Shown here one piece after another: positions 1-64,000 of a DNA stretch of 64,000 nt; the first letter of the stretch is position 1; each line of letters starts with the position of its first letter. This stretch comes from Candidatus Gastranaerophilales bacterium (GTDB taxonomy: Bacteria; Cyanobacteriota; Vampirovibrionia; Gastranaerophilales; Gastranaerophilaceae), in contig CALUYY010000008.1 of the NCBI GenBank assembly GCA_944325155.1, positions 1-64,000 of the forward strand, given 5' to 3'. Under the pieces are notes generated by a model that made no database searches, was not told the DNA's origin, and worked only from the letters and a program-made list of their open reading frames with translations. The position numbers and the translations under genes are program-made.

Positions 1-130
1 CATTTTTTATGCAACCTGACCTCACCAGTGATAAACATCACCCTCAATACGGTGAATGCAAGGAGGTTTAAATCCTCTCACGGGCATTTTTTAATAAGAC
101 GGGTTTTAACTTAATGCACTATATCAAAAT

Positions 131-3100
131 TTAATCGCCGAAAACAATGAACGGAAGGTTTCTATCAAGTGCGTATTCTCTTAAAAATTCGGTTCTGTTT
201 TTAACGGATAATTCGCCCTGTGTGCCAAAACCTTGTTCATGGCCTTTGATTTCATCTCTTTTTAGAAATTCAAGAGGGTTATCTATTTTCTCATTATAAT
301 CAATGCTGTATGCAAAAACGGCCATGGGGGGTTTGGGGTTTGAAACATACATTTCGTTGTATTCTCTTTCGCCTTTTCTTGTATTTGAATTAATTGAAGC
401 AAAAGCTTTGATTAATTTTTCTCTTGTTTCATCGGGTTCAATTTCCCCTAAGCTTTTATTTTCATTTTCTTTTACAAATTCAATATATTCTTCATCGGAT
501 AAATTAAGCGCTTCTTTAATTAAGTTTGATATATAGAGTCTGTCATGTTCTCTGTATCCGCCGAAGATATAGTTTTCTTTAAAGTTATTTATATCTTTTC
601 CGCATCCTGAGCCTGAATCCGTATCGCCGCCGCCATGGATATATTTTGTATCAACGTCAAGTAAAATACCCTGGGGTCTAAAAAATCTGTATTTTGATTC
701 TGGGCGCTCGGTGTAGCTTACCGATAACAGAGCATCCGAATTAATTAAAGGGAATGCGTCAAAATTAATTAACTGGTTTGAATAATCAAGTCCGTGGGCA
801 ATAAATTTTATATTTCCCGTGTCAACTTCTTCACCTGTGCTTGTTGTTGTTTTAATTCCTTTTGAAATTGAACCTTTCGGGAAACCGATTTTTTCCCATG
901 TTTCATTTTCGACTTCATTGAATTTAACTACGACAAGTCCGTCATCATCAACATATATTCCTTTATAATTCGTTGAACCGTCGGGGTTCACCATAAGATT
1001 TTGTTTTATTCTGTCTGCGGAGGGAATTTTTGTAACGGGAAGCATTGGCTGTGATTTTTTAAGTTCGTCTATATATCCTTTTAATTTTTCGGTATAATAA
1101 TCGCAAGCTTCGCCGAAGCTTCTTACATTTCCTTCAAAATCAACTCTTGATTTTCCTTCTTTTTTATCATGGAAAGAATCATCGAATTTAACCGCTTTAA
1201 GGTCTGCATGGGAGAATATGTTTAATAAATCTAAAATGTTATCATGTCTTAAATCATAAGCTGTTGATTTAAGCCTTTTTTCAAGCTCTTTTTTATTATC
1301 GGCGCTGTTTACATATCCGAGCCACTCGTGGTTTTTAATTAAAGTATAGAGTTTAATTTCTTCATCACGGCTGAGATTGAATTTCTTTGCAATAAAATAT
1401 GTATCGAATGCGCCCTCGCTTGCATGGGTTTTATCGGTATGACCTTCTATTTTTGTTATATCATGCATTAAGGAAGCTAAAAGCATTAACTTTTTATCGG
1501 AATCATTTAATTGATTAAATCTTTCATCCCGTGAAATTTTCTGCATAACTTTAAGGGAATGAGAAAAGATATCATAATTATGAGAGCCTTTTGTTTCAAG
1601 ACCTTCGTTTCCCGCCTGAACTTTTCCTATTAACCCGTGGATTTCGGGAAGATATTTTGCAATTTCATTTAAGCTTTCTTCAATGTCAGAGTTAGAGCAT
1701 TTTATTTTGTTTTGTTCAGAAAACCTTATTACATAAGGTCTTACTTTTCCGACTGTTTCTTTTGTAATGGGGTCTGTTATTTGTGCAAGTTTTTTACCGT
1801 TATTTAAGTTAACGGGGTATCCTGAAATTGCAAAGCCCGTTTTTGTTCTTCTGTTATGGTGAAGTTCAAAACCGAAGTAATCGTATAGTTTTTGTCTTTC
1901 GTTTCTTGAAAGCCCTTTTACGTTGGATAAAATATCTTGAATAAATTCATCCCTTGAATATTCCTGAACTATATTAAGGTTATTAAATTCTTCATCCGAT
2001 AATTTTGCAAGGCTGTCTGAAAGTGAGGTTAATTCTTTATTAAATTTATTTGCTTCATCATCGTTTAATACATTTGTTTCGATACCTAATGATCTTACAA
2101 TAGAAGGAAGTATTGAACAGTATTCTTCTTTATTATCGGGGATAAGGGGAAACATTTTTTTAATTGTTTCGCTTTTATTAAAAAGGTCAGTGTTTGATGA
2201 AACAAGATTTCTTAAGAAATCTCTTTTTTGATAAATGGGAATTTCGTTGATGTTTGTTTTTCCGTATACATCAATAAATTTTGCGGCAATTGCGGTATCA
2301 AGGGAAGATAATTTTGAAGCTTCCTTATATCCTATTGTTTTATTTAACGCTTTTAATTCGCTTAAAGATACCTTATTATTTTTATCTAAAAGCGTAAGCA
2401 TTTGCTTTGGAAGAATTTCCATTTTTTCATAGTTATCAAAAAAGTTAATAATGCGCTTCGCTTCTTCTTCTGAACCCGCCATTGAAACTATTCTGCCTGC
2501 TGCGTCCATAAAATCAGGGTTGTTTGTTAATCTTTCATCGGATAAAATGCGGTTTGCAACTTCGGCTTGTTCTTTTGTTTCTGTATTGCGCAAAATATCA
2601 CCCGCATATTTCATAAAATCATGGTTATTTATTAAACTTTCATCGGATAAGATTTTATCTGCCGGCTGAAGCTGGTATTGATTGCTTACCGCAGCTATAA
2701 TACCACCCGCATATTTCATAAAATCATGGTTATTTATTAATCTTTCATCGGATAAGATTTTATCTGCCGGCTGAAGCTGGTATTGATTGCTTACCGCAGC
2801 TATAATACCGCCCGAAAAATTTTCCATAAATTCTTTATTGCCGCATAATTTTTCATCGGATAAGATTTTATCAAGAAAATTAAATCTTACGCCTTCATCT
2901 TGCTTATTTAAGACAATGTGTGAAAAATTTGTCATAATATTTGTGTTAAATGCATTTTCATCGGATAAAATACGTTCTGCAAGCCTGTATTGCTCAAAAT
3001 TGCGTGCTTGGTTTATTGAAAAAACAATTCCACGCTGAAAGAACGGATTTAAAACAAGGTTATCCCGTGTATCATCCGCAAAAATACCGTTTTCGTCCTG

Positions 3101-3643
3101 TTTTATATGCGACAATATTTTGTCAAGAAACATCATATTTAATTTATACTGCTCGGTTGTTTTTATTCCTGAAAGCATTTTATGTATACAATACGTTAAT
3201 TCGGAGTTATCTGTATACCTTTTATCGGATAATAATTTATCCAGAAACATTATTTTTGCTTCGGCCTGTTCTTTTGTAGTTACGTTTTTAATAATTGAAG
3301 CTGTACCTTCTATAAAATCAGGGTTACTGAATAATCTTTCATCCGATAAAATCTTTTTTGCAAGCGGGATATTAAATTCGTTTAGTTCAACACCTTGAAA
3401 TGCATTTTTAATATCTTCTTCGGTTATTTCTTTTGCGGATGTTTCGGTTTCATTTGCTTCATTTTCTTTCGTATCAACGGCGCCTCTAAAATGAACCATT
3501 GAGCGCCCAAGAGCTTCAAGCGGATGATCGGTTTTAAGATAATCAATTTCTTTAGAATATTTGTTATCCTGGTCTTTTAATTTTTCATCGGCTTTTTTGC
3601 CGTTAAAATCACTAAAGCCCGAACCTTCAACTTTAATTGACAT
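131..3643 (-). CDS. Large repeat protein with HD domain (1170 aa)
   Basis: I do not recognise a named family for the whole protein. Residues about 80-420 are degenerate repeats of roughly 30-36 residues, each carrying a core like ILSDERL followed by a D-F-M/I segment. A central part (about 680-830) looks like an HD phosphohydrolase domain: HSLKVM, then LASLMHDITKIEGH, then a later NHEW and HADLKA, which matches the spaced His/His-Asp/Asp pattern. The last 300 residues have no family I can name. There is no signal peptide or membrane segment, so it is probably cytosolic or exported without a classical signal. The start is preceded by AGGA at good spacing. Two repeat units are nearly identical at DNA level, so the array is still expanding. 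The N-terminus contains FNGKK, resembling the F-x-G motif seen in other proteins here. Existence as a gene is secure; function is unknown. Confidence 0.85.
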   Translation of the reverse strand: MSIKVEGSGFSDFNGKKADEKLKDQDNKYSKEIDYLKTDHPLEALGRSMVHFRGAVDTKENEANETETSAKEITEEDIKNAFQGVELNEFNIPLAKKILSDERLFSNPDFIEGTASIIKNVTTKEQAEAKIMFLDKLLSDKRYTDNSELTYCIHKMLSGIKTTEQYKLNMMFLDKILSHIKQDENGIFADDTRDNLVLNPFFQRGIVFSINQARNFEQYRLAERILSDENAFNTNIMTNFSHIVLNKQDEGVRFNFLDKILSDEKLCGNKEFMENFSGGIIAAVSNQYQLQPADKILSDERLINNHDFMKYAGGIIAAVSNQYQLQPADKILSDESLINNHDFMKYAGDILRNTETKEQAEVANRILSDERLTNNPDFMDAAGRIVSMAGSEEEAKRIINFFDNYEKMEILPKQMLTLLDKNNKVSLSELKALNKTIGYKEASKLSSLDTAIAAKFIDVYGKTNINEIPIYQKRDFLRNLVSSNTDLFNKSETIKKMFPLIPDNKEEYCSILPSIVRSLGIETNVLNDDEANKFNKELTSLSDSLAKLSDEEFNNLNIVQEYSRDEFIQDILSNVKGLSRNERQKLYDYFGFELHHNRRTKTGFAISGYPVNLNNGKKLAQITDPITKETVGKVRPYVIRFSEQNKIKCSNSDIEESLNEIAKYLPEIHGLIGKVQAGNEGLETKGSHNYDIFSHSLKVMQKISRDERFNQLNDSDKKLMLLASLMHDITKIEGHTDKTHASEGAFDTYFIAKKFNLSRDEEIKLYTLIKNHEWLGYVNSADNKKELEKRLKSTAYDLRHDNILDLLNIFSHADLKAVKFDDSFHDKKEGKSRVDFEGNVRSFGEACDYYTEKLKGYIDELKKSQPMLPVTKIPSADRIKQNLMVNPDGSTNYKGIYVDDDGLVVVKFNEVENETWEKIGFPKGSISKGIKTTTSTGEEVDTGNIKFIAHGLDYSNQLINFDAFPLINSDALLSVSYTERPESKYRFFRPQGILLDVDTKYIHGGGDTDSGSGCGKDINNFKENYIFGGYREHDRLYISNLIKEALNLSDEEYIEFVKENENKSLGEIEPDETREKLIKAFASINSNTRKGEREYNEMYVSNPKPPMAVFAYSIDYNEKIDNPLEFLKRDEIKGHEQGFGTQGELSVKNRTEFLREYALDRNLPFIVFGD
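2601..2810. repeat. 105-bp tandem duplication inside the repeat protein gene
   Basis: Two head-to-tail copies (2601-2705 and 2706-2810) differ at about two positions out of 105. They encode a 35-residue unit, so the duplication is in frame. The rest of the protein's repeats are much more diverged, so this copy pair is recent. Confidence 0.9.
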
Positions 3644-3728
3644 GAGTTAATCCTAAAAAAACTTTCCTTCTTATAAAAAAAATCGGCAAGATACCCCATA
3701 AACTGTAATTATTGTTACATATTGAAAC

Positions 3729-3760
3729 AAAAAACCCCGCCATTTAGCGGGGTGTTTTTT
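3729..3760 (-). terminator. Intrinsic terminator downstream of the 3776-4969 gene
   Basis: Stem CCCCGC/GCGGGG with a 6-base loop, followed on the minus strand by TTTTTTG. The plus strand also has a T-run, so it may act in both directions. It sits just past the stop of the minus-strand coiled-coil gene and before the start of the next minus-strand gene. Confidence 0.85.
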
Positions 3761-3775
3761 ATAAAACATATATTT

Positions 3776-4969
3776 TTAATCAAACTCTGGGAAAAATCTG
3801 TATCCCATCTCCTGTAAAATTTCCCACTTGATTGATTGTTTTTTATTTAACATTGAATCAAATTTTTCAAGCTGTTTATTATAATAAGAATCCCTTTCTC
3901 TATAAAGAACTTCAAGCTCCTTATCCAGTTTTTTTAATTTTTTCTGCTGCTCTTTAACGGCAATTTTACTCCTTTTAACCATTTTTGCTTCTTGTTCTTT
4001 TTTATTGATTTGTTTTGTGTATTCGTTTAATTTTGATGTGGTTTTATAATAAAACACACTGAATTTTTCATTCTGTTTATCACTGAATTGCAAAAATTCA
4101 TTCACGCTTACCGCATTTTTATCAATATCTTCATAAGTTAAATTTTTTCTGTAAACCTTAACTTCGTTATCAATAATACCGTTTTGCGCCTGATTTGTTT
4201 CAATTTTATCTTCTTTTATATCTTCATTTGTTTCTTTTATATTTGAAACTTCTTTTTCATCCGTTGTCGGTGTTGTTTCTTCTTTTTTCGGCTCTGTTTG
4301 TGTTTCTGTCTGTTCTTTTGGAACAATTTCTTTTATATCTTCCTCTGTATTTTCTTTTATTTCTTCATTTTGAACGTTATTATCGGTTGTATCAATTGTT
4401 TCTTTTGTATCCGAAACTTCTTTTATACCTTCTTCAACCGAAGCTTCTTCTTTTAATTCTTCTTTTTCTTCTTTTGGTTTTTCAATTTGTTCTTCTTTTT
4501 CTTCCGTAATTTTTTTATCGGGTTCAGCGCTTGCTTCCGGTTCGGTTTTTTCTTGTGTTTGAACTTTATTTTCTATATCCGGCGTAATTTCTTCTTTTAA
4601 TTCTTTTTGATTGTTTTTTTCCTGTTCTTTTAATAATTTCTCATTTTCTTTTGCCTGTTTCTTTTCAAGCTTTGCCTGTTCTTTTTTTTGTTCTTCAAGA
4701 AGTTTTGCTTCTTCTTTTTGTTTTTCTTCAAGAAGCTTGGCGTCTTTTTTTGCCTGTTTTTCTTTTTGTTTTTCAAGCTTCTTTGCTTCTTTTAAAGCTT
4801 TTTTATCAACTTTTTTTGCTTCCTGCTGCATTTTGGTGTCATCAATCATCACGGCTTCTTTTTCTTCCGATTTTAAAACTTTTTTATCTTCGTTTTGCGC
4901 AAAACTTTGAATGTTGGACGCAAAAAGCATTAATGATGCCATCATGGCAACTAATAAACTCTTTTTCAT
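3776..4969 (-). CDS. Exported Lys/Glu-rich coiled-coil protein
   Basis: The first 25 residues form a signal peptide: MKKS, then a hydrophobic stretch, ending near SFAQ. Residues about 30-135 are almost pure Lys/Glu/Ala/Leu with repeated LLEEQKK and EAKK motifs, a long charged helix resembling the central region of TolA. Residues 135-275 are acidic, Thr/Glu-rich and probably disordered. The last 110 residues (KLNEYTKQINKKE onward) are again coiled coil. The start has AAAGGAAG at ordinary spacing. Its own terminator lies just downstream. It probably spans the periplasm or acts as a scaffold; that is inference from composition alone. No enzymatic motif is visible and I recognise no named family. 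Confidence 0.8.
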   Translation of the reverse strand: MKKSLLVAMMASLMLFASNIQSFAQNEDKKVLKSEEKEAVMIDDTKMQQEAKKVDKKALKEAKKLEKQKEKQAKKDAKLLEEKQKEEAKLLEEQKKEQAKLEKKQAKENEKLLKEQEKNNQKELKEEITPDIENKVQTQEKTEPEASAEPDKKITEEKEEQIEKPKEEKEELKEEASVEEGIKEVSDTKETIDTTDNNVQNEEIKENTEEDIKEIVPKEQTETQTEPKKEETTPTTDEKEVSNIKETNEDIKEDKIETNQAQNGIIDNEVKVYRKNLTYEDIDKNAVSVNEFLQFSDKQNEKFSVFYYKTTSKLNEYTKQINKKEQEAKMVKRSKIAVKEQQKKLKKLDKELEVLYRERDSYYNKQLEKFDSMLNKKQSIKWEILQEMGYRFFPEFD

Positions 4970-5019
4970 AAAAACTTCCTTTTACTCTTTTACAAAAAGA
5001 TAATAGCATATTTTTGCAT

Positions 5020-5160
5020 AAAAAAAACTCCCGTAATCTGGGAGTAAATCTTTAATAGGAAGGGAAGGTTAGGAAGTTAGGTTGTGTGAAAATCTATGTA
5101 GTGTTTGATTAAGTTTCTTAATATCTCGTTAGTTTAAATTAAATGTTTGTTTTTCAACTT
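5020..5160 (-). ncRNA. Candidate small RNA (or attenuated leader) with C-rich segment
   Basis: On the minus strand a perfect 6-bp stem ACTCCC/GGGAGT (5027-5045) is followed by eight T residues, a textbook intrinsic terminator. No coding region lies upstream on that strand; the nearest gene there starts far away in the other direction. Just before the stem, 5056-5092 is a C-rich stretch with repeated CTTCC/CCTAAC units that could pair with purine-rich Shine-Dalgarno sequences. The 5' end is not defined; I see only weak AT-rich promoter candidates near 5130-5220. Alternatively this is a prematurely terminated leader of the 3776-4969 gene. The 4970-5353 gap holds nothing else I can support. Confidence 0.4.
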
Positions 5161-5353
5161 ACATTAATATAAAGTATATTTAGTATATATAATTGCTATA
5201 CTCATTATATATTGTTACAATTCTTAATAATGTTTTTTTAAAAAAACCGAATGCATTGAATGATTGATTTTGACGCTTTAATGTTTACATTCGGGCGTTT
5301 TGTATGAGATACTTATAAATAGTGATAACTTTTATAAGGAAAAATTCAGCAAC

Positions 5354-6448
5354 ATGATTATTGAAGAAATTCTTGAACTTACGGTCCAAAAGAAAGCATC
5401 CGACCTTCATATAAGTTCATATCTGCCCCCCGTTTTACGTATTGACGGCGAACTCATAAGAACAAATCTTCCCGTATTGTCGCCCGAAGACGTTGAAACG
5501 CTTTTATTCCCGATTTTAACAAACGAACAAAGAAGAACGCTTGAGCAAACCTGGGAACTGGACTTTGGCTACGGATTGCACGGTATCGGACGTTTCAGGG
5601 TAAACATTTATAAAGATAAAGGAAATTATGCGGCTGCATTCAGAACGGTTAACTCAACCCCGCCGACATTTGAAAGCCTCGGATTGCCCGAGGTCGTTAA
5701 AACGGTAGCGGGGCGCCCGAGAGGTTTAATTCTCGTAACGGGTCCTACCGGTTCCGGTAAATCAACAACGCTTGCCGCTATGATAGATTACATTAATTCA
5801 ACAAGAACCGAACACATTCTTACAATGGAAGACCCCATAGAATTTGTTCATACCTCCAAAAAAAGTATCGTTCACCAGAGAGAACTGGGGCAAGACACAA
5901 GAAGTATGGCAAATGCGCTTCGCTCCGCTCTTCGTGAAGACCCTGACGTTATACTGGTAGGTGAGATGAGGGACCTTGAAACCATAGGTCTGGCGCTTAC
6001 GGCGGCAGAAACGGGCCACCTTGTAATGGGAACATTGCACACATCATCCGCCGCACAAACAATTGACCGTATTGTTGACGTTTTCCCCGAAGGACAACAA
6101 CAGCAGATACGTTTGCAATTATCAAACAGTTTAATTGCGGTATTTTCGCAAACACTTCTTCAAAAACTCTCCGATGACGGCGTAACAAGAAAAGGACGTG
6201 TTATGGCGCAGGAGATAATGCTTGTAACCGGAGCTATCGCAAACTTAATCCGTGAGCAAAAAACGGCACAGATTTATTCATCTCTGCAAACGGGAACCTC
6301 CCTCGGTATGCAGACATTGGATATGGCGCTGAGGGATCTTGTGCTTGCAAAAAAAGTTGACCCGCAGGATGCTCTTGCAAAATCAACCCACCCGGACGAG
6401 CTTAGAAGAATGCTCGGAATGCAGGTTGAAAGCCAAAAACTTTATTAA
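5354..6448 (+). CDS. pilT: Type IV pilus retraction ATPase PilT
   Basis: A 364-aa PilT/GspE secretion ATPase that powers pilus depolymerisation and twitching at the cytoplasmic base of the type IV pilus. The N-terminus reads ASDLHIS, typical of PilT. A Walker A GPTGSGKST lies near residue 130, followed by the Asp box (TMEDPIEFVH), Walker B region (DPDVILVGEMRD) and His box (GHLVMGTLHTSSA). The C-terminal segment ANLIREQKTAQIYS corresponds to the PilT AIRNLIRE retraction motif. The open frame extends upstream to a TTG at 5300, but the ATG at 5354 aligns with family starts and has AAGGA 13 bases before it. No other pilus assembly gene is adjacent. A strong terminator follows. Confidence 0.95.
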   Translation: MIIEEILELTVQKKASDLHISSYLPPVLRIDGELIRTNLPVLSPEDVETLLFPILTNEQRRTLEQTWELDFGYGLHGIGRFRVNIYKDKGNYAAAFRTVNSTPPTFESLGLPEVVKTVAGRPRGLILVTGPTGSGKSTTLAAMIDYINSTRTEHILTMEDPIEFVHTSKKSIVHQRELGQDTRSMANALRSALREDPDVILVGEMRDLETIGLALTAAETGHLVMGTLHTSSAAQTIDRIVDVFPEGQQQQIRLQLSNSLIAVFSQTLLQKLSDDGVTRKGRVMAQEIMLVTGAIANLIREQKTAQIYSSLQTGTSLGMQTLDMALRDLVLAKKVDPQDALAKSTHPDELRRMLGMQVESQKLY

Positions 6449-6470
6449 TAAATCAAAATTAAATCATTAT

Positions 6471-6501
6471 GCCGCCCAAAAACATTAAGGGCGGTTTTTT
6501 A
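6471..6501 (+). terminator. Intrinsic terminator after pilT
   Basis: CCGCCC (6472-6477) pairs with GGGCGG (6489-6494) and is followed at once by TTTTTT. It isolates pilT from the ribosomal/sec operon. Confidence 0.9.
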
Positions 6502-6564
6502 TTTTAAAAAACGTTAAAATTGGTTAAAAACCATGGTTTTATGCGCTTTACAAAAAATATGTTC

Positions 6565-6600
6565 TTGTTAGAATTAAATTATTATATAAGATAAAATGAT
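6565..6600 (+). promoter_or_regulatory. Candidate promoter of the rpmG-secE-nusG-rplKA operon
   Basis: TTGTTA followed after about 16 bases by TAAGAT, in the gap between the pilT terminator and rpmG. It is the only credible sigma-70-like pair before the operon. The exact -10 register is uncertain because the stretch is AT-rich. Confidence 0.45.
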
Positions 6601-6602
6601 TA

Positions 6603-6626
6603 AAATGTCCTTTAAGGGGCATTTTT
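6603..6626 (+). promoter_or_regulatory. Leader hairpin upstream of rpmG, possible attenuator
   Basis: AAATGTCC (6603-6610) pairs over 8 bp, including one G-T, with GGGCATTT (6617-6624). It is followed by a short T stretch, about 30 bases before the rpmG start and after the candidate promoter. It could terminate part of the transcripts or just structure the leader. Confidence 0.4.
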
Positions 6627-6654
6627 AATTGACAAAATAAAGGAGAGCTTTTAA

Positions 6655-6822
6655 ATGGGCATCAAAGGAAAAAATGACAGAATGGTTGTTCTTGCTTGCG
6701 AAGACTGCAAAGAAAGAAACTATACGACAACAAAAAACAAAAAAACTTTAAAAGAAAGAATGGAACTTAAAAAATACTGCTCCAGATGCAACAGACATAC
6801 GGTGCATAAAGAAACAAAATAA
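6655..6822 (+). CDS. rpmG: 50S ribosomal protein L33 (bL33)
   Basis: A 55-aa protein beginning [10 protein letters not shown]. It has the two Cys pairs of the zinc-binding form (CEDC, then CSRC near residues 42-45) and the conserved end HTVHKETK. It belongs to the large ribosomal subunit near the E site. AGGAG sits 9-10 bases before the ATG. It is first in the cluster rpmG - tRNA-Trp - secE - nusG - rplK - rplA, an arrangement common in bacteria. Both cysteine pairs are kept, so this is the Zn-dependent (C+) form. Confidence 0.95.
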
Positions 6823-6825
6823 GCT

Positions 6826-6855
6826 TTTACCTTATGCATTTTTGCATAAGGTAAA
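6826..6855 (+). promoter_or_regulatory. 13-bp hairpin between rpmG and tRNA-Trp
   Basis: TTTACCTTATGCA pairs perfectly with TGCATAAGGTAAA around a 4-T loop. No T-run follows, so it is unlikely to be an efficient terminator. A processing site or 3'-end stabiliser for rpmG mRNA upstream of the tRNA is more plausible. Confidence 0.6.
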
Positions 6856-6873
6856 CTTAAAAACCCTCTTTAT

Positions 6874-6946
6874 GCGTCCTTAGTTCAGTTGGTAGAACGT
6901 CGGTCTCCAAAACCGGATGTCGAGGGTTCGAGTCCTTCAGGGCGCG
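6874..6946 (+). tRNA. trpT: tRNA-Trp (anticodon CCA)
   Basis: A 73-nt cloverleaf. Acceptor GCGTCCT pairs with AGGGCGC with one G-U, and the discriminator is G. The D arm contains AGTTGGTAGA, the anticodon loop is CTCCAAA (CCA), and the T arm has GGTTCGAGT. The terminal CCA is not encoded. It lies 23 bases before secE, the common trpT-secE-nusG order. It decodes UGG only. Confidence 0.97.
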
Positions 6947-6969
6947 ATTTTAAAAAAAGGTAAGTAAAA

Positions 6970-7197
6970 ATGGCAAACGCTCAAAAAACAAAAAATAACG
7001 AAAAAAAATCTTTATCGGACGGGCTTGTAACATATTTCAAAGGCGTTAAATCCGAATGGGGAAAAGTTACATGGCCTGAAAAAAATCAGATAGTCGTTGA
7101 AACTCTGATTGTAGTTTTTGTTGTTGCGGCATTTACCGTTGCGGTTTATCTTATGGATATTATTTTTAAAGGTCTGTTGGGATTAATCGCCAAATAG
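6970..7197 (+). CDS. secE: Preprotein translocase subunit SecE
   Basis: A 75-aa minimal SecE. A charged N-terminus is followed by the conserved amphipathic segment VKSEWGKVTWPEKNQ and one transmembrane helix (VETLIVVFVVAAFTVAVYLMD). It clamps SecY in the SecYEG channel. The single-TM form is usual outside Enterobacteria. The start is preceded by AAAGGTAAG. secY is in this same window, in the rpsE-map cluster, about 40 kb away. Confidence 0.96.
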   Translation: MANAQKTKNNEKKSLSDGLVTYFKGVKSEWGKVTWPEKNQIVVETLIVVFVVAAFTVAVYLMDIIFKGLLGLIAK

Positions 7198-7222
7198 AAT
7201 ATTAGAAAATTAAAGGTATATT

Positions 7223-7834
7223 ATGGCTGAGAAAGAAAATAACATTCCGAACGAAGATGAAAACCTTAATACGGAAGTTCAATCTTCAAAACAAGAAAAA
7301 GATGACGCTCCCAAAAAAAGATGGTACGTCGTTCATACATACTCGGGACACGAAAACAAGGTAAAAGTTAACCTTGAAAAACGTATCGAATATATGAATA
7401 TGGGCGAAAAAATCTTCAGGGTTGAAGTTCCGCAAAAAACAATAACACAGGTTAAAGGCGGAAAGAAAACCGAAAAAGAAGAAAAAATCTTCCCCGGATA
7501 CGTTCTTGTTGAAATGATTATGGATGACGACTCCTGGTATGTTGTAAGACACACGGCAGGCGTTACCAAATTTGTGGGCTCATCCAAAAAACCGATACCC
7601 GCCAAAGATTCGGAAATCAAAAAAATTATCCACAGAGGACAAAGCCAGGTTCAAAAAATCGAGCTTGATGTTAAGGTGGGCGACAAAGTCAGAATTATCT
7701 CGGGACCTTTTGCGGAATTTATCGGCGACATTGCGGAAGTTTATCCCGATAAGTCAAAATTAAGGGCAATGGTTTCAATCTTCGGACGTGAAACCCCCGT
7801 CGAACTTGAATACAAACAAATACAAAAAGTTTAA
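7223..7834 (+). CDS. nusG: Transcription termination/antitermination factor NusG
   Basis: A 203-aa NusG. After a charged about 33-residue N-terminal extension comes the NGN domain (KKRWYVVHTYSGHENKVK) with the RNA polymerase-binding face. The KOW domain follows (VKVGDKVRIISGPFAEFIG), ending in GRETPVELEY. It binds the polymerase clamp and links transcription to translation or Rho. It follows secE by 25 bases, with AAAGG before the start. The hydrophilic extension (Asn/Glu/Lys-rich) is longer than in E. coli NusG. Confidence 0.97.
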   Translation: MAEKENNIPNEDENLNTEVQSSKQEKDDAPKKRWYVVHTYSGHENKVKVNLEKRIEYMNMGEKIFRVEVPQKTITQVKGGKKTEKEEKIFPGYVLVEMIMDDDSWYVVRHTAGVTKFVGSSKKPIPAKDSEIKKIIHRGQSQVQKIELDVKVGDKVRIISGPFAEFIGDIAEVYPDKSKLRAMVSIFGRETPVELEYKQIQKV

Positions 7835-7855
7835 ATATAAAAACAAAAGATAAAA

Positions 7856-7909
7856 CGTGGAAGGGTTAAAAACTTTGCCAAAGTTTAAAAATAAGCCCGA
7901 TTGACCACA
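7856..7909 (+). promoter_or_regulatory. Probable ribosomal protein L1 binding site in the rplK leader
   Basis: GTGG (7857-7860) pairs with CCAC (7905-7908). Inside this, GGGTT pairs with AAGCCC, giving two short helices around an asymmetric internal loop ending GATTGA. This matches the L1 site of 23S rRNA (GTGGGAGG...TACCAC) and the L1 operator in L11-L1 operons. A perfect 7-bp hairpin AAACTTT/AAAGTTT (7870-7886) forms the distal arm. L1 encoded downstream would repress translation here; that is established for the family and inferred for this site. Confidence 0.65.
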
Positions 7910-7925
7910 GAAAGGAAGAAAAATA

Positions 7926-8360
7926 ATGGCACCAACAAACAAAAAAGTTACAGGGAAAATCAAGCTTCAAATCGAAGCGGGGAAAGCCAATCCTTCACCT
8001 CCCGTAGGGCCTGCATTAGGTCAAAAAGGTGTAAACATTATGGACTTTTGCAAGCAGTTCAATGAAAGAACGGCTTCAATGGCAGGTTATATTATTCCTG
8101 TCGTAATTGATGTATACGAAGACAGAAGCTTTACTTTCGTTACAAAATCACCTCCGGCAGCAGTTTTAATCAAAAAAGCAATCAACCTTGCAAAAGGTTC
8201 GGCTGCACCGAACAAAACAAAAGTCGGACAAATTTCCCAAGCACAATTGGAAGAAATTGCAAAAACAAAAATGCAAGACCTTAACGCCACAACACTTGAA
8301 GCTGCGGTTGAAATGATTAAAGGAACCGCAAGAGCAATGGGCGTTACAGTTAGTGAATAA
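7926..8360 (+). CDS. rplK: 50S ribosomal protein L11 (uL11)
   Basis: A 144-aa uL11. The N-terminal domain has the Pro-rich [24 protein letters not shown] hallmark (only partly quoted by families), and the C-terminal RNA-binding domain holds [15 protein letters not shown] and [10 protein letters not shown]. It forms the GTPase-associated centre with 23S rRNA. AAAGGAAG lies 8-10 bases before the ATG. It sits between two L1-like RNA elements, so its translation is probably coupled to L1 supply. Confidence 0.97.
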
Positions 8361-8361
8361 T

Positions 8362-8395
8362 CGTCGGGAGGCAGTTAAACTGCCGTTTGTACCGC
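8362..8395 (+). promoter_or_regulatory. Second L1-type element in the rplK-rplA spacer
   Basis: CGGGAGGCAG, a short loop, then CTGCC, GTTTGTA and CCG. Five base pairs (GGCAG/CTGCC) are stacked on an outer CGG/CCG helix with the unpaired GA and GTTTGTA segments. The pattern GGGAGGC...GCC...TACC mirrors the L1-binding stalk of 23S rRNA closely. It lies between the rplK stop and rplA start. Confidence 0.6.
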
Positions 8396-8411
8396 AAGAA
8401 ATGGAGATAAA

Positions 8412-9137
8412 ATGTCAAAATTAACTAAAAAACAAAAGAAAATACAAGAATTAATGGAAGGCTTTGTTCAGCCGGCAACTGCGGCCGATGCAATTGATAT
8501 GCTCCAAAAAGTGGCTAAAGAAACCGCAAAATTTGATGAAACGGTTGAATGCCATATGAGATTAGGTATTGAAGTAAAACATGCCGACCAGCAGGTAAGA
8601 TCAACAACCGTTCTTCCCGCAGGATTGGGTAAAACGGTCAGAGTCTGCGTTATCGCAAAAGCCGATAAAGCGGCGCTTGCAAAAGAAGCGGGAGCCGATG
8701 AAGCAGGTGCTGAAGATATAATCGAAAAAATTGCAGGCGGCTGGTTTGAATTCGATACATTAATTGCAACACCCGACATGATGGCTCCTTTGGGAAAATT
8801 AGGCCGTGTTTTGGGTCCTAAAGGCTTAATGCCAAACCCTAAAACCGGAACCGTTACTCCCGATGTAGCCAAAGCCGTTAAAGACGCCAAAGCGGGTAAA
8901 GTTGAATTCAGAGCGGATAAACAAGGTATGATTCACGTTCCTTTGGGAAAAATTAAATTCTCAAAAGAAGATTTAATGAAAAACTATTCAACCTTAGCAG
9001 ACGCCGTTATTAAAGCAAAACCGGCTTCCGCTAAAGGTACATACATTAAATCGGCATACTTATCAACAACAATGGGCCCGGGGATTAAACTTGACCCGAA
9101 AAACATTGCTGTTGAAATTAAAGAATATATCGACTAA
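8412..9137 (+). CDS. rplA: 50S ribosomal protein L1 (uL1)
   Basis: A 241-aa uL1. It shows the signature [19 protein letters not shown] in the middle domain and the C-terminal segment [16 protein letters not shown]. It forms the mobile L1 stalk and acts as translational repressor of its operon. AATGGAGAT precedes the ATG. In most bacteria rplJ-rplL-rpoBC follow; here the next gene is an unrelated membrane protein, so the beta operon is split after rplA. Confidence 0.97.
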
Positions 9138-9169
9138 TATAAAAACTGTATTAACAGTTTAAAAACAAT

Positions 9170-9658
9170 ATGATAAAAAAGCTGGAAAATTCAATAAGAG
9201 AAAGTACGGAGTATAAAAAATTTCGCTCCGTACTTTCAATTATTTTTGAATGGTTTTATACAAAGTTTTTTTTCGGCATATTAAGCAGATTTGAAAGAAA
9301 GTTCGTTAAATATCTTTTTGTTGGCTTTATGAACACGGTTTTTTCGTATATGGTTTATGCAATCTGCGTTACCATTCTTTCCCGCCCGACATTATCCCTT
9401 GCAATTTCATACGTCATAGGAATTTTATTTAATTTCCAGACAACGGGAAGAATCGTCTTTAAAAACAAAAATAACACCCTTATTTTTAAATTTTTCTTAT
9501 CATACTTAACAACCTTTTTTATAAACAGATATTTCTTAGACACTCTTGTTTCAACTTTCCATGTTGATAAATATCTTTCTCAGGCCATTCTTGTTTTCCC
9601 CATAGCAATGATTTCTTTCTTACTTTTAAAACACTTTGTTTTTGTCGAATCAAAGTAA
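9170..9658 (+). CDS. GtrA-like membrane protein
   Basis: A 162-aa protein with about four transmembrane helices and the GtrA pattern: KYLFVGFMNTVFSYMVYAI, then a second helix, then FNFQTTGRIVFKNK, then two more helices ending LLLKHFVF. GtrA-family proteins are thought to move lipid-linked sugars (such as undecaprenyl-phosphate glucose) across the inner membrane for cell-surface glycosylation. No glycosyltransferase partner lies beside it. There is no clear Shine-Dalgarno, and it starts 32 bases after rplA, so it may be a late gene of that transcript. Its end overlaps the convergent gene by 9 bases. Confidence 0.8.
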   Translation: MIKKLENSIRESTEYKKFRSVLSIIFEWFYTKFFFGILSRFERKFVKYLFVGFMNTVFSYMVYAICVTILSRPTLSLAISYVIGILFNFQTTGRIVFKNKNNTLIFKFFLSYLTTFFINRYFLDTLVSTFHVDKYLSQAILVFPIAMISFLLLKHFVFVESK

Positions 9659-10321
9659 ATCTATATTAATTTGGGAAATGAAATTTTTTGTTATGTTTTC
9701 ATAATAATCGCTTGAAAATTTGGTTGAAATCACAAGTTTTGAAGTTCTTGAAACCTCATTTTTTTGTATTTTATCTTTTATTTTATTTATTAACCCTTCA
9801 TCGCTGTTAACCGTTGTATAAACGGCTGCCGTTCCCCTTAAAGTTAAAAAGGGTATTCCTTTGACTTTGGCGACAAAATCAATATAGGGAACAATCTTTA
9901 ACCCCGCAAGAATTTTTCCTTTGTTTGTTGTTTCAATGTTTTCAATGGGAATAATGGGTGAATTTATAATTTTTGAAGAAAGTTCTTCAAGTTTTTTTTC
10001 AATCTTTCCTGATGAAAAATCTTCTTCGGTTAAAACATCATCCGAATTAAGGTCAATAATCGTAATTTTTTGATTTTTGGGAACATAAAGAGCGTTCAAT
10101 TTTCTGTAACCGAAAAGATTTAATGACCTTGATAATTGATAATCGGCAGATATTTCGGATAAATCCCCGAAGTCTTTCATTTCTTTAACGAGGACACTTC
10201 TTTCAGGCTTTGTATAAGCGTCATATTTACCTTTTACAAACGTATATCCGCCGTATGCAAAAAATGCAAAAACGATTAATATGAATACTACTAATTTTGC
10301 GGTCTTTTTTAAACAGCCCAT
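9650..10321 (-). CDS. Membrane-anchored protein of unknown function (DUF4230-like)
   Basis: A 223-aa protein. One N-terminal transmembrane helix (residues about 9-29) precedes a soluble domain of about 190 residues that would face the periplasm. The overall plan resembles the DUF4230 family, but I am unsure of that assignment. Strong GGGGGAAAG lies before the start. It is the only gene I found in this window that stops with TGA. Its 3' end overlaps the GtrA-like gene by 9 bases. It is divergent from the MutS gene. Confidence 0.7.
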   Translation of the reverse strand: MGCLKKTAKLVVFILIVFAFFAYGGYTFVKGKYDAYTKPERSVLVKEMKDFGDLSEISADYQLSRSLNLFGYRKLNALYVPKNQKITIIDLNSDDVLTEEDFSSGKIEKKLEELSSKIINSPIIPIENIETTNKGKILAGLKIVPYIDFVAKVKGIPFLTLRGTAAVYTTVNSDEGLINKIKDKIQKNEVSRTSKLVISTKFSSDYYENITKNFISQINIDLL

Positions 10322-10341
10322 AATTTAAAATCTTTCCCCCA

Positions 10342-10377
10342 TTGTTTCAAATTCTATTCTATTTTATTATGATATTT
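10342..10377 (+). promoter_or_regulatory. Leaderless-type promoter of the MutS gene
   Basis: TTGTTT (10342-10347), a 17-base spacer, then TATTAT (10365-10370), ending 7 bases before ATG 10378. A start site 7 bases below the -10 would coincide with the start codon. No Shine-Dalgarno is present. Confidence 0.55.
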
Positions 10378-12687
10378 ATGGAATTACAAAACTTTTTAAA
10401 ATTTGATGAAATAAACCCCTGCCTTCTCACTTCTTCAATGAAACAATATTATGAGATTAAATCGAATTATAAAGATTTTATTTTGCTTTTTAAAATGGGC
10501 GATTTTTTTGAAACCTATTTTGAAGATGCAATAATTTTTTCTGACATTCTTAATATTACTCTTACAAAAAGAAAATATAAGGAATTGGGAACCGTTTTAA
10601 TGGCGGGAGTTCCCGTTAAAAATATAAATTTTTATATTGAAAAACTTATTAAAAACGACCTTAAAGTTATTATAACTGATGAATTCAACGAAGATAAAAA
10701 TAAAAAAATAAGAAAAATATCAAAAATTTATACCAGAGGCACAATAATAGATAAAGAATTTTTAAATTCCGAAGAAAATAATTTTTTAACCGCAATTACA
10801 AAAACAAATTCCGTATATGATTTATGCTATACGGATATCTCAACGGGCGAAATTTATATAACAAAAGGCAATTTTAAAGAAATAAAATGCGAACTTGCAA
10901 GAATAAACCCGAAAGAGCTTTTAATTTTAAAAAACGATAACATTGAAAAAGAACTCTATCTTCCCTATAAATATGAAATTTTGGATAATATTTCTTATGA
11001 TATCAATAATAAAGCTCAAAGTCTTATTGAAAATTATTCAAAATTTATCTTAAAAAGCTTTATCCCCAAATTTGAACAAATTAAAACATATAATATAAAT
11101 AAACATCTTTTAATGGATTTTCTTACGAGAAAAAATCTTGAAATCACAAAAAACGCATACAACAACAAAAAAGAAGGCTCGCTTTTATGGGCGGTCGATA
11201 ACTGTAAAACTCCGATGGGAAAAAGGCTTTTAAATTCTTTTATCTCATGTCCTTTAATTGACAAAGAAAAAATTGAAGAAAGAAGAAACGCAATAAAAGA
11301 ACTTTTGGAAAATAAAGAAAAATCGGACGCAATAGGAAACATTTTATTAAACACCGCAGACATTCAAAGGCTCTCGTCAAAACTCTCGAATAAAACAATT
11401 AACCCGCTTGAATTTTTAATTTTAAAAGATTCAATCAAACTGATTGAAAAATTAAATTCAATTTTAAAAGCTTTTAATTCAAATCTTTTAAAAATCAATT
11501 CGACAAATAAAGAAAAACTTTTTGAATTTTATGAAACAATAGATAAAACAATAACAAGCGACATTGAAAAAATTAAAAACGGCGATTTTATTCAAGACGG
11601 CGCAAATTCCGAATTTGATTTATACAATTTTGAATTTAAAAAAATAAAAAAAGAAATTGAAAACTATAAAAATTTATTAATCGAAAAAACAAATATAAAT
11701 TCTCTTGATGTCGAAAACAAAAACGCTTCTTTTTCAATTTGCGTGCCCAATAATATAAAAAATACAATTCCTCTTGAATTTAAAATTAAACAAAAATTAA
11801 AAACCAAAACAAAATATACAACGGAATTTTTAATTTCTCTTGAAGAAAAATATTTTTCCGCCAAATTAAAAACGGAAGAAATAAAAAAAGATATATTTGA
11901 AAATCTGAAAGAAAAATATCAAAATTTAACGTCTTATTTCAGAGAATTTTCCAAAAATATAGCTCTTATCGACGTTTTATATTCATTTTATAAAACTTCA
12001 TATGATAATTCTTTTTCATATCCGATAATTTCAAATGACAACGAATTTGAAATCAAAGAAGGGTTTCACCCGGCGGCAAAAAGAATTTTTGAAAATTATT
12101 CTCCTTTGGATATAAAATTCGGAAACAAAAATTTTATTCTTCTGACGGGCGAAAACGGAAGCGGAAAATCAACCCTTTTAAAACAAATTGCAATATCGGT
12201 TATTTTAAACCAGACAGGGTGCTATGTTCCCTGCGTTTACGGAAAATTTCCGATTTTTGACAGAATATGCACAATTCTTGATATCAAAGGCGAAATCATA
12301 AATAACAAATCAACACACCAAATGCAAATGAAGGAATTATCCGACATTTTAAATTCCATAACCGATAAAAGCCTTATTTTGCTTGATGAAACAGGAAAAA
12401 ACACATCTTATAAAGAAGGTGTTGCGCTTGATTTCGGCATAATTGAATATTTAATTAAAAATACAGACGCAAAAACAATTTTTACGACCCATTTTCACAT
12501 TTTATGCGATTTAACAAAAAATATATCCTCAAAAATATCTTATTCGGCAATTGAAAACAAAGAACATAAAAGATATGTAAAAGAAGGTTCAATTTCAAAA
12601 AGCAACGGTATTTTAAGCGCAAAAAAAGAAAACCTGCCCGATGAAATTATAGAAACGGCAAACAGGCTTATTAAAAACGGTTTTTAG
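10378..12687 (+). CDS. mutS: Divergent MutS-family DNA mismatch recognition ATPase
   Basis: A 769-aa protein with a MutS1-like layout. The N-terminal mismatch-reading domain contains SSMKQYYEIK and MGDFFETYFEDA, the F-x-E mismatch wedge. Lever and clamp domains follow, then an ABC ATPase. The ATPase is unusual: Walker A is GENGSGKST rather than GPNMGGKST, the STFMVEM-like signature is replaced by STHQMQMKE, and the DEIGRGTS motif is DETGKNTS. The family HFHIL segment is kept. The protein ends soon after the ATPase and has a reduced C-terminal helix-turn-helix. No mutL is nearby. It could be a fast-evolving true MutS or a paralogue. The ATG at 10378 is chosen because it aligns with MutS starts and fits the promoter spacing. 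Confidence 0.85.
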   Translation: MELQNFLKFDEINPCLLTSSMKQYYEIKSNYKDFILLFKMGDFFETYFEDAIIFSDILNITLTKRKYKELGTVLMAGVPVKNINFYIEKLIKNDLKVIITDEFNEDKNKKIRKISKIYTRGTIIDKEFLNSEENNFLTAITKTNSVYDLCYTDISTGEIYITKGNFKEIKCELARINPKELLILKNDNIEKELYLPYKYEILDNISYDINNKAQSLIENYSKFILKSFIPKFEQIKTYNINKHLLMDFLTRKNLEITKNAYNNKKEGSLLWAVDNCKTPMGKRLLNSFISCPLIDKEKIEERRNAIKELLENKEKSDAIGNILLNTADIQRLSSKLSNKTINPLEFLILKDSIKLIEKLNSILKAFNSNLLKINSTNKEKLFEFYETIDKTITSDIEKIKNGDFIQDGANSEFDLYNFEFKKIKKEIENYKNLLIEKTNINSLDVENKNASFSICVPNNIKNTIPLEFKIKQKLKTKTKYTTEFLISLEEKYFSAKLKTEEIKKDIFENLKEKYQNLTSYFREFSKNIALIDVLYSFYKTSYDNSFSYPIISNDNEFEIKEGFHPAAKRIFENYSPLDIKFGNKNFILLTGENGSGKSTLLKQIAISVILNQTGCYVPCVYGKFPIFDRICTILDIKGEIINNKSTHQMQMKELSDILNSITDKSLILLDETGKNTSYKEGVALDFGIIEYLIKNTDAKTIFTTHFHILCDLTKNISSKISYSAIENKEHKRYVKEGSISKSNGILSAKKENLPDEIIETANRLIKNGF

Positions 12688-12770
12688 ACAAAACTAAAGC
12701 AATTGGGTTTTTTGCCGATATATATTGTGTAATAATTTAATTAAAGGTTAAAATCCCCTGATTTTATGGT

Positions 12771-12776
12771 TATAAT
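12771..12776 (+). promoter_or_regulatory. -10 box 6 bases before the 12783 start
   Basis: A consensus TATAAT ends 6 bases before ATG 12783 and there is no Shine-Dalgarno, so the mRNA would begin at the start codon. Confidence 0.6.
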
Positions 12777-12782
12777 AAAGCT

Positions 12783-13106
12783 ATGTTTACAACGGATATT
12801 GAAACTGAAGATACTGATTTAAAAAAGGTCGGACTGGAATTAATGTTTATGACACCCGAAAAATGTTCCAGCCCTGACGGAATCAGTGCGGTTGAATTAT
12901 CCAAACATCTTGATATGGACCTTGAAGTCGTTAAAAAGAAATTAAAAATTTTGCTTGACCACAATATAGTAAGAGTAATAGGAATTAACCCGAAGTTATG
13001 GAAGTTTGATGAGTATAATTTTCAAAGAATGCCCGAGGACGATTCCGTATATATGCTTTTATGCTCATTTGACGATGTCGACTTCGACAGATTTTTTGAA
13101 TATTAA
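12783..13106 (+). CDS. Small winged-helix-like protein
   Basis: A 107-aa protein. Residues about 30-75 look like a winged helix: GISAVELSKHLDMDLEVVKKK as helix-turn-helix, then LLDHNIVRVIG as wing strand. An acidic tail follows. It resembles small transcription-factor or RNA-binding wHTH domains, but I recognise no named family. It is three bases upstream of the RlmD-type gene and is probably co-transcribed with it and mtaB. Confidence 0.75.
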   Translation: MFTTDIETEDTDLKKVGLELMFMTPEKCSSPDGISAVELSKHLDMDLEVVKKKLKILLDHNIVRVIGINPKLWKFDEYNFQRMPEDDSVYMLLCSFDDVDFDRFFEY

Positions 13107-13108
13107 AA

Positions 13109-14455
13109 ATGGATTTAATTGAATTAAAAATAGAAAAATCAATTTTTGGGGGGCTTGGTTTAAGTCATTATAAAGGTATGGCGGTTCTTGTCGAAGGGGC
13201 CGTAACGGGTGATATTATAAAAGCCGAAATCATTAAAAAAAATAAAAATTATCTTTCTGCAAAAATAAAAGAAATTATTGTTCCTTCAAATAAAAGAACA
13301 AAGCCCTTTTGCCCGCTTTACGGCGCTTGCGGCGGGTGCGGAATGCAATTTGTCGAATATGATTTTTTAATAAAAGAAAAAGAAAATATTCTTTTTGAAA
13401 TTTTTTCATCATTTAGCGAACTTAAAATAAAACCGTTTGTAAAAAGCCCGAAAACTCTGAATTACAGGTGCAAAACCCAATACCCCGTAACACAGACCAA
13501 AAATTCCAAAAGGCTTCTTATAGGCTATTATAAGAAAAATTCCCACGATATTACAAATATAAAATTCTGCCCCGTTCAGCCTTCCGTTATTGATGAAATA
13601 ACGGAATTTATAAGAAACAATTGGAATTTGGGAGCATACATCGAAAAAACCCATAAAGGGCTTTTGAGACATATAAATACAAGAATTTCAACAAACGACA
13701 ATTCAATTCTGTTAACGTTTGTTTTAAATGCGGACGAAAAAGAATATAAAAAAATAAAAAATGAAATAACGGATTTTTCAAATCTTTTAATGAATAATTT
13801 TCCTTTAGTTAAAGGGGTTTTTGTCAATTTAAACAACGAAAAAACAAATAAAATAACGGGCGAAAAAACTGTTTTAATTAAGGGAGAAAAATATATAATC
13901 CAAAACCTGAAATCTTATTCTTATAAAATGGGGCCTTTGAGCTTTTTCCAAATTAACCCTTATCTGGCCGAAATTTTATTTGAAAAAGCAAAAAATTTAA
14001 TATCAAAAAAAGGTTCTCTGCTTGATTTATACGGCGGAGTCGGCGCAATCGGGATTTTTATGAACGATGTTGCGGATAAAATTACGCTTGTTGAAGAAAA
14101 TTCGGAAGCGGTTTCTTTTGCATATGAAAATTATAAGCTTAATAACATTAAAAACCATGAAATATACGAAGGAAAAGCGGAAAATATAATAAATAATTTT
14201 ATTAAAGAAAAAAGATATTTTGAAAACATTATAATCGACCCGCCGAGAAAAGGTTCTGATAACCGCACTCTCGAATGCATTTCAAAAATGACAAATTCAA
14301 TTATCTATATAAGCTGTAACCCCATGACCCTGAAAAGGGACGCCGGTTTTTTAATTGAAAAAGGTTTTAAATTTAAAACGCTTGAAGGTTTTGATATGTT
14401 TCCTTATACTCATCATATAGAATGTCTTGCTCATTTTGAGAGGGAAAATGGATAA
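13109..14455 (+). CDS. rlmD: 23S rRNA (uracil-C5)-methyltransferase, RlmD/RlmCD type
   Basis: A 448-aa SAM-dependent RNA m5U methyltransferase of the TrmA/RumA family. The N-terminus has a TRAM-like beta domain. A 4Fe-4S site follows in CPLYGACGGCGMQ (three Cys), with a fourth Cys in KFCPVQPS. The Rossmann motif SLLDLYGGVGAIGIF binds SAM. The catalytic cysteine lies in YISCNPMTLKRD after IIDPPRKGS. It should methylate a 23S rRNA uridine; exact position cannot be told from sequence. It is 3 bases after the wHTH gene and overlaps mtaB by 8 bases, so translation is coupled. Confidence 0.92.
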   Translation: MDLIELKIEKSIFGGLGLSHYKGMAVLVEGAVTGDIIKAEIIKKNKNYLSAKIKEIIVPSNKRTKPFCPLYGACGGCGMQFVEYDFLIKEKENILFEIFSSFSELKIKPFVKSPKTLNYRCKTQYPVTQTKNSKRLLIGYYKKNSHDITNIKFCPVQPSVIDEITEFIRNNWNLGAYIEKTHKGLLRHINTRISTNDNSILLTFVLNADEKEYKKIKNEITDFSNLLMNNFPLVKGVFVNLNNEKTNKITGEKTVLIKGEKYIIQNLKSYSYKMGPLSFFQINPYLAEILFEKAKNLISKKGSLLDLYGGVGAIGIFMNDVADKITLVEENSEAVSFAYENYKLNNIKNHEIYEGKAENIINNFIKEKRYFENIIIDPPRKGSDNRTLECISKMTNSIIYISCNPMTLKRDAGFLIEKGFKFKTLEGFDMFPYTHHIECLAHFERENG

Positions 14456-15710
14456 AACTTTTTATATAAAAACACTCGGCTGTAAAACAAACGAAACGGA
14501 ATCTCAAATAATGGCAGAAACCCTTATAAATAAAGGGTTTAGACAAACAAACGACAGATTAAAAGCAGACATTTACATCATAAATTCCTGCACCGTAACA
14601 AGCCACAGCGACAATCAAACCGATTATTTAATAAAACAAATCAGAAAAGATAACCCCCGTATAAAAGTAATTTTAACGGGCTGCGTTGCCCAAACCGGAA
14701 ATTCGGATGAAATAAACGCCGATTTAATTTTGGGGAACAACGAAAAACTTGATATTGATAAATATATAGAAAATCTTTTTGAAAACAAAAAAAAGGTTTA
14801 TGTTGAAAATATATTCAATATAAAAGAATATAAAAACAAATTTCTCTTTAATGCGTCATCCACCCGCCCTTCAGTTAAAATTCAAGACGGGTGCAACAAC
14901 AGATGTTCTTATTGCCTTATTCCTTACGCAAGAGGAAATTCAAGGTCAAACAATATTGAAAATATAATTAAACAAATTAATTTGCATATTCTAAACAACA
15001 GAAAAGAAATAGTTTTAACGGGCATTCATATAGGGCAGTGGGGAATTGAATTTAATAAAAATCTTATTTATCTGTTAAAAGAAATTGAAAAAACGGATAT
15101 TTTAAGATACCGTCTGGGGTCACTTTATGTTAATGAAATTGATGATAATTTATTGGACTTTTTATCAAATTCAAAAAAATTCTGCCCCCATTTTCATCTG
15201 TCGCTGCAGAGTTTAACCGATAAAACATTGAAAAATATGAACCGCTCTTATACAAAAAAAGAAGCTCTTGAAAAAATTGAAAAAATCCAAAAAAGCTTTA
15301 ATCTTCCTTTTATAGGCTGCGACATTATAACGGGTTTTCCGGATGAAACAAAAGAAGATTTTATTATCACAAAAGAAGCTCTGATTGAATCAAAAGTAAG
15401 CTATATTCACTCTTTTCCTTATTCAATAAGGAAAAACACGCCGGCTGCCGTTATGGAAAATCAAATTTTGGAACACGTAAAAAAAGAAAGAACAAAAGAA
15501 TTAATTGAAGTTTCAAATAAACTCCATAAAAATTTCCTGGATTTAAATAAAAACACAACCCGAACAATAATCTACGAAAAAAAATCCGAAAAAATGAACG
15601 CATATAAAGGAGTAACGGAAAATTACATAAAAGTTTATAAAAAAAGCGGTGTTAATTTGCAAAATAACGTTGAAACGGTTAATTTAAGCCGATTTGAAGA
15701 ATTATATTAA
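14448..15710 (+). CDS. mtaB: tRNA t6A37 methylthiotransferase MtaB
   Basis: A 420-aa radical-SAM methylthiotransferase that turns t6A37 into ms2t6A37 in tRNAs reading ANN codons. The UPF0004 domain carries three Cys (LGCKTNE, NSCTVTS, TGCVAQTG) for the auxiliary 4Fe-4S cluster. The radical-SAM site is QDGCNNRCSYCLIPYARG. The C-terminal part is a TRAM-like region. Short segments such as LGCKTNE distinguish MtaB from MiaB. The ATG at 14448 overlaps the upstream stop and has GAGAGGG upstream, so an earlier in-frame start at 14427 is unlikely. Confidence 0.93.
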   Translation: MDKTFYIKTLGCKTNETESQIMAETLINKGFRQTNDRLKADIYIINSCTVTSHSDNQTDYLIKQIRKDNPRIKVILTGCVAQTGNSDEINADLILGNNEKLDIDKYIENLFENKKKVYVENIFNIKEYKNKFLFNASSTRPSVKIQDGCNNRCSYCLIPYARGNSRSNNIENIIKQINLHILNNRKEIVLTGIHIGQWGIEFNKNLIYLLKEIEKTDILRYRLGSLYVNEIDDNLLDFLSNSKKFCPHFHLSLQSLTDKTLKNMNRSYTKKEALEKIEKIQKSFNLPFIGCDIITGFPDETKEDFIITKEALIESKVSYIHSFPYSIRKNTPAAVMENQILEHVKKERTKELIEVSNKLHKNFLDLNKNTTRTIIYEKKSEKMNAYKGVTENYIKVYKKSGVNLQNNVETVNLSRFEELY

Positions 15711-15714
15711 GATT

Positions 15715-15743
15715 TTGTTACAAAAGTATATATTTTTTATATA
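15715..15743 (+). promoter_or_regulatory. Candidate promoter of the 15812 gene
   Basis: TTGTTA (15715-15720) and TATATA (15738-15743) with a 17-base spacer, followed by a leader of about 60 bases. The AT-richness of the area leaves other registers possible. Confidence 0.5.
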
Positions 15744-15811
15744 AAAAGTCAATTTTTTTTAGATATCAAACTTTATATAAATATAAGAGAGATAAAATAA
15801 GAGGCAAGAAG

Positions 15812-16021
15812 ATGGCAACCGCTGCAAAAGAAGATAAATTTTTAAATTGTGAAAACTTTTTTATAACTGCAACAATTGCAAAAGAATACACTGATTCCAA
15901 AGCGGCGCTTTATAAAGCAAGCCTTCCGCCCAAGAAAAAAGTTTATAAAAGCATGAATAAAATGCTTCAAGAGTGCTTCTTTGTGGGTTCACTCAAATAC
16001 GGTAACAACTTCATCGCTTAA
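15812..16021 (+). CDS. Small hypothetical protein (69 aa)
   Basis: I do not recognise it. It is a soluble 69-residue protein with a Lys-rich middle (PPKKKVYKSMNKM) and two Cys. It has its own candidate promoter, AAGAGGCAAGAAG before the ATG, and a strong terminator after, so it is a genuine single-gene unit. Confidence 0.75.
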   Translation: MATAAKEDKFLNCENFFITATIAKEYTDSKAALYKASLPPKKKVYKSMNKMLQECFFVGSLKYGNNFIA

Positions 16022-16047
16022 TTTGAATTGAAATAATGGAGGACAAA

Positions 16048-16070
16048 CGGAGAATTATTCTCCGTTTTTT
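16048..16070 (+). terminator. Intrinsic terminator after the 69-aa gene
   Basis: CGGAGAA pairs with TTCTCCG around a 3-base loop, followed by TTTTTT. Flanking AAA/TTT extends the stem. Confidence 0.92.
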
Positions 16071-16138
16071 GCGTATAAAATTTATTAAAATGTGCTCAAA
16101 AAAGAGTATTTTTTTAATAAAATCTCATAAAATACTTG

Positions 16139-16144
16139 TATAAT
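16139..16144 (+). promoter_or_regulatory. -10 box for the zinc-ribbon gene
   Basis: Consensus TATAAT preceded by CTTG. It leaves an about 130-base leader before ATG 16283. The leader has a small GGCTAAAGCC hairpin just before the Shine-Dalgarno, but I recognise no riboswitch. Confidence 0.5.
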
Positions 16145-16282
16145 TTTACATTTGAGTATAAAATAGCTTTAAAAGGTACCAATGATTTAATTTTTGATTT
16201 TTATTGAAAGTTTGAAAATTTGCCACTTTAATGATTACGATGGAATAACAGGGCTAAAGCCAAAAAAGGAAATTTTTTAATT

Positions 16283-17068
16283 ATGTATACTAACAAGTGC
16301 ATTAAGTGCGGGAAGGAATTTGAAACAAAAAACCCCAAAAGGGTGATATGCCCCGACTGTTTATACCCCGACAAAGCCGCTTCTTCTGCGGGTGATAATA
16401 AACCCCAAACCCAGACCGGAACGGAATATCCGAGAAGCTACAGTTTCGGAAGCGACGAAGCACAGGCACCAAGATATAATAAAAGACCCTATAACAAAGA
16501 CCAAAGGCACAATTCGGGCAATTATCAAAGACAGGATAACAGACGCCCACGCCCGCAGGGTTCAAGACCCGGAGGTTTTAATAAAGGCGGGTTCAATAAA
16601 GGCGGATTTAACAAAAAGCGTGCGCCTCAAAAACCCAAAGCCCTTCTTGTAAACAGAGAACAACTGGCGCAAATTGAAGAATTATACAAAAAAATGCTCC
16701 CTCTTCCAAACCCTGATGCCCATGAAGTTATTGCGGAAAAAATCGGTTTGGAACCAAAGAAAGTGTTTTTCGGAATTAACCTTGTAAGACAAAAGCTTAT
16801 GCTCCCCAAAATTACAATGCCAAAAAGAAAACTGGCTCTGACACCGGATCAGTTAATGGCAATTAAAAATTTATACGAGCCGCTTCTTCCCCTTCCCCCG
16901 ATAGGCTGCCACAAAATTCTTGCGGCACAGCTAAAAATGGATGAATGGAGAGTGCATGTGGGAATAGGCTTGGTCAGAAAACAAATGGGGCTTGACCGCT
17001 GGAACCAGGAAAGAGAAGATGCTCCCGAGGAATACAGAAAAGCGGCACAGGCAAATAAAGAAGAATAA
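16283..17068 (+). CDS. Zinc-ribbon protein with RG-rich linker and duplicated C-terminal domain
   Basis: A 261-aa protein. Residues 1-30 form a Cys4 zinc ribbon (CIKC...CPDC). Residues 30-118 are disordered and rich in Arg, Gly, Asn and Gln, with a triple GGFNK repeat; such tracts often bind RNA. Two related domains of about 55 residues follow. Each has Q-L-x2-I-x2-LYxxxLPLP, a conserved His with helix, and a VGI/FGINLVRxxM end. AAAAGGAAA precedes the ATG. The make-up suggests a nucleic-acid-binding role, but I know no family for the repeated domain. Confidence 0.85.
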   Translation: MYTNKCIKCGKEFETKNPKRVICPDCLYPDKAASSAGDNKPQTQTGTEYPRSYSFGSDEAQAPRYNKRPYNKDQRHNSGNYQRQDNRRPRPQGSRPGGFNKGGFNKGGFNKKRAPQKPKALLVNREQLAQIEELYKKMLPLPNPDAHEVIAEKIGLEPKKVFFGINLVRQKLMLPKITMPKRKLALTPDQLMAIKNLYEPLLPLPPIGCHKILAAQLKMDEWRVHVGIGLVRKQMGLDRWNQEREDAPEEYRKAAQANKEE

Positions 17069-17080
17069 TTTAAAAAATAA

Positions 17081-17103
17081 AAGCCCGTTTAATAAACGGG
17101 CTT
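17081..17103. terminator. Bidirectional hairpin terminator between convergent genes
   Basis: AAGCCCGTTT/AAACGGGCTT with a 3-base loop. The minus strand continues TTATTTTTT, a good terminator for the 17143-17481 gene. The plus strand continues TAAAAATTTTT, a weaker one for the zinc-ribbon gene. Confidence 0.75.
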
Positions 17104-17142
17104 AAAAATTTTTATTCTTTCAGAGTCTATGTGCTTTTAAAC

Positions 17143-17481
17143 TTATATAATGCCGTCCAGATTTGTTATTGTCTGCACGCCCTTTTGTCTTGCGATACCG
17201 GTGATATCATTATACATTGAACCTGCAAATTCTTTTGTAAATTCAACGCCTTTTTTAGCGGCGTCCGTTATAACCATAACGCCGTCTTTTGCACCCTTTT
17301 TAACCGCCTCAAAAGGAGTTTGCGCATCATTTTTTGGTGCAGCGATTTTTTTGCTTCTTACAAACGTATCACCTTCCGCCTTGCCCGATATTTTGGTTAA
17401 CCCCGTAAAATGAGGCACCTCTACGGGTTCCAGATTTGAAGATGTTTTTATATTCAAATTGTTGTTAATGGGTTCTATCAT
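17143..17481 (-). CDS. Small hypothetical protein (112 aa) with N-terminal FTG motif
   Basis: I do not recognise it. The first 30 residues are Asn/Pro-rich and end HFTGL. The C-terminal half is helical and amphipathic (AVKKGAKDGVMVITDAAKKG). It lies 24 bases after a second lineage-specific gene and is probably co-transcribed with it. Both start with a short polar N-terminus leading to F-x-G, which may mark a shared family-level signal. Confidence 0.7.
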   Translation of the reverse strand: MIEPINNNLNIKTSSNLEPVEVPHFTGLTKISGKAEGDTFVRSKKIAAPKNDAQTPFEAVKKGAKDGVMVITDAAKKGVEFTKEFAGSMYNDITGIARQKGVQTITNLDGII

Positions 17482-17505
17482 AATATCTTTTCCGAAATAC
17501 TTATC

Positions 17506-18312
17506 TTAGCCCGCAAGCAATGAAACGGTATTTGCCAATTTATCCGCAGCCTTAACGGCATTTTCAAATGATTGAATTCTGCTTTGCAGTGCAAGTTTAT
17601 CATTATCGCCTTCCGTTACATCATCCGCAATTTCATTAACGCCTGCACTTACTGCGCCTGCCGCACCTAAGGCTATTGCTGTATCTGCCATATCGGAACC
17701 ATTTGCAATACCGACTTTGCCGAGAGCGCCTTTAACGGTTTTTGCGTGTTTACCGAATACTCTGTCAACAACGCCTGCTAATTTTGTGCCTTCCTGAAAT
17801 TCTTTCGGCTGCAAAATAGCATCTTTAACTCTTGTCATAAGACCGATTTTTTCACCGCTTTTTGCCGTCGCTTCAACCGCATCCTGAGCTTTTTTGAGGT
17901 TCAATTTTTTCATTTCATCCATTGTACCTTTTAAAGTGCCGGTTACTTTTTTAATGGCATTAAGAGAATCGTCGCCTTTAACTTTTTGTACGCCGGCCTT
18001 TAGAGCTTCCGTTAAACCGCCTGTTGATTTTCTTGCTCTGGCTAAAATTGCCGCACCGCCGGCAACGGCAACGCCGATTTTAATTATATTATCCGATATA
18101 AAGTCTGCAACCAAAGAAGGTGTGGCTTTTGCATCATCACCGTATGCTTTATGAAATTCATCTCTGATGGGCTGAGTCAGTTTTTCACCGATTGAAGGTT
18201 TTTCATCAACCGGAAGTGCCGCAATTTCAACACCTTTATCGTCCTCTTTTTTTTCAACTTTTGTTGAGCCGAATGCTATATTTGATGAATTTATTGCATT
18301 TAATTCAGACAT
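17506..18312 (-). CDS. Hypothetical alanine/lysine-rich protein (268 aa)
   Basis: I do not recognise it. It begins MSELNAINSSNIAFGS, then has a charged region. A Gly/Ala helix lies near residues 80-100 (IIKIGVAVAGGAAILARAR) and another near 215-230 (AIALGAAGAVSAGV), which could insert in or lie on a membrane. The rest is Lys/Ala-rich helix. The start at 18312 is preferred over the upstream in-frame ATG at 18339 because AAGGAAGG precedes it. It sits directly upstream of the 112-aa gene in the same direction. Confidence 0.75.
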   Translation of the reverse strand: MSELNAINSSNIAFGSTKVEKKEDDKGVEIAALPVDEKPSIGEKLTQPIRDEFHKAYGDDAKATPSLVADFISDNIIKIGVAVAGGAAILARARKSTGGLTEALKAGVQKVKGDDSLNAIKKVTGTLKGTMDEMKKLNLKKAQDAVEATAKSGEKIGLMTRVKDAILQPKEFQEGTKLAGVVDRVFGKHAKTVKGALGKVGIANGSDMADTAIALGAAGAVSAGVNEIADDVTEGDNDKLALQSRIQSFENAVKAADKLANTVSLLAG

Positions 18313-18460
18313 AATTGCCTTCCTTCTAAAATCACACACACCATGATAAATGCTAAAAAACCGTAAAAATTGCTATTTTTTTACATATTTGTAAAGAAAA
18401 GTTAACAAAACCTCCAACACAAATTTTTAACAAACTTATTATAACCCAAACAATTTTATT

Positions 18461-19675
18461 TTAAAAGTACTTAACATCTTTCATCTCATCGGGCATAAAC
18501 GTTTGTATATATTCGGGGTTATCATGCGTATAGACATATCCTTCTCCGAAACCGTATTTTTTTGCGTCTTTATAATGAGTGTCTTTAAGATGTAAGGGAA
18601 TAGGATAATCTTTTCCCGATTTTATATCTTCTATTGCACTGTCGATTGCAACGGCATCTGAGTTTCTTTTTTTCGCCCTTGCGACATATTCCGTTGCCTG
18701 CGCCAAAATTATTCTGCACTCGGGCATTCCGATTTTCTCAACCGCATTCATTGCCGCATTTGCAATTAATAATGCTCTGTAATCTCCGTTTCCGACATCT
18801 TCCGAAGCACACACAACAAGTCTTCTTGCAATCACTCTCGGGTCCTCTCCTTTAGAGAGCATTTTTGCAAGATAATAAATTGAAGCATTCGGATCGGAGC
18901 CTCTCATTGATTTTTGGTATGCGCTTAAGCAATCGTATCTTTCGGATTCGTCATATTTTGCCAAAGACTTTTGCAAAAGCTTTGAAACTAAAGCCGAAGT
19001 TAAATTATTCTTTGCGGCAAAATATGAATTTTCAACGGTATTTAAAGCAAACCTTGCATCACCGGAAGACAATCTTATTATTGTATCAATTACATCATCA
19101 TCAATTTTTACGTTTAATTTATAATTTTCATTCAGATAATTAAACCCTTTTAAAATAATTTTTCTCATTGATTCATTATCAATGGCATTAAGCATAATAA
19201 TCTGAACTCTGCTTAAAAGTGCGGGTATTACCTGAAAAGAAGGATTTTCGGTGGTTGAGCCGATTAAATGGAGCGTTCCGTCTTCAATATGCGGCAAAAG
19301 TGCGTCTTGCTGGGTTTTAGAGTATCTGTGGATTTCATCAATAAATAATATTGTTTTTATGCCGTTTCTTAAATTTTCTTTTGCATTCTCCACCGCCTCT
19401 TTAACATCTTTAACGCCCGATGTTACGGCGGAGAGTTCTATAAAATTTGCATTATGATAATTGGCAATTAATCTTGCAAGGGTCGTTTTTCCGCACCCGG
19501 GCGGACCCCATAATATAAAAGAAAAAATTCTTTTTGCTTTTAATAAATTATATATAGGGGAATTATCCGATATCACGTTTGTCTGCCCCAGATATTCATC
19601 CAAAGTTTTCGGTCTTAAAATGTTTGCAAGGGGCATTTGTTTATTAATATTTTCCAAATTATCAAATAAATTCAT
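18461..19675 (-). CDS. rarA: Replication-associated recombination protein RarA (MgsA) AAA+ ATPase
   Basis: A 404-aa clamp-loader-like ATPase acting at stalled replication forks. The N-terminus has LRPKTLDEYLGQ, the Walker A GPPGCGKTT near residue 60, Walker B LFIDEIHRY with the RarA-specific RYSKTQQDALLPHIE, and sensor 1 IGSTTENPSF. The C-terminal tetramerisation part includes RGSDPNASIYYLAKML and GYVYTHDNP. The ATG has no Shine-Dalgarno. A TAAAAT lies 6 bases before it on the minus strand, in the 14-bp gap shared with the next gene. Confidence 0.95.
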   Translation of the reverse strand: MNLFDNLENINKQMPLANILRPKTLDEYLGQTNVISDNSPIYNLLKAKRIFSFILWGPPGCGKTTLARLIANYHNANFIELSAVTSGVKDVKEAVENAKENLRNGIKTILFIDEIHRYSKTQQDALLPHIEDGTLHLIGSTTENPSFQVIPALLSRVQIIMLNAIDNESMRKIILKGFNYLNENYKLNVKIDDDVIDTIIRLSSGDARFALNTVENSYFAAKNNLTSALVSKLLQKSLAKYDESERYDCLSAYQKSMRGSDPNASIYYLAKMLSKGEDPRVIARRLVVCASEDVGNGDYRALLIANAAMNAVEKIGMPECRIILAQATEYVARAKKRNSDAVAIDSAIEDIKSGKDYPIPLHLKDTHYKDAKKYGFGEGYVYTHDNPEYIQTFMPDEMKDVKYF

Positions 19676-19689
19676 AGTATAATTTTACC
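19676..19689. promoter_or_regulatory. 14-bp divergent spacer with overlapping -10 boxes
   Basis: Plus strand: TATAAT (19678-19683) ends 6 bases before ATG 19690. Minus strand: TAAAAT (complement of 19682-19687) ends 6 bases before the rarA ATG. No room exists for a leader or Shine-Dalgarno in either direction, and any -35 would lie inside the opposite gene. Confidence 0.65.
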
Positions 19690-20883
19690 ATGGCGCATAA
19701 AAAATTATTAATAATATCAATTGTTATTATTTTGTGTCTGAGTCCTTTTTTATTTTCAAAAAAGAACTCAAAAAAAACTTTCACAATCTGGACAATTCAA
19801 TTAAAGGCTCCTGCGGGCGATATAATACAAAAAAATATTGATTATTTTGAAAAAAAACACCCCGAAATTAAAACCGTCTGGGTTGATATCCCGATAGCGG
19901 AAGCGCAAAAAAGAGCAATCGCTTCAATTTTAGGCGGAAACCCGCCCGATGTCATTAATTTAAACCCCGAGTTTTCGCTTCTTTTGGCGCAAAAAAACAC
20001 TCTTGAATTTTTCGGCGAACAGGAAACAAAAGACTATAACAAAAATTTGGTAGATAAATTAAGGTATGAAGGAAAAATCTATGCACTTCCCTTTTATGCG
20101 ACAAGCTCAATCACAATTTTAAACAAAGAAAAGTTCAAAAATTGCGATATAAATTTAAAAACCTATGATGACATAAAAAAATTGAAAAGCTGCAAAAATC
20201 CGCCGGTATTCGGCATTAACTTAAACGAAAACGACACCTTTGCAAAAATTTTAAACAAATATGACATTTATGACGGAAACAACAACAAAATAAAAGATGT
20301 TTATTATCTTTTTAAAAAATTAAACAATGAAAATCTTTTATTAAAAGACACCCTCATAATTACCCACAGAGAAACAATCGAAAAATATATGGCGCAAAAT
20401 GCCGCATTTATTACAACGGGAAGCAATTTTATAAATATGATTAAAGAAAACGCACCCGATGTATATAAAAAATCAATTCTTCTGCCGCAATTAACAGGCT
20501 CAAACAATAAATTTGACATTGCTTTAATGAATTTTGTAATTCCGAAAAATTCAAAAAATAAAGAGCTTGCAAAAGAATTTATTCATCTGATTTTAAGCGA
20601 AGAAAACCAACTTGAATTATCCAAAAAAACGAATGTTCTACCCGTAAACATTTATGCGCTTCAAAATAAATATTACACAAATTGTTCAAACGACCCGGCA
20701 GACAATTCAAGATGTATGGCAAAAAAACAACTTGATAACGCCATAATTAAAGATTTCGGATATAAAAACAAAAAAGAAATAAACGAATTAATAAATAAAA
20801 CCTTAGAAGCTTTAATTTTAAACAACGAAGAAAATTTTGATTTTAAAAAGCTTCAAAAAAATATCAACTGTCTTCAAAATTAA
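19690..20883 (+). CDS. ABC-type extracellular solute-binding protein, family 1
   Basis: A 397-aa protein. An N-terminal hydrophobic segment (residues 5-22) ends before a Lys-rich stretch, and a Cys lies within it but does not match a lipobox. The mature part has the family 1 sugar-binding pattern: FTIWTIQ, the helix FEKKHPEIKTVWVDI, ASILGGNPPDVINLNPE, and later YALPFYATSS. It would capture a substrate, probably a sugar, outside the inner membrane for an ABC importer. No permease or ATPase is nearby. The stop overlaps the convergent gene by four bases. The start has no Shine-Dalgarno. Confidence 0.85.
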   Translation: MAHKKLLIISIVIILCLSPFLFSKKNSKKTFTIWTIQLKAPAGDIIQKNIDYFEKKHPEIKTVWVDIPIAEAQKRAIASILGGNPPDVINLNPEFSLLLAQKNTLEFFGEQETKDYNKNLVDKLRYEGKIYALPFYATSSITILNKEKFKNCDINLKTYDDIKKLKSCKNPPVFGINLNENDTFAKILNKYDIYDGNNNKIKDVYYLFKKLNNENLLLKDTLIITHRETIEKYMAQNAAFITTGSNFINMIKENAPDVYKKSILLPQLTGSNNKFDIALMNFVIPKNSKNKELAKEFIHLILSEENQLELSKKTNVLPVNIYALQNKYYTNCSNDPADNSRCMAKKQLDNAIIKDFGYKNKKEINELINKTLEALILNNEENFDFKKLQKNINCLQN

Positions 20884-21581
20884 ATATTTGCGCCTTTATC
20901 ATCTTTTTTTATAATGTTAAAAACGTTTTTTGAGCCTTCAAGATTTTTTATAAATTCCAAAGTAAATTCCATTGCGTCTTTATCTCTTTCGATGGCATTT
21001 TGCAGACAAACAATATCTTTATAATTAAGCTCATTTAATTTTTCATCTTTTTCGTAATCAAAAATGTTTTTATATTTCTCTCTCGTTTTTTCTTCAAACC
21101 CGGGAAGGTTCATTTTATAAGAATACCAGATATAAAATTCATAAATAAGCTTATAGGAGCTTATTTTATCATTATTAAAAATAAATAAAGGCTCGCTTTT
21201 AAAAGAAATTTTTTTCTCTGTTAAAAAATTTATATATAGCGCATAAATGCCTTTTTTGGGAAATATAAACCCTTCTTTTTCATCTATCAGTTTTAAAAAC
21301 TTATCCGCATTTTTTATGACATAAGTTTTAACGTTAAAATTAAGAGGATATTTTAAAATATTATTTATATTATCAATATTTTCTTTTAAAATTGCCTCCA
21401 CTTCGTTTCTTACTTTTTTTCTGTTTTTATCAAGCTCATTTGATATAATAAGCTCAACACCCGATTGCATATGGTTTTTTACCATTGAATGACTGGCGCT
21501 TAAAGATATTTTTTTATATTTCCTCTTTAATATTTTTTCCTGCAGTGAAAAAATATAATTTATTAAATCTTCTATAAACAT
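20880..21581 (-). CDS. Hypothetical protein (233 aa)
   Basis: I do not recognise it. It is soluble, Lys/Ile/Asn-rich and mostly helical, with no signal peptide. The first 50 residues are basic. GCAAAAAATG with AAAGG precedes the start. It overlaps the end of the convergent solute-binding protein gene by four bases. The 93 bases to the pgk stop contain the pgk terminator. Confidence 0.7.
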   Translation of the reverse strand: MFIEDLINYIFSLQEKILKRKYKKISLSASHSMVKNHMQSGVELIISNELDKNRKKVRNEVEAILKENIDNINNILKYPLNFNVKTYVIKNADKFLKLIDEKEGFIFPKKGIYALYINFLTEKKISFKSEPLFIFNNDKISSYKLIYEFYIWYSYKMNLPGFEEKTREKYKNIFDYEKDEKLNELNYKDIVCLQNAIERDKDAMEFTLEFIKNLEGSKNVFNIIKKDDKGANI

Positions 21582-21626
21582 TTTTTGCCTTTAAAATCCA
21601 TTATACAAAATTTAAGAGCAATAAAA

Positions 21627-21656
21627 AACCCTTCTTAAAATTAAGAAGGGTTTTTA
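21627..21656. terminator. Terminator between pgk and the 20880-21581 gene
   Basis: AAACCCTTCTTAA pairs with TTAAGAAGGGTTT, with T-runs on both strands. It ends the pgk transcript on the minus strand. Confidence 0.85.
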
Positions 21657-21673
21657 AATTTGGTTTTATTTTT

Positions 21674-22876
21674 TTATTTATCATCCAATGCCGCAACACC
21701 GGGGAGAATTTTTCCTTCGATAAATTCCAGCGAAGCGCCGCCGCCGGTTGAAACGTGGGTAAAATCATCGGCATTACAGAATTTTTTAGCCGCACTTACC
21801 GAATCTCCGCCGCCTATAACAGACGTTGCGCCGTTTTTGGTTGCTTCAACAATTGCTTTTAATACGGCTTTTGTGCCTTCCGCAAATTTCGGATTTTCAA
21901 ATGCGCCAACCGGTCCGTTCATCAAAATTGTTTTTGAATTTTTAATAACTTCTTCAAACGCTTTTTGTGTTTCGGGACCGGCGTCAACCCCTTCAAAGCC
22001 GTCGGGGATATTTTTAACGTCAACCGTTTTGTTTTCGCCGTTGCCCGAAAAATCGTTTGTAGCTAAAACATCCGTTGCCATAACGATTTTAACGTTTTTG
22101 TCGGCCGCTTTTTTCTCGATTGCTTTTGCAACATCCATTTGATCGTCTTCACAAATTGAATTTCCGATTTTGCCGCCGTTTGCTTTAACGAACGTATAAG
22201 CCATGCCGCCGCCTATAATAAGGTTATCTACTTTATCAATCAGGTTTTCCAAAACGCCGATTTTCGATGAAACTTTAGCGCCGCCGACAACTGCCGTAAA
22301 CGGTCTTGTCGGATTATCAAGAGCCTGCGACAAGCATCTTAATTCTTTTTCCATTAATAACCCCGATACCGCAGGTTTTAAAACTTTTGCAAGTTTAGCG
22401 GTTGAAGTATGGTTTCTGTGTGCGGCGCCGAATGCATCATTAACATAAAAATCACCGAGTTTTGCAAGCTCTTCCGCAAATGTCATATCATCGTCTTTTG
22501 CTTCTTCGGCTTTATAAAATCTGATATTTTCCAACAATGCCACCTGGCCGTCTTTTAAATTTTCAAGAGCTTTATCCGCACCTTTTCCGACAGGGTCTTT
22601 TACAAATAAAACGTCTTCCCCTAAAACTTTTGACATATATTTTGCAACGGGTTCAAGAGAAAATTCAAGATTCCATTCTCCTTTGGGACGTCCCAAATGC
22701 GCCATTAATATAATTTTTGCGCCTTTTTCTTTTAAAAATTTAACGGTGGGGATAATAGCCTGTATTCTTGTATCATCCGTAACGTTTTTGTTTTCATCCA
22801 AAGGCACGTTAATATCAACTCTGACTAACGCTCTTTTTCCTTTAACGTCGCCTAAATCTTTGATTGATTTTTTCAT
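21674..22876 (-). CDS. pgk: Phosphoglycerate kinase
   Basis: A 400-aa glycolytic kinase that transfers phosphate from 1,3-bisphosphoglycerate to ADP. It has the RVDINVPLD start motif, HLGRPKG, and the nucleotide-binding GGAKVSSKIGVLENL and PVGAFE, then SVIGGGDSVSAAKKF near the C-terminus. It has full family length. AAGGAG precedes the ATG. It stands alone between terminators; the usual gap or tpiA neighbours are absent. Confidence 0.97.
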   Translation of the reverse strand: MKKSIKDLGDVKGKRALVRVDINVPLDENKNVTDDTRIQAIIPTVKFLKEKGAKIILMAHLGRPKGEWNLEFSLEPVAKYMSKVLGEDVLFVKDPVGKGADKALENLKDGQVALLENIRFYKAEEAKDDDMTFAEELAKLGDFYVNDAFGAAHRNHTSTAKLAKVLKPAVSGLLMEKELRCLSQALDNPTRPFTAVVGGAKVSSKIGVLENLIDKVDNLIIGGGMAYTFVKANGGKIGNSICEDDQMDVAKAIEKKAADKNVKIVMATDVLATNDFSGNGENKTVDVKNIPDGFEGVDAGPETQKAFEEVIKNSKTILMNGPVGAFENPKFAEGTKAVLKAIVEATKNGATSVIGGGDSVSAAKKFCNADDFTHVSTGGGASLEFIEGKILPGVAALDDK

Positions 22877-22954
22877 TTATTCAACTCCTTATCAAACTTG
22901 TAACTCTTTTTAAAACTATTTTACAATGAAAATAGTTTTTTAAATAAAAATACA

Positions 22955-22984
22955 AAAAGACAGGTTTCAAAACCTGTCTTTTTT
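22955..22984. terminator. Terminator of the 84-aa gene
   Basis: AAGACAGGTTT/AAACCTGTCTT with a 2-3 base loop and T-runs on both strands. On the minus strand it follows the small gene at 23037 by about 50 bases. Confidence 0.85.
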
Positions 22985-23036
22985 CTGCCAAATGGGGAAA
23001 ATTAAGTTCACTTACACCAACATAATTGAGGAATTA

Positions 23037-23291
23037 CTAACTTTCATAATCTATATTTAATCTGGGGCTGTTTGCATTAACTGTCATATTCAGTCTTGCC
23101 GCCTGATTGTTGATTAATTCAATCTCATTCATAACGGCACCCGAGAACACATCATCGTTTTCTTTTAAATACCCTAAAATGGGTTCCCACAACCCGGAAA
23201 TTGCATTTTCAACGGATTCCGCCGTATGCTCAATCGTCTTTTGCCTGTCGGGAATGACATTCAAACCGAATGATTTAATGTTATTAAGCAT
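23037..23291 (-). CDS. Small hypothetical protein (84 aa)
   Basis: I do not recognise it. It begins MLNNIKSFGLNVIP, another short N-terminus with F-G. The remainder is amphipathic helix (ESVENAISGLWEP, NEIELINNQAARLNM). AAGGATAAG is found before the ATG. It is a single-gene unit with its own terminator. Confidence 0.65.
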   Translation of the reverse strand: MLNNIKSFGLNVIPDRQKTIEHTAESVENAISGLWEPILGYLKENDDVFSGAVMNEIELINNQAARLNMTVNANSPRLNIDYES

Positions 23292-23421
23292 TTTCTTATC
23301 CTTAAATCAGTTCTTGTATAATATACATCGTACTAACCCTGATAAAACTTTAATGATTTTTATTAATTTGTAAAGAAATTTAACAAGCTAGTTTTAATAT
23401 ATGAAAGATAAGCTTAAAACC

Positions 23422-23449
23422 TTGAATTTTTGCCGAAATAACGTATAAT
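23422..23449 (+). promoter_or_regulatory. Promoter upstream of the 108-aa gene
   Basis: TTGAAT (23422-23427), a 16-base spacer, then consensus TATAAT (23444-23449). The resulting leader is about 110 bases, unlike the leaderless genes around it. Confidence 0.6.
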
Positions 23450-23563
23450 TTTTATAAAACGTAAATTTTTATTAACAATTCATAAAAAATAGACACTTTT
23501 TATTTTGAGGCTACTTAATATAACTGAAGGTTAATCAAACACAACATTGAAAGGATTCAAAAA

Positions 23564-23890
23564 GTGGATCTGAAGAATTTAAAAATAGTCAAAAAGCTTA
23601 AAAACATTGCGCCTAAAATTAAATGGGTAATGTTTAAAAGCGTTCAGGATTATAAAATTAATTCCGATTACATTGACTATATTATTCCCAAAGAAAAGAA
23701 AAGTATTGAATACGATAACATAAAACTTGAAAATATGGTTAAAGAAAGCCTTGTAAGGGAATTCGGACCCAAAATAAAATCTTCAAAGTCGTTTAACCTT
23801 CTTGTTGATGCGGTTGTCCACAACTTAAAGAAAAAACAGCTCTCAGCATTTGATAATATTGACGATGAAATAGATACCGAAAATCTTTAA
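23564..23890 (+). CDS. Hypothetical basic protein (108 aa)
   Basis: I do not recognise it. It is Lys-rich with an N-terminal basic helix (KNLKIVKKLKNIAPKIKW) and an acidic C-terminal tail. Translation starts at GTG, with AAAGGA 9 bases upstream. It has its own promoter and terminator. Confidence 0.7.
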   Translation: MDLKNLKIVKKLKNIAPKIKWVMFKSVQDYKINSDYIDYIIPKEKKSIEYDNIKLENMVKESLVREFGPKIKSSKSFNLLVDAVVHNLKKKQLSAFDNIDDEIDTENL

Positions 23891-23894
23891 AACC

Positions 23895-23926
23895 AAAAAA
23901 CGGACAATTAATTAAGTCCGTTTTTT
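23895..23926 (+). terminator. Terminator after the 108-aa gene
   Basis: AAAAAACGGAC pairs with GTCCGTTTTTT around a 10-base loop that is itself self-complementary. Confidence 0.88.
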
Positions 23927-23953
23927 AGTGCTTAAAATTTATTATTGTTATGT

Positions 23954-23959
23954 TAAAAT
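23954..23959 (+). promoter_or_regulatory. -10 box 6 bases before the FlhA-C-like gene
   Basis: TAAAAT, with TG one base upstream, ends 6 bases before ATG 23966. There is no Shine-Dalgarno. Confidence 0.55.
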
Positions 23960-23965
23960 TAAAAT

Positions 23966-25417
23966 ATGATAAGAGGGCAAAGACAAGAATTTTGCATTAA
24001 ATCGGTGCCGATTGAAGAATTGCAGGCACTTGAAAACGTTTTAAATTCCATGTCAAAAGACGGCTGGGATTTATATTCGATTTATGAAGGCGAAATTAAT
24101 TCAAAAGTTGTCTATAACGTAATTTTTGCACGTGAAATCGAAATTGAAGAAGGTGAAGATTACGAGGACATTCAAGGGTATAAAACAAAAATGGAGAAAA
24201 TGTTTTCTTCAAAAGAAGAACCTTATGAACTTTGCCTTAATTTCCAGAGAAAAATAAAAGAAAAAAGGGAAAAAATAGAAGAAATTAAAAACTTTTTAGA
24301 CGGCGCAAAAGACAACGAAAGAGATGTCTTAAACGAAGAAATCGCAAAAGAAGTCGACAGATTAAACAACTTAAAAAAACAATTAAAAAATCTTTTATCC
24401 CCGTCTAAGATGGCGCAGAATTTAGGCGAAGAAAGATTATCAATTTCTTTAAGCGAAGAAAATTATTCATTAAATGACCCGAATAACGAAAAAAATCTTC
24501 TCTCGCAGACAATAAAAGCAAGGCAGGAATTAACGAAAGAATTGGGCTATATAATCCCCAAGGTTCAATTCCTTGAAAGTTCCGAGCTGGACAGTTATGT
24601 TTTTACGATAAACGTCCATGGCGTTCCCGTTGTCAAAGGAACGGCATATCCCGATTATACGGCATTTTTTGAAGATGACCTTGATATGGATGAATATCCC
24701 GATGGCTCAATTGAAGATACCGATTTAATCACAAACCGCCCCATCGTCTGGATTAAGGAAGAATTGACGAAAAATTACTGGACAAAAGGATATCACCCGT
24801 GTGAGCTTATTGCAAGATATCTTAAATATTATTCAATTAAGCATGTCCATGAAATTTTTAACTATTCCGATATGAACAGATACATTGAAATCGTAAGTGA
24901 TAATAACCCGCTGATTATTGATACGATTTTGGGTGATTTTATCTCAATCGGAGAATTAAAATATATCTTCTGTTCTTTAATAAGAGAAAGAATAAGCGTT
25001 AAAGACGTTATTTATATTTTTGAAAAAATTAACGATTTTGCGGACGATAACTCTAAAGCGGACCTTCTTGAAAAATTAAGAATTTCAATCGCAAGACAAA
25101 TCTGCTGGTCTGTAAGCAATCAGGATAAAGTAATCGAAGCTTACGAAATATCCGATGAAATTATAAAACTGTTGGAAGAAAATGCGGTTGAGCCGGATGA
25201 AAACGAATGTATAGTAAAAATTGACGGATATAAATTTGAAGACTTTATTAAAAAAATAGAAGAATTATCTTATGAAAAAGATGTTATTCTTGTTTCGCCT
25301 TCTCATCTAAGACAGGTTATATTTGCTCTTATTTCGCAGTTATTTATGGATATACCCGTTATCAGCTATGAAGAAATTGCACCTGAATTTGAATTAAAAG
25401 TTTTAGGAAAAATTTAG
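23966..25417 (+). CDS. Soluble FlhA/SctV cytosolic-domain homologue with DUF4177-like N-terminus
   Basis: A 483-aa protein with no membrane segment. Residues 1-58 resemble DUF4177 (KSVPIEELQALENVLNSMSKDGW). Residues 85-150 are coiled coil. From about 185 it follows the cytosolic domain of FlhA/SctV: RQELTKELGYIIPKVQF, INVHGVPVVKG, PIVWIKEELT, a helical block with ISIGELKYIF and RERISVKDVI, then ISIARQI, and the end LVSPSHLRQ...PVISYEEIAPEF...LGKI. In flagella and type III systems this domain forms the nonameric ring that docks export substrates, tethered to an eight-helix gate. Here the gate is missing and no flagellar or injectisome gene is nearby. Function is unknown. It sits 78 bases before the GGDEF gene. 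Confidence 0.8.
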   Translation: MIRGQRQEFCIKSVPIEELQALENVLNSMSKDGWDLYSIYEGEINSKVVYNVIFAREIEIEEGEDYEDIQGYKTKMEKMFSSKEEPYELCLNFQRKIKEKREKIEEIKNFLDGAKDNERDVLNEEIAKEVDRLNNLKKQLKNLLSPSKMAQNLGEERLSISLSEENYSLNDPNNEKNLLSQTIKARQELTKELGYIIPKVQFLESSELDSYVFTINVHGVPVVKGTAYPDYTAFFEDDLDMDEYPDGSIEDTDLITNRPIVWIKEELTKNYWTKGYHPCELIARYLKYYSIKHVHEIFNYSDMNRYIEIVSDNNPLIIDTILGDFISIGELKYIFCSLIRERISVKDVIYIFEKINDFADDNSKADLLEKLRISIARQICWSVSNQDKVIEAYEISDEIIKLLEENAVEPDENECIVKIDGYKFEDFIKKIEELSYEKDVILVSPSHLRQVIFALISQLFMDIPVISYEEIAPEFELKVLGKI

Positions 25418-25482
25418 TCATATTCACACAATTTTTAACAAAAATTCTTGTTCGTTTACTTCTTTTTTTGAGAAAAAAGTTG

Positions 25483-25488
25483 TATAAT
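25483..25488 (+). promoter_or_regulatory. -10 box 7 bases before the GGDEF gene
   Basis: TATAAT preceded by TG (extended -10) ends 7 bases before ATG 25496. There is no Shine-Dalgarno. Confidence 0.6.
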
Positions 25489-25495
25489 TACATCT

Positions 25496-27406
25496 ATGGG
25501 ACTTTTTGATTGGATAAAAATTTCAAGCGAAGCTCTTAAGCAAGTCGAAGACAAGATGTACCAGCAAAAAAACGATTTTATCGAGGTATATCAAAGAAAT
25601 ATCGCTCTTGAAAAGGAAATTGCGCAAAGAACCGAAGAATTAAGAAAAGCAAACCAAACATTGCTTACTTTGGAGCATGTATGGGATATGATGAATTCTT
25701 CACGCCCCTTATCAAGCGTCCTTGAAACGATTGTATCAAGCCTCCATGGCGAATTCGGGTACCTTTACAGCTGCATTTTACAAAAACAGCTTGACACACA
25801 GGGTGTTTTCTATGCTTTTAAAACCTATCTTCAAAACACCTTCTCGGATGAGCTTGAAAAATGTATCCCGAATAACCTCTTTGAAACAAGGTTCATTATA
25901 AGCGAAGGCTCATACCTCTATGACGTTTTAAAAAATAAAGAAATCAAATATTTTAACAATTTAAGAGAAGTTTTAACCCAGATTTTGCCGTTTGAAATTC
26001 CGGATGAAAAAATCAACGAATTCAAAGCAAAAAACCCCGCAAAATCGTTAATTGTTCTTCCGATTGTATCAAAAGAATTTACGGGTCTTTTAATGGTATT
26101 TTCCCCGAGAGAAGAAACAAAAGATTCCGAATTAAACTTCCTTAATTTATTTGCAAGACAAATTGAGCTCGCAATAACAATCGCAAACCTTTTTGAAACC
26201 GTAAAAAAACAGGCGGTAACAGACCCTCTGACGGAATTATTCAACAGAAGATTTTATGAAGACGCCCTTTCAAGAGAAGCCGTAAGGGCACTCAGGCTCA
26301 ATCAGCCGTTTACTTTAATTTCTCTGGATTTGGATAAATTAAAACATATAAATGACACTCTTGGGCACTCTGCGGGCGATGCCGCAATTAAAGCGGTTGC
26401 AAAAGTAATAACCAAAAATTCCCGTTCGGTTGACGTTCCGAGCCGTGTCGGCGGTGAAGAATTTACGATTATCCTCCCCGGTGTCGATTCTCAAGGCGGA
26501 CTAATCGCAGCAGAGAGAATAAGGTCATCTCTTGAAAGCGAATATGTTGAAGGTGTAGGGCATATAACGGCAAGTATCGGCGTTGCAACATTTATCGAAA
26601 TGACGACAGATGTTGATGAGCTTGTTGAAATTGCGGATAAAGCAATGTATTTTGCAAAACAAAACGGAAGAAATCAGGTCAAACTGGCGGAAGTTCAAGA
26701 TTCCGTTTCCTGGCAAGATATTGCAATCGACGCTTTTGTTCAAATCCTGGATCAGCATAAAATTCCTTTCGGAAGAAAAACGGCGGATGAACTTATTAAA
26801 AAGCTTCAATCAAAACAGGAAGCAAATAACGGCGTTTTTGCAAAAGAATTGTTGTTTGATGTGGTGGATACAATCTCAAAAACCTATACCCCTTATTATG
26901 AATCGGGAACCACAAAACAAAAAATCGAACTTGCATACGCAATTGCAAAAAGGTTTGAATTATCAAAAAACGATATGGATAAATTAAAACTGGCAATGCT
27001 TTTATATGATATAGGAAATGTTTTAATCCCGACAGATGTTTTATCCAAAAAAACGCCTTTAACAAAAGAAGAAAAAGAAGTCATAACAAAACACCCCATT
27101 ATAGGCGCACAGGAAATCCTAAAACCGATAAGCCATGTTTCAAGCATAATCCCGATTATCGTTCACCACCACGAAAATTGGGACGGCTCCGGATATCCCG
27201 ATAAAAGAAAAGGAGATGACATTCCTTTAATATCGCAGATAATTTTAATTGTTGATTCTTATTATGCAATGATATCGGACAGACCTTACAGAAAAGCTTA
27301 TTCCAAAGAAGAAGCAATAGCCGAAATTGAAAGCCTTGCGGGCAAGAAATATTCGGAAGAGCTTGTGCGCGAATTCAAAAATGCGATAAAAGAAATCGAA
27401 GCATAA
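25496..27406 (+). CDS. GAF-GGDEF-HD-GYP cyclic-di-GMP protein
   Basis: A 636-aa cytosolic protein. A coiled coil (residues about 15-65) leads into a GAF-like sensor (65-235). The diguanylate cyclase domain (240-400) has TDPLTELFNRR, the metal site DLDKLKHIND and an intact GGEEF. RSVD lies five residues before it, matching the inhibitory I-site RxxD. The C-terminal HD-GYP-like domain (470-636) keeps HHHENWDGSGYP, but the HD pair reads YD and the following GK reads GN. Synthesis of cyclic di-GMP looks likely; hydrolysis is doubtful because a metal-binding His is lost. It follows the FlhA-C-like gene closely in the same direction. Confidence 0.9.
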   Translation: MGLFDWIKISSEALKQVEDKMYQQKNDFIEVYQRNIALEKEIAQRTEELRKANQTLLTLEHVWDMMNSSRPLSSVLETIVSSLHGEFGYLYSCILQKQLDTQGVFYAFKTYLQNTFSDELEKCIPNNLFETRFIISEGSYLYDVLKNKEIKYFNNLREVLTQILPFEIPDEKINEFKAKNPAKSLIVLPIVSKEFTGLLMVFSPREETKDSELNFLNLFARQIELAITIANLFETVKKQAVTDPLTELFNRRFYEDALSREAVRALRLNQPFTLISLDLDKLKHINDTLGHSAGDAAIKAVAKVITKNSRSVDVPSRVGGEEFTIILPGVDSQGGLIAAERIRSSLESEYVEGVGHITASIGVATFIEMTTDVDELVEIADKAMYFAKQNGRNQVKLAEVQDSVSWQDIAIDAFVQILDQHKIPFGRKTADELIKKLQSKQEANNGVFAKELLFDVVDTISKTYTPYYESGTTKQKIELAYAIAKRFELSKNDMDKLKLAMLLYDIGNVLIPTDVLSKKTPLTKEEKEVITKHPIIGAQEILKPISHVSSIIPIIVHHHENWDGSGYPDKRKGDDIPLISQIILIVDSYYAMISDRPYRKAYSKEEAIAEIESLAGKKYSEELVREFKNAIKEIEA

Positions 27407-27431
27407 ATATTATTTTATTAACCCCGTTTTT

Positions 27432-28718
27432 TTAAAAATATTTGCTGAATATTTTCATTGAACAATAATCGCCGCACATTGTGCAGGGTGTTTCTTCTTC
27501 AAATTTTATCCCTTCAAATTTGGAAGGGTCAATGCTTAATTCTTTTTGTTTCTGCCAATCAAGTTCTTTTCTTGCAAAAGACATTTTTTTATCCGTTTCA
27601 AGCGCTTCTTTGTTTCCTCTTGCGATATCTGCCGCATGAGCCGCAATTTTACTTGCAATAATGCCTTCTTTAACCTGATTTTTATCAGGCAATCCCAAAT
27701 GCTCCGCAGGTGTTACGTAACATAAAAAATCAGCCCCGTATAATGCGGCTAAAGTTCCGCCGATGGCTGATGTTATATGGTCATACCCCGGGGCAATATC
27801 CGTTACCAAAGGTCCTAAGACATATAAAGGCGCATTATCCGTTAACTGTTTAATTGTTTGAATCATGGAAGGAATTTTATCTAAAGACACATGCCCCGGC
27901 CCCTCTATCATTGCCATAACACCTTTTTCTTTTGCTCTTTTCGTTAATTCGCCGAGAACAATGGTTTCCGCTACCTGCGCTCTGTCGCCCGCATCTTCGA
28001 TTGAACCCGGACGAAGCCCGTCGCCTAAAGATAAAACAACATCATATTTTTTAACGATTTCCAATAATTCATCAAAATATTCATATAAAGGGTTTTCATT
28101 TCCCGTTGCTTTAATCCAGCATGCAAGCATGGCACCCCCTCTTGAAACAATGCCCGTTAATCTTTTTTGCTGTTCAAGCTGATTAATCACAAATTTTGTA
28201 ACCCCGCAGTGAACCGTTATAAAATCAATTCCGTCCCTGCACTGTTTTTCGATATCCGAAAAAAGCTTTACTTTATCAAGTTTTGCAATATTTTTAAATT
28301 CGTCCAATGCTTCTTTTCCCGCCTGATACATAGGAACCGTTCCTATCGGAAGGCTTGTCGCTTCAATGATTGCTTTTCTTGTTTCATCAATCATTTTTCC
28401 CGTTGATAAATCCATTAAAACATCGGCTTTATTTTCTTCAATAATTTTTACTTTTTCAAGCTCTTCCGTTAAGCTTGATTTTTCATTTGAAGTTCCTATA
28501 TTGGCATTTATTTTAACTCTTAATCCTTCACCCACACCGACGGGATGACAATTTTTTCTCGTATTGTTTTTTAAAATTACAATCGTTCCCTTTTTTACCC
28601 CCTCCATAATAAATTCCGCACTCAAACCTTCGTCTTTTGCGACAATTTCCATCTCGGGCGTTATTATTCCTTTATTTGCACTTTCAATTTGGGTCAGAAC
28701 TCTTGTCAATTCCGTCAT
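27432..28718 (-). CDS. thiC: Phosphomethylpyrimidine synthase ThiC
   Basis: A 428-aa radical-SAM enzyme that rearranges aminoimidazole ribotide to HMP-phosphate in thiamine synthesis. The C-terminal cluster motif is CTMCGDYC (CX2CX4C). It also has IEGPGHVSLDKIPSMI, LGPLVTDIAPGYDHITSAIGG and SRGGAMLACWI, family hallmarks. It starts 3 bases after the stop of the aldolase gene, so the two form an operon. I see no TPP riboswitch before the operon, which is unusual for thiC. Confidence 0.96.
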   Translation of the reverse strand: MTELTRVLTQIESANKGIITPEMEIVAKDEGLSAEFIMEGVKKGTIVILKNNTRKNCHPVGVGEGLRVKINANIGTSNEKSSLTEELEKVKIIEENKADVLMDLSTGKMIDETRKAIIEATSLPIGTVPMYQAGKEALDEFKNIAKLDKVKLFSDIEKQCRDGIDFITVHCGVTKFVINQLEQQKRLTGIVSRGGAMLACWIKATGNENPLYEYFDELLEIVKKYDVVLSLGDGLRPGSIEDAGDRAQVAETIVLGELTKRAKEKGVMAMIEGPGHVSLDKIPSMIQTIKQLTDNAPLYVLGPLVTDIAPGYDHITSAIGGTLAALYGADFLCYVTPAEHLGLPDKNQVKEGIIASKIAAHAADIARGNKEALETDKKMSFARKELDWQKQKELSIDPSKFEGIKFEEETPCTMCGDYCSMKIFSKYF

Positions 28719-28721
28719 TTT

Positions 28722-29336
28722 TTATCCTTTCAATTTGTCTATTTCTTTAATTTCTTTTTTATTTAAGCTTTTTACGTTTCCCAAAATTTTTGCATAAATA
28801 TAAGTCCTGCAATAAGCCTGAATTGCTTCAAGTGAATAAAAACATTCCCTTAAAGTTGAAGCGCCCGCAACAATCCCGTGGTTTTGCATTAATACGGCAT
28901 TTTTATCTTTAAAATATTCTGCCACATTTTCCGCAAGTTCAAAGGATGAGGGCATATAATATTTTGCAATCGGAACAGAGCCGAAATGAAAAGCAAATTC
29001 GGGCATTATAACTTCATCAATTTTTTTATCCGCAACCGCAAAAGCCGTTATAACCGGAGAATGCGAATGGATAATTGCTTTTATGTCATCTCTTTTTTTA
29101 TATATATTAATATGCATGAATTTTTCGCTTGAAGGTTTTTTATCTCCCTCAATAACATTTCCTTCCGTATCGATTTTTATAATTTCGTCTTCTTTTAAAT
29201 CCCCGTGGGATGAGCCGCTTGAAGTTATTAAAATCGTATTATCGGGCAGCCTTACGGACATATTGCCCGATGTTGCGGGGTTTAAATCCGCTTCGTAAAC
29301 TCTTTTTGCCCAATATATAAATTCCTCTTTCAGCAT
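28722..29336 (-). CDS. Class II aldolase/adducin family protein
   Basis: A 204-aa zinc aldolase of the AraD/FucA/MtnB fold. It shows the substrate loop NPATSGNMSVRL and ITSSGSSHGDL, the zinc site HSHSP plus a later NHG, and EKFMHINIYKKR. Family members cleave sugar phosphates such as fuculose-1-phosphate or process methylthioribulose-phosphate. Which substrate is used cannot be told here. It is the first gene of an operon with thiC. AAAGGATAA precedes the start. Confidence 0.9.
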   Translation of the reverse strand: MLKEEFIYWAKRVYEADLNPATSGNMSVRLPDNTILITSSGSSHGDLKEDEIIKIDTEGNVIEGDKKPSSEKFMHINIYKKRDDIKAIIHSHSPVITAFAVADKKIDEVIMPEFAFHFGSVPIAKYYMPSSFELAENVAEYFKDKNAVLMQNHGIVAGASTLRECFYSLEAIQAYCRTYIYAKILGNVKSLNKKEIKEIDKLKG

Positions 29337-29440
29337 TTATTATCCTTTTAATTTTTAAATATTGTACTAAAAAAATGTCCATGGTTAAATAATATTCAGC
29401 GCAGGAAATTTTATTTTTTGCGACTCCATTATGAAGGGCT

Positions 29441-30343
29441 GTGAATTTTATCAGCAAACAACTTACCAAAAACATTGAAACAGCAAGCCATGCCGGTTTT
29501 TGTTACGGTGTAAAAAGAGCTGTTGAAACAACAAAAAAAATAAAAAAAGAAAACCCCGGTAAAGAAGTTTTTATTCTGGGCGAATTAATCCATAATTCTT
29601 CCGTTATAAAAGAACTGGAAGAATCGGGAATTAAAACCGTGGATAAATTGCCTCATCCTGCGCCGAAAAATGCAATCTGCATTATAAGAAGCCACGGCGA
29701 AGCAATTGATACGATAGAAAAAATTAAAGCTTCCGGGTATGAAGTTGTCGACCTTACATGTCTTGATGTTAAAAAAGTTCAGGATATGGCGGTTAACCTT
29801 GTGCTTGAAGAATATTTTTTACTAATTTTGGGCAAAGAAGAACACCCCGAAGTTATGGCGATTAAATCAAACGCCAAAAAATATTCAAAAGATTCAAACT
29901 CACCTCTGGTTATAAAAAGTCTTGAAGATTTAATTTCAAAATCAGATTTAATCAAAAACAAAAAGAAAATAGGAGTCGTTATTCAAACAACGCAAAGAAT
30001 CGATTTTCTAAAAAGCGTAGTTGATTATTTAATCGATAAAACAAAAGAATTAAAAATAATAAACACAATCTGCAATTCTACCGCCTTAAGGCAAAATGAA
30101 GCAATTGAGCTTGCAAAAAGGTCGGATTTAATGGTTGTTGCGGGGTCTAAAAAAAGCGCAAACACAACTCATTTATATGAAATTTTAAAAGAAATCACAA
30201 AAACACTGCATATTGAATCCGATACGGAGCTTGATAATTACAAAGATTTAATTCAAAGTTCAAACAACATAGGCATAACCGCAGGCGCTTCAACGCCCGA
30301 TTATATAATTAAACAAATCGAAAACAAATTAAAAACAATATAG
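29441..30343 (+). CDS. ispH: 4-hydroxy-3-methylbut-2-enyl diphosphate reductase IspH
   Basis: A 300-aa iron-sulfur enzyme, last step of the MEP isoprenoid pathway. The three cluster Cys are in AGFCYGVKRAVE, DLTCLDVKK and TICNSTALRQNEA. The SHG and QTTQR segments and GSKKSANTTHLYE are also present. The start is a GTG with AAGGG only 2 bases upstream and a CATTAT 8 bases upstream, so initiation is ambiguous. It lies 17 bases before rpsA; ispH and rpsA are adjacent or fused in several bacteria. Confidence 0.94.
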   Translation: MNFISKQLTKNIETASHAGFCYGVKRAVETTKKIKKENPGKEVFILGELIHNSSVIKELEESGIKTVDKLPHPAPKNAICIIRSHGEAIDTIEKIKASGYEVVDLTCLDVKKVQDMAVNLVLEEYFLLILGKEEHPEVMAIKSNAKKYSKDSNSPLVIKSLEDLISKSDLIKNKKKIGVVIQTTQRIDFLKSVVDYLIDKTKELKIINTICNSTALRQNEAIELAKRSDLMVVAGSKKSANTTHLYEILKEITKTLHIESDTELDNYKDLIQSSNNIGITAGASTPDYIIKQIENKLKTI

Positions 30344-30360
30344 AAAGGATAAATAAACAA

Positions 30361-31428
30361 ATGGAAACAAAAGAAATGATGACAAAAGAAGAGTTTGAAA
30401 AAATGCTCTCCGACAGCTACACTTACAAATTAAACGTAGCTGATGTCGTTAAAGGCGTAATCGTAAAAAAAGAAAAAGACGGCTATCTCGTTGATATAGG
30501 CGCAAAACAGGAAGCTTTTCTTCCCAACCGTGAAGTTACAAACTTTGCCGAACAAAACCCCGATGATGTCGTAAAACTCTGGGAAGAAAAAGAATTCTAC
30601 GTCATGAAAGACGAAGAAGACGACGAAGTTGCAACTTTGTCATTAAGAAAATTATCTTGCGCTCAAGCCTGGGCTAAATTAACCGAAATCAAAAACAACA
30701 ATGAAAATGCAATTGCAAAAGTTGTTTCATCCGTTAAAGGCGGTTTAATTGCGGAAATTGAAGGCTTAAGAGGCTTTATTCCTTCATCCCAGTTAAGAAC
30801 GGGCGCACCCGCAGACAGCCAAATCGGTCAGGAAATTGAAGTTAAAATTTTGGAAGTTGACCCCAAAAGAAATAAACTCATCCTCTCTCAAAGACAAGTC
30901 TACACCCAGCAGAGAGAAATGGTTGCGGATGAAGTTATTTCAAGACTTGCCGTTGATCAGGTTGTTGAAGGCGAAATCGTAAGAATTGCGGACTTCGGAG
31001 CATTTGTTGACATTGAAGGCATTGACGGGCTTCTTCCGATATCGGAAATTTCTTGGGAAAGAATTAAACACCCCTCGGATGTTGTTTCGCTGGGTCAAAA
31101 AATCGAAGTTAAAATCATCAAAATTGACGAAGAACTTAAAAGAATTTCATTATCTCTTAAAAGAATGGGTGCAAACCCCTGGGATGAAATTGCAGACAAA
31201 TTAAAAGAAGGCGACATCGTTAAAGGAACGGTTAATAAAATTACATCATTCGGCGTGTTTATTAACATTTACCCCGGCGTTGAAGCGCTTCTTCCTTCAA
31301 ATGAAATCTCCGATGAACATGTTAACTTAAATAATATGTTCACAATCGGCGAAGAAGTTGAAGTTTTAATTAAAAAATTCACGCCTCAGGAACATAGAAT
31401 AGGTTTAAGCTTAAAAGATAAAGAATAA
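30361..31428 (+). CDS. rpsA: 30S ribosomal protein S1 (four S1 domains)
   Basis: A 355-aa S1. Four OB-type S1 domains start near residues 22, 110, 195 and 280. The second is less typical; the third (VVEGEIVRIADFGAFVDIEG) and fourth (GDIVKGTVNKITSFGVFINI) are canonical. It helps recruit mRNA to the 30S subunit. GAAAGGATAA precedes the ATG. Four domains is shorter than the six of E. coli and close to forms in Cyanobacteria and Gram-positives, so its mRNA-loading role may differ, relevant given the leaderless genes here. Confidence 0.93.
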   Translation: METKEMMTKEEFEKMLSDSYTYKLNVADVVKGVIVKKEKDGYLVDIGAKQEAFLPNREVTNFAEQNPDDVVKLWEEKEFYVMKDEEDDEVATLSLRKLSCAQAWAKLTEIKNNNENAIAKVVSSVKGGLIAEIEGLRGFIPSSQLRTGAPADSQIGQEIEVKILEVDPKRNKLILSQRQVYTQQREMVADEVISRLAVDQVVEGEIVRIADFGAFVDIEGIDGLLPISEISWERIKHPSDVVSLGQKIEVKIIKIDEELKRISLSLKRMGANPWDEIADKLKEGDIVKGTVNKITSFGVFINIYPGVEALLPSNEISDEHVNLNNMFTIGEEVEVLIKKFTPQEHRIGLSLKDKE

Positions 31429-31443
31429 TTATTCTTTTATATA

Positions 31444-31480
31444 AATAATTGCAGTCTAAAATAGACTGCAATTATTTTTT
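31444..31480 (+). terminator. Terminator after rpsA
   Basis: AATAATTGCAGTCTA pairs with TAGACTGCAATTATT around a 3-base loop, then TTTTG. Confidence 0.92.
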
Positions 31481-31533
31481 GTAAATTTTCAAAATTCAGA
31501 TGTTTTATAAAGATGTTATTTAAAGGATAAAAA

Positions 31534-32142
31534 ATGCAAATTAATCCCGTAAGTTTTACTCATAAATACGTAAGTTCCGTCTGGGTCAAAAACGCAAAGA
31601 CAAATAAAAACGAAGAAATGGATTTTGTTCAATTTGAAGACGATCCGAAAGATAAAACAATGCTTTATCAAACGGGCGAACGTTGGGAGAAAATTAACCC
31701 TCTTTCATACGGAACAAGCGTGTATGAAGAATACGAAGAAGCAATTGAAGAAAACGATTTTGACAAAAGCTTTTTCGGGCTTGTTGATAACAACGGAACA
31801 ATTCAGGCGCTTGCCGCAATAAACGAAGGAGACAGGGAACTGAGGTTTTATGATTATGATTATTCAAATAAAAAACCTTTTGAAATTTTATTTTTAAGCG
31901 CAAACCCGAAAAGCACCGCAAACAAACAAAAAAGAGAATATAAAGGGCTTGGAAGCGCAATGGTAAGAGAGCTTGTAAAATTGGCAAAAGGGAAAAATAA
32001 AGATTATATAGCGCTTTCCGATTCAAATTATCCTTTCTGGAGCAAAATGCCTTATTTCAATATGATAGGAGGAACCCAAATAAGAACGCTCAAAAGCAAT
32101 GATTATGACAAATGTTTAAACGAGCTTGACTTAAGGGCTTAA
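31534..32142 (+). CDS. GNAT-like acetyltransferase with short FTH N-terminus
   Basis: A 202-aa protein. Motif A of the GNAT fold appears as YKGLGSAMVRELVKLAKGK, followed by IALSDSNYPFWSKMPYF, the usual core after acetyl-CoA binding. The N-terminus MQINPVSFTHKY resembles the short motif of other lineage-specific proteins here. Shine-Dalgarno AAAGGA precedes the start. The target is unknown. It is followed after 42 bases by the YbaK gene. Confidence 0.75.
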   Translation: MQINPVSFTHKYVSSVWVKNAKTNKNEEMDFVQFEDDPKDKTMLYQTGERWEKINPLSYGTSVYEEYEEAIEENDFDKSFFGLVDNNGTIQALAAINEGDRELRFYDYDYSNKKPFEILFLSANPKSTANKQKREYKGLGSAMVRELVKLAKGKNKDYIALSDSNYPFWSKMPYFNMIGGTQIRTLKSNDYDKCLNELDLRA

Positions 32143-32184
32143 AAAAGCATTTTATGATATACTTTTTTAAAAAAAGAGGTTTTT

Positions 32185-32655
32185 ATGTCGCTTGAAAAAG
32201 TAAAATCATATTTTAAAAATTTTAATATGGATAAAAGAATAATAGTTCTTGATTCATCAAGCGCAACGGTTGAATTGGCGGCAAAAGCCTTAGGCGTTGA
32301 AGAAGCAAGAATTGCAAAAACGCTTTCTTTTCTTGTGGATGAAAACCCGGTATTAATTGTAACGGCGGGGGACGCCAAAATTGACAATAAAAAATATAAA
32401 GAAAAATTTCATACAAAAGCAAAAATGATTCCTTTTGATTTTGTTGAAAAATATATAGGCCACACCCCGGGCGGCGTCTGTCCGTTCGGAGTCGGTGAAA
32501 ATATAGAAATTTATCTTGATAATTCCCTTAAAAGGTTTCAAACCGTTTTCCCCGCAGCGGGAAGCTCAAACAGCGCAATCGAACTCAACATGAGCGAACT
32601 TGAAAAATATTCAAATTCAAAAGAATGGATTGATGTTTGTAAAATTAACCTTTAG
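32185..32655 (+). CDS. YbaK/EbsC family aminoacyl-tRNA deacylase
   Basis: A 156-aa protein of the YbaK/ProXp fold, which hydrolyses mischarged tRNAs such as Cys-tRNA(Pro). It has the conserved KTLSFLV lysine, the LIVTAGDAKIDNKK strand-loop, and the GHTPGGVCPFG loop with the family GxxPG signature. AGAGG precedes the ATG. The end overlaps the convergent GT8 gene by 11 bases. Confidence 0.9.
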   Translation: MSLEKVKSYFKNFNMDKRIIVLDSSSATVELAAKALGVEEARIAKTLSFLVDENPVLIVTAGDAKIDNKKYKEKFHTKAKMIPFDFVEKYIGHTPGGVCPFGVGENIEIYLDNSLKRFQTVFPAAGSSNSAIELNMSELEKYSNSKEWIDVCKINL

Positions 32656-33565
32656 TCCGGCTAATTAAAGGATAGATATAAGTATAATAAAACGCTTTAT
32701 AAAATCTCGGTCTTAAGAAAAAGAAAGGGCGTTTTTTAAGATAATAAAGAATTGACATTATCCTGTTTTTCTTATACCAGTAGTTTTTTTCTTCTTCCCT
32801 TAATTTCCAGGGCGTTAATTCAAGATATTTAAACCATAAAAATTTATGACAGCTGAACGATCCGAAATGCCACGGCTTGCATCCGCATATAAAATGAATA
32901 ACATTCGGACTTTTAATATAGCTTGAGCGGCTTATAAAATTTGCCGACTGAACATTCCAGGTATCGTTTAAAATTTTAATTCTTCCGTTTTTTAAAACTT
33001 CGTTTATAATTTCCTGATCACCAGTTTCAATTTTATCAAAGTTTTCTTTTGCATAATCTAAAAATTCTTCTTCAATATTATTCTTTCTTATATATTCCAA
33101 ATTAAAAACAATCATGCCCGCATTTATATAAAGCGGATTTTCTTTTACTTTTTTTCCGTTAATGTCTGAAACTCCGCCGATGGCATAATTGTTTAAATCC
33201 GCATTAAATAATTCATCCAAACTTGAATTAACGACAATGTCGCAGTCAAAATAAATTATTTTATCAACAAAAGGTAAAAGCTCGGAGAGTTTTAATCTGT
33301 AATATGTTGCAAGTGTTATATAAGAATGGGTTTTAACTTTTTTATAATCTTCAAACAAAGATTCATCAATTTTAATAAAATTAATTTCGCAATTTTTGAT
33401 TTGTTTTAAACTTAAAATTTTATTTTTATTATCTTCTTCAATTCCGCCGTCCAATATATAAAAACAAAGCTCGTCTTCCGCTTTTGCGTTTACCAGAATC
33501 GAAGCAAGCGTAACGCCTAAATATTTTGCATAATTATTATCTGAAGCCAAACAAACGTTAATCAT
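32645..33565 (-). CDS. Glycosyltransferase family 8 (LPS galactosyl/glucosyltransferase-like)
   Basis: A 306-aa retaining GT-A enzyme. The metal-binding DxD is in KIIYFDCDIVV, INAGMIVFNLEYIR and TGDQEIIN follow, and HFICGCKPWHFG is the C-terminal donor-binding motif. Family members add hexoses to lipopolysaccharide cores. The last 50 residues are basic and aromatic and may bind the membrane face. CCGGAGATAAT precedes the start. No other polysaccharide gene is adjacent. Confidence 0.9.
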   Translation of the reverse strand: MINVCLASDNNYAKYLGVTLASILVNAKAEDELCFYILDGGIEEDNKNKILSLKQIKNCEINFIKIDESLFEDYKKVKTHSYITLATYYRLKLSELLPFVDKIIYFDCDIVVNSSLDELFNADLNNYAIGGVSDINGKKVKENPLYINAGMIVFNLEYIRKNNIEEEFLDYAKENFDKIETGDQEIINEVLKNGRIKILNDTWNVQSANFISRSSYIKSPNVIHFICGCKPWHFGSFSCHKFLWFKYLELTPWKLREEEKNYWYKKNRIMSILYYLKKRPFFFLRPRFYKAFYYTYIYPLISRTKG

Positions 33566-33594
33566 TATTATCTCCGGCTCTGCACTTTATATAT

Positions 33595-33608
33595 CGGGCA
33601 GCTGCCCG
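33595..33608. repeat. 14-bp perfect GC-rich palindrome
   Basis: CGGGCAGCTGCCCG reads the same on both strands. It lies 30 bases upstream of the GT8 start in otherwise AT-rich DNA. It may be an operator; no T-run follows. Confidence 0.6.
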
Positions 33609-33700
33609 CTATACCGATATTCAATAAACTCTGTATTGCAATTAATTAACAGAATTTTTCAAAGTAAAAATTCTATGTATAGACATAATATTATAAAAAA

Positions 33701-33780
33701 GTATGCGCATACAACAAATTGTTAACTTATGTATATGTGTAAACATCATATAATTTGATTAATTTTGCGCAGACATCATT
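33701..33780. promoter_or_regulatory. XRE promoter with shared TGCGCA-type operators
   Basis: GTATGCGCATAC (33701-33712) is a perfect 12-bp palindrome. A related site TTGCGCAGACATCATT lies at 33765-33780. A TATAAT is at 33749-33754, between them. Direct repeats of ACATCAT occur at 33743, 33773 and 33796. Matching sites stand before the LuxR-type gene at 37223. Confidence 0.5.
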
Positions 33781-33825
33781 AAAAAATTGTCGTTTACATC
33801 ATATTTTTATATCAGGGATGACGTA

Positions 33826-34170
33826 ATGATGAAGTTTGACGACAAAAAATTTATAGCGGAAAAAATCAAATCATACAGAAAAAAGCTCAATATGACGCAG
33901 TCTGAACTGGCGGAAAAAGTCGATCTTTCGGATCAGCATATTTCAAGAATAGAAAGCGGTTGTTATATACCGTCGTTAAAATCTTTTTTCCTTATTGCCG
34001 ATACTTTAAAAATAGATTTAAGAGAGTTTGGCTTTGATGAAACAAAAACAAACAATTGCACCAAAGACAGGCTTATTGATATAATAGTTAATGCAAAAGA
34101 TTATGAACTTGTTTTTTATGAAAATATCATTAATGCAATAAGTGCAAGTCTTGCGGCAACAAAACGATAA
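33826..34170 (+). CDS. XRE-family helix-turn-helix regulator
   Basis: A 114-aa cytosolic DNA-binding protein. Residues about 13-65 are a lambda-repressor-like HTH: RKKLNMTQSELAEKV, then DQHISRIESGCYIPS and LFLIADTL-like helix. A C-terminal dimer helix follows. The start ATG 33826 has AGGGA 7 bases before it; the in-frame extension to 33787 lacks one. It probably acts on the palindromic sites just upstream. Confidence 0.85.
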   Translation: MMKFDDKKFIAEKIKSYRKKLNMTQSELAEKVDLSDQHISRIESGCYIPSLKSFFLIADTLKIDLREFGFDETKTNNCTKDRLIDIIVNAKDYELVFYENIINAISASLAATKR

Positions 34171-34241
34171 AAAACTTATTATTTTAACAATTTTGCTTTT
34201 AAAAATGTGTTTATTTAAAATATCAAAAAAGGAGTTTATAT

Positions 34242-34586
34242 ATGACGGTAACTTACACAATTAACACAATGGGTGCAACAATCACGGGCACAAAAAACGT
34301 TGACGGAACCTACACGGTTGTAACGCAAGGCTCAAAAGAAGGCGCGGAACCTACCGAACAAATAATGAGCGAAAGCGTTTTTGCGGAAAAATACGGAAAA
34401 TATCTTGATGACGCGCAATTTCAAATATCAAACATCGGATGTACAATATACGGAAGCAAAAACGAAGACGGAACATATACAATAATAAAACAAGGAAGCC
34501 TTGCGGGGGCGGAACCCGAAGAAGAAATTTTAAGCGAGGAAGAATTTCAGGAAGAATACGGCGAACAGCTGGATTTGGAAGTTTAA
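34242..34586 (+). CDS. Small tandem-duplicated protein (114 aa)
   Basis: I do not recognise it. It consists of two copies of an about 55-residue unit. Each reads G-x-T-I-x-G-(T/S)-K-N-x-DGTYT, then QGSxxGAEPxE, then F-x-E-x-YG. The predicted structure is short beta hairpins plus a helix. AAAGGAG precedes the ATG. It lies 71 bases after the XRE gene with no visible terminator between, so it may be under its control. Confidence 0.75.
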   Translation: MTVTYTINTMGATITGTKNVDGTYTVVTQGSKEGAEPTEQIMSESVFAEKYGKYLDDAQFQISNIGCTIYGSKNEDGTYTIIKQGSLAGAEPEEEILSEEEFQEEYGEQLDLEV

Positions 34587-34600
34587 AATTTAAAAGTTTT

Positions 34601-34628
34601 AAGTGCCGTCTATACGGCACTTATTTTT
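34601..34628. terminator. Terminator between convergent genes
   Basis: AAGTGCCGT pairs with ACGGCACTT around a 4-base loop, then ATTTTT on the plus strand. Confidence 0.8.
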
Positions 34629-35625
34629 AAAAACAGCCGTCTAAAATTGTATTGCATTTTTTGCATTTATTTTTGTCCAGATTATACTCAACAATTTTAT
34701 AGCCGTTTCTTACAATCAAAGGACTTTTACAATTTTTGCAAAATGTGGTTGAAGTTTCAATTGTTGATAAATTTCCCGTATAGACATAATTTAAACCCTC
34801 TTTAAGAGCAATTTGCCTTGCTTTATACAGGGTTTCAAAATTTGTTTGCGAAATATTATTTAATTTATATTTTGGAAAAAATGCGCTGAAATGCAAAGGA
34901 ACATTTTCGCCCAAGTTGTTTAAAATCCAGTTTGCTTCTTTTTTAATTAAATCATCATCATCGTTTCTTTTTTCAATCAGCATTGTTGTAAGCTCAATAT
35001 GGCAGTTTGTTTCACTCTTAACAAATTTAATCAATTCCAAAACGGGTTTTAAACTTGCATAACAGTTTTTGTTGTAAAATTCTTCGCTGAAACCTTTTAT
35101 ATCAATATTTGCACCGTCAATTAAAGGATAAATTTCTTTAGCCGGCTCAAGGTTCATAAACCCCGATGTTACAAAAACGGTTTTAATTCCTTCTTTTTTA
35201 CATAATTTTATCGTATCAAGCGCATATTCAAAGAAAATAGCAGGCTCGTTATATGTAAATGCAATTAAATTAATATTATATTTTTTTAAAATTTCGACAA
35301 TTTCGCCCGGCTCTGTCTTATTTAGGGTTTTGGGGTCAACTTTGCTTTTTGTTGTTAAATAGTTCTGGCAAAAAATGCACCCCATATTACACCCCGTTGT
35401 TCCGAAAGATAAAATCGGGGTTTCGGGGTAAAAATGATACAGAGGCTTTTTTTCAACCGGGTCAACCGAAAGACCCGTATTAAACCCGTATGTATTTAAA
35501 ACAATTTCATTATTTTTATTTTCCCGAACAAAACAAAACCCTTTTTTACCTTCTTTTAATTTGCAAAATCTCGGGCACAAGGTGCACTGAACCAAATTTT
35601 CGGATAAAATCTTTTGATATTTCAT
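34627..35625 (-). CDS. amrS: AmmeMemoRadiSam system radical SAM enzyme
   Basis: A 332-aa radical-SAM protein related to pyruvate-formate-lyase activases. It has N-terminal CTLCPRFC, the SAM cluster CNMGCIFCQN (CX3CX2C), YNEPAIFFEYALD, and a C-terminal zinc ribbon (CKNC...CKKC). This is the AmrS member of a conserved trio whose biochemical role is not established. The start at 35625 fits family length. TATAAT lies 7 bases before it on the minus strand. The MEMO-AMMECR1 partner is divergent, 21 bases away. Confidence 0.9.
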   Translation of the reverse strand: MKYQKILSENLVQCTLCPRFCKLKEGKKGFCFVRENKNNEIVLNTYGFNTGLSVDPVEKKPLYHFYPETPILSFGTTGCNMGCIFCQNYLTTKSKVDPKTLNKTEPGEIVEILKKYNINLIAFTYNEPAIFFEYALDTIKLCKKEGIKTVFVTSGFMNLEPAKEIYPLIDGANIDIKGFSEEFYNKNCYASLKPVLELIKFVKSETNCHIELTTMLIEKRNDDDDLIKKEANWILNNLGENVPLHFSAFFPKYKLNNISQTNFETLYKARQIALKEGLNYVYTGNLSTIETSTTFCKNCKSPLIVRNGYKIVEYNLDKNKCKKCNTILDGCF

Positions 35626-35646
35626 AAAATGAATTATAATTCCGTT
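35626..35646. promoter_or_regulatory. Divergent promoter with palindromic -10
   Basis: GAATTATAATTC (35631-35642) is a perfect 12-bp palindrome that reads TATAAT on both strands. The plus box (35635-35640) ends 6 bases before ATG 35647. The minus box (35633-35638) ends 7 bases before the amrS ATG. Neither gene has a Shine-Dalgarno. Confidence 0.7.
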
Positions 35647-36990
35647 ATGGAAAAAATAAAACAATCAAAAATTAAAGGCACATTTTACAGCGCCGATGTT
35701 AATGAATTAAAAAGCCTTATTGATTCTTTTAAAAAAGAAAATAATTTTCCTTATGAATATAAAGCAAGGTGCACAATCGTTCCGCATGCGGGGCTTATAT
35801 ATTCGGGCAATCTTGCATATAAAGGAATTTTTCAGCTTGATTGTTCAATTAAAAATTTATTTATCTTTGCGCCGGCGCACAGAGTTCCTTTTTTGGGAAT
35901 TTCAATTCCCGATTATGATTTTTTTGAAACAACATTCGGGAAAATAAAAATCAATAAAGATTATAATGAAGCTTTAATTAACGAATTTAATGCCAAATAT
36001 AATAATGAAGCTTTTGAATTTGAACATTCGATTGAAATTCAACTGCCGATTATTCAATCAATTTTTGATGATGTTAAAATAACGCCCGTTTTAATCGGAA
36101 ACGAAAACCCCGATATTATTCAAAAAATAATTGAAAAATATTATTCTGATAAAACAAACGGTTTTATAATTTCATCCGATTTGAGCCACTTTTTAAAAAA
36201 CGATGACGCAATTAAAGTTGATAATTATACGGCAAATTTGATTGAAATGCTTGAAACAAAAAATTGTTCACACGAACTTGCCTGCGGAATGACGGGCATT
36301 TTAGGGCTTATAAAATTTGCCGATAAAAACAACTTTTCTTTAATAAGAATTGATATGAAAAATTCTTCCGCCGCCGGGGGCGATAAAAAAAGCGTGGTGG
36401 GATACGGCGCCTGGATGTTATATGAGGGAGAAAAGAACGAATTTATAAAAAAATATTATTCAAATTTTTTAATTAATCTTGCAAAAAGGGCAGTAAGGTC
36501 AAAATTTGAACGAATTGAAGAACCATTATCTTTTGCAAATGTTTTTCTTGAGATGGGTGCAAGCTTTGTTACAATTGAAAAAGCGGGGTGTTTAAGGGGC
36601 TGTATAGGTTCAATTATTGCACACAGACCCTTAATTGAAGATATAATTTCAAACGCAAGAAATGCAGCCTTTAATGATCCGAGATTTTATCCTGTAAAAA
36701 AAGAGGAGCTTGATGAATTAAGTTTTGCAATTTCATTGTTATCCGAACCTAAAAAAATGACTTTTAAAGATGAAGAAGATTTGCTTGAACAAATCGTTCA
36801 AAATAAAGACGGAATTATTATAAAAGATAAAAATCATCAGGCGGTTTATCTTCCTTCGGTTTGGGAGCAATTGCCGGATAAAAAAGAATTTCTGTACTCC
36901 TTAAAACAAAAAGCGGGGCTAAAAAGAGACTATTTTTCCCCGACCTTTGAAGCTTACAGATTTTACAGCGAATATATAAAAAATTTATAA
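35647..36990 (+). CDS. MEMO1-AMMECR1 fusion protein (AmmeMemoRadiSam system proteins B and A)
   Basis: A 447-aa fusion. Residues 1-255 are MEMO-like, with the probable metal/active-site His and Cys in VPHAGLIYSG, APAHRV, DLSHF and ACGMTG. Residues 265-447 are AMMECR1-like, with CLRGCIGSI and PRFYPVKKEELDEL. In many bacteria and archaea these two occur with the radical-SAM AmrS; here both parts are in one chain and AmrS is divergent, so the system is complete. Substrate unknown. The upstream open frame from 35614 crosses the promoter, so ATG 35647 is preferred. Confidence 0.9.
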   Translation: MEKIKQSKIKGTFYSADVNELKSLIDSFKKENNFPYEYKARCTIVPHAGLIYSGNLAYKGIFQLDCSIKNLFIFAPAHRVPFLGISIPDYDFFETTFGKIKINKDYNEALINEFNAKYNNEAFEFEHSIEIQLPIIQSIFDDVKITPVLIGNENPDIIQKIIEKYYSDKTNGFIISSDLSHFLKNDDAIKVDNYTANLIEMLETKNCSHELACGMTGILGLIKFADKNNFSLIRIDMKNSSAAGGDKKSVVGYGAWMLYEGEKNEFIKKYYSNFLINLAKRAVRSKFERIEEPLSFANVFLEMGASFVTIEKAGCLRGCIGSIIAHRPLIEDIISNARNAAFNDPRFYPVKKEELDELSFAISLLSEPKKMTFKDEEDLLEQIVQNKDGIIIKDKNHQAVYLPSVWEQLPDKKEFLYSLKQKAGLKRDYFSPTFEAYRFYSEYIKNL

Positions 36991-37155
36991 AAACTGCCCG
37001 GACACAGTTAAAATTACCCGTATGGCTAAAATGTTAAGATTTTTTAAAACGAATTTTTTTGCCCTAAATGCCTGATATTATAGGATTTTTACCTATTCTA
37101 CATTTTGTATACTGTTAAAAGTTATATTTTCGATACTTTTAAGAATTGATTTTAT

Positions 37156-37195
37156 AAGCGCATACGATTACTTTTAATACGGAATATGCGCATAC
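37156..37195. promoter_or_regulatory. Paired GCGCATAC operators before the LuxR-type gene
   Basis: AAGCGCATAC at 37156-37165 and TATGCGCATAC at 37185-37195, about three helical turns apart. The second continues ATCAAT, matching the XRE site at 33765-33780. Confidence 0.5.
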
Positions 37196-37222
37196 ATCAA
37201 TAATAAGAAAGGAAAACACGGT

Positions 37223-37414
37223 ATGGATTTAACAGAAAAACAAAAGGAAGTATTAAGACTTGTTTGCATGGGGCTGAGCAATAAAGAAATCGGCAAAAAG
37301 CTTTATATGTCGGTTTTCACTTCAAAGGCACATGTAGGCGCAATTTTACGAAGATTAAACGTAAAAAGAAGAGCAACGGCAGCTTATCTTGCGGGCAAGA
37401 ATAATTTAATATAG
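37223..37414 (+). CDS. Orphan LuxR-type HTH protein (63 aa)
   Basis: A stand-alone LuxR/FixJ DNA-binding domain (GerE-type). LTEKQKEVLRLVCMGLSNKEIGKKLYMS is scanned as HTH helices 1-3 with the family LT-x-x-E/Q and SNKEIG hallmarks; it then has VGAILRRLNVKRRATA. There is no receiver or sensor domain. Such short LuxR proteins either need a partner or bind constitutively. GAAAGGAA precedes the ATG. Its upstream operators match those near the XRE gene. Confidence 0.88.
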   Translation: MDLTEKQKEVLRLVCMGLSNKEIGKKLYMSVFTSKAHVGAILRRLNVKRRATAAYLAGKNNLI

Positions 37415-37425
37415 GAGTTTGTTTG

Positions 37426-37463
37426 TGCGCCAAGGGGTTTGGCATATATCACCTTTTGGCGCA
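37426..37463 (+). promoter_or_regulatory. Strong hairpin after the LuxR-type gene
   Basis: TGCGCCAAGGGG pairs with CCTTTTGGCGCA over 12 bp including two G-T pairs. No T-run follows, so it is not a clear intrinsic terminator. It may stabilise the mRNA 3' end. Confidence 0.5.
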
Positions 37464-37536
37464 TTAATTCAAAATCTTGCATAGCGCCTTTTAAATTGAT
37501 ATTATTTTAAAGTTAACTTAAAACAAAGCGGGTTTT

Positions 37537-38583
37537 ATGCCGAATCAAAATCCAAAACCAAAAAGGCTGACACAGGAAAATTACCTTAAATATTATTATG
37601 ACATCCCGCATGAAGGCACTACTTCGCAAGGGAAACCTTTAAGAAAATTAAAAAATATAACCTGTCCTTACAGGGGAATTAAAATTATTCCGTCAGACGC
37701 CATAAGGGGTTTTGAAAAAGGGCTTTTAAAGTGCAAAACGGCGCAGGATTCAATTCAATTATTATCGCACTATAAAAATAATATGCTGAAAACCGAAAAG
37801 TCGTTATACGCCGTTTTTAAAGACTTTGCACAGCTTAACCCGAACGATAACCTTCAAAACTGCCTTCAGATGATAAGAGAAAACTGTCTTACAAAATTAA
37901 AGCTTGAAGAATTTGAAGTTTTGGATGATGTTGATGTTTTATCAAGAAAATTATCTTCTTCAACCGCATTGAAATTAAGGGCAAAAACAACAAATTGCAG
38001 AAGAATAATTCTTGCCGATTCAAAAAGAGACACTTTTAAAAGAAGGATTTTTCTGGATTCTCTTGAAGAAATAATCCCGAAACCAAACGAAAAAGAAATT
38101 TTTAACGATATTAAAAATAAAGCCCTGTTTCTTCCGACCTCGGAATCAAGCATAAATGCTTTTGTTGTTAAATATTCAAAAAGAAAACAAACGGAAATAG
38201 TAAGAAGAATTTTTATAGCTTCCACGGGTTCAATCGAACATATAACACCTGCCTCTTTAGGGGGCTTAAACACAATAGGAAACTTTCTTTTAACAACGGC
38301 TTCGGGGAACAGATACAGAGAAAATATGCGCCTTGTCGAATATATAAAAAGGCACCCTAAAATCCCTAAATATATGCAAATGTACACGGATGACATAATA
38401 AATGAAATCCACTCGGGCGGTCTTAAAGGAAACGAAACGTATCCTTATAAAATCAAAGAAAAATTAATGAAAGAATCCGAAGGAAGAATTATGATAAGTC
38501 TTTCAAAATATAAATATACAAAAGAAGAAGCTGCTCTTAAAGCGGAAGAATTTGAAAACAGATTTGAAAAATATAAAAAATAA
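37537..38583 (+). CDS. HNH-endonuclease-like protein
   Basis: A 348-aa protein, Lys/Arg-rich throughout. Near residues 228-262, SIEHITPASLGGLNTIGNFLLT followed by SGNRYREN matches the HNH pattern of His, a GG turn, Asn and a second Asn. No Cys pairs are seen around it. The N-terminal two thirds are helical and unrecognised. No good Shine-Dalgarno is seen. It lies between the LuxR gene and the tmRNA-associated repeats, a position typical of mobile DNA at an integration site. Nuclease activity is inference. Confidence 0.6.
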   Translation: MPNQNPKPKRLTQENYLKYYYDIPHEGTTSQGKPLRKLKNITCPYRGIKIIPSDAIRGFEKGLLKCKTAQDSIQLLSHYKNNMLKTEKSLYAVFKDFAQLNPNDNLQNCLQMIRENCLTKLKLEEFEVLDDVDVLSRKLSSSTALKLRAKTTNCRRIILADSKRDTFKRRIFLDSLEEIIPKPNEKEIFNDIKNKALFLPTSESSINAFVVKYSKRKQTEIVRRIFIASTGSIEHITPASLGGLNTIGNFLLTTASGNRYRENMRLVEYIKRHPKIPKYMQMYTDDIINEIHSGGLKGNETYPYKIKEKLMKESEGRIMISLSKYKYTKEEAALKAEEFENRFEKYKK

Positions 38584-38606
38584 ATTCATTAAGCAATAAA
38601 TAAAAG

Positions 38607-38682
38607 CAGTCTTTCCAGCCTGATAATGCTTACGCATTATGCGGGTTCAACACATACTTTAACTTGAAAAAATTTAAAATTG
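38607..38682 (+). repeat. Diverged partial copy of the 194-bp repeat
   Basis: About 76 bases match the last part of the 194-bp unit with few mismatches, including the ATAATGC-TTAC-GCATTAT hairpin. It then ends in TTGGA, after which the sequence differs. The stretch from 38683 to 38859 has no gene I can support; it contains two small hairpins (GAAATCAAAGATTTC and CTCCGTCGGAG). Confidence 0.85.
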
Positions 38683-38859
38683 GACACCACGTCCGATAAA
38701 TTGAACTATGCTCCTGTGAAATCAAAGATTTCTACGTCGCCATTCGTCCAGTGTCGTCCTGTCCGCCGAAACTCAACGTTTCGCCGTCACGGACTCACAT
38801 CCATATGCTTTTTCATTTTCGCCTACTCCGTCGGAGTACGGCTCAAATTTCAAAAGTAT

Positions 38860-39247
38860 GGAGATGGCGGCAGACGCTTAATTTCTAAAAGGGTTCATTC
38901 TTCACCCTTTAGAAATTTTACGCTCACTGCATCCGCCGTTCCTAAATTCGCCCCGGGCTCATTAAGTAACGGATGTAGGAGTCTTTCCCGTCTGATAATG
39001 CTTACGCATTATGCGGGTTCGACACATACTTTAACTTGAAAAAATTTAAAATTGGAGATGGCGGCAGACGCTTAATTTCTAAAAGGGTTCATTCTTCACC
39101 CTTTAGAAATTTTACGCTCACTGCATCCGCCGTTCCTAAATTCGCCCCGGGCTCATTAAGTAACGGATGTAGGAGTCTTTCCCGTCTGATAATGCTTACG
39201 CATTATGCGGGTTCGACACATACTTTAACTTGAAAAAATTTAAAATT
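38860..39247 (+). repeat. 194-bp tandem repeat abutting the tmRNA 3' end
   Basis: Two copies, 38860-39053 and 39054-39247, look identical. Each begins GGAGATGGCGG, the same bases as the terminal acceptor of ssrA at 39248. Each holds a long hairpin (AATTTCTAAAAGGGT/ACCCTTTAGAAATT) and a second one (CCCG...ATAATGC/GCATTAT...CGGG). Short open frames across the repeat are unlikely to be real. Confidence 0.93.
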
Positions 39248-39656
39248 GGAGATGGCGGGAGTCGAACCCGCGTCCAAAACGGCACTCCTGTTGACCTCTA
39301 CAATGCTTAGACTTTTATTGTTTAGATTAAATCAAGGGAAAAATCAAAACCTTACGGTTTAATCATAGCTTATTTTAAAGACAAGCAACTTTTAAGACTG
39401 AATCTTGATATATGCCGCCTTAAATAACACATACTGTATTTGCGAAAGTGACCTTGTAAGCCTGCAAATTCAACTTACAAAGTGGCTACACCTAACTTTC
39501 TTAGGCTGCTTTTCTTACAGCGGAAGCTGCAAAAGCATTTCTAGCATCTACAACGTTGTTAGCGTTTATTTTTTTGTATGTTGATAACGGAGAACTACCC
39601 TCCGGCATGCAATCAACGGAGAACAAAATCGCCCTGTCAAAATCCTTTACATCCCC
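39247..39656 (-). ncRNA. ssrA: Transfer-messenger RNA (tmRNA)
   Basis: The 5' end is GGGGATGTAAAGGATTTTGACAGG and the 3' end is GCGGGTTCGACTCCCGCCATCTCCA read on the minus strand in parts; the 7-bp acceptor GGGGATG pairs with CATCTCC. CCA is not encoded. The resume codon GCT is at 39561-39563 and the tag frame runs 20 codons to TAA at 39501. The tag reads ANNVVDARNAFAASAVRKAA. CCTAA/TTAGG forms the usual stop-codon hairpin. tmRNA with SmpB (gene at 54514) frees stalled ribosomes. A TATAAT lies on the minus strand at 39687-39692. Confidence 0.95.
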
Positions 39657-39709
39657 AAAAAAAATTTTCAAAGTACCGTATTTATTATTATACCACCTTA
39701 AAATTTTTT

Positions 39710-40546
39710 TTAAAGTATGCAATATGACCCAAGCAGCCTGTAATAACTGCATTTTTTATCAATCTCGGCTAAAACGTCTTTTATCTCATCATACCCTTTA
39801 TCAATGTCGGCATAAAAAATATACTCGCCAAACACTTTTTTTGATGGTCTTGATTCAAGATAAATTAAATTCAAATTGTTATTCTTAAATATCTCTAAAA
39901 TGTTTAATAAAGCCCCGGGCTTATTTTCCGTCGTAAAAGCAATCGATGTCCTTAATTTTTTCTGTTTGCACAATTTTTTCCTTGCAACAAGAATAAACCT
40001 TGTTTTATTATCTTTAACATCGTTTATATCTTTTTCAACAACATTTAATCCGTACAACCCGGCACAAAGCTCATTTGAAATTGAAGCGTAAGAATTGTCT
40101 TTATCTTTTATAAATTTGGCGGCGCCCGAGGTTGAAGAATATAAAATAATTCCTATGTCTTTAGGGAAATTTTCCGCAATATATTTTTTACACTGTGCAA
40201 CGGCCTGTGTTATTGAAACGATTGTTTTAATTTCTTCTTTTTTGCCTTTTGCAATTAAACAATGGCAAATGGGAACCGTAATTTCAGCCTGTATAAAAAC
40301 ATCGGCTTTGGTTTGAATTAAATTGTCAATTGTTTCTCTTACAATTCCTTCAATCGAATTTTCAATCGGTAAAACCGCCGCCACATCTTCGTTTTCTTCA
40401 TCCAAAATTTCAATCGCTTTTGTAATGGTGGAAACAGGCGTCATTTCCGTATTTATTTCAAGTTTATTTTCGAAAATTCCTGCGGCAAGTTGAGAATTTG
40501 ACCCTTCCGGTCCTAAATATAATATTTTTTTAATATAATTATCCAT
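39710..40546 (-). CDS. pheA: Prephenate dehydratase
   Basis: A 278-aa enzyme that converts prephenate to phenylpyruvate for phenylalanine synthesis. The catalytic domain has YLGPEGSNSQLAA, VLPIENSIEG and the essential TRF in DNKTRFILV. A C-terminal ACT regulatory domain contains NKPGALLNILEIF and LESRP, the phenylalanine-binding motif. No chorismate mutase domain is fused. The ATG 40546 fits the family; the frame extension upstream crosses the promoter. Its 3' end reaches the tmRNA promoter region. Confidence 0.95.
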   Translation of the reverse strand: MDNYIKKILYLGPEGSNSQLAAGIFENKLEINTEMTPVSTITKAIEILDEENEDVAAVLPIENSIEGIVRETIDNLIQTKADVFIQAEITVPICHCLIAKGKKEEIKTIVSITQAVAQCKKYIAENFPKDIGIILYSSTSGAAKFIKDKDNSYASISNELCAGLYGLNVVEKDINDVKDNKTRFILVARKKLCKQKKLRTSIAFTTENKPGALLNILEIFKNNNLNLIYLESRPSKKVFGEYIFYADIDKGYDEIKDVLAEIDKKCSYYRLLGSYCIL

Positions 40547-40553
40547 AAATAAT

Positions 40554-40559
40554 ATTGTA
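40554..40559 (-). promoter_or_regulatory. -10 box 7 bases before pheA
   Basis: TACAAT on the minus strand ends 7 bases before the pheA ATG. No Shine-Dalgarno is seen. Confidence 0.45.
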
Positions 40560-40584
40560 ATAGAAATTTGGAGCATGGGAAAGA

Positions 40585-41958
40585 ATGCAGACTGAAATAA
40601 AATTCGGAACAGACGGCTTTAGAGGAATTATAGGAAAAGATTTTAATTTTGATACGGTTAAAAAAATAACCCTGGCGCTTGCTCAATATATGCAGACGGG
40701 AACCGTTATAATAGGCTATGACCCGAGGCTCGATGCCGATAAATATGCAAAATATTCATCGGAAATTTTAGCAATGTACGGTTTTGATGTTTTATTGTCC
40801 GAATGCATTGTCCCCACACCCGTTATTGCGCTTGCCGCAAGAAACATTAAAAATTCTTCGGGCGCCCTTATGTTTACCGCTTCCCATAACCCGAGCAACT
40901 ATTTGGGCATTAAATTCATTCCAAACTACGGCGGCCCCGCAACAAAAGAAATAACAACGGAAATTGAAAACCTGATTAAAAATAAAACATTCACCCTTGA
41001 AGAAAAAGAAGGCGTTGTCTTAAAAAAAGATTTTTCAAAAATGTATTTTGAAGAAATAGACAAATTAATAGATTTTGATTCGATTAAAAATAATCCCCCA
41101 AAAATTATCTATGACGGACTTTTCAGCGCTTCTATCGGTTATTTTGATAAAATTTTAAAAGAAAAAAATATTGAATTTGAAGCCTTTAACAATTGTTATG
41201 ACCCCGATTTCGGCGGTTTTTTGCCGGAGCCGAAGCCCGAATTTTTAAAACATACAAAACAAGGTCATATAACCGTTGCAAATGACGGAGATGCGGACAG
41301 ATACGGGGTAATTGACGAAAACGGGGAATATGTTTCCCCAAACATTATTCTTGCAATTCTGCTTAAATACCTGAAAGAAAAAGGAATGGAAGGCGCCGTT
41401 GTTAAAACGGTAGGGGTAAGCAGCCTGATTGATGTCGTTGCGGAAAAATTAAATATAGAAACAATTGAGACACCGGTAGGCTTTAAATGGATATCCGAAG
41501 CCATGCGCTTAAATAAAACAATCATAGGCGGCGAAGATTCGGGCGGGCTTACGACGGGAAATCATATCCCCGAAAAAGACGGTATTTATGCAAATCTCTT
41601 AATTATTGAAGCAATTTCAAAAACAAATAAACCTCTTTATCAATTAAAAAACGAAATAATTGATTTTGCGGGCGTTGAATTTGTACAGGACAGAGTTGAC
41701 ATAAAACTGGACGATGACATAAAAAAAGAACAAATAATCGCCCGAATTGACAATGAAGAAAACTTTGCAAACCAAAAAATAATTCAAAAAAATAAAACGG
41801 ACGGAATTAAATTATACTTAGAAGACAACTTAACAAAAATTTTAATAAGAAAATCGGGAACAGAGCCTCTTCTTCGTTTTTATGTTGAAACCGACAAAAA
41901 TTCAAAGCTTGCAAGCATTAAAGAATTTATCAAAGGTTATATGTTTATTGTAAAATAG
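40585..41958 (+). CDS. Phosphoglucomutase/phosphomannomutase family protein
   Basis: A 457-aa alpha-D-phosphohexomutase that moves phosphate between C1 and C6 of hexoses. The phosphoserine loop is FTASHNPSNYLGIKF, the metal loop is NDGDADRYGVID, the sugar-binding loop is GGEDSGGL, and the phosphate-binding loop near the end is RKSGTEPLLRFYVE. All four active-site loops are intact. GGGAAAG precedes the ATG. Substrate preference cannot be read from sequence. It is followed after 4 bases by der. Confidence 0.93.
   Translation: MQTEIKFGTDGFRGIIGKDFNFDTVKKITLALAQYMQTGTVIIGYDPRLDADKYAKYSSEILAMYGFDVLLSECIVPTPVIALAARNIKNSSGALMFTASHNPSNYLGIKFIPNYGGPATKEITTEIENLIKNKTFTLEEKEGVVLKKDFSKMYFEEIDKLIDFDSIKNNPPKIIYDGLFSASIGYFDKILKEKNIEFEAFNNCYDPDFGGFLPEPKPEFLKHTKQGHITVANDGDADRYGVIDENGEYVSPNIILAILLKYLKEKGMEGAVVKTVGVSSLIDVVAEKLNIETIETPVGFKWISEAMRLNKTIIGGEDSGGLTTGNHIPEKDGIYANLLIIEAISKTNKPLYQLKNEIIDFAGVEFVQDRVDIKLDDDIKKEQIIARIDNEENFANQKIIQKNKTDGIKLYLEDNLTKILIRKSGTEPLLRFYVETDKNSKLASIKEFIKGYMFIVK
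41951..41956 (+). promoter_or_regulatory. Possible -10 box 6 bases before der
   Basis: TAAAAT with an upstream TG ends 6 bases before ATG 41963. It lies over the stop codon of the mutase gene. der has no Shine-Dalgarno, so it relies either on this promoter or on coupling. Confidence 0.35.
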
Positions 41959-41962
41959 TTTT

Positions 41963-43276
41963 ATGAAAACAAAAACAATCGCAATCGTAGGACGCCCCAA
42001 TGTCGGCAAATCCACTCTCGTAAACAGAATAGTAGGCGAGAGAAAATCTATTGTGGACGATACCCCCGGTGTTACAAGGGACAGAATTTATTTTGACGCA
42101 ATCTGGCAGTCAAAACCCTTTATTTTAATTGATACTGGCGGCATTATAACAAACGATGAAGATGAATTTGTTAAAAACATTTTTACTCAGGCAAAAATTG
42201 CCGTCGATGAAGCGGATTTGATTTTATTTGTTGTTGATGCAAAATCGGGCTTAAACCCTTATGACATCGACATTGCAAACATTTTAAGACAATCAAAAAA
42301 AGAAGTTATAGTTGTTGCAAACAAAGTGGATTCCGCAGACGAATTTACTTATTCGGATGAATTTTATTCACTCGGATTTAGTGAAATCGTTCCCTTGTCC
42401 GCTCTCCACGGTTCGGGCGGAGTCGGCGATTTATTGGATATAGTTACAAAAGATATAGATAAACTTCCCGACACAAAAGACGATTCAATAATAAAAATTG
42501 CAATCGCAGGCAAACCTAACGCAGGTAAAAGTTCAATATTAAACAACCTTTTAAACGAACAAAGAGCAATAGTATCGGATATTTCAGGCACAACAAGAGA
42601 TTCAATAAATTCTAACATCATATACGACAATGAAGAATTTATTTTAATAGATACCGCAGGAATAAGAAAAAAATCAAAAGTCGACTACGGAATTGAAGCT
42701 TTTGCAGTGGATCGGGCCTTAAAATCAATAAAAGAAGCGGATGTTACGCTTCTTGTAATTGATTCGACCGAAGGGCTCTCCGATCAGGATAAAAAAATCG
42801 CCCAAACATCGGAAGAATACGGGTGCGGATTAATTGTCGCATTTAATAAATGGGATTTAATCAAAAATGTTCAAACCCATAAAATCGAACAACAAATTGA
42901 AAAAGAAGCACCCTTTTTAAACTATGCAAAAAAAATCTTTATAAGCGCAAAAACCGGGCAAAGACTTAATCAAATTTTTGAAATTGCAAGAGAAGTTCAA
43001 AAAGAAAGAACAAAAAAAGTCCAAACAAGCACCTTAAATAAAATCATAAATGAAGCGCTTAATTTAAACCCGCCTTCATCCGACAAAGGAAAATTTCTGA
43101 AAGTTTATTATTCTGCCCAATCGGGCATAAAACCGCCGCAGTTTACTTTCTTTGTAAATTCAAAAAAACTTTTAAAAGATTCATATAAAAGATATTTAAT
43201 GAAAAAAATAAGAGAGGCATTCGGCTTTTTCGGAACGCCCGTCCGTATGTCTTTTAAAGAAAAGGGAGAAAAATAA
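41963..43276 (+). CDS. der: Ribosome-associated GTPase Der (EngA)
   Basis: A 437-aa protein with two GTPase domains in tandem and a C-terminal KH-like domain, needed for 50S assembly. First G domain: GRPNVGKSTL, DTGGI, NKVD. Second: GKPNAGKSSI, DTAGIRKK, NKWD. The KH-like part ends with YLMKKIREAFGFFGTPVRM. All GTP-binding motifs are intact. The gene begins 4 bases after the mutase stop and ends just before plsY. Confidence 0.97.
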   Translation: MKTKTIAIVGRPNVGKSTLVNRIVGERKSIVDDTPGVTRDRIYFDAIWQSKPFILIDTGGIITNDEDEFVKNIFTQAKIAVDEADLILFVVDAKSGLNPYDIDIANILRQSKKEVIVVANKVDSADEFTYSDEFYSLGFSEIVPLSALHGSGGVGDLLDIVTKDIDKLPDTKDDSIIKIAIAGKPNAGKSSILNNLLNEQRAIVSDISGTTRDSINSNIIYDNEEFILIDTAGIRKKSKVDYGIEAFAVDRALKSIKEADVTLLVIDSTEGLSDQDKKIAQTSEEYGCGLIVAFNKWDLIKNVQTHKIEQQIEKEAPFLNYAKKIFISAKTGQRLNQIFEIAREVQKERTKKVQTSTLNKIINEALNLNPPSSDKGKFLKVYYSAQSGIKPPQFTFFVNSKKLLKDSYKRYLMKKIREAFGFFGTPVRMSFKEKGEK

Positions 43277-43885
43277 ATGAATATTCCGATGTACCTTTTT
43301 ATAATAATCGTTGCGCTTTTTGCATATTTAATCGGCTCAATTCCGACAGGCTATATAATAGTAAAAGCAAAAACGGGAAAAGACATAAGAACGATAGGCT
43401 CCGGTTCAACGGGCGCAACAAACGTTAAAAGAGTTTTGGGTAAAAAATGGTTTTTTACGGTTATGATTCTTGACGCAATAAAAGGTATGATTCCCGTCTT
43501 GCTTACAAAATATTTAATTTTGGGAGATTCAATCGGGCTTTTGGCAGTTATTGCCGCCGTTACGGTAATTATAGGACACTCTAAACCCGTATTTTTAAAA
43601 TTTAAAGGCGGAAAAAGCGTGGCATCCGGTATCGGCACAATCTATGCGCTTAACTTTATTGCGGGAATTATTCTGACCGTTATCTGGTGTATAATTACGT
43701 ATTTTACGAAATACGTATCGGTCGGCTCAATTATTGCAATATTAACCGCTCCTTTTATAATGTATTTTCTTGACAGCCCGGTTGCATACACAATCTATTG
43801 TGCGCTTGCCGCAATATACATAATTTATCTTCACAGAGAAAATATAAAAAGATTAATTCAAGGTAACGAAAACAAGGTAAGGTAA
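43277..43885 (+). CDS. plsY: Glycerol-3-phosphate acyltransferase PlsY
   Basis: A 202-aa inner-membrane enzyme that acylates glycerol-3-phosphate from acyl-phosphate. It has the hallmark loops GSIPTGYIIVK, GSGSTGATNVKRVLG and FKGGKSVASGIG and about seven membrane helices. AAAGGGAG precedes the ATG, inside the end of der. The order der-plsY is common in bacteria. Confidence 0.95.
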   Translation: MNIPMYLFIIIVALFAYLIGSIPTGYIIVKAKTGKDIRTIGSGSTGATNVKRVLGKKWFFTVMILDAIKGMIPVLLTKYLILGDSIGLLAVIAAVTVIIGHSKPVFLKFKGGKSVASGIGTIYALNFIAGIILTVIWCIITYFTKYVSVGSIIAILTAPFIMYFLDSPVAYTIYCALAAIYIIYLHRENIKRLIQGNENKVR

Positions 43886-43887
43886 TA

Positions 43888-45369
43888 ATGAAAGCAATTG
43901 AAATAATACCCAAGGTAAAAGTTAAAAATAAAAAGATTTTGTCCCTTGTATATACTCCCGGGGTTTCCAAAAGCTGTCTTAAAATAAAAGATGATATCGA
44001 AAAAGTTTTTGAACTTACAAACAGGTCAAATTCAATTGCCGTTTTATCATATAATTTTGAAGATTCAATGAAAAGAGCAATGTTTTTAAAAGAAACAAGA
44101 ACAACGGATGCTTACCCTCTTGTTATAAGACAATGTTCAAAAGAAGACCTTGATATGGTAAAAGAAGCCATAATGCCTAATTTTATGGGCGTTGACACAA
44201 CTTTAATCGAGGGGCTTGAATATAATAATACGGATTTTATCCCGACCTGCTCCAAAGGTTGTATTTTCCCCGACAACTTTAAAATTGAAGATTTGGAACC
44301 CGTTGAATTAAGAAGCGCATTCGGCGGCGTTATTGAAACAAAAATTTCGGAATTAATTGAATACAGAAAACCCGTCGCCATAGTTTCCGACGGCTCCGCC
44401 GTTTTGGGCCTCGGCAACATCGGTCCCACCGCAGGGCTTCCCGTTATGGAAGGAAAAGCCGTTTTATTTAAAGATTTAGGCGATGTTGACGCTATGCCTT
44501 TATGCTTAAATACCCAAGACCCCGACAAAATCAAAAAAATCTGTCTTTTGCTTGAAGGTTCTTTCTCGGGAATTAATCTTGAAGATATAAAAGCGCCCGA
44601 ATGCTTTGAAATTGAAAACTATTTAATACAAAATTCCAAAATACCAATCTTTCATGACGATCAGCACGGCGCCGCAATCGCAACGCTGGCCGGATTATAC
44701 AACGCTCTTAAATTAACGGGCAAAGGCCTTGATAAAATAAAAATCGTAATCTCGGGCGCAGGTGCTGCAGGGCAGGCCATTGCAAGGCTTTTATTAAAAG
44801 CGGGCGCAAAAGATATAATAATGACCGATATTTTCGGTATCGTATATCAGGGAAGAGAAGGAAACGATAAATCATTGGAAAATATTGCAAAATTAACAAA
44901 CAAATTAAATTTAAAAGGAAATCTTGAACTTGCAATCAAAAACGCAGATGTATTTATAGGTGTATCCGCCGCAAACGTTTTAAGACCCGAATATATTGAA
45001 CTTATGAATACAGACCCCGTTATTTTTGCACTTGCAAACCCTATCCCTGAAATTATGCCGGATGTTGCAAAAAAAGCGGGGGCAAAAATCGTTGCAAGCG
45101 GAAGGTCCGATTTTGATAACCAGATTAATAACTCTCTTGTATTCCCCGGGCTTTTTGACGGAGTTATAAATTCGGGAATAAGAATCATAAACGATGACAT
45201 TAAAATAATCGTTGCAAAAGCAATAGCGAATATGGTTTCAAAGGAAGAATCGGATTATGATTATATAATCCCCGATCCTCTGGATAAAACTGTTGCAAAA
45301 AATATTTCAGCATGTATTATGGATTATGTCAGAAATTTAACAACCGAATTCAATAAACGCCCTCTATAA
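43888..45369 (+). CDS. NAD(P)-dependent malic enzyme
   Basis: A 493-aa enzyme that oxidatively decarboxylates malate to pyruvate. It shows YTPGVSKSC, the catalytic core DGSAVLGLGNIGPTAGLPVMEGK, the metal site FHDDQHGAAIA, and the Rossmann motif SGAGAAGQAIA. An about 70-residue insertion (residues 65-150) precedes the catalytic core, containing several Cys. It starts 3 bases after plsY with AAGGTAAGG. It ends before the rpsE cluster. Confidence 0.93.
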   Translation: MKAIEIIPKVKVKNKKILSLVYTPGVSKSCLKIKDDIEKVFELTNRSNSIAVLSYNFEDSMKRAMFLKETRTTDAYPLVIRQCSKEDLDMVKEAIMPNFMGVDTTLIEGLEYNNTDFIPTCSKGCIFPDNFKIEDLEPVELRSAFGGVIETKISELIEYRKPVAIVSDGSAVLGLGNIGPTAGLPVMEGKAVLFKDLGDVDAMPLCLNTQDPDKIKKICLLLEGSFSGINLEDIKAPECFEIENYLIQNSKIPIFHDDQHGAAIATLAGLYNALKLTGKGLDKIKIVISGAGAAGQAIARLLLKAGAKDIIMTDIFGIVYQGREGNDKSLENIAKLTNKLNLKGNLELAIKNADVFIGVSAANVLRPEYIELMNTDPVIFALANPIPEIMPDVAKKAGAKIVASGRSDFDNQINNSLVFPGLFDGVINSGIRIINDDIKIIVAKAIANMVSKEESDYDYIIPDPLDKTVAKNISACIMDYVRNLTTEFNKRPL

Positions 45370-45456
45370 AATTTCAAAGGGGTTTTTGTTGTATTCTTTT
45401 TGTTGTTTATAACAAACAGTTTATGTAAAGAAATTAAAGTCGAAAGGTATTTAAAC

Positions 45457-46137
45457 GTGAGCGAAGAAATTAAAGACACAAACGAAACTGCTGAAAATAA
45501 CGTTCAGGAAGTTGAAGAAGCAACATCCGAAACAGTTGAAGAAACCGTTGAAGAAATAAAAGCGGAAGAAGCGGTTGAAGAAAATGCGGAAGTAACAACA
45601 CTGAAACCGCAAAGAAAACAGTCAAGAAGAAGAAAAATCGAAACGGTGGAACCCGTTGAATCCGAATGGAAAGAACAGGTTGTTCAAATCCGCCGTGTTA
45701 CAAAAGTTGTTAAAGGCGGTAAAAAATTAAGCTTCAGAGCAATTGTTATCGTCGGAAACAAAAAAGGTCAGGTAGGTATGGGCGTTGCTAAAGCATCCGA
45801 AGTTATAGTTGCAATCCAAAAAGCAGTCGCAGACGGCAGAAAAAATCTTATCACAGTTCCTATCTTCAAAACCACAATTCCCCATATGATAACGGGAAGA
45901 TCCGGTGCGGGCAACGTTGTATTAAAACCCGCTTCACAAGGTACCGGTGTTATTGCGGGCGGTGCGGTTCGTGCGGTTCTTGAATTGTGCGGTATTGAAA
46001 ACATCTTAAGTAAATCATTGGGTTCAAAATCACCTCTTAACGCTGCTAATGCAACATTAAACGCTCTTAAAGAATTAAGAACATTTAAAGACGTTGCATC
46101 ACAAAGAGGCATCTCAATGAAACAGTTATTAGGTTAA
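45457..46137 (+). CDS. rpsE: 30S ribosomal protein S5 (uS5) with acidic N-terminal extension
   Basis: A 226-aa uS5. The conserved core starts near residue 70: [28 protein letters not shown], then GKAKEV-like region and [18 protein letters not shown]. It forms part of the mRNA entry channel and decoding site. The first about 60 residues are strongly Glu-rich and probably disordered, absent from typical uS5. The start is a GTG at 45457 with AAAGG about 9 bases before it; the frame remains open upstream to 45400, but that part lacks a start signal. It is first in a truncated spc-type cluster; rplR and earlier genes are absent. Confidence 0.92.
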
Positions 46138-46155
46138 GAAAACAGGTGAATTGAA

Positions 46156-46347
46156 ATGGCTAAAAAAACAGAAGAAAAAATTAAAATAAAATTGGTTAAA
46201 TCCGTTATCGGTGCCCCCGATAAACACGAAAAAATCGTAAAAGCATTAGGTTTAACCAAAACAAACAGAATCGTGGAACACTCAAAAAGTGCCACCATTA
46301 TGGGTATGGTAAACAAAATCCCTCACTTGGTCGAAATAGTTGAATAA
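46156..46347 (+). CDS. rpmD: 50S ribosomal protein L30 (uL30)
   Basis: A 63-aa uL30. It has IKLVKSVIGAPDKHEKIVKALGLTKTNR and MGMVNKIPHLVEI in the normal layout. AACAGGTGAATTG precedes the ATG. It lies 18 bases after rpsE in the usual spc-operon order. Confidence 0.95.
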   Translation: MAKKTEEKIKIKLVKSVIGAPDKHEKIVKALGLTKTNRIVEHSKSATIMGMVNKIPHLVEIVE

Positions 46348-46366
46348 TTAAAGGATAAAAATAAAA

Positions 46367-46810
46367 ATGATAACATTAGAAGATTTAAAACCCAATAAGG
46401 GTGCGGTTAAAAAAACCGTCAGAGTAGGCAGAGGCCGTTCATCGGGCTGCGGTAAAACATCATCGCGCGGCAACAACGGCGAAGGTCAAAGATCCGGAAG
46501 AACGGCAAAAAGAGGTTTTGAAGGCGGTCAAATGCCGGCATTCAGACGTTTGCCCAAATTAAAAGGATTTAACAATGTTTTTGCGCTCAATGCTGCGGCT
46601 GTTAACGTTTCAGCTTTAAATAAAGTTGACGCCGAAGAAATTACATTGTCCGTTTTAATCGAAAATAAAATGGTTCATCCGTCATCCGAAGTTTTAAGAA
46701 TTTTGGGCAACGGCGAATTAACCAAAAAAGTTAACGTAAAAGCAAATTACGTAACCGAAAGTGCAAAAGAAAAAATCGAAAAAGCGGGCGGAAAGGTTGA
46801 AATAATTTAA
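46367..46810 (+). CDS. rplO: 50S ribosomal protein L15 (uL15)
   Basis: A 147-aa uL15. It has the basic Gly/Arg-rich N-terminal tail (RVGRGRSSGCGKTSSRGNNGEGQRSG region), FEGGQMPAFRRLPKLKGF, and the globular C-terminal domain. AAAGGATAA precedes the ATG. It is 3 bases upstream of secY, so the two are translationally coupled. Confidence 0.96.
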   Translation: MITLEDLKPNKGAVKKTVRVGRGRSSGCGKTSSRGNNGEGQRSGRTAKRGFEGGQMPAFRRLPKLKGFNNVFALNAAAVNVSALNKVDAEEITLSVLIENKMVHPSSEVLRILGNGELTKKVNVKANYVTESAKEKIEKAGGKVEII

Positions 46811-46812
46811 TA

Positions 46813-48150
46813 ATGCAGCAAGCTAACAATGAACAAATGCTAAAAAGCCTCATGAACAATATTCAATCAAGCGGCTTAAAGCAAAAACTTATATTTACAT
46901 TCCTGATGATTGCGCTTTTTCGTTTCGGCGCACAGCTTCCCATATTCGGCATAAACAATGAAGCTTTTCTTGCTCTTGCGCAGGGAAATAACATCATAGG
47001 TTTCCTTGATTTATTTTCAGGCGGGGCTTTAGGCAAAGTTTCAATTTTTGCCTTAGGTATAGGGCCCTATATTACATCTTCAATCGTTATGCAGCTTTTA
47101 GCGGTTATTATTCCGCCCCTTGAAAGGTTGCAGAAAGAAGACGGCGAAGCGGGGAGAAGAAAAATCCAGCAGATAACAAGAATGTTTACCGTTGTTGTTG
47201 CAATTATGCAGGCTTTAGTATTTGTTTTATTGTTATCAAAGCTTCCGGGTGCAATTATCCACGGGCTTAACCCCATGTTGTTTTATACCGGCTCAATTAT
47301 AGCTTTAACGGCGGGGGCAATTTTTGTTATGTGGATTGGCGAATTAATAACCGAAAAAGGAATAGGAAACGGCGCTTCGCTTATAATCTTTGTCGGTATT
47401 CTGGCAGGTATTCCCTTATACACCCAAAGAACGGCGACTCTGGTATCGGGAGACCCCGGATTGCAGCTTAAACTTCTTGTATTGCTTGCAATCTTTATGG
47501 CGGCAACCGTTCTTATCATCATTTTACATGATGCTGTAAGAAAAGTCCCGATAGTATCCGCAAGGCGTCAGGTCGGAAACAAAGTCTACGGCGGGCAAAA
47601 TTCAAATATTCCTTTTAAATTGAATCCCGGCGGTGTTATGCCAATTATCTTTGCAATTGCAATTATGCTTTTCCCGACAACCATTCTGGAATTGTTAACG
47701 CAGATGCAAATTAAAAATGTGGCATTAAACAGTGCTCTTACTTCAATAAATTCATTTTTAAGCCCGACAAGCATTTCATATTATATAATATATTTTCTTT
47801 TAATCGTTGCCTTAACGTTCTTTTATGCTTCAATTATTCCTTCAATGCAGCCTAAAGAAATCGCAGACAACCTTAAAAAATACGGTTCGGCAATTCCCGG
47901 CGTAAAACCGGGTAAACCCACCGCCGATAAGCTTGATGAAATTTTGACAAGATTAATGTTTATAGGTGCAATCGCCTTAGGTATCATTGCAATGGTTCCT
48001 TCCGTTTCTTCCAAAATAACGGATATTACAACCCTGCAAGGTCTGGGCGCAACATCTTTAATCATTATGGTCGGTGTTGCACTTGATTTCATAAACAGAA
48101 TCAAAACCCATATGCTTGCAAAAAACTACGAAACATTTCTTAAGCAATAA
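46813..48150 (+). CDS. secY: Preprotein translocase subunit SecY
   Basis: A 445-aa, ten-helix channel of the Sec translocon. It has FRFGAQLPIFGIN, the plug-adjacent FSGGALGKVSIFALGIGPYI, GEAGRRKIQQITR, and the cytosolic loops used by SecA and the ribosome. The start follows rplO after 2 bases. The partner SecE gene is in the nusG operon of this window. Confidence 0.97.
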   Translation: MQQANNEQMLKSLMNNIQSSGLKQKLIFTFLMIALFRFGAQLPIFGINNEAFLALAQGNNIIGFLDLFSGGALGKVSIFALGIGPYITSSIVMQLLAVIIPPLERLQKEDGEAGRRKIQQITRMFTVVVAIMQALVFVLLLSKLPGAIIHGLNPMLFYTGSIIALTAGAIFVMWIGELITEKGIGNGASLIIFVGILAGIPLYTQRTATLVSGDPGLQLKLLVLLAIFMAATVLIIILHDAVRKVPIVSARRQVGNKVYGGQNSNIPFKLNPGGVMPIIFAIAIMLFPTTILELLTQMQIKNVALNSALTSINSFLSPTSISYYIIYFLLIVALTFFYASIIPSMQPKEIADNLKKYGSAIPGVKPGKPTADKLDEILTRLMFIGAIALGIIAMVPSVSSKITDITTLQGLGATSLIIMVGVALDFINRIKTHMLAKNYETFLKQ

Positions 48151-48177
48151 ATTATCCGTAAAATAAAAGAGGTTAAA

Positions 48178-48852
48178 ATGACAAAAGCATTTATTTTCTT
48201 AGGCCCTCCGGGGTGCGGCAAAGGCACGCAGACAGAACTTCTTGCAAAAGAATTGAAACTGCCCCACATTGATACCGGTTCTTTACTCAGAAAAAATATT
48301 AAAGAAGGAACAAATATAGGGCTTATTGCAAAAGGTTTTATAGATAAAGGACAACTGGTGCCTTTAAATGTCGTGTCGACCGTAATAAAAAACCGTTTAA
48401 AAGAAGCGGATTGCAGCTTCGGCTATATATTGGACGGCTTCCCGAGAAGCCTTGAACAGGCGTTATCATTGGATAATATTCTTGATGAATTGAACGGCAA
48501 TATCAAAAAAGAAGATATAGAAGCAATTTATTTTGACATACCGAATGAAGTTTTGGTTGAAAGGCTTGTAAACAGACGCTCCTGTCCTAAATGCGGAAAA
48601 ATATACAACCTTTTAACAAATGCGCCCAAAAATGAAGGCAAATGCGATGATTGCAATGTTGATTTAATTCAAAGAAAAGACGACACGAAAGAAACGGCAA
48701 TGTTAAGATTTGAGACCTATGAAAAAGAAACAAAACCGCTTCTTGAATTTTATACAAACAGGGGAAACCTGAAAAAAATCAATGCCGACCAAAGTATTAA
48801 TGCGGTTTGGAATGATTTATTAAAAACGATTAAAATAAAAGAAACGGTTTAA
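48178..48852 (+). CDS. adk: Adenylate kinase (zinc-LID type)
   Basis: A 224-aa enzyme catalysing AMP + ATP to 2 ADP. P-loop GPPGCGKGTQ, AMP-binding TGSLLR and DGFPRSLEQA are present. The LID domain has CPKC and CDDC, the Zn-binding four-Cys form. AAAGAGG precedes the ATG. It occupies its usual place after secY. Confidence 0.97.
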   Translation: MTKAFIFLGPPGCGKGTQTELLAKELKLPHIDTGSLLRKNIKEGTNIGLIAKGFIDKGQLVPLNVVSTVIKNRLKEADCSFGYILDGFPRSLEQALSLDNILDELNGNIKKEDIEAIYFDIPNEVLVERLVNRRSCPKCGKIYNLLTNAPKNEGKCDDCNVDLIQRKDDTKETAMLRFETYEKETKPLLEFYTNRGNLKKINADQSINAVWNDLLKTIKIKETV

Positions 48853-48894
48853 AATTAAAGGCTATTAAGCCTTTAATTTTTAAGGAGATAAATT

Positions 48895-49641
48895 ATGGTA
48901 GCTAAAAAATCAAGAGAAGAAATTAAATTAATGAAAATAGCGGGTTCTATTGTTGCCAAGGTTCACTGCGCAATGAAAGAATCGATAAAAGAAGGGATAT
49001 CAACGCTTGAACTGGATAAAATCGCATATGAAGTCATAAAAGACAACAGAGCAATCCCTACATTTTTAGGCTACAAAGGTTTTCCGGGGTCAATATGTGC
49101 TTCAATTAATGAAGAAGTGGTCCACGGAATACCCTCAAAAGACAGAATCTTAAAAAACGGCGATATAATTTCAATTGATGTCGGTGCAACATACCACGGG
49201 CTTGTGGGCGACGGCGCCTGGACTTATGCGGTCGGAGAAATTGACCCCAAAGTTCAAAAACTTCTTGAAACAACGGAAAAAGCTTTATTTGCCGGTATTT
49301 CAAAAATGACTGAAGGAAACATTCTTGATGATGTATCGGGCGCAATCGAAGATGTCGCAAAAGAAGGAAACTTTGGAATAGTAAGGCAATACGGAGGCCA
49401 TGGCGTCGGGCACAATATGCATGAAGAACCGTTTCTTTTTAATTACAGAGTGGGAAACAAATTAAAATTAAAAGCGGGAAACGTTATTGCAATTGAACCT
49501 ATGTTAAATTTAGGAACGGACGATGTTGAAGTTTTGGACGATGAATGGACCGTAAGAACAAAAGACAAACTCCCCTCTGCCCACTTTGAACACACCGTTA
49601 TGGTCGGAGAAGATGAACCTTTAATTTTAACGACACTGTAA
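48895..49641 (+). CDS. map: Methionine aminopeptidase, type I
   Basis: A 248-aa enzyme that removes the initiator Met from new proteins. The metal ligands are in DVGATYHGLVGDGAWT (two Asp), GGHGVGHNMHEEP (His), AIEPML (Glu) and HFEHTVMV (Glu). AAGGAG precedes the ATG. It is the last gene of the cluster; infA, rpmJ and rpsM, which usually follow, are missing. Confidence 0.96.
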   Translation: MVAKKSREEIKLMKIAGSIVAKVHCAMKESIKEGISTLELDKIAYEVIKDNRAIPTFLGYKGFPGSICASINEEVVHGIPSKDRILKNGDIISIDVGATYHGLVGDGAWTYAVGEIDPKVQKLLETTEKALFAGISKMTEGNILDDVSGAIEDVAKEGNFGIVRQYGGHGVGHNMHEEPFLFNYRVGNKLKLKAGNVIAIEPMLNLGTDDVEVLDDEWTVRTKDKLPSAHFEHTVMVGEDEPLILTTL

Positions 49642-49665
49642 ATAATAAACATATTTTATATTACT

Positions 49666-49724
49666 AATTTAGCGATTTTTATTTTAACAATACGTAACAA
49701 ATAATAAAAATCGCTAAATTTTTT
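49666..49724 (+). terminator. Terminator after map with an 18-bp stem
   Basis: AATTTAGCGATTTTTATT (49666-49683) pairs perfectly with AATAAAAATCGCTAAATT (49703-49720), with a 19-base loop, followed by TTTT. Confidence 0.85.
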
Positions 49725-49781
49725 ATGCAGGTATGCCGAAATAAAGTAGGGCGAAAAGAAAACAATGCGAGGAACAACAAA

Positions 49782-51338
49782 ATGGCAAAAATCGGAAAAG
49801 TAAAAGCAGCTAACAAAGCAAATGCGGCAAAGAAAGCAGACAACAAAAAGAAAGCAAACAAAAAGAACGAGACCGCTTTTGACGGCGTAAAAAAGGCAAA
49901 TAATGCCAAAAAAGCAAACAAAGCGGAATTACAAAAACAACAGGCGGCAAAAGAAGCAAATCAAAAGGCCGCAAAAAAAGCTGCAAAAGAGCGCGCGGCA
50001 CAGGTGAGCGCAAAAAACAACAATGTTAAGGTTAAAACAAAAGGCAACCGGGTCGTAAAAACATTCCCGAACGGCAAAAAAGTTGTAGAAACCGTAAACA
50101 AAAACGGAAAAGTTGTTTCCAAAGAAGTTAAAACGGGACAAGGCAATAACAGGCAGGTAACAACAACAAATTTTGACAAAAACGGAAATAAAATATCAAG
50201 AATAACAACTCAAGGCAAAGGTGAAAATAAAACAACAAAAACAATAAACTATGAGAATAACAAAAAAGCGGAAGTAACCGTCCAAAGCAAAATAAACGGG
50301 CAAAATTCTTCGGTAACAAAAGAATTTGATGAAAACGGCAACATTATAAAGAAAACATCACAAAAAGGTGCGGGGGCAAATATTCAAACAGCAACCGTAT
50401 CATATACATACGGTGCAAACGGCAGACTTAAAAGCCAGACAAAAACGGAAAGCGACGGCACCGTTAAAACAACCGAATATTCAAACTATAAAACAAAAGA
50501 AAACGGCAAAACAACAAGAAAAGCAACGGTAACAATCACCGATGCCGAAGGAAGAACAAGACAATACAGCGAAAACCAAACTTTAAACAAAAATGATAAA
50601 ATTACAAGCGCAAAAAGATATAATGAAGACGGCGATCTTATAAGAACCCAAAGAAAAAAATATGACGAAAACGGCGCTCTTGAAAAAAACAGAATTGCAA
50701 GATTTTATGAAGACGGAAGCAAAAGAGTAACCGTTTACTCAAATTTTGAACAAAAAAACCTGAAAGCAACAACATATGATGTTAAAGTTGAAACAACATC
50801 AGCAAACGGCGATGTAAAAACATACGAAGGAAACGGCAAACAATTCTTTGACGGTTCAAAAACCAAAGCCGAAGACAATTTAAAACAAACGTTTGCAAGC
50901 GGGCTTGTATCAAAAATAAAAGATTTCACGACAGATTTGGTTTACGGCATAAAAGAAAAATTTAACGGTCTGGATAATGCCGAAGCCGAAGAACTTGAGC
51001 AGCTCGAAAAAGCCGAAAAGAAAAACAGAAAAAAAGAAAATACAAATGAAATTGCAAGCAAAACCGTTAAAATGGAAACAGAAATTCAACACGAACTTAT
51101 ACAGGAACAGGAAATACAAAGTTCAATTCAGGAAATGGGCGAATTTTTTGTAAATTCAATTAATGCGCAGATTAAAAATCCCGAAAACATAATTTCAGCC
51201 TCGCTGGACGGTTTCACACAAAGCGAAATCGGAGAAATCAAAGAATATATAAGCCAAAAAATCCCGACAGCACGGCTTGTAAATAACAACGGCTCCTATA
51301 ACGTAGTTGTTGGCGATATAGAATCCTGGCTCGGATAA
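49782..51338 (+). CDS. Lys-rich, YD/MORN-like repeat protein (518 aa)
   Basis: I do not recognise the whole. The first about 90 residues are almost only Lys, Ala and Asn. Residues about 95-350 contain many short repeats of the type F/Y-D-E-N-G-x-(I/L)-x-x-x, resembling YD or MORN-like toxin/antigen repeats. The C-terminal 150 residues are acidic and coiled-coil-like, with a final small domain. GCGAGGA lies before ATG 49782; the upstream in-frame ATG at 49725 sits in the map terminator. No signal peptide is seen. It could be an exported or surface protein, but only composition supports that. Confidence 0.75.
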   Translation: MAKIGKVKAANKANAAKKADNKKKANKKNETAFDGVKKANNAKKANKAELQKQQAAKEANQKAAKKAAKERAAQVSAKNNNVKVKTKGNRVVKTFPNGKKVVETVNKNGKVVSKEVKTGQGNNRQVTTTNFDKNGNKISRITTQGKGENKTTKTINYENNKKAEVTVQSKINGQNSSVTKEFDENGNIIKKTSQKGAGANIQTATVSYTYGANGRLKSQTKTESDGTVKTTEYSNYKTKENGKTTRKATVTITDAEGRTRQYSENQTLNKNDKITSAKRYNEDGDLIRTQRKKYDENGALEKNRIARFYEDGSKRVTVYSNFEQKNLKATTYDVKVETTSANGDVKTYEGNGKQFFDGSKTKAEDNLKQTFASGLVSKIKDFTTDLVYGIKEKFNGLDNAEAEELEQLEKAEKKNRKKENTNEIASKTVKMETEIQHELIQEQEIQSSIQEMGEFFVNSINAQIKNPENIISASLDGFTQSEIGEIKEYISQKIPTARLVNNNGSYNVVVGDIESWLG

Positions 51339-51360
51339 ATAAAATCAAAATAAAATAAAA

Positions 51361-51387
51361 AAAGCGGCAATATTGCCGCTTTTTTAA
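51361..51387. terminator. Terminator shared by the 49782 gene and nrdG
   Basis: AAGCGGCAATATTGCCGCTT is a perfect palindrome flanked by A- and T-runs on both sides, so it can end transcripts from both directions. It overlaps the nrdG stop codon. Confidence 0.92.
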
Positions 51388-51905
51388 ACTTCTGCGCCCA
51401 AAGCTATATGATTGTTTGTTTCATATAAAACAACATCATTTTTCTCTAATGTCTTTTTAACATCAATTATTCTTTGATTTGAACTTCCGACCCAGTATAA
51501 TCTGCCGTCTTTCAGTTCTTCAATAAATTCGCCGTCAATTAAAACATCAATTAAAGGAAGAGCGTCAAAATCTTTTATTTCTTCAAAGCTGTATCCCGTA
51601 TAAAGCCATATTGTTTTATTCGGAAGCTCTTTTCTTACTTTTTTAATAAGTCTTGAAACTTCTTCTCTGTTCATGGGATGCAGAGGATCGCCGCCCGAAA
51701 ATGTAATACCGTCTATATGAGAGTGGTTTAATTCCGAAAACAATTCTTCTTCTGCGGCATTGTCAAATTCAATCCCCCCTGCAATATCCCAGGTAATCGG
51801 ATTATGACAATTTTTGCAGTGGTGTGTGCAGCCTGCAACCCACAAAACCACTCTTAAGCCTTCGCCGTTTAGCATGTCGTCTTTGGTGATGTTATGATAT
51901 CTCAT
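51384..51905 (-). CDS. nrdG: Anaerobic ribonucleotide reductase activase NrdG
   Basis: A 173-aa radical-SAM activase that places a glycyl radical on NrdD. The 4Fe-4S motif is CTHHCKNC (CX3CX2C). SGGDPLHP and the ITWDI segment are family typical. The gene lies 2 bases after nrdD, so they form an operon. Confidence 0.95.
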   Translation of the reverse strand: MRYHNITKDDMLNGEGLRVVLWVAGCTHHCKNCHNPITWDIAGGIEFDNAAEEELFSELNHSHIDGITFSGGDPLHPMNREEVSRLIKKVRKELPNKTIWLYTGYSFEEIKDFDALPLIDVLIDGEFIEELKDGRLYWVGSSNQRIIDVKKTLEKNDVVLYETNNHIALGAEV

Positions 51906-51907
51906 TA

Positions 51908-54196
51908 CTACATGCTCACTCTGTCTTTAATTTCTTCCATTTTGGCTTCATTTAATCTGGTATCGCCTTTAACCCTTGAATATGAAAGATATCCGTTCAT
52001 TCTCTCAATCTTGGTTAAATTCTTTGAACCGCATTTCGGGCAGACATCCATTTGTAATTCCTGATGTCCGCAATCATCGCAATATGCCAGAGAAAGGTTA
52101 ACGCCTTCGTAAAAGCCCATATCCATAGCTCTTTTAACAAGTGTTTCAATGGCTTTCGTGTTATACGAAATAGGATATTTTACATATTGGATTTTTCCGC
52201 CGTTCAATAAATTCCAGAATCTGTTTTCCAAATCCTGCTTTTCAATAGGCGTGATTTTCTCGCTTACATGGCAATGGAAGCTGTTTGAAACGTATCCTCT
52301 GTCCGAAACATGTTCAACTATGCCGAATTTCTTTCTGAATTGTTCAATTTGAAGCCCGCATAAAGACTCGGCCGGTGTTCCGTATATGGCATATAAATAT
52401 CCGTCTTGTTCTTTAAATTCATTAATTTTTTTATTAATGTATTCCATAACTTCAAGCGCAAATTCGCCGTCTTCAACGAGAGATTTGCCGTTATGGAGTT
52501 CTTGAAGCTCGTTTAGAGCCGTGATACCGAAACTTGCGGTTGCGGACTTTAAAAGAGGTTTAATTTTATCATGGAACCCTAAATGTCCGCCGTAAAAACC
52601 GCCTTCGCAGAATGCAAGAGGGTTAATCGAGGCTTTCAGTTCGCCTAAGTAATCATAAGTTCTTATATGAATTTTTCTGATTAATTCAAGATAATAATCC
52701 AAAACTTCATAAAAATCTTTTGATTCTTTTTTGGCTTTTGCATAAATCATCGGTAAATGAAGACTAACGGCACCTATATTAAATCTTCCGACAAATACGG
52801 GTTTATCATCTTCATCCGCAGGTTTTATACCGCCTCTTTCAAACCAGGGCGATAAAAACGCACGACATCCCATGGGAGACACTACTCTTTTATATTTTTT
52901 ATACATTGAAGCAACATACCCTTCGCCCGTTAATGAAAGCCAATCGGGATACATAGCTTTTTTGGAGCATTCAATGCCCGCTATAAATAAATCATGCAGC
53001 TCCCCGCCTTCACCGTGAAGGTTTTCATCATATAGGAAAACAACTTTCGGGAACAACACCGGTTTTTTACAGGATTTTTTACCCTGTCCGTTCATTCTTA
53101 TTTTAAGCATTGCAAGCGATGCCATTTTTTCGTATTTACCCGTCCCGAGACCCATTGTTACGGTAATAAAGGGATAGTCGCCTCTTGAAGATGCAACGGT
53201 ATTAAATTTATATTCCCACCCTTGAAAACCTTGTTCAAAATCGTTTTGAACGTCTTTAAGGGCTTCTTCGTCCGCCTTTTCAAACGTAAGCCCCATTTCA
53301 AGATATCTTTCATATCTTTTTTTATAAGTTTTCTCCGCATAAGGAGCAAGAATTTTATCAACTTCTGGCACCGTAAAACCGCCGTATTGCTGGCTTGCAG
53401 CTGCCATAACAATATCGCCTATAACATCAAAAGCAACATCTAAGGTTTTCGGCTCGTTATACCAAAGATTGCCCATCTCGAATCCGCCTTTTAAAACGTT
53501 TGCAACGTCAAATAAACAGCAATTCATCGTATCTCTTCTTGCCGACATATCGTGAATATATATATATCCTTCTCTTATCGCCTGAAGATCATCAACCGTT
53601 AAAAAGAATTTTTTATAAAGTTCTTTATTTAACTGGTTAAATACAAGCGAACGTTTGGTTGAAACAAGCGCCGAATCCGAATTTGAATTTTCTTTATCCC
53701 CTATATACATAATTTTTTGCGATTCCTGATAAACTTTATCAAGCATCGAAACAAAATCTTGTTTATAGTTTCTGTAATTTCTGTAACTTTGCGCAACTTT
53801 GGGGTTAACCGACTCCAAAACGCTTTCTACGATATTGTGCATATCAGCGATTTGAACTTCCCTGTCGCAGTTTTGGCTCACTTTAACATTAACCAGTTCG
53901 CAAATTTTTCTGATTTCATCATCCGAAAAAGTTATCATCATTCTTGCGGCGGATTTTTTAACCGCATTTACAACTTTTGTAATGTTATATTCTTCTTTTG
54001 TGCCGTCTTTTTTAATGACTTTAACACCCGATAAGTTAATAAAAGGCATAGGAATGACATTATTGGTATCGCGCATTGTATTTTTAATGGGCGAAGTTGC
54101 TTCAAAAGAAGCGCTGAATTCTGTTTCATTTTTCTGTGTATTAACTACACTTTTTAATTCAAACGTATTGTTGCAGTTATCCGAGCAATTTTGCAT
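51908..54196 (-). CDS. nrdD: Anaerobic ribonucleoside-triphosphate reductase NrdD
   Basis: A 762-aa oxygen-sensitive class III reductase that makes deoxyribonucleotides. An ATP-cone regulatory domain (VIKKDGTKEEYNITKVVNAV) occupies the first about 150 residues after a short extension. The C-terminal zinc site is CDDC...CPKC, and the glycyl-radical loop is RMNGYLSY. CCKK- and GRFNIGAVSLHLP-type active-site segments are present. GAAGGCAAAG precedes the ATG. No aerobic reductase is seen in the window. Confidence 0.96.
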   Translation of the reverse strand: MQNCSDNCNNTFELKSVVNTQKNETEFSASFEATSPIKNTMRDTNNVIPMPFINLSGVKVIKKDGTKEEYNITKVVNAVKKSAARMMITFSDDEIRKICELVNVKVSQNCDREVQIADMHNIVESVLESVNPKVAQSYRNYRNYKQDFVSMLDKVYQESQKIMYIGDKENSNSDSALVSTKRSLVFNQLNKELYKKFFLTVDDLQAIREGYIYIHDMSARRDTMNCCLFDVANVLKGGFEMGNLWYNEPKTLDVAFDVIGDIVMAAASQQYGGFTVPEVDKILAPYAEKTYKKRYERYLEMGLTFEKADEEALKDVQNDFEQGFQGWEYKFNTVASSRGDYPFITVTMGLGTGKYEKMASLAMLKIRMNGQGKKSCKKPVLFPKVVFLYDENLHGEGGELHDLFIAGIECSKKAMYPDWLSLTGEGYVASMYKKYKRVVSPMGCRAFLSPWFERGGIKPADEDDKPVFVGRFNIGAVSLHLPMIYAKAKKESKDFYEVLDYYLELIRKIHIRTYDYLGELKASINPLAFCEGGFYGGHLGFHDKIKPLLKSATASFGITALNELQELHNGKSLVEDGEFALEVMEYINKKINEFKEQDGYLYAIYGTPAESLCGLQIEQFRKKFGIVEHVSDRGYVSNSFHCHVSEKITPIEKQDLENRFWNLLNGGKIQYVKYPISYNTKAIETLVKRAMDMGFYEGVNLSLAYCDDCGHQELQMDVCPKCGSKNLTKIERMNGYLSYSRVKGDTRLNEAKMEEIKDRVSM

Positions 54197-54233
54197 TTTC
54201 TTTGCCTTCCGTTTCCTATTTGTGGTGATTAAA

Positions 54234-54378
54234 ATAAATCTTTGGATTTATATAAAACTAAGCCTTAAAAAACCGTTTTTGCCGATTTTTATCAGGCGGT
54301 ATTTTGTATAAGCTCCTCTTTTTATATTTCTAATTTAGATTTTTAATCGAAGCATGTCAACAATCTAAAGATTTATAT
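54234..54378. promoter_or_regulatory. nrdD upstream region with two related motifs
   Basis: ATAAATCTTTGGATTTAT (54234-54251) is an inverted repeat of 7 bp. A similar sequence in the opposite direction, AATCTAAAGATTTATAT, lies at 54362-54378. Neither matches a classical NrdR box. Within the 317-base gap 54197-54513 I also see a small GCCGAT/ATCAGGC hairpin (54281-54297) and the smpB promoter, but no gene. Confidence 0.4.
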
Positions 54379-54497
54379 TTAATATTGATAAATAAAAGTT
54401 AATGAATGTTTACTTTACAATTATAATTTATTATAAAACCGCCATGACAAACGCCTTTTTTAAAAAGGTTATATAAGGGCTTTAAACTTTTTTATGT

Positions 54498-54503
54498 TAT
54501 AAT
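54498..54503 (+). promoter_or_regulatory. -10 box 10 bases before smpB
   Basis: TATAAT with extended TG ends 10 bases before ATG 54514. No Shine-Dalgarno. Confidence 0.55.
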
Positions 54504-54513
54504 TTTTAATACT

Positions 54514-54960
54514 ATGTCGCAAACACCTAAAAAAATAATATCAAGCAACAAAAAAGCCTATTTTGACTATACGATTTTTGAAAAATATACATCGGGCATC
54601 GTCTTAACCGGCACGGAAATAAAATCGGCAAGACAGGGGTCAATAAATCTTAAAGATTCTTTTATCAAAATTGAAGATTATGAAGCCTGGCTTTATAACT
54701 GTCATATAAGCCCGTACGGTTTCGGAAACATATATAACCATGAACCTTTAAGGAAAAGAAAACTCCTTCTTCATAAAAAAGAAATTTTAAAAATTTTAAA
54801 TAAACAAAAACAGGAAAATTACACGATAATTCCCCTTGAAGCATTTTTATCAAAAGGATATCTTAAGCTTGAAATTGCATTATGCAAAGGTAAAAAACTC
54901 TACGATAAAAGAGAAACAATAAAGAAAAAAGACATTCAAAGAAATTTAAAAAATTATTAG
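54514..54960 (+). CDS. smpB: SsrA-binding protein SmpB
   Basis: A 148-aa partner of tmRNA. It has the OB-fold core: NKKAYFDYTIFEKYTSGIVLTGTEIKSAR, SLKDSF-like and AWLYNCHISPY, then the C-terminal tail KKLYDKRETIKKKDIQR that becomes a helix in the mRNA channel. It starts 10 bases below a -10 box. ssrA lies 15 kb away in this window. Confidence 0.95.
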   Translation: MSQTPKKIISSNKKAYFDYTIFEKYTSGIVLTGTEIKSARQGSINLKDSFIKIEDYEAWLYNCHISPYGFGNIYNHEPLRKRKLLLHKKEILKILNKQKQENYTIIPLEAFLSKGYLKLEIALCKGKKLYDKRETIKKKDIQRNLKNY

Positions 54961-55033
54961 CCTTAATTTCACCCTTTTTATTCCCTTTCTCGGCAATTTA
55001 TTTTATTTAAGAACAAAATAAAATAAAATCACT

Positions 55034-56479
55034 ATGAAAGATTTATTTAAAGATTTAAGCGAAAACGCCTTTTGCAAAAAAAGCGGAGTTTGCTCGGTTA
55101 ACCCCGTTATAAATGCGCTTGATGCGATTATCTTAAACGAAATAAGGCAGATTTCTTTTTACGTTATCAAGCTGAAAGAACTGGGATATATCAATAACGG
55201 ACTTATGAAAGAAACGGTTTTTAATCTTTCCGTTAACATATCGGATACAAGCTTTAACAAAAAAGATTTTTTAAATTTTTATACCGGTATCCGAAATACA
55301 AAAGAAAAAATAAAAGATTTTTATACAAAAAAATGTCTTGAAAAAAATATTTCCTATGAAATTGTAACCTTCGGCTTTGAAGAAAAAACGGAAAATATCT
55401 CGGATTTGATTAAATCGGGCGAAAAAATTTTAAAACATTTTTACTCTAACCTGTCTGATGAAAAAATCCGTCTTATAAATATAATTCTGCTCAGTGCAAA
55501 AACAGCTTCAATTGATTTATATAAACTCTCAAAATATGATGTTTTCTTTTACGAATATTATTTTGAAGTTTTAAGGCTGATTTCAATTACAAATAACATA
55601 GGAACAAGGTCTGAAAAATATATAAGAAGAATAAAAGAATTTTCAAAAATAAAATATGAAATAAAAGAAAATTATCTTAATATCCTTGAAAAAACTTACG
55701 GCAAAGTACAAAATTCATATCTTGAAACAACAATTTATGAAGGAAAATCAATTTTTGTATCGGGCGGAGATTTATTTGAACTTTATAATCTTTTAAACAA
55801 AATAAAAGATGAAAAAATAAACGTTTATACCGATATCACAATGTTTGAAGGATACATTTATCCGGAATTTATTAAATTTAAAAACCTTAAGGGAGCTTTT
55901 GATTCAAACGACACGGAATCCGTTTTTTCAAATTTTAAAGGACCCGTATATTTAACAAGAAATTCAAACCTTAACCTTGATATGGCGCTTAGAGGAAATA
56001 TCTATACAACAAAATTAATTCCCTATGACAAAGCAATAAAAATTAATGAAAATACCGTTGATATTCTTATTAATGCGGCGCTTAAAAGCGAAGGAGAAAA
56101 TAAATATACGGAAGGCAGAAAAATACCTCTTGAATTTAACACAATAAAAACGGATGAAAAAATTAAAAATTCAAAAGGAAAAATTCTCGTTGTGTTCGGC
56201 GAAATTGATGAAAAAATAAAAGAAAAATTCAACTCTTACACAATAGCGGAATTTACGCTTCCAAACGAAAGCAGAAATCTTCACCGTATAACCAAAAATT
56301 TTAATACAAAAAATATAAGCGTTTTATTTTCAAAGTGTTCGATTAATTCGCTTGATAATTTAATAAGCATTCTTGATAAAGGATACAATGAAATTTACTT
56401 ATCCTCCTGTCTTGCGCTTATCATTAATCCGCATATAACGGAATCGCTTCAAAAAGATTTCAATGTTAAATTAATCTAA
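55034..56479 (+). CDS. Degenerate hybrid-cluster-protein (Hcp)-like homologue
   Basis: A 481-aa protein. The start matches Hcp: FCKKSGVCSVNPVINALD, equivalent to the second half of the N-terminal cluster motif, then ISFYVIKLKELG. The middle has IFVSGGDLFELYNLLN, KINVYTDITMFEGYIYPE and FKGPVYLTRNSNLNL, which line up with the Hcp cluster loops. The end, IYLSSCLALIINPHITESLQKDFNV, fits the Hcp C-terminus. But the cluster ligands are mostly lost: the family His after VYT is Asp, the Cys after TTN is Ser, and I see no matching later Cys set. It is probably not a hydroxylamine/NO reductase. Alignment is from memory, not computed. Confidence 0.65.
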   Translation: MKDLFKDLSENAFCKKSGVCSVNPVINALDAIILNEIRQISFYVIKLKELGYINNGLMKETVFNLSVNISDTSFNKKDFLNFYTGIRNTKEKIKDFYTKKCLEKNISYEIVTFGFEEKTENISDLIKSGEKILKHFYSNLSDEKIRLINIILLSAKTASIDLYKLSKYDVFFYEYYFEVLRLISITNNIGTRSEKYIRRIKEFSKIKYEIKENYLNILEKTYGKVQNSYLETTIYEGKSIFVSGGDLFELYNLLNKIKDEKINVYTDITMFEGYIYPEFIKFKNLKGAFDSNDTESVFSNFKGPVYLTRNSNLNLDMALRGNIYTTKLIPYDKAIKINENTVDILINAALKSEGENKYTEGRKIPLEFNTIKTDEKIKNSKGKILVVFGEIDEKIKEKFNSYTIAEFTLPNESRNLHRITKNFNTKNISVLFSKCSINSLDNLISILDKGYNEIYLSSCLALIINPHITESLQKDFNVKLI

Positions 56480-57120
56480 TTTCCGTATATAAGCTTATCC
56501 GAATGATAAAAAATCTTTTGCGCCGCAGTGCCGTACGGTATTGCGGATTTATCCGTTATAATGACGCTGAAAACATCCCTGACGGGTCCGTTCGGTTTTG
56601 TATAATCGTATTTTTCTTTTTTTATATCGGGGTTCGGTTTGGCATCTCCGTTAACATCAATCATAATAACGCAGGGAGGGTTAAGCGTTAAATCAATATT
56701 GTTCTCTAACCCTAAAGACCCGCATTTACCGTTATTTCCGAGCGCATAAATCAATTCGTTGTCATACAGTTTTAATCTTACGTTTTTATCATACGGAATT
56801 TCGTATTTTATGCCGTCAACCGTATAAAAAGCATAATTATCGACTCCGCCCGATTTTATTGATGTTGTAGACTTTAAAATAACCATTGAATTTCTGAGAT
56901 AATTAAATAAATTATCCGTATCATAAGGGCTCTCGCCCGATTTTGCCATATTGAGCATAATTGCCTGATTTAAAGATGATACCGCCTTTAAAAGCTCTGT
57001 TTTATATTCTTTTTCTTTAGTGTTTGTAATGACGGAAGAGATTAAAAATGCGGCAATAACGCCGATTATGACAAGCGTAATCAAAACTTCCGCAATCGTA
57101 AATGCATATTTTTTCTTCAT
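56476..57120 (-). CDS. Type IV prepilin-like protein
   Basis: A 214-aa protein with a prepilin leader KKKYAFTIAEVLITLVIIGVI. A hydrophobic helix follows a Phe near residue 7, with Glu at position 5 of the mature part, as in pseudopilins. The rest is a globular Gly-rich domain with a few Cys (CGSLG, NPPC). It would be cut by PilD and join the pilus or pseudopilus. Its stop overlaps the convergent Hcp-like gene by 4 bases. Confidence 0.9.
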   Translation of the reverse strand: MKKKYAFTIAEVLITLVIIGVIAAFLISSVITNTKEKEYKTELLKAVSSLNQAIMLNMAKSGESPYDTDNLFNYLRNSMVILKSTTSIKSGGVDNYAFYTVDGIKYEIPYDKNVRLKLYDNELIYALGNNGKCGSLGLENNIDLTLNPPCVIMIDVNGDAKPNPDIKKEKYDYTKPNGPVRDVFSVIITDKSAIPYGTAAQKIFYHSDKLIYGN

Positions 57121-57280
57121 TTAACTTAATACCCCTCAAGACAATAATATATTAAGTTTCAAACAACTGCAAGAAATAAAAAAATTTTATAACTGCTATT
57201 ATTTTTTGCTTTTAATGATTATTTAAGGTAAAATCGTTCTTGAACAATAAAGAAGTGAGAAAGTAAAGAAAGAAGAAAAA

Positions 57281-59440
57281 ATGGAAAACACACCTGAAAC
57301 AAAAAAATTTGAAATTACGATAGGAGACAAACTCGTTACGGTTGAAACGGGCAAATATGCAAAATCGGCAACAAGCTCCGTTACCGTAAGATGTGAAGAT
57401 ACAATGCTTTTTATCCATGCGATAGTAAGCAAAGAACCCAGAGTGGGAATAGACTTTTTCCCTCTGCTTATAGATTATGAAGAAAGAATGTCATCAATCG
57501 GAAAAATCCCCGGCGGTTATACAAGAACCGAAGGAAAAGCAAGCGAAAAAGCAATTTTGGTTTCAAGATTAATTGACCGTCCGATACGCCCTCTTTGGCC
57601 TAAGGGATACAGAAACGACGTTCAGATTGTTTCACAGCTGTTCAGCTATGACCAAAAAAACCAGCCCGATGTTTTATCGATTTTAGGCGCCTCAACCGCC
57701 CTTATGTTATCGGGTGCACCCTTTGAAGGACCGGTCGGCGCAATAAGAGTCGGAAGAATAGAAGGCGTTATGATTGCAAATCCGACACATCAGGAAATCG
57801 AAAAATCCGATATGGATATAGTAATTGCAGGAACCCATGATTCCGTTATTATGGTTGAAGCGGGCTGTAAATTCGTTACCGAAGATGATATTATGGCAGC
57901 CGTTGAATTTGCACAGGTTGAAATCAGAAAACAATGCGAAGCTCAAATTCAATTTGCAAAAGATTGCGGAGTTCAAAAAGAAGAATTTGTAAATCCTTAC
58001 GATACGTCAGAAATTGCACAAATTATCAAAGACAATACATACGATATGATAGTTGACGCATACCACAATTTTGACCGTGAATACAGACAAAATAAACTTG
58101 AAGAAGCAAAAAATATCGTAAAAGAAAAAATAGAAGCGCTTGATGAAAACCACCCGATTAAAACAATGATGGAAGAAACGGGTATTGATTTTGTTGCGGA
58201 AGAATTTAAAGCGTTAGAAAAGAAAATAATGCGCGCAATGATTAAAAATGAAGGTGTCAGAGCCGACGGAAGAAAAGTTACCGATGTCCGCCCGATTTGG
58301 TGCGAAGTCGGCGTTATTCCGAGAGCCCACGGCTCGGCCGTATTTACAAGAGGCCAGACGCAAATTTTATCCTGCGCAACCCTTGCGGGTCCCAATATGG
58401 CTCAGGAACTGGACGGCGTTGACCCGATAACGACAAAACGCTATATGCACAAATACATCTTCCCCGGTTTTTCGGTCGGCGAAGTTAAAGCCTTAAGAGG
58501 CCCCGGAAGAAGAGAAATCGGACACGGTAATTTGGCGGAGCGTGCTAATGTCCCCGCGCTCCCCACGGAAGAAGAATTCCCTTACGCAATAAGAGTAACA
58601 TCCGATGTCTTGGAATCAAACGGTTCGACTTCAATGGGTTCAACCTGTGCAAGCTCGATGGCTTTAATGGATGCGGGCGTTCCCGTTAAATATATGATTG
58701 GCGGCGTTGCAATGGGTCTTATCAAAGAAGAAGATACGGATATCGTTCTTACCGATATTCAGGGAATTGAAGACTTTTTGGGCGATATGGACTTTAAAGT
58801 AACGGGCAACGATTACGGTATTACGGCACTTCAAATGGATATGAAAATTAAAGGTATCTCGAATGAAACGCTAAGACGTGCCCTGTATCAGGCAAAAGAC
58901 GGGAGATTATTCATTATGGGCAAAATGAGAGAAGCAATCTCCGAACCCAGAAAAGACTTATCACCCTATGCGCCGAGATTATACACAATGCATATCCCCG
59001 TTGATGATATAGGAACGGTAATCGGACCCGGCGGCAAAATGATAAGAAGCATAATTGACGCATCGGGCGCCGAAATTGATATTAAAGACGACGGCACGGT
59101 TACAATCACATCAAACGACAAAGAAGGCGCAGACATTGCAATGCAAAAAATTAAAGAACTCACCTTCAAAGCCGAAGTAGGCATGGTTGCAAAAGGCAAA
59201 GTTGTAAGAATTATTCCCATAGGCGCATTTGTTGAACTTGCCCCGGGAAAAGACGGCATGGTTCATATTTCGCAAGTCTGCAACGAAAGGATAGATTCAA
59301 TCGAACCTCATCTTTCAATCGGTCAGGAAGTAATCGTTAAGGTTATTAAAATTGATGATAAAGGAAGAGTAAACTTAACAATTAAGGGAGTATCAGATGA
59401 AGAAAAAGCCTCTGTTGGCGGCAATCTTGTCGGTGTTTAG
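57281..59440 (+). CDS. pnp: Polyribonucleotide nucleotidyltransferase (PNPase)
   Basis: A 719-aa phosphorolytic 3'-5' exoribonuclease. Two RNase PH-like domains are present: first with MSSIGKIPGGYTRTEGKASEKA, second with RAHGSAVFTRGQTQ and RREIGHGNLAERA. KH (VIGPGGKMIRSIID) and S1 (GKVVRIIPIGAFVEL) domains follow. All domains are intact. AAGAAGAAAAA precedes the ATG. It takes part in RNA decay and quality control. Confidence 0.97.
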   Translation: MENTPETKKFEITIGDKLVTVETGKYAKSATSSVTVRCEDTMLFIHAIVSKEPRVGIDFFPLLIDYEERMSSIGKIPGGYTRTEGKASEKAILVSRLIDRPIRPLWPKGYRNDVQIVSQLFSYDQKNQPDVLSILGASTALMLSGAPFEGPVGAIRVGRIEGVMIANPTHQEIEKSDMDIVIAGTHDSVIMVEAGCKFVTEDDIMAAVEFAQVEIRKQCEAQIQFAKDCGVQKEEFVNPYDTSEIAQIIKDNTYDMIVDAYHNFDREYRQNKLEEAKNIVKEKIEALDENHPIKTMMEETGIDFVAEEFKALEKKIMRAMIKNEGVRADGRKVTDVRPIWCEVGVIPRAHGSAVFTRGQTQILSCATLAGPNMAQELDGVDPITTKRYMHKYIFPGFSVGEVKALRGPGRREIGHGNLAERANVPALPTEEEFPYAIRVTSDVLESNGSTSMGSTCASSMALMDAGVPVKYMIGGVAMGLIKEEDTDIVLTDIQGIEDFLGDMDFKVTGNDYGITALQMDMKIKGISNETLRRALYQAKDGRLFIMGKMREAISEPRKDLSPYAPRLYTMHIPVDDIGTVIGPGGKMIRSIIDASGAEIDIKDDGTVTITSNDKEGADIAMQKIKELTFKAEVGMVAKGKVVRIIPIGAFVELAPGKDGMVHISQVCNERIDSIEPHLSIGQEVIVKVIKIDDKGRVNLTIKGVSDEEKASVGGNLVGV

Positions 59441-60077
59441 TTTAGCTTTGTTTCTAACGGGATGTACAAGCCTGAACTACGTTGACGATGATTTTGACGA
59501 AACAAAAGTATCAACCGTTCAAACAAATGAAATGTTTAACATTTCAACATATATGAAAACAAGCGGAAATCAAACCGTTAAAATGGGTATATCGCAAACT
59601 CCTCTTGAAGGGGCAATGGTTTTATTTGTTCAAATTAAAAATAATTCCGATATGTTATACAGGTTTAACGTTGAGGACATATATGTCGAATCTCCGATAG
59701 GAGAAATCTCTTTTATAACGCCTTCAAGCTATATAGAAGCTTATCAAAACTATGAAGCGCAAAATTATGCCGGCTTAATGGCGGCAGGGACACAGTTAAA
59801 TTCGTTTGCAAATATACAAAACCCGTACAGACAAACGCTGACCCAGCCAAACGCCGCAATAGAAAACCAGAATAAAACTCCCGAATTAAAACAATTGGAA
59901 CAAACAATTGCGGGTATTCAAAAACATACAACTACAACAACAGGTTATATAAATCCATATAGTGAGGAATATTATTATATATTCATAAGAAAACCCGAAG
60001 AATACCCTATAACGGTTAAATACAAAGAACTGATATATAAATTCGGCAGTAAACGTGATGAGGCAAAAGAACAATAA
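59397..60077 (+). CDS. Lipoprotein of unknown function (226 aa)
   Basis: Signal peptide with a lipobox LTGC at residue about 23, then an acidic linker. The mature part is a soluble domain with Asn/Gln/Thr-rich loops. GGGAG precedes the ATG, which lies 44 bases inside pnp. It is followed by TadE-like and TadG-like genes, so it may be a TadD-like or accessory pilus lipoprotein, though I see no TPR motif. Confidence 0.8.
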   Translation: MKKKPLLAAILSVFSLALFLTGCTSLNYVDDDFDETKVSTVQTNEMFNISTYMKTSGNQTVKMGISQTPLEGAMVLFVQIKNNSDMLYRFNVEDIYVESPIGEISFITPSSYIEAYQNYEAQNYAGLMAAGTQLNSFANIQNPYRQTLTQPNAAIENQNKTPELKQLEQTIAGIQKHTTTTTGYINPYSEEYYYIFIRKPEEYPITVKYKELIYKFGSKRDEAKEQ

Positions 60078-60936
60078 TTCTTTTTTAAATAAAAAAAGCA
60101 AAGCTCAGCATGTGCTTGAGCTTGCTTTAATTATGCCTCTTTTAATTATTTGTTTTTGTTTTGTATTTCAGATGATGGTTGAAACATATGCAAAATACAA
60201 ATTCTCTTACGCCTTTACAAATGCAACAAGACAACTGTTGAGAAACCGCAACATTTATAATTCTTTGGAAGAACTTAACAACGATATGAATACGGTACCG
60301 GCAGAAGGAGCCGATGCGGATGCCGGAGGCAACAATCAAAGTGAACTGCAAAGACAACAAGCATACGCAATGTCCCGCATAAAAGATTTTCTTACTTCCG
60401 AAGTTATCGGTGCAAACAAAAGCGATGGGGACAAAAGATTCTTCTCCTCGGTCAAATTGGATTTGATTGAAAGCAAAAGCGGAAACATGATTTATATTGT
60501 AGGAGCTTATCAGCTTGTAAATCAAACGCTGTTCGGACAATCGGGAAGCGAATATTTTTATTATTTTGTTCCGATAAATAAAGTCTACACAGAACCTCTT
60601 GTTTTAAATTATTCGGAAAACGATGTTAAATCATATTTCGATTTTTATTATTCGACATTCTCCGAACGCTTTTATGAACAAGCGGGAGAACAAGCGGCGC
60701 AAGAAGACGCGGCTGCCGCTGCCGAAGAAGAAACGGGCGATGGCACAAATACGGGCGATTCAGGCACCGATACGGGAGGCACAACCGAAGGGGATACATC
60801 TTCCGGCAGCGGCACGGATTCAGGCACCGATACCGGAAGCACCACCGATGGTGGAGCGGATACGGGCGGCACCGGCGGAACAAGCGGAGCGGCGGGCGGC
60901 GATTCGGGCGGAATTTCAGGCTCTATGCAAGGATAA
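60058..60936 (+). CDS. TadE-like pilus protein with low-complexity tail
   Basis: A 292-aa protein. The N-terminus resembles TadE: SKAQHVLELALIMPLLIICFCFVFQMM, a single membrane helix of the pseudopilin type. A periplasmic domain of about 150 residues follows. The last about 60 residues are a Gly/Thr/Ser/Asp repeat tail. It overlaps the lipoprotein gene by 20 bases. The GTG three bases earlier is an alternative start. The tail is encoded by imperfect DNA repeats (such as GATTCAGGCACCGATAC). Confidence 0.78.
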   Translation: MRQKNNNSFLNKKSKAQHVLELALIMPLLIICFCFVFQMMVETYAKYKFSYAFTNATRQLLRNRNIYNSLEELNNDMNTVPAEGADADAGGNNQSELQRQQAYAMSRIKDFLTSEVIGANKSDGDKRFFSSVKLDLIESKSGNMIYIVGAYQLVNQTLFGQSGSEYFYYFVPINKVYTEPLVLNYSENDVKSYFDFYYSTFSERFYEQAGEQAAQEDAAAAAEEETGDGTNTGDSGTDTGGTTEGDTSSGSGTDSGTDTGSTTDGGADTGGTGGTSGAAGGDSGGISGSMQG

Positions 60937-60949
60937 TAAGGAATAAAAA

Positions 60950-62461
60950 ATGAAAAAATTAAAAGCAAATTCAATACTTGCCGCAATAATATTTTGTATA
61001 TCCATTCTTGTTTTATGTTCATTCGGAACTGATGCAGCCTATGTTATTTTATCAAGGTATAAACTTCAAAAAGTAACTGAATCAATTGCGCTTGAATTTG
61101 CTTCAAGCAAATCAAAAAGCCTGACGGGAGATGAAAATGCGGATGAATGCAGAGAAATTGCACAAAAATACGATAATCTCTATAACGTAATGGGTTCGGG
61201 CGTTGTTGTTTTTAACATAACGGATATGGAATATAAAGCAGACAGGCAGAATAATGAAGTTATAGTAAAAGTTGCAACAACATCTCGGGTAATGCCCGCT
61301 TTTTTAAGATTTGTAGGCGTTAAAAAAATTACGATTTATGCGGTTGCTTACGCAACAACAAACAAAATAAAACCCGAACGAATGAAATTAACATCAATTG
61401 ACGGCGGCGGAACGGAAACGGGTGATTTTTCAAGCGGGTATATAATAAATAACGGCGGAAATGCGGACAACGAAAAAACAACCGCAACATTCAGCGCTCC
61501 TTTTGTTGATGAAAATTCAAAAAAAGTTGCAGACGCAATCATTGCAAGAGGAATTGAATCGGGCGATTTTACGGTTAAATACGAATACGATAACAGCGCC
61601 GGAGGCAACTTTGCATCGGGGGGCGGTTTTTTTATCCTCGGAGGCTATGAAGTACCGAATGAAGTTGAAGGCGGAGAGCCCGTTATAAGATGGGTTGATA
61701 TCGGAAACAAAACAAGAGATATAGATAACGTCCCGAGGCTCTGTGTTAACCCTAATGCAAGCGAAGATTTAAACTGGGCAACCTTTGAAGATACAACGAC
61801 AAATAACACAAGCACCCAGTGCTTTTATTGTATTAACGCAGCAGACGGAGATGAAATTGTTTTTGATCTTTCAAAAGATACATATTCTGACAGACAGGTT
61901 CAGGGGACAGACGGCATAAATTACGAAATTAAAGATACGGGCGGAAGAATTAATACAATAACACATTTAAGATTATATAAAGCGGGCGGCTCAAGCGAAT
62001 ATGACGAAAGCGGCAATATAACAAACCCCTGCAACCCTAATTTTTCAAGTGCAACGGAAGAAGGTGCGACCGAAGAAGGAGCGGGGGGCGAAGGCTCAAA
62101 TGAAAATGCGGGCGAAAATACGGGAAATGAAAATAACACGGGTGAAAACGGAGGCAATGAAGGAGGAAATGCGGAAGCACCCGCAATTGTCCCGCAGCAA
62201 ATTGCACCCGCCCCAAAAATTAAACTCGGATTCGGACTCGGACAAATAAAAAAATGGGTCTTTAACGTTTTCAGCTGGAAATCAATAAACAGAGATTCAT
62301 ATTTTACCTTAACCATTTTAAACAACATCTCTCTTACAAACAGAAGAGCCTGGGAAGAATTTGAGCCGAAAGAAGGCAGCTCAAGCACTCCCGGTTATGC
62401 CGACACGGCAGGCTTTTGCAATCTTGAAGAGATGCCTGAAATTGATATCGGCGGAAATTAA
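60950..62461 (+). CDS. TadG-like/pilus-assembly secreted protein (503 aa)
   Basis: An N-terminal helix (residues about 8-27) is followed by DAAYVILSRYKLQKVTESIALEFA, the TadG-type pattern of a membrane pseudopilin plus helix. A long periplasmic region follows with beta-rich segments. Residues about 365-405 are Gly/Asn/Glu-rich low complexity, then a globular end. AATAAGGAATAA precedes the ATG. It follows the TadE-like gene by 13 bases. No CpaF/TadA, TadB or TadC is in the window, so the rest of a tad system would lie elsewhere. Confidence 0.7.
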   Translation: MKKLKANSILAAIIFCISILVLCSFGTDAAYVILSRYKLQKVTESIALEFASSKSKSLTGDENADECREIAQKYDNLYNVMGSGVVVFNITDMEYKADRQNNEVIVKVATTSRVMPAFLRFVGVKKITIYAVAYATTNKIKPERMKLTSIDGGGTETGDFSSGYIINNGGNADNEKTTATFSAPFVDENSKKVADAIIARGIESGDFTVKYEYDNSAGGNFASGGGFFILGGYEVPNEVEGGEPVIRWVDIGNKTRDIDNVPRLCVNPNASEDLNWATFEDTTTNNTSTQCFYCINAADGDEIVFDLSKDTYSDRQVQGTDGINYEIKDTGGRINTITHLRLYKAGGSSEYDESGNITNPCNPNFSSATEEGATEEGAGGEGSNENAGENTGNENNTGENGGNEGGNAEAPAIVPQQIAPAPKIKLGFGLGQIKKWVFNVFSWKSINRDSYFTLTILNNISLTNRRAWEEFEPKEGSSSTPGYADTAGFCNLEEMPEIDIGGN

Positions 62462-62473
62462 AGGACATAAAAA

Positions 62474-64000
62474 TTGGAAGGACAAAAAAGTTTAATTTTA
62501 ATAGACGGTCATGCGCTTTCATTCAGGATGTTTTTTGCGCTTGAGCGAACCAATATGCAAACAACCGACCACACACCCACATGGGCAATATTCGGGTTTT
62601 TTAAAGCAATTTTTGATATGTTGAACAACAAAGGTCTGATTAAACCCGATAACATTGCCGTTGCTTTTGATGTTTCAAGACATACTTTCCGTCTTGAAAA
62701 ATACGAAGATTATAAAGCAAACAGAGCTTCTATGCCTGACAGCCTGCGCCCGCAGTTATCTTTAATTATGGAAGGATTAAATACTCTTAATATCCCGATA
62801 TACACAAAAGAAGGGTTTGAAGGCGATGATATTATAGGAACGATAGCTTCAAAAGCAAAAGAAATGGGGCATAAAACATACATTTTAACGGGCGATAAAG
62901 ATTCTCTCCAATTAATTGATAAAGAAGGATTTATAAAAGTTCTAATCCCGTCTAAAGGAGAACTTATTGAATATGATTGGGACAAGGTCTATGAAAAAAT
63001 GCAAATTTATCCCGATCAGGTTATAGATTATAAGGCATTATGCGGGGATTCTTCCGATAATATTCCTGGTGTCAAAGGTATAGGCCCGAAAACCGCTTCG
63101 GAGCTTTTGGGAACTTATCAAAACCTTGATAATATTTATCAAAACCTTGGTAATATTACAAAAAAATCCGTAAAAGAAAAACTCATAAACGAAAAAGAAA
63201 CGGCATATTTATCCAGATTTCTCGCAACGATTAAAAAAGATGTCGATATTGATTTTGACTTTAATAAAACCTGTCTTGAAATCGAACAAAAACAAAAAGT
63301 AATAGATTATTTTAAAAAACTGCAGTTTTTCAGCTTTGTAAAAAACATGGATAAAATTTTAGAACCGTTTATGTGCAAAAATGAAACAGAAATTCTATCC
63401 GACAACAAAGAAGAAAATATTGTTAAATTTTCAGATGTTGAATATAATCAGGGGTCTTTATTCGGAAATGCTGACCCGGTAAATAAAAAAGAAGAAATCA
63501 AAATAAAAAAAGAAGTTCAAAAAAACGATTTTAATTTTACGGGCAGGGTTTCTCTTTTAATAAATAACAATGAATGCTATTTTGCGGATGATTTAACATA
63601 TACAAAAATGCCCCTTGAAGATGCAAAAAAATATCTTGAAGATGAAAAAATCAAAAAAGTTTGTTTTGACATAAAATCAAACCTCTATATTTTTGAAAAC
63701 ATTCAAGGCGTAATTGATGATATTATGCTTACAAGTTATGTTCTTGATTCTTCACGAAAACACGACTTAATGAGTCAAATTCAATCATACCTTGATATTA
63801 TGCCGAACGAAAACGATTATCCCGTTTTTGTTTCATCAATTTATGATTTAAGCAAAATTTATCAGAATAAATTAAATGATAAAGAAAAAAAACTTGCATA
63901 CAATCTTGAATTAAACCTTGCATACGTTTTATTTGAAATGGAAAAACAGGGCGTTTCATTAGATATTAATTATCTTAAAAAATTAAACGATGAAATTGAT
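62474..64000 (+). CDS. polA: DNA polymerase I, N-terminal part (runs off the window)
   Basis: The reading frame opens at TTG 62474 with AAAGGA nine bases upstream and stays open to the window edge (509 codons). The 5'-3' exonuclease domain is clear: LILIDGHALSFRMFFAL, VAFDVSRHTFRLEKYEDYKANR in parts, and GDSSDNIPGVKGIGPKTA. A 3'-5' exonuclease-like domain begins near residue 350, but its first catalytic motif is not obvious. The polymerase domain should follow beyond the window. It fills and repairs DNA. Confidence 0.93.
   Translation, partial: MEGQKSLILIDGHALSFRMFFALERTNMQTTDHTPTWAIFGFFKAIFDMLNNKGLIKPDNIAVAFDVSRHTFRLEKYEDYKANRASMPDSLRPQLSLIMEGLNTLNIPIYTKEGFEGDDIIGTIASKAKEMGHKTYILTGDKDSLQLIDKEGFIKVLIPSKGELIEYDWDKVYEKMQIYPDQVIDYKALCGDSSDNIPGVKGIGPKTASELLGTYQNLDNIYQNLGNITKKSVKEKLINEKETAYLSRFLATIKKDVDIDFDFNKTCLEIEQKQKVIDYFKKLQFFSFVKNMDKILEPFMCKNETEILSDNKEENIVKFSDVEYNQGSLFGNADPVNKKEEIKIKKEVQKNDFNFTGRVSLLINNNECYFADDLTYTKMPLEDAKKYLEDEKIKKVCFDIKSNLYIFENIQGVIDDIMLTSYVLDSSRKHDLMSQIQSYLDIMPNENDYPVFVSSIYDLSKIYQNKLNDKEKKLAYNLELNLAYVLFEMEKQGVSLDINYLKKLNDEID

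Follow-up and report, generated by a model that had tools for sequence, protein, structure and literature searches.

Known export-gate relatives

The cytoplasmic domain of FlhA (FlhA-C) is the platform on which type III export selects what leaves the cell. FlhX of Campylobacterota is a soluble homologue of the cytoplasmic domain of FlhB, another export-gate protein, and Buchnera is known for hook-basal bodies that carry no filament. FlhX has been listed merely as a secretion-system component (PMC9321776). Gut Melainabacteria have incomplete sets of flagellar genes, which were earlier taken to reflect the loss of functional flagella (PMC4040986); a shared flagellar gene set with two flhA genes is listed for four Melainabacteria, including the filament-less MEL.A1, in the accessible parts of a paper that also places flagellated members within the family (PMC3787301).

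The gene at 23966-25417 (+) of the window (the whole 64,000-nucleotide stretch of DNA that was analysed) is an intact ORF with an ATG start and encodes a soluble FlhA-C paralogue of 483 aa. The protein resembles FlhA and SctV in its complete four-domain cytoplasmic fold; it differs in having no membrane domain, an unrelated N-terminus, replacements at F459 and T490, and a strongly diverged D4. By analogy, it may be compared to what FlhX is for FlhB: each copies the cytoplasmic half of an export-gate protein in soluble form and is retained beside the full-length protein, however FlhX copies FlhB rather than FlhA and has no known extra N-terminal module. The second flhA of Di Rienzi et al. 2013, ACD20_26563.5896.13G0002, is probably this soluble gene; in the accessible parts of that paper it is labelled flhA only, and neither the missing membrane half nor a second apparatus is discussed (PMC3787301).

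The soluble FlhA-C paralogue

Residues 135-475 (24368-25390, +) match the FHIPEP profile (PF00771) with E=3.9e-46 and 158 bits, against a cutoff of 29.1 bits; the match begins at profile position 321 and runs to 656 of 657. The same part of the protein is matched by the NCBIfam models for FlhA (TIGR01398; E=4.4e-44, 150.8 bits, cutoff 772.1) and SctV (TIGR01399; E=4.2e-29, 101.5 bits, cutoff 692.25), in both cases far below the equivalog level, which is expected for a half-protein. A phmmer search of the PDB recovers FlhA-C at E=1.9e-28. The AlphaFold2 model, a monomer built on an alignment of 74 family sequences, has a mean pLDDT of 82.8 and resembles FlhA-C and SctV-C over ~340 columns (CdsV, E=9.5e-21), with a TM score of 0.7-0.8 by target length; the whole D1-D4 fold is predicted, aligned from the linker to the C-terminus. 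The best conserved portion of the soluble family is D3 (about residues 300-385; 24863-25120, +), the approximate limits of which were carried over from E. coli FlhA through an alignment. No transmembrane-like segment is found, as a crude scan gives no hydrophobic 19-mer over threshold; the identical scan gives seven in the full FlhA of the same genome, and such a 19-mer is absent from 74 of 80 members of the soluble family. These comparisons bear out the description in the earlier note of a soluble FlhA/SctV ring-domain homologue from which the membrane part of FlhA is missing and whose N-terminus is foreign to FlhA. A scan for promoters and terminators gave no excess above shuffles.

The N-terminus is predicted to contain a β-α-β-β domain (residues 1-59; 23966-24142, +), joined through a disordered link to an antiparallel helical hairpin (residues 86-111 and 116-143; 24221-24394, +); this module is also conserved within the soluble family. 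The first domain is weakly DUF4177-like (PF13783; E=0.027, 15.1 bits, below the curated cutoff of 25), and 24 of 35 soluble-family N-termini match DUF4177 at E<=0.1, the best at 8.7e-4. A DUF4177-like domain with a coiled coil, as had been proposed from the sequence, thus fits the weak likeness and the predicted fold with its hairpin, but the match stays under the curated cutoff. None of the PDB fold matches of the N-terminal domain is significant, dodecins being among the best. Mimicry of FliJ by the hairpin was considered and set aside, because neither FliJ nor CdsO appears in the lists of PDB matches by fold or by sequence; weak PCRF and RraB matches in the N-terminus are taken as chance matches to a coiled coil or small domain.

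A flagellin-less export apparatus in the same genome

The source genome (1.88 Mb, 97.8% complete) carries the soluble gene on contig C8. Six type III families were searched across the whole genome, and their matches fall on contigs C2, C3, C5 and C7; the earlier statement that no flagellar or type III gene is nearby is therefore locally true, C8 being free of matches to the six families, but the genome does have a type III apparatus. The gene order on C3 is lytic transglycosylase, FliE, FliF, a protein here called X349, FliH, and an intact, full-length FlhA. C5 encodes a FliN-like protein with FliO, FliP, FliQ and FliR, FlgB and FlgC with two FlgF/G-like proteins, and FlhB, next to which lies a sigma-70 region 4 gene; FliI is on C2, and a third FlgE/F/G-like protein is on C7. 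Basal body and export gate parts of the canonical flagellum are present in this apparatus, which belongs to the class termed type B below, and FliF, FliE and the rod proteins point to a flagellar rather than an injectisome type. There is no Flagellin_N match in this genome or in eight other sampled genomes of the genus. The export apparatus is dispersed over loci L003, L141, L142, L216 and L217, on C3, C5 and C2.

X349 (L003:10687-11736, -) is a conserved operon protein in the position of FliG, and no relatives were found in Pfam, NCBIfam or PDB sequences. The sigma-70 region 4 protein (L217:6202-6882, -) is encoded directly downstream of flhB and is a candidate regulator of the apparatus. A 2008-aa, apparently coiled-coil protein (L141:12761-18787, -) has one gene between its locus and the FliN-FliO-FliP-FliQ-FliR genes.

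Two FlhA systems in the family

Across the family (gut Gastranaerophilales; 191 genomes, of which 76 are flagellin-positive and 115 flagellin-negative), full-length FHIPEP proteins split into two score classes. Type A FlhA scores about 817-885 bits, adjoins FliR and an FlhB-sized gene, and is present in 75 of the 76 flagellin-positive genomes and in none of the 115 flagellin-negative ones. Type B scores about 700-736 bits and, among the matches listed, occurs in flagellin-positive and flagellin-negative genomes; the two types are found together in flagellated genomes such as G033, G064 and G112. Different genera share the type-B operon FliE-FliF-X349-FliH-FlhA, with type-B FlhA 80-85% identical between them; identity of type A to type B is 35-39%, and type-B scores fall under the FlhA and SctV equivalog cutoffs alike. 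In flagellated members type B stands beside the true flagellum as an apparatus of its own, and it is highly conserved. It resembles the Buchnera structures in that a flagellum-type export apparatus and rod are kept without a filament; it differs in that, in this family, it is a separate system found alongside a true flagellum where members are flagellated. As a distinct system it appears to be undescribed in the accessible parts of the earlier literature on Melainabacterial flagellar genes.

Distribution and descent of the soluble protein

The soluble protein is found full-length, N-terminal module included, in 184 of the 191 family genomes, and the seven genomes without it include fragmentary ones. 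It is present irrespective of flagellin (75/76 positive and 109/115 negative genomes) and also occurs outside the family, in a single genome from a second family of the order. For another family of the class (f3), the five genomes sampled contain a related full-length FlhA and lack the soluble protein. In the tree, the soluble proteins, type B and the FlhA of f3 are joined at 100/100; soluble proteins and type B alone are joined at 93/87, which is not firm, and the exact attachment of the soluble lineage is unsure due to its long branch. The AU test rejects a grouping of the soluble proteins with type A (p-AU 0.0005), and a larger tree concurs. At the level of sequence, this shows that the soluble protein descends with type B and not with the canonical flagellar type A. 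An accessory role in the canonical flagellum, suggested by homology to FlhA and by the flagellated members of the family (PMC3787301), is highly improbable; it is largely refuted by this tree test and by the 109 of 115 genomes that have the soluble protein with neither flagellin nor type-A FlhA.

The dN/dS of the soluble gene against one genus member is about 0.06, which shows strong purifying selection on the coding sequence, although synonymous sites are nearly saturated in this comparison. The missing membrane half and the fragmentary FlhA-C copies held by some genomes of the phylum could suggest a decaying or split FlhA fragment without function; this is hardly credible for a full-length, near-universal gene with such a ratio and with its N-terminal module conserved as well, and is refuted by these features together with the tree and the intact full-length FlhA also present in the genome. 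The earlier note had likewise allowed for a split copy of a full FlhA system encoded elsewhere: a full FlhA does exist elsewhere in the genome, but the tree places the soluble gene as a distinct paralogue. Its presence in 184 of 191 genomes, its independence of flagellin and its position with type B indicate an old paralogue of the type-B lineage.

Domains retained and lost

Identity of the soluble protein to type B is 33% in D1, 36% in D3, 20% in D2 and 19% in D4; the corresponding values for the control comparison of type A with type B are 35, 33, 19 and 35%, using the domain limits of Salmonella FlhA. D1 and D3 are thus kept about as well as between the two full-length types, and D4 is the domain of the soluble protein that has drifted most relative to the control (19% vs 35%). 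Ring contacts in FlhA homologues are D3-D3, D3-D1 and linker-D1 (PMC8223533), and the chaperone dimple of FlhA is formed by D456/F459/T490 (PMC8166844). At the dimple positions type A has D or E/F/T and type B has D/Y/T; most soluble proteins, including the one encoded at 23966-25417, have D/T/R, in which the aspartate is kept, the aromatic residue is replaced by threonine and the threonine by arginine. This pattern suggests that surfaces of the ring-forming type may have been retained and that standard chaperone docking may have been lost. As D3 conservation is general in FlhA-C, its retention alone is no proof of ring docking.

The soluble protein could instead build its own membrane-free ring, an idea of the earlier note, and serve as a separate sorting platform. 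D3 and D1, which form rings in homologues (PMC8223533), are the best retained domains and the entire four-domain fold is predicted; however the AlphaFold2 model is that of a monomer, and the linker contacts E351/W354/D356 of Salmonella FlhA are unalignable in any Melainabacterial FlhA and thus uninformative on ring contacts. A free ring seems rather improbable.

Gene neighbours

The neighbours of the soluble gene are unrelated genes that vary from genus to genus, and among the loci examined it is never inside a type-III operon. A link to cyclic di-GMP had been proposed because the next gene encodes a GGDEF-HD protein; of 99 loci, just 4, from three distinct genomes, have an orthologue of this protein near the soluble gene, and among the seven other loci examined in the genus only one has it immediately next to that gene; a conserved cyclic di-GMP partner was accordingly rejected. 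Unrelated and variable neighbours would also fit recruitment to a process unconnected with type III export, but this is improbable given the descent of the soluble protein from type-B FlhA and its co-occurrence with it.

FlhA-C domains with other N-termini

FlhA-C domains are joined to other N-termini elsewhere. G013 encodes a protein (L201:3542-5323, -), separate from the soluble paralogue, in which the N-terminal domain of X349 precedes an FlhA-C domain in one chain (HMM E=3.8e-16), with two hydrophobic segments between the domains. Fusions of an HTH_17 DNA-binding domain to FlhA-C occur in G193 and G202, from another family of the phylum; one such gene of G193 (L197:3815-5056, -) is divergent from fliP-fliQ-fliR-flhB at a distance of 149 bp, and a second copy is at L198:3265-4518. 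Helical N-termini on FlhA-C are seen in G207 and G219, which have 10-12 FHIPEP matches per genome (L192-L196, L205, L206, L209, L210), many of them soluble or fragmentary FlhA-C; the copy at L206 adjoins a beta-helix domain. Genomes of family f14 have many membrane-less FlhA-C copies each. Some of the membrane-less copies in the phylum may be degenerate.

The recurrence of variable N-termini on FlhA-C in the phylum, and the regulator-typical arrangement of the divergent HTH_17-FlhA-C gene, would be consistent with a cytosolic sensor or decoy, in which FlhA-C senses the supply of export chaperones or substrates and the N-terminal module relays this to gene expression or protein stability. This is a possible but unlikely function for the soluble protein, though the likeliest after the adaptor or regulator proposed below; the protein has no DNA-binding domain match and has altered dimple residues, and the tree places the HTH fusions apart from the soluble family.

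Proposed function

The favoured reading, with about an even chance of being correct, is that the soluble protein serves as an adaptor or regulator in the cytosol and works in trans on the type-B export machinery. It would dock to, or co-assemble with, the ring of type-B FlhA through its D3 and D1 faces; the N-terminal domain and hairpin would provide a new binding surface, and the protein may thereby adjust which substrates or chaperones get to the gate. Such a role is more likely than that of a copy of the ordinary chaperone receptor. For the chaperone-binding adaptor suggested in the earlier note, the changed dimple residues argue against docking of the ordinary kind. A near-universal soluble protein in a family with a flagellin-less second apparatus is probably dedicated to regulating that apparatus or to serving it as an adaptor. 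Because the gene is in no type-III operon among the loci examined and its neighbours shift, three things tie it functionally to type B: its descent, its co-occurrence and the G013 fusion, which is in a different paralogue; of these, co-occurrence is weak evidence, since the soluble gene and type B are both nearly universal. The f3 genomes, with a related FlhA and without the soluble protein, indicate that it is not essential to such an apparatus. Of the earlier suggestion of co-option for another export or signalling job, the export part is plausible, as the soluble protein descends from a lineage of FlhA that belongs to an export apparatus lacking flagellin.

Implications for the family

The occurrence of type B matters for the interpretation of incomplete flagellar gene sets in gut Melainabacteria (PMC4040986). 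A free FlhA-C throughout a family, evolving alongside an export apparatus that lacks flagellin, is a natural experiment on which surfaces form rings and which bind cargo. More speculatively, the family may have a conserved flagellin-less secretion system, separate from flagella, in which a membrane-free FlhA-C layer, arranged as a free, stacked or mixed ring, sorts or gates what is exported; this is doubtful, but if true, a second FlhA-C layer with its own N-terminal module would be a component unknown from any flagellum or injectisome.
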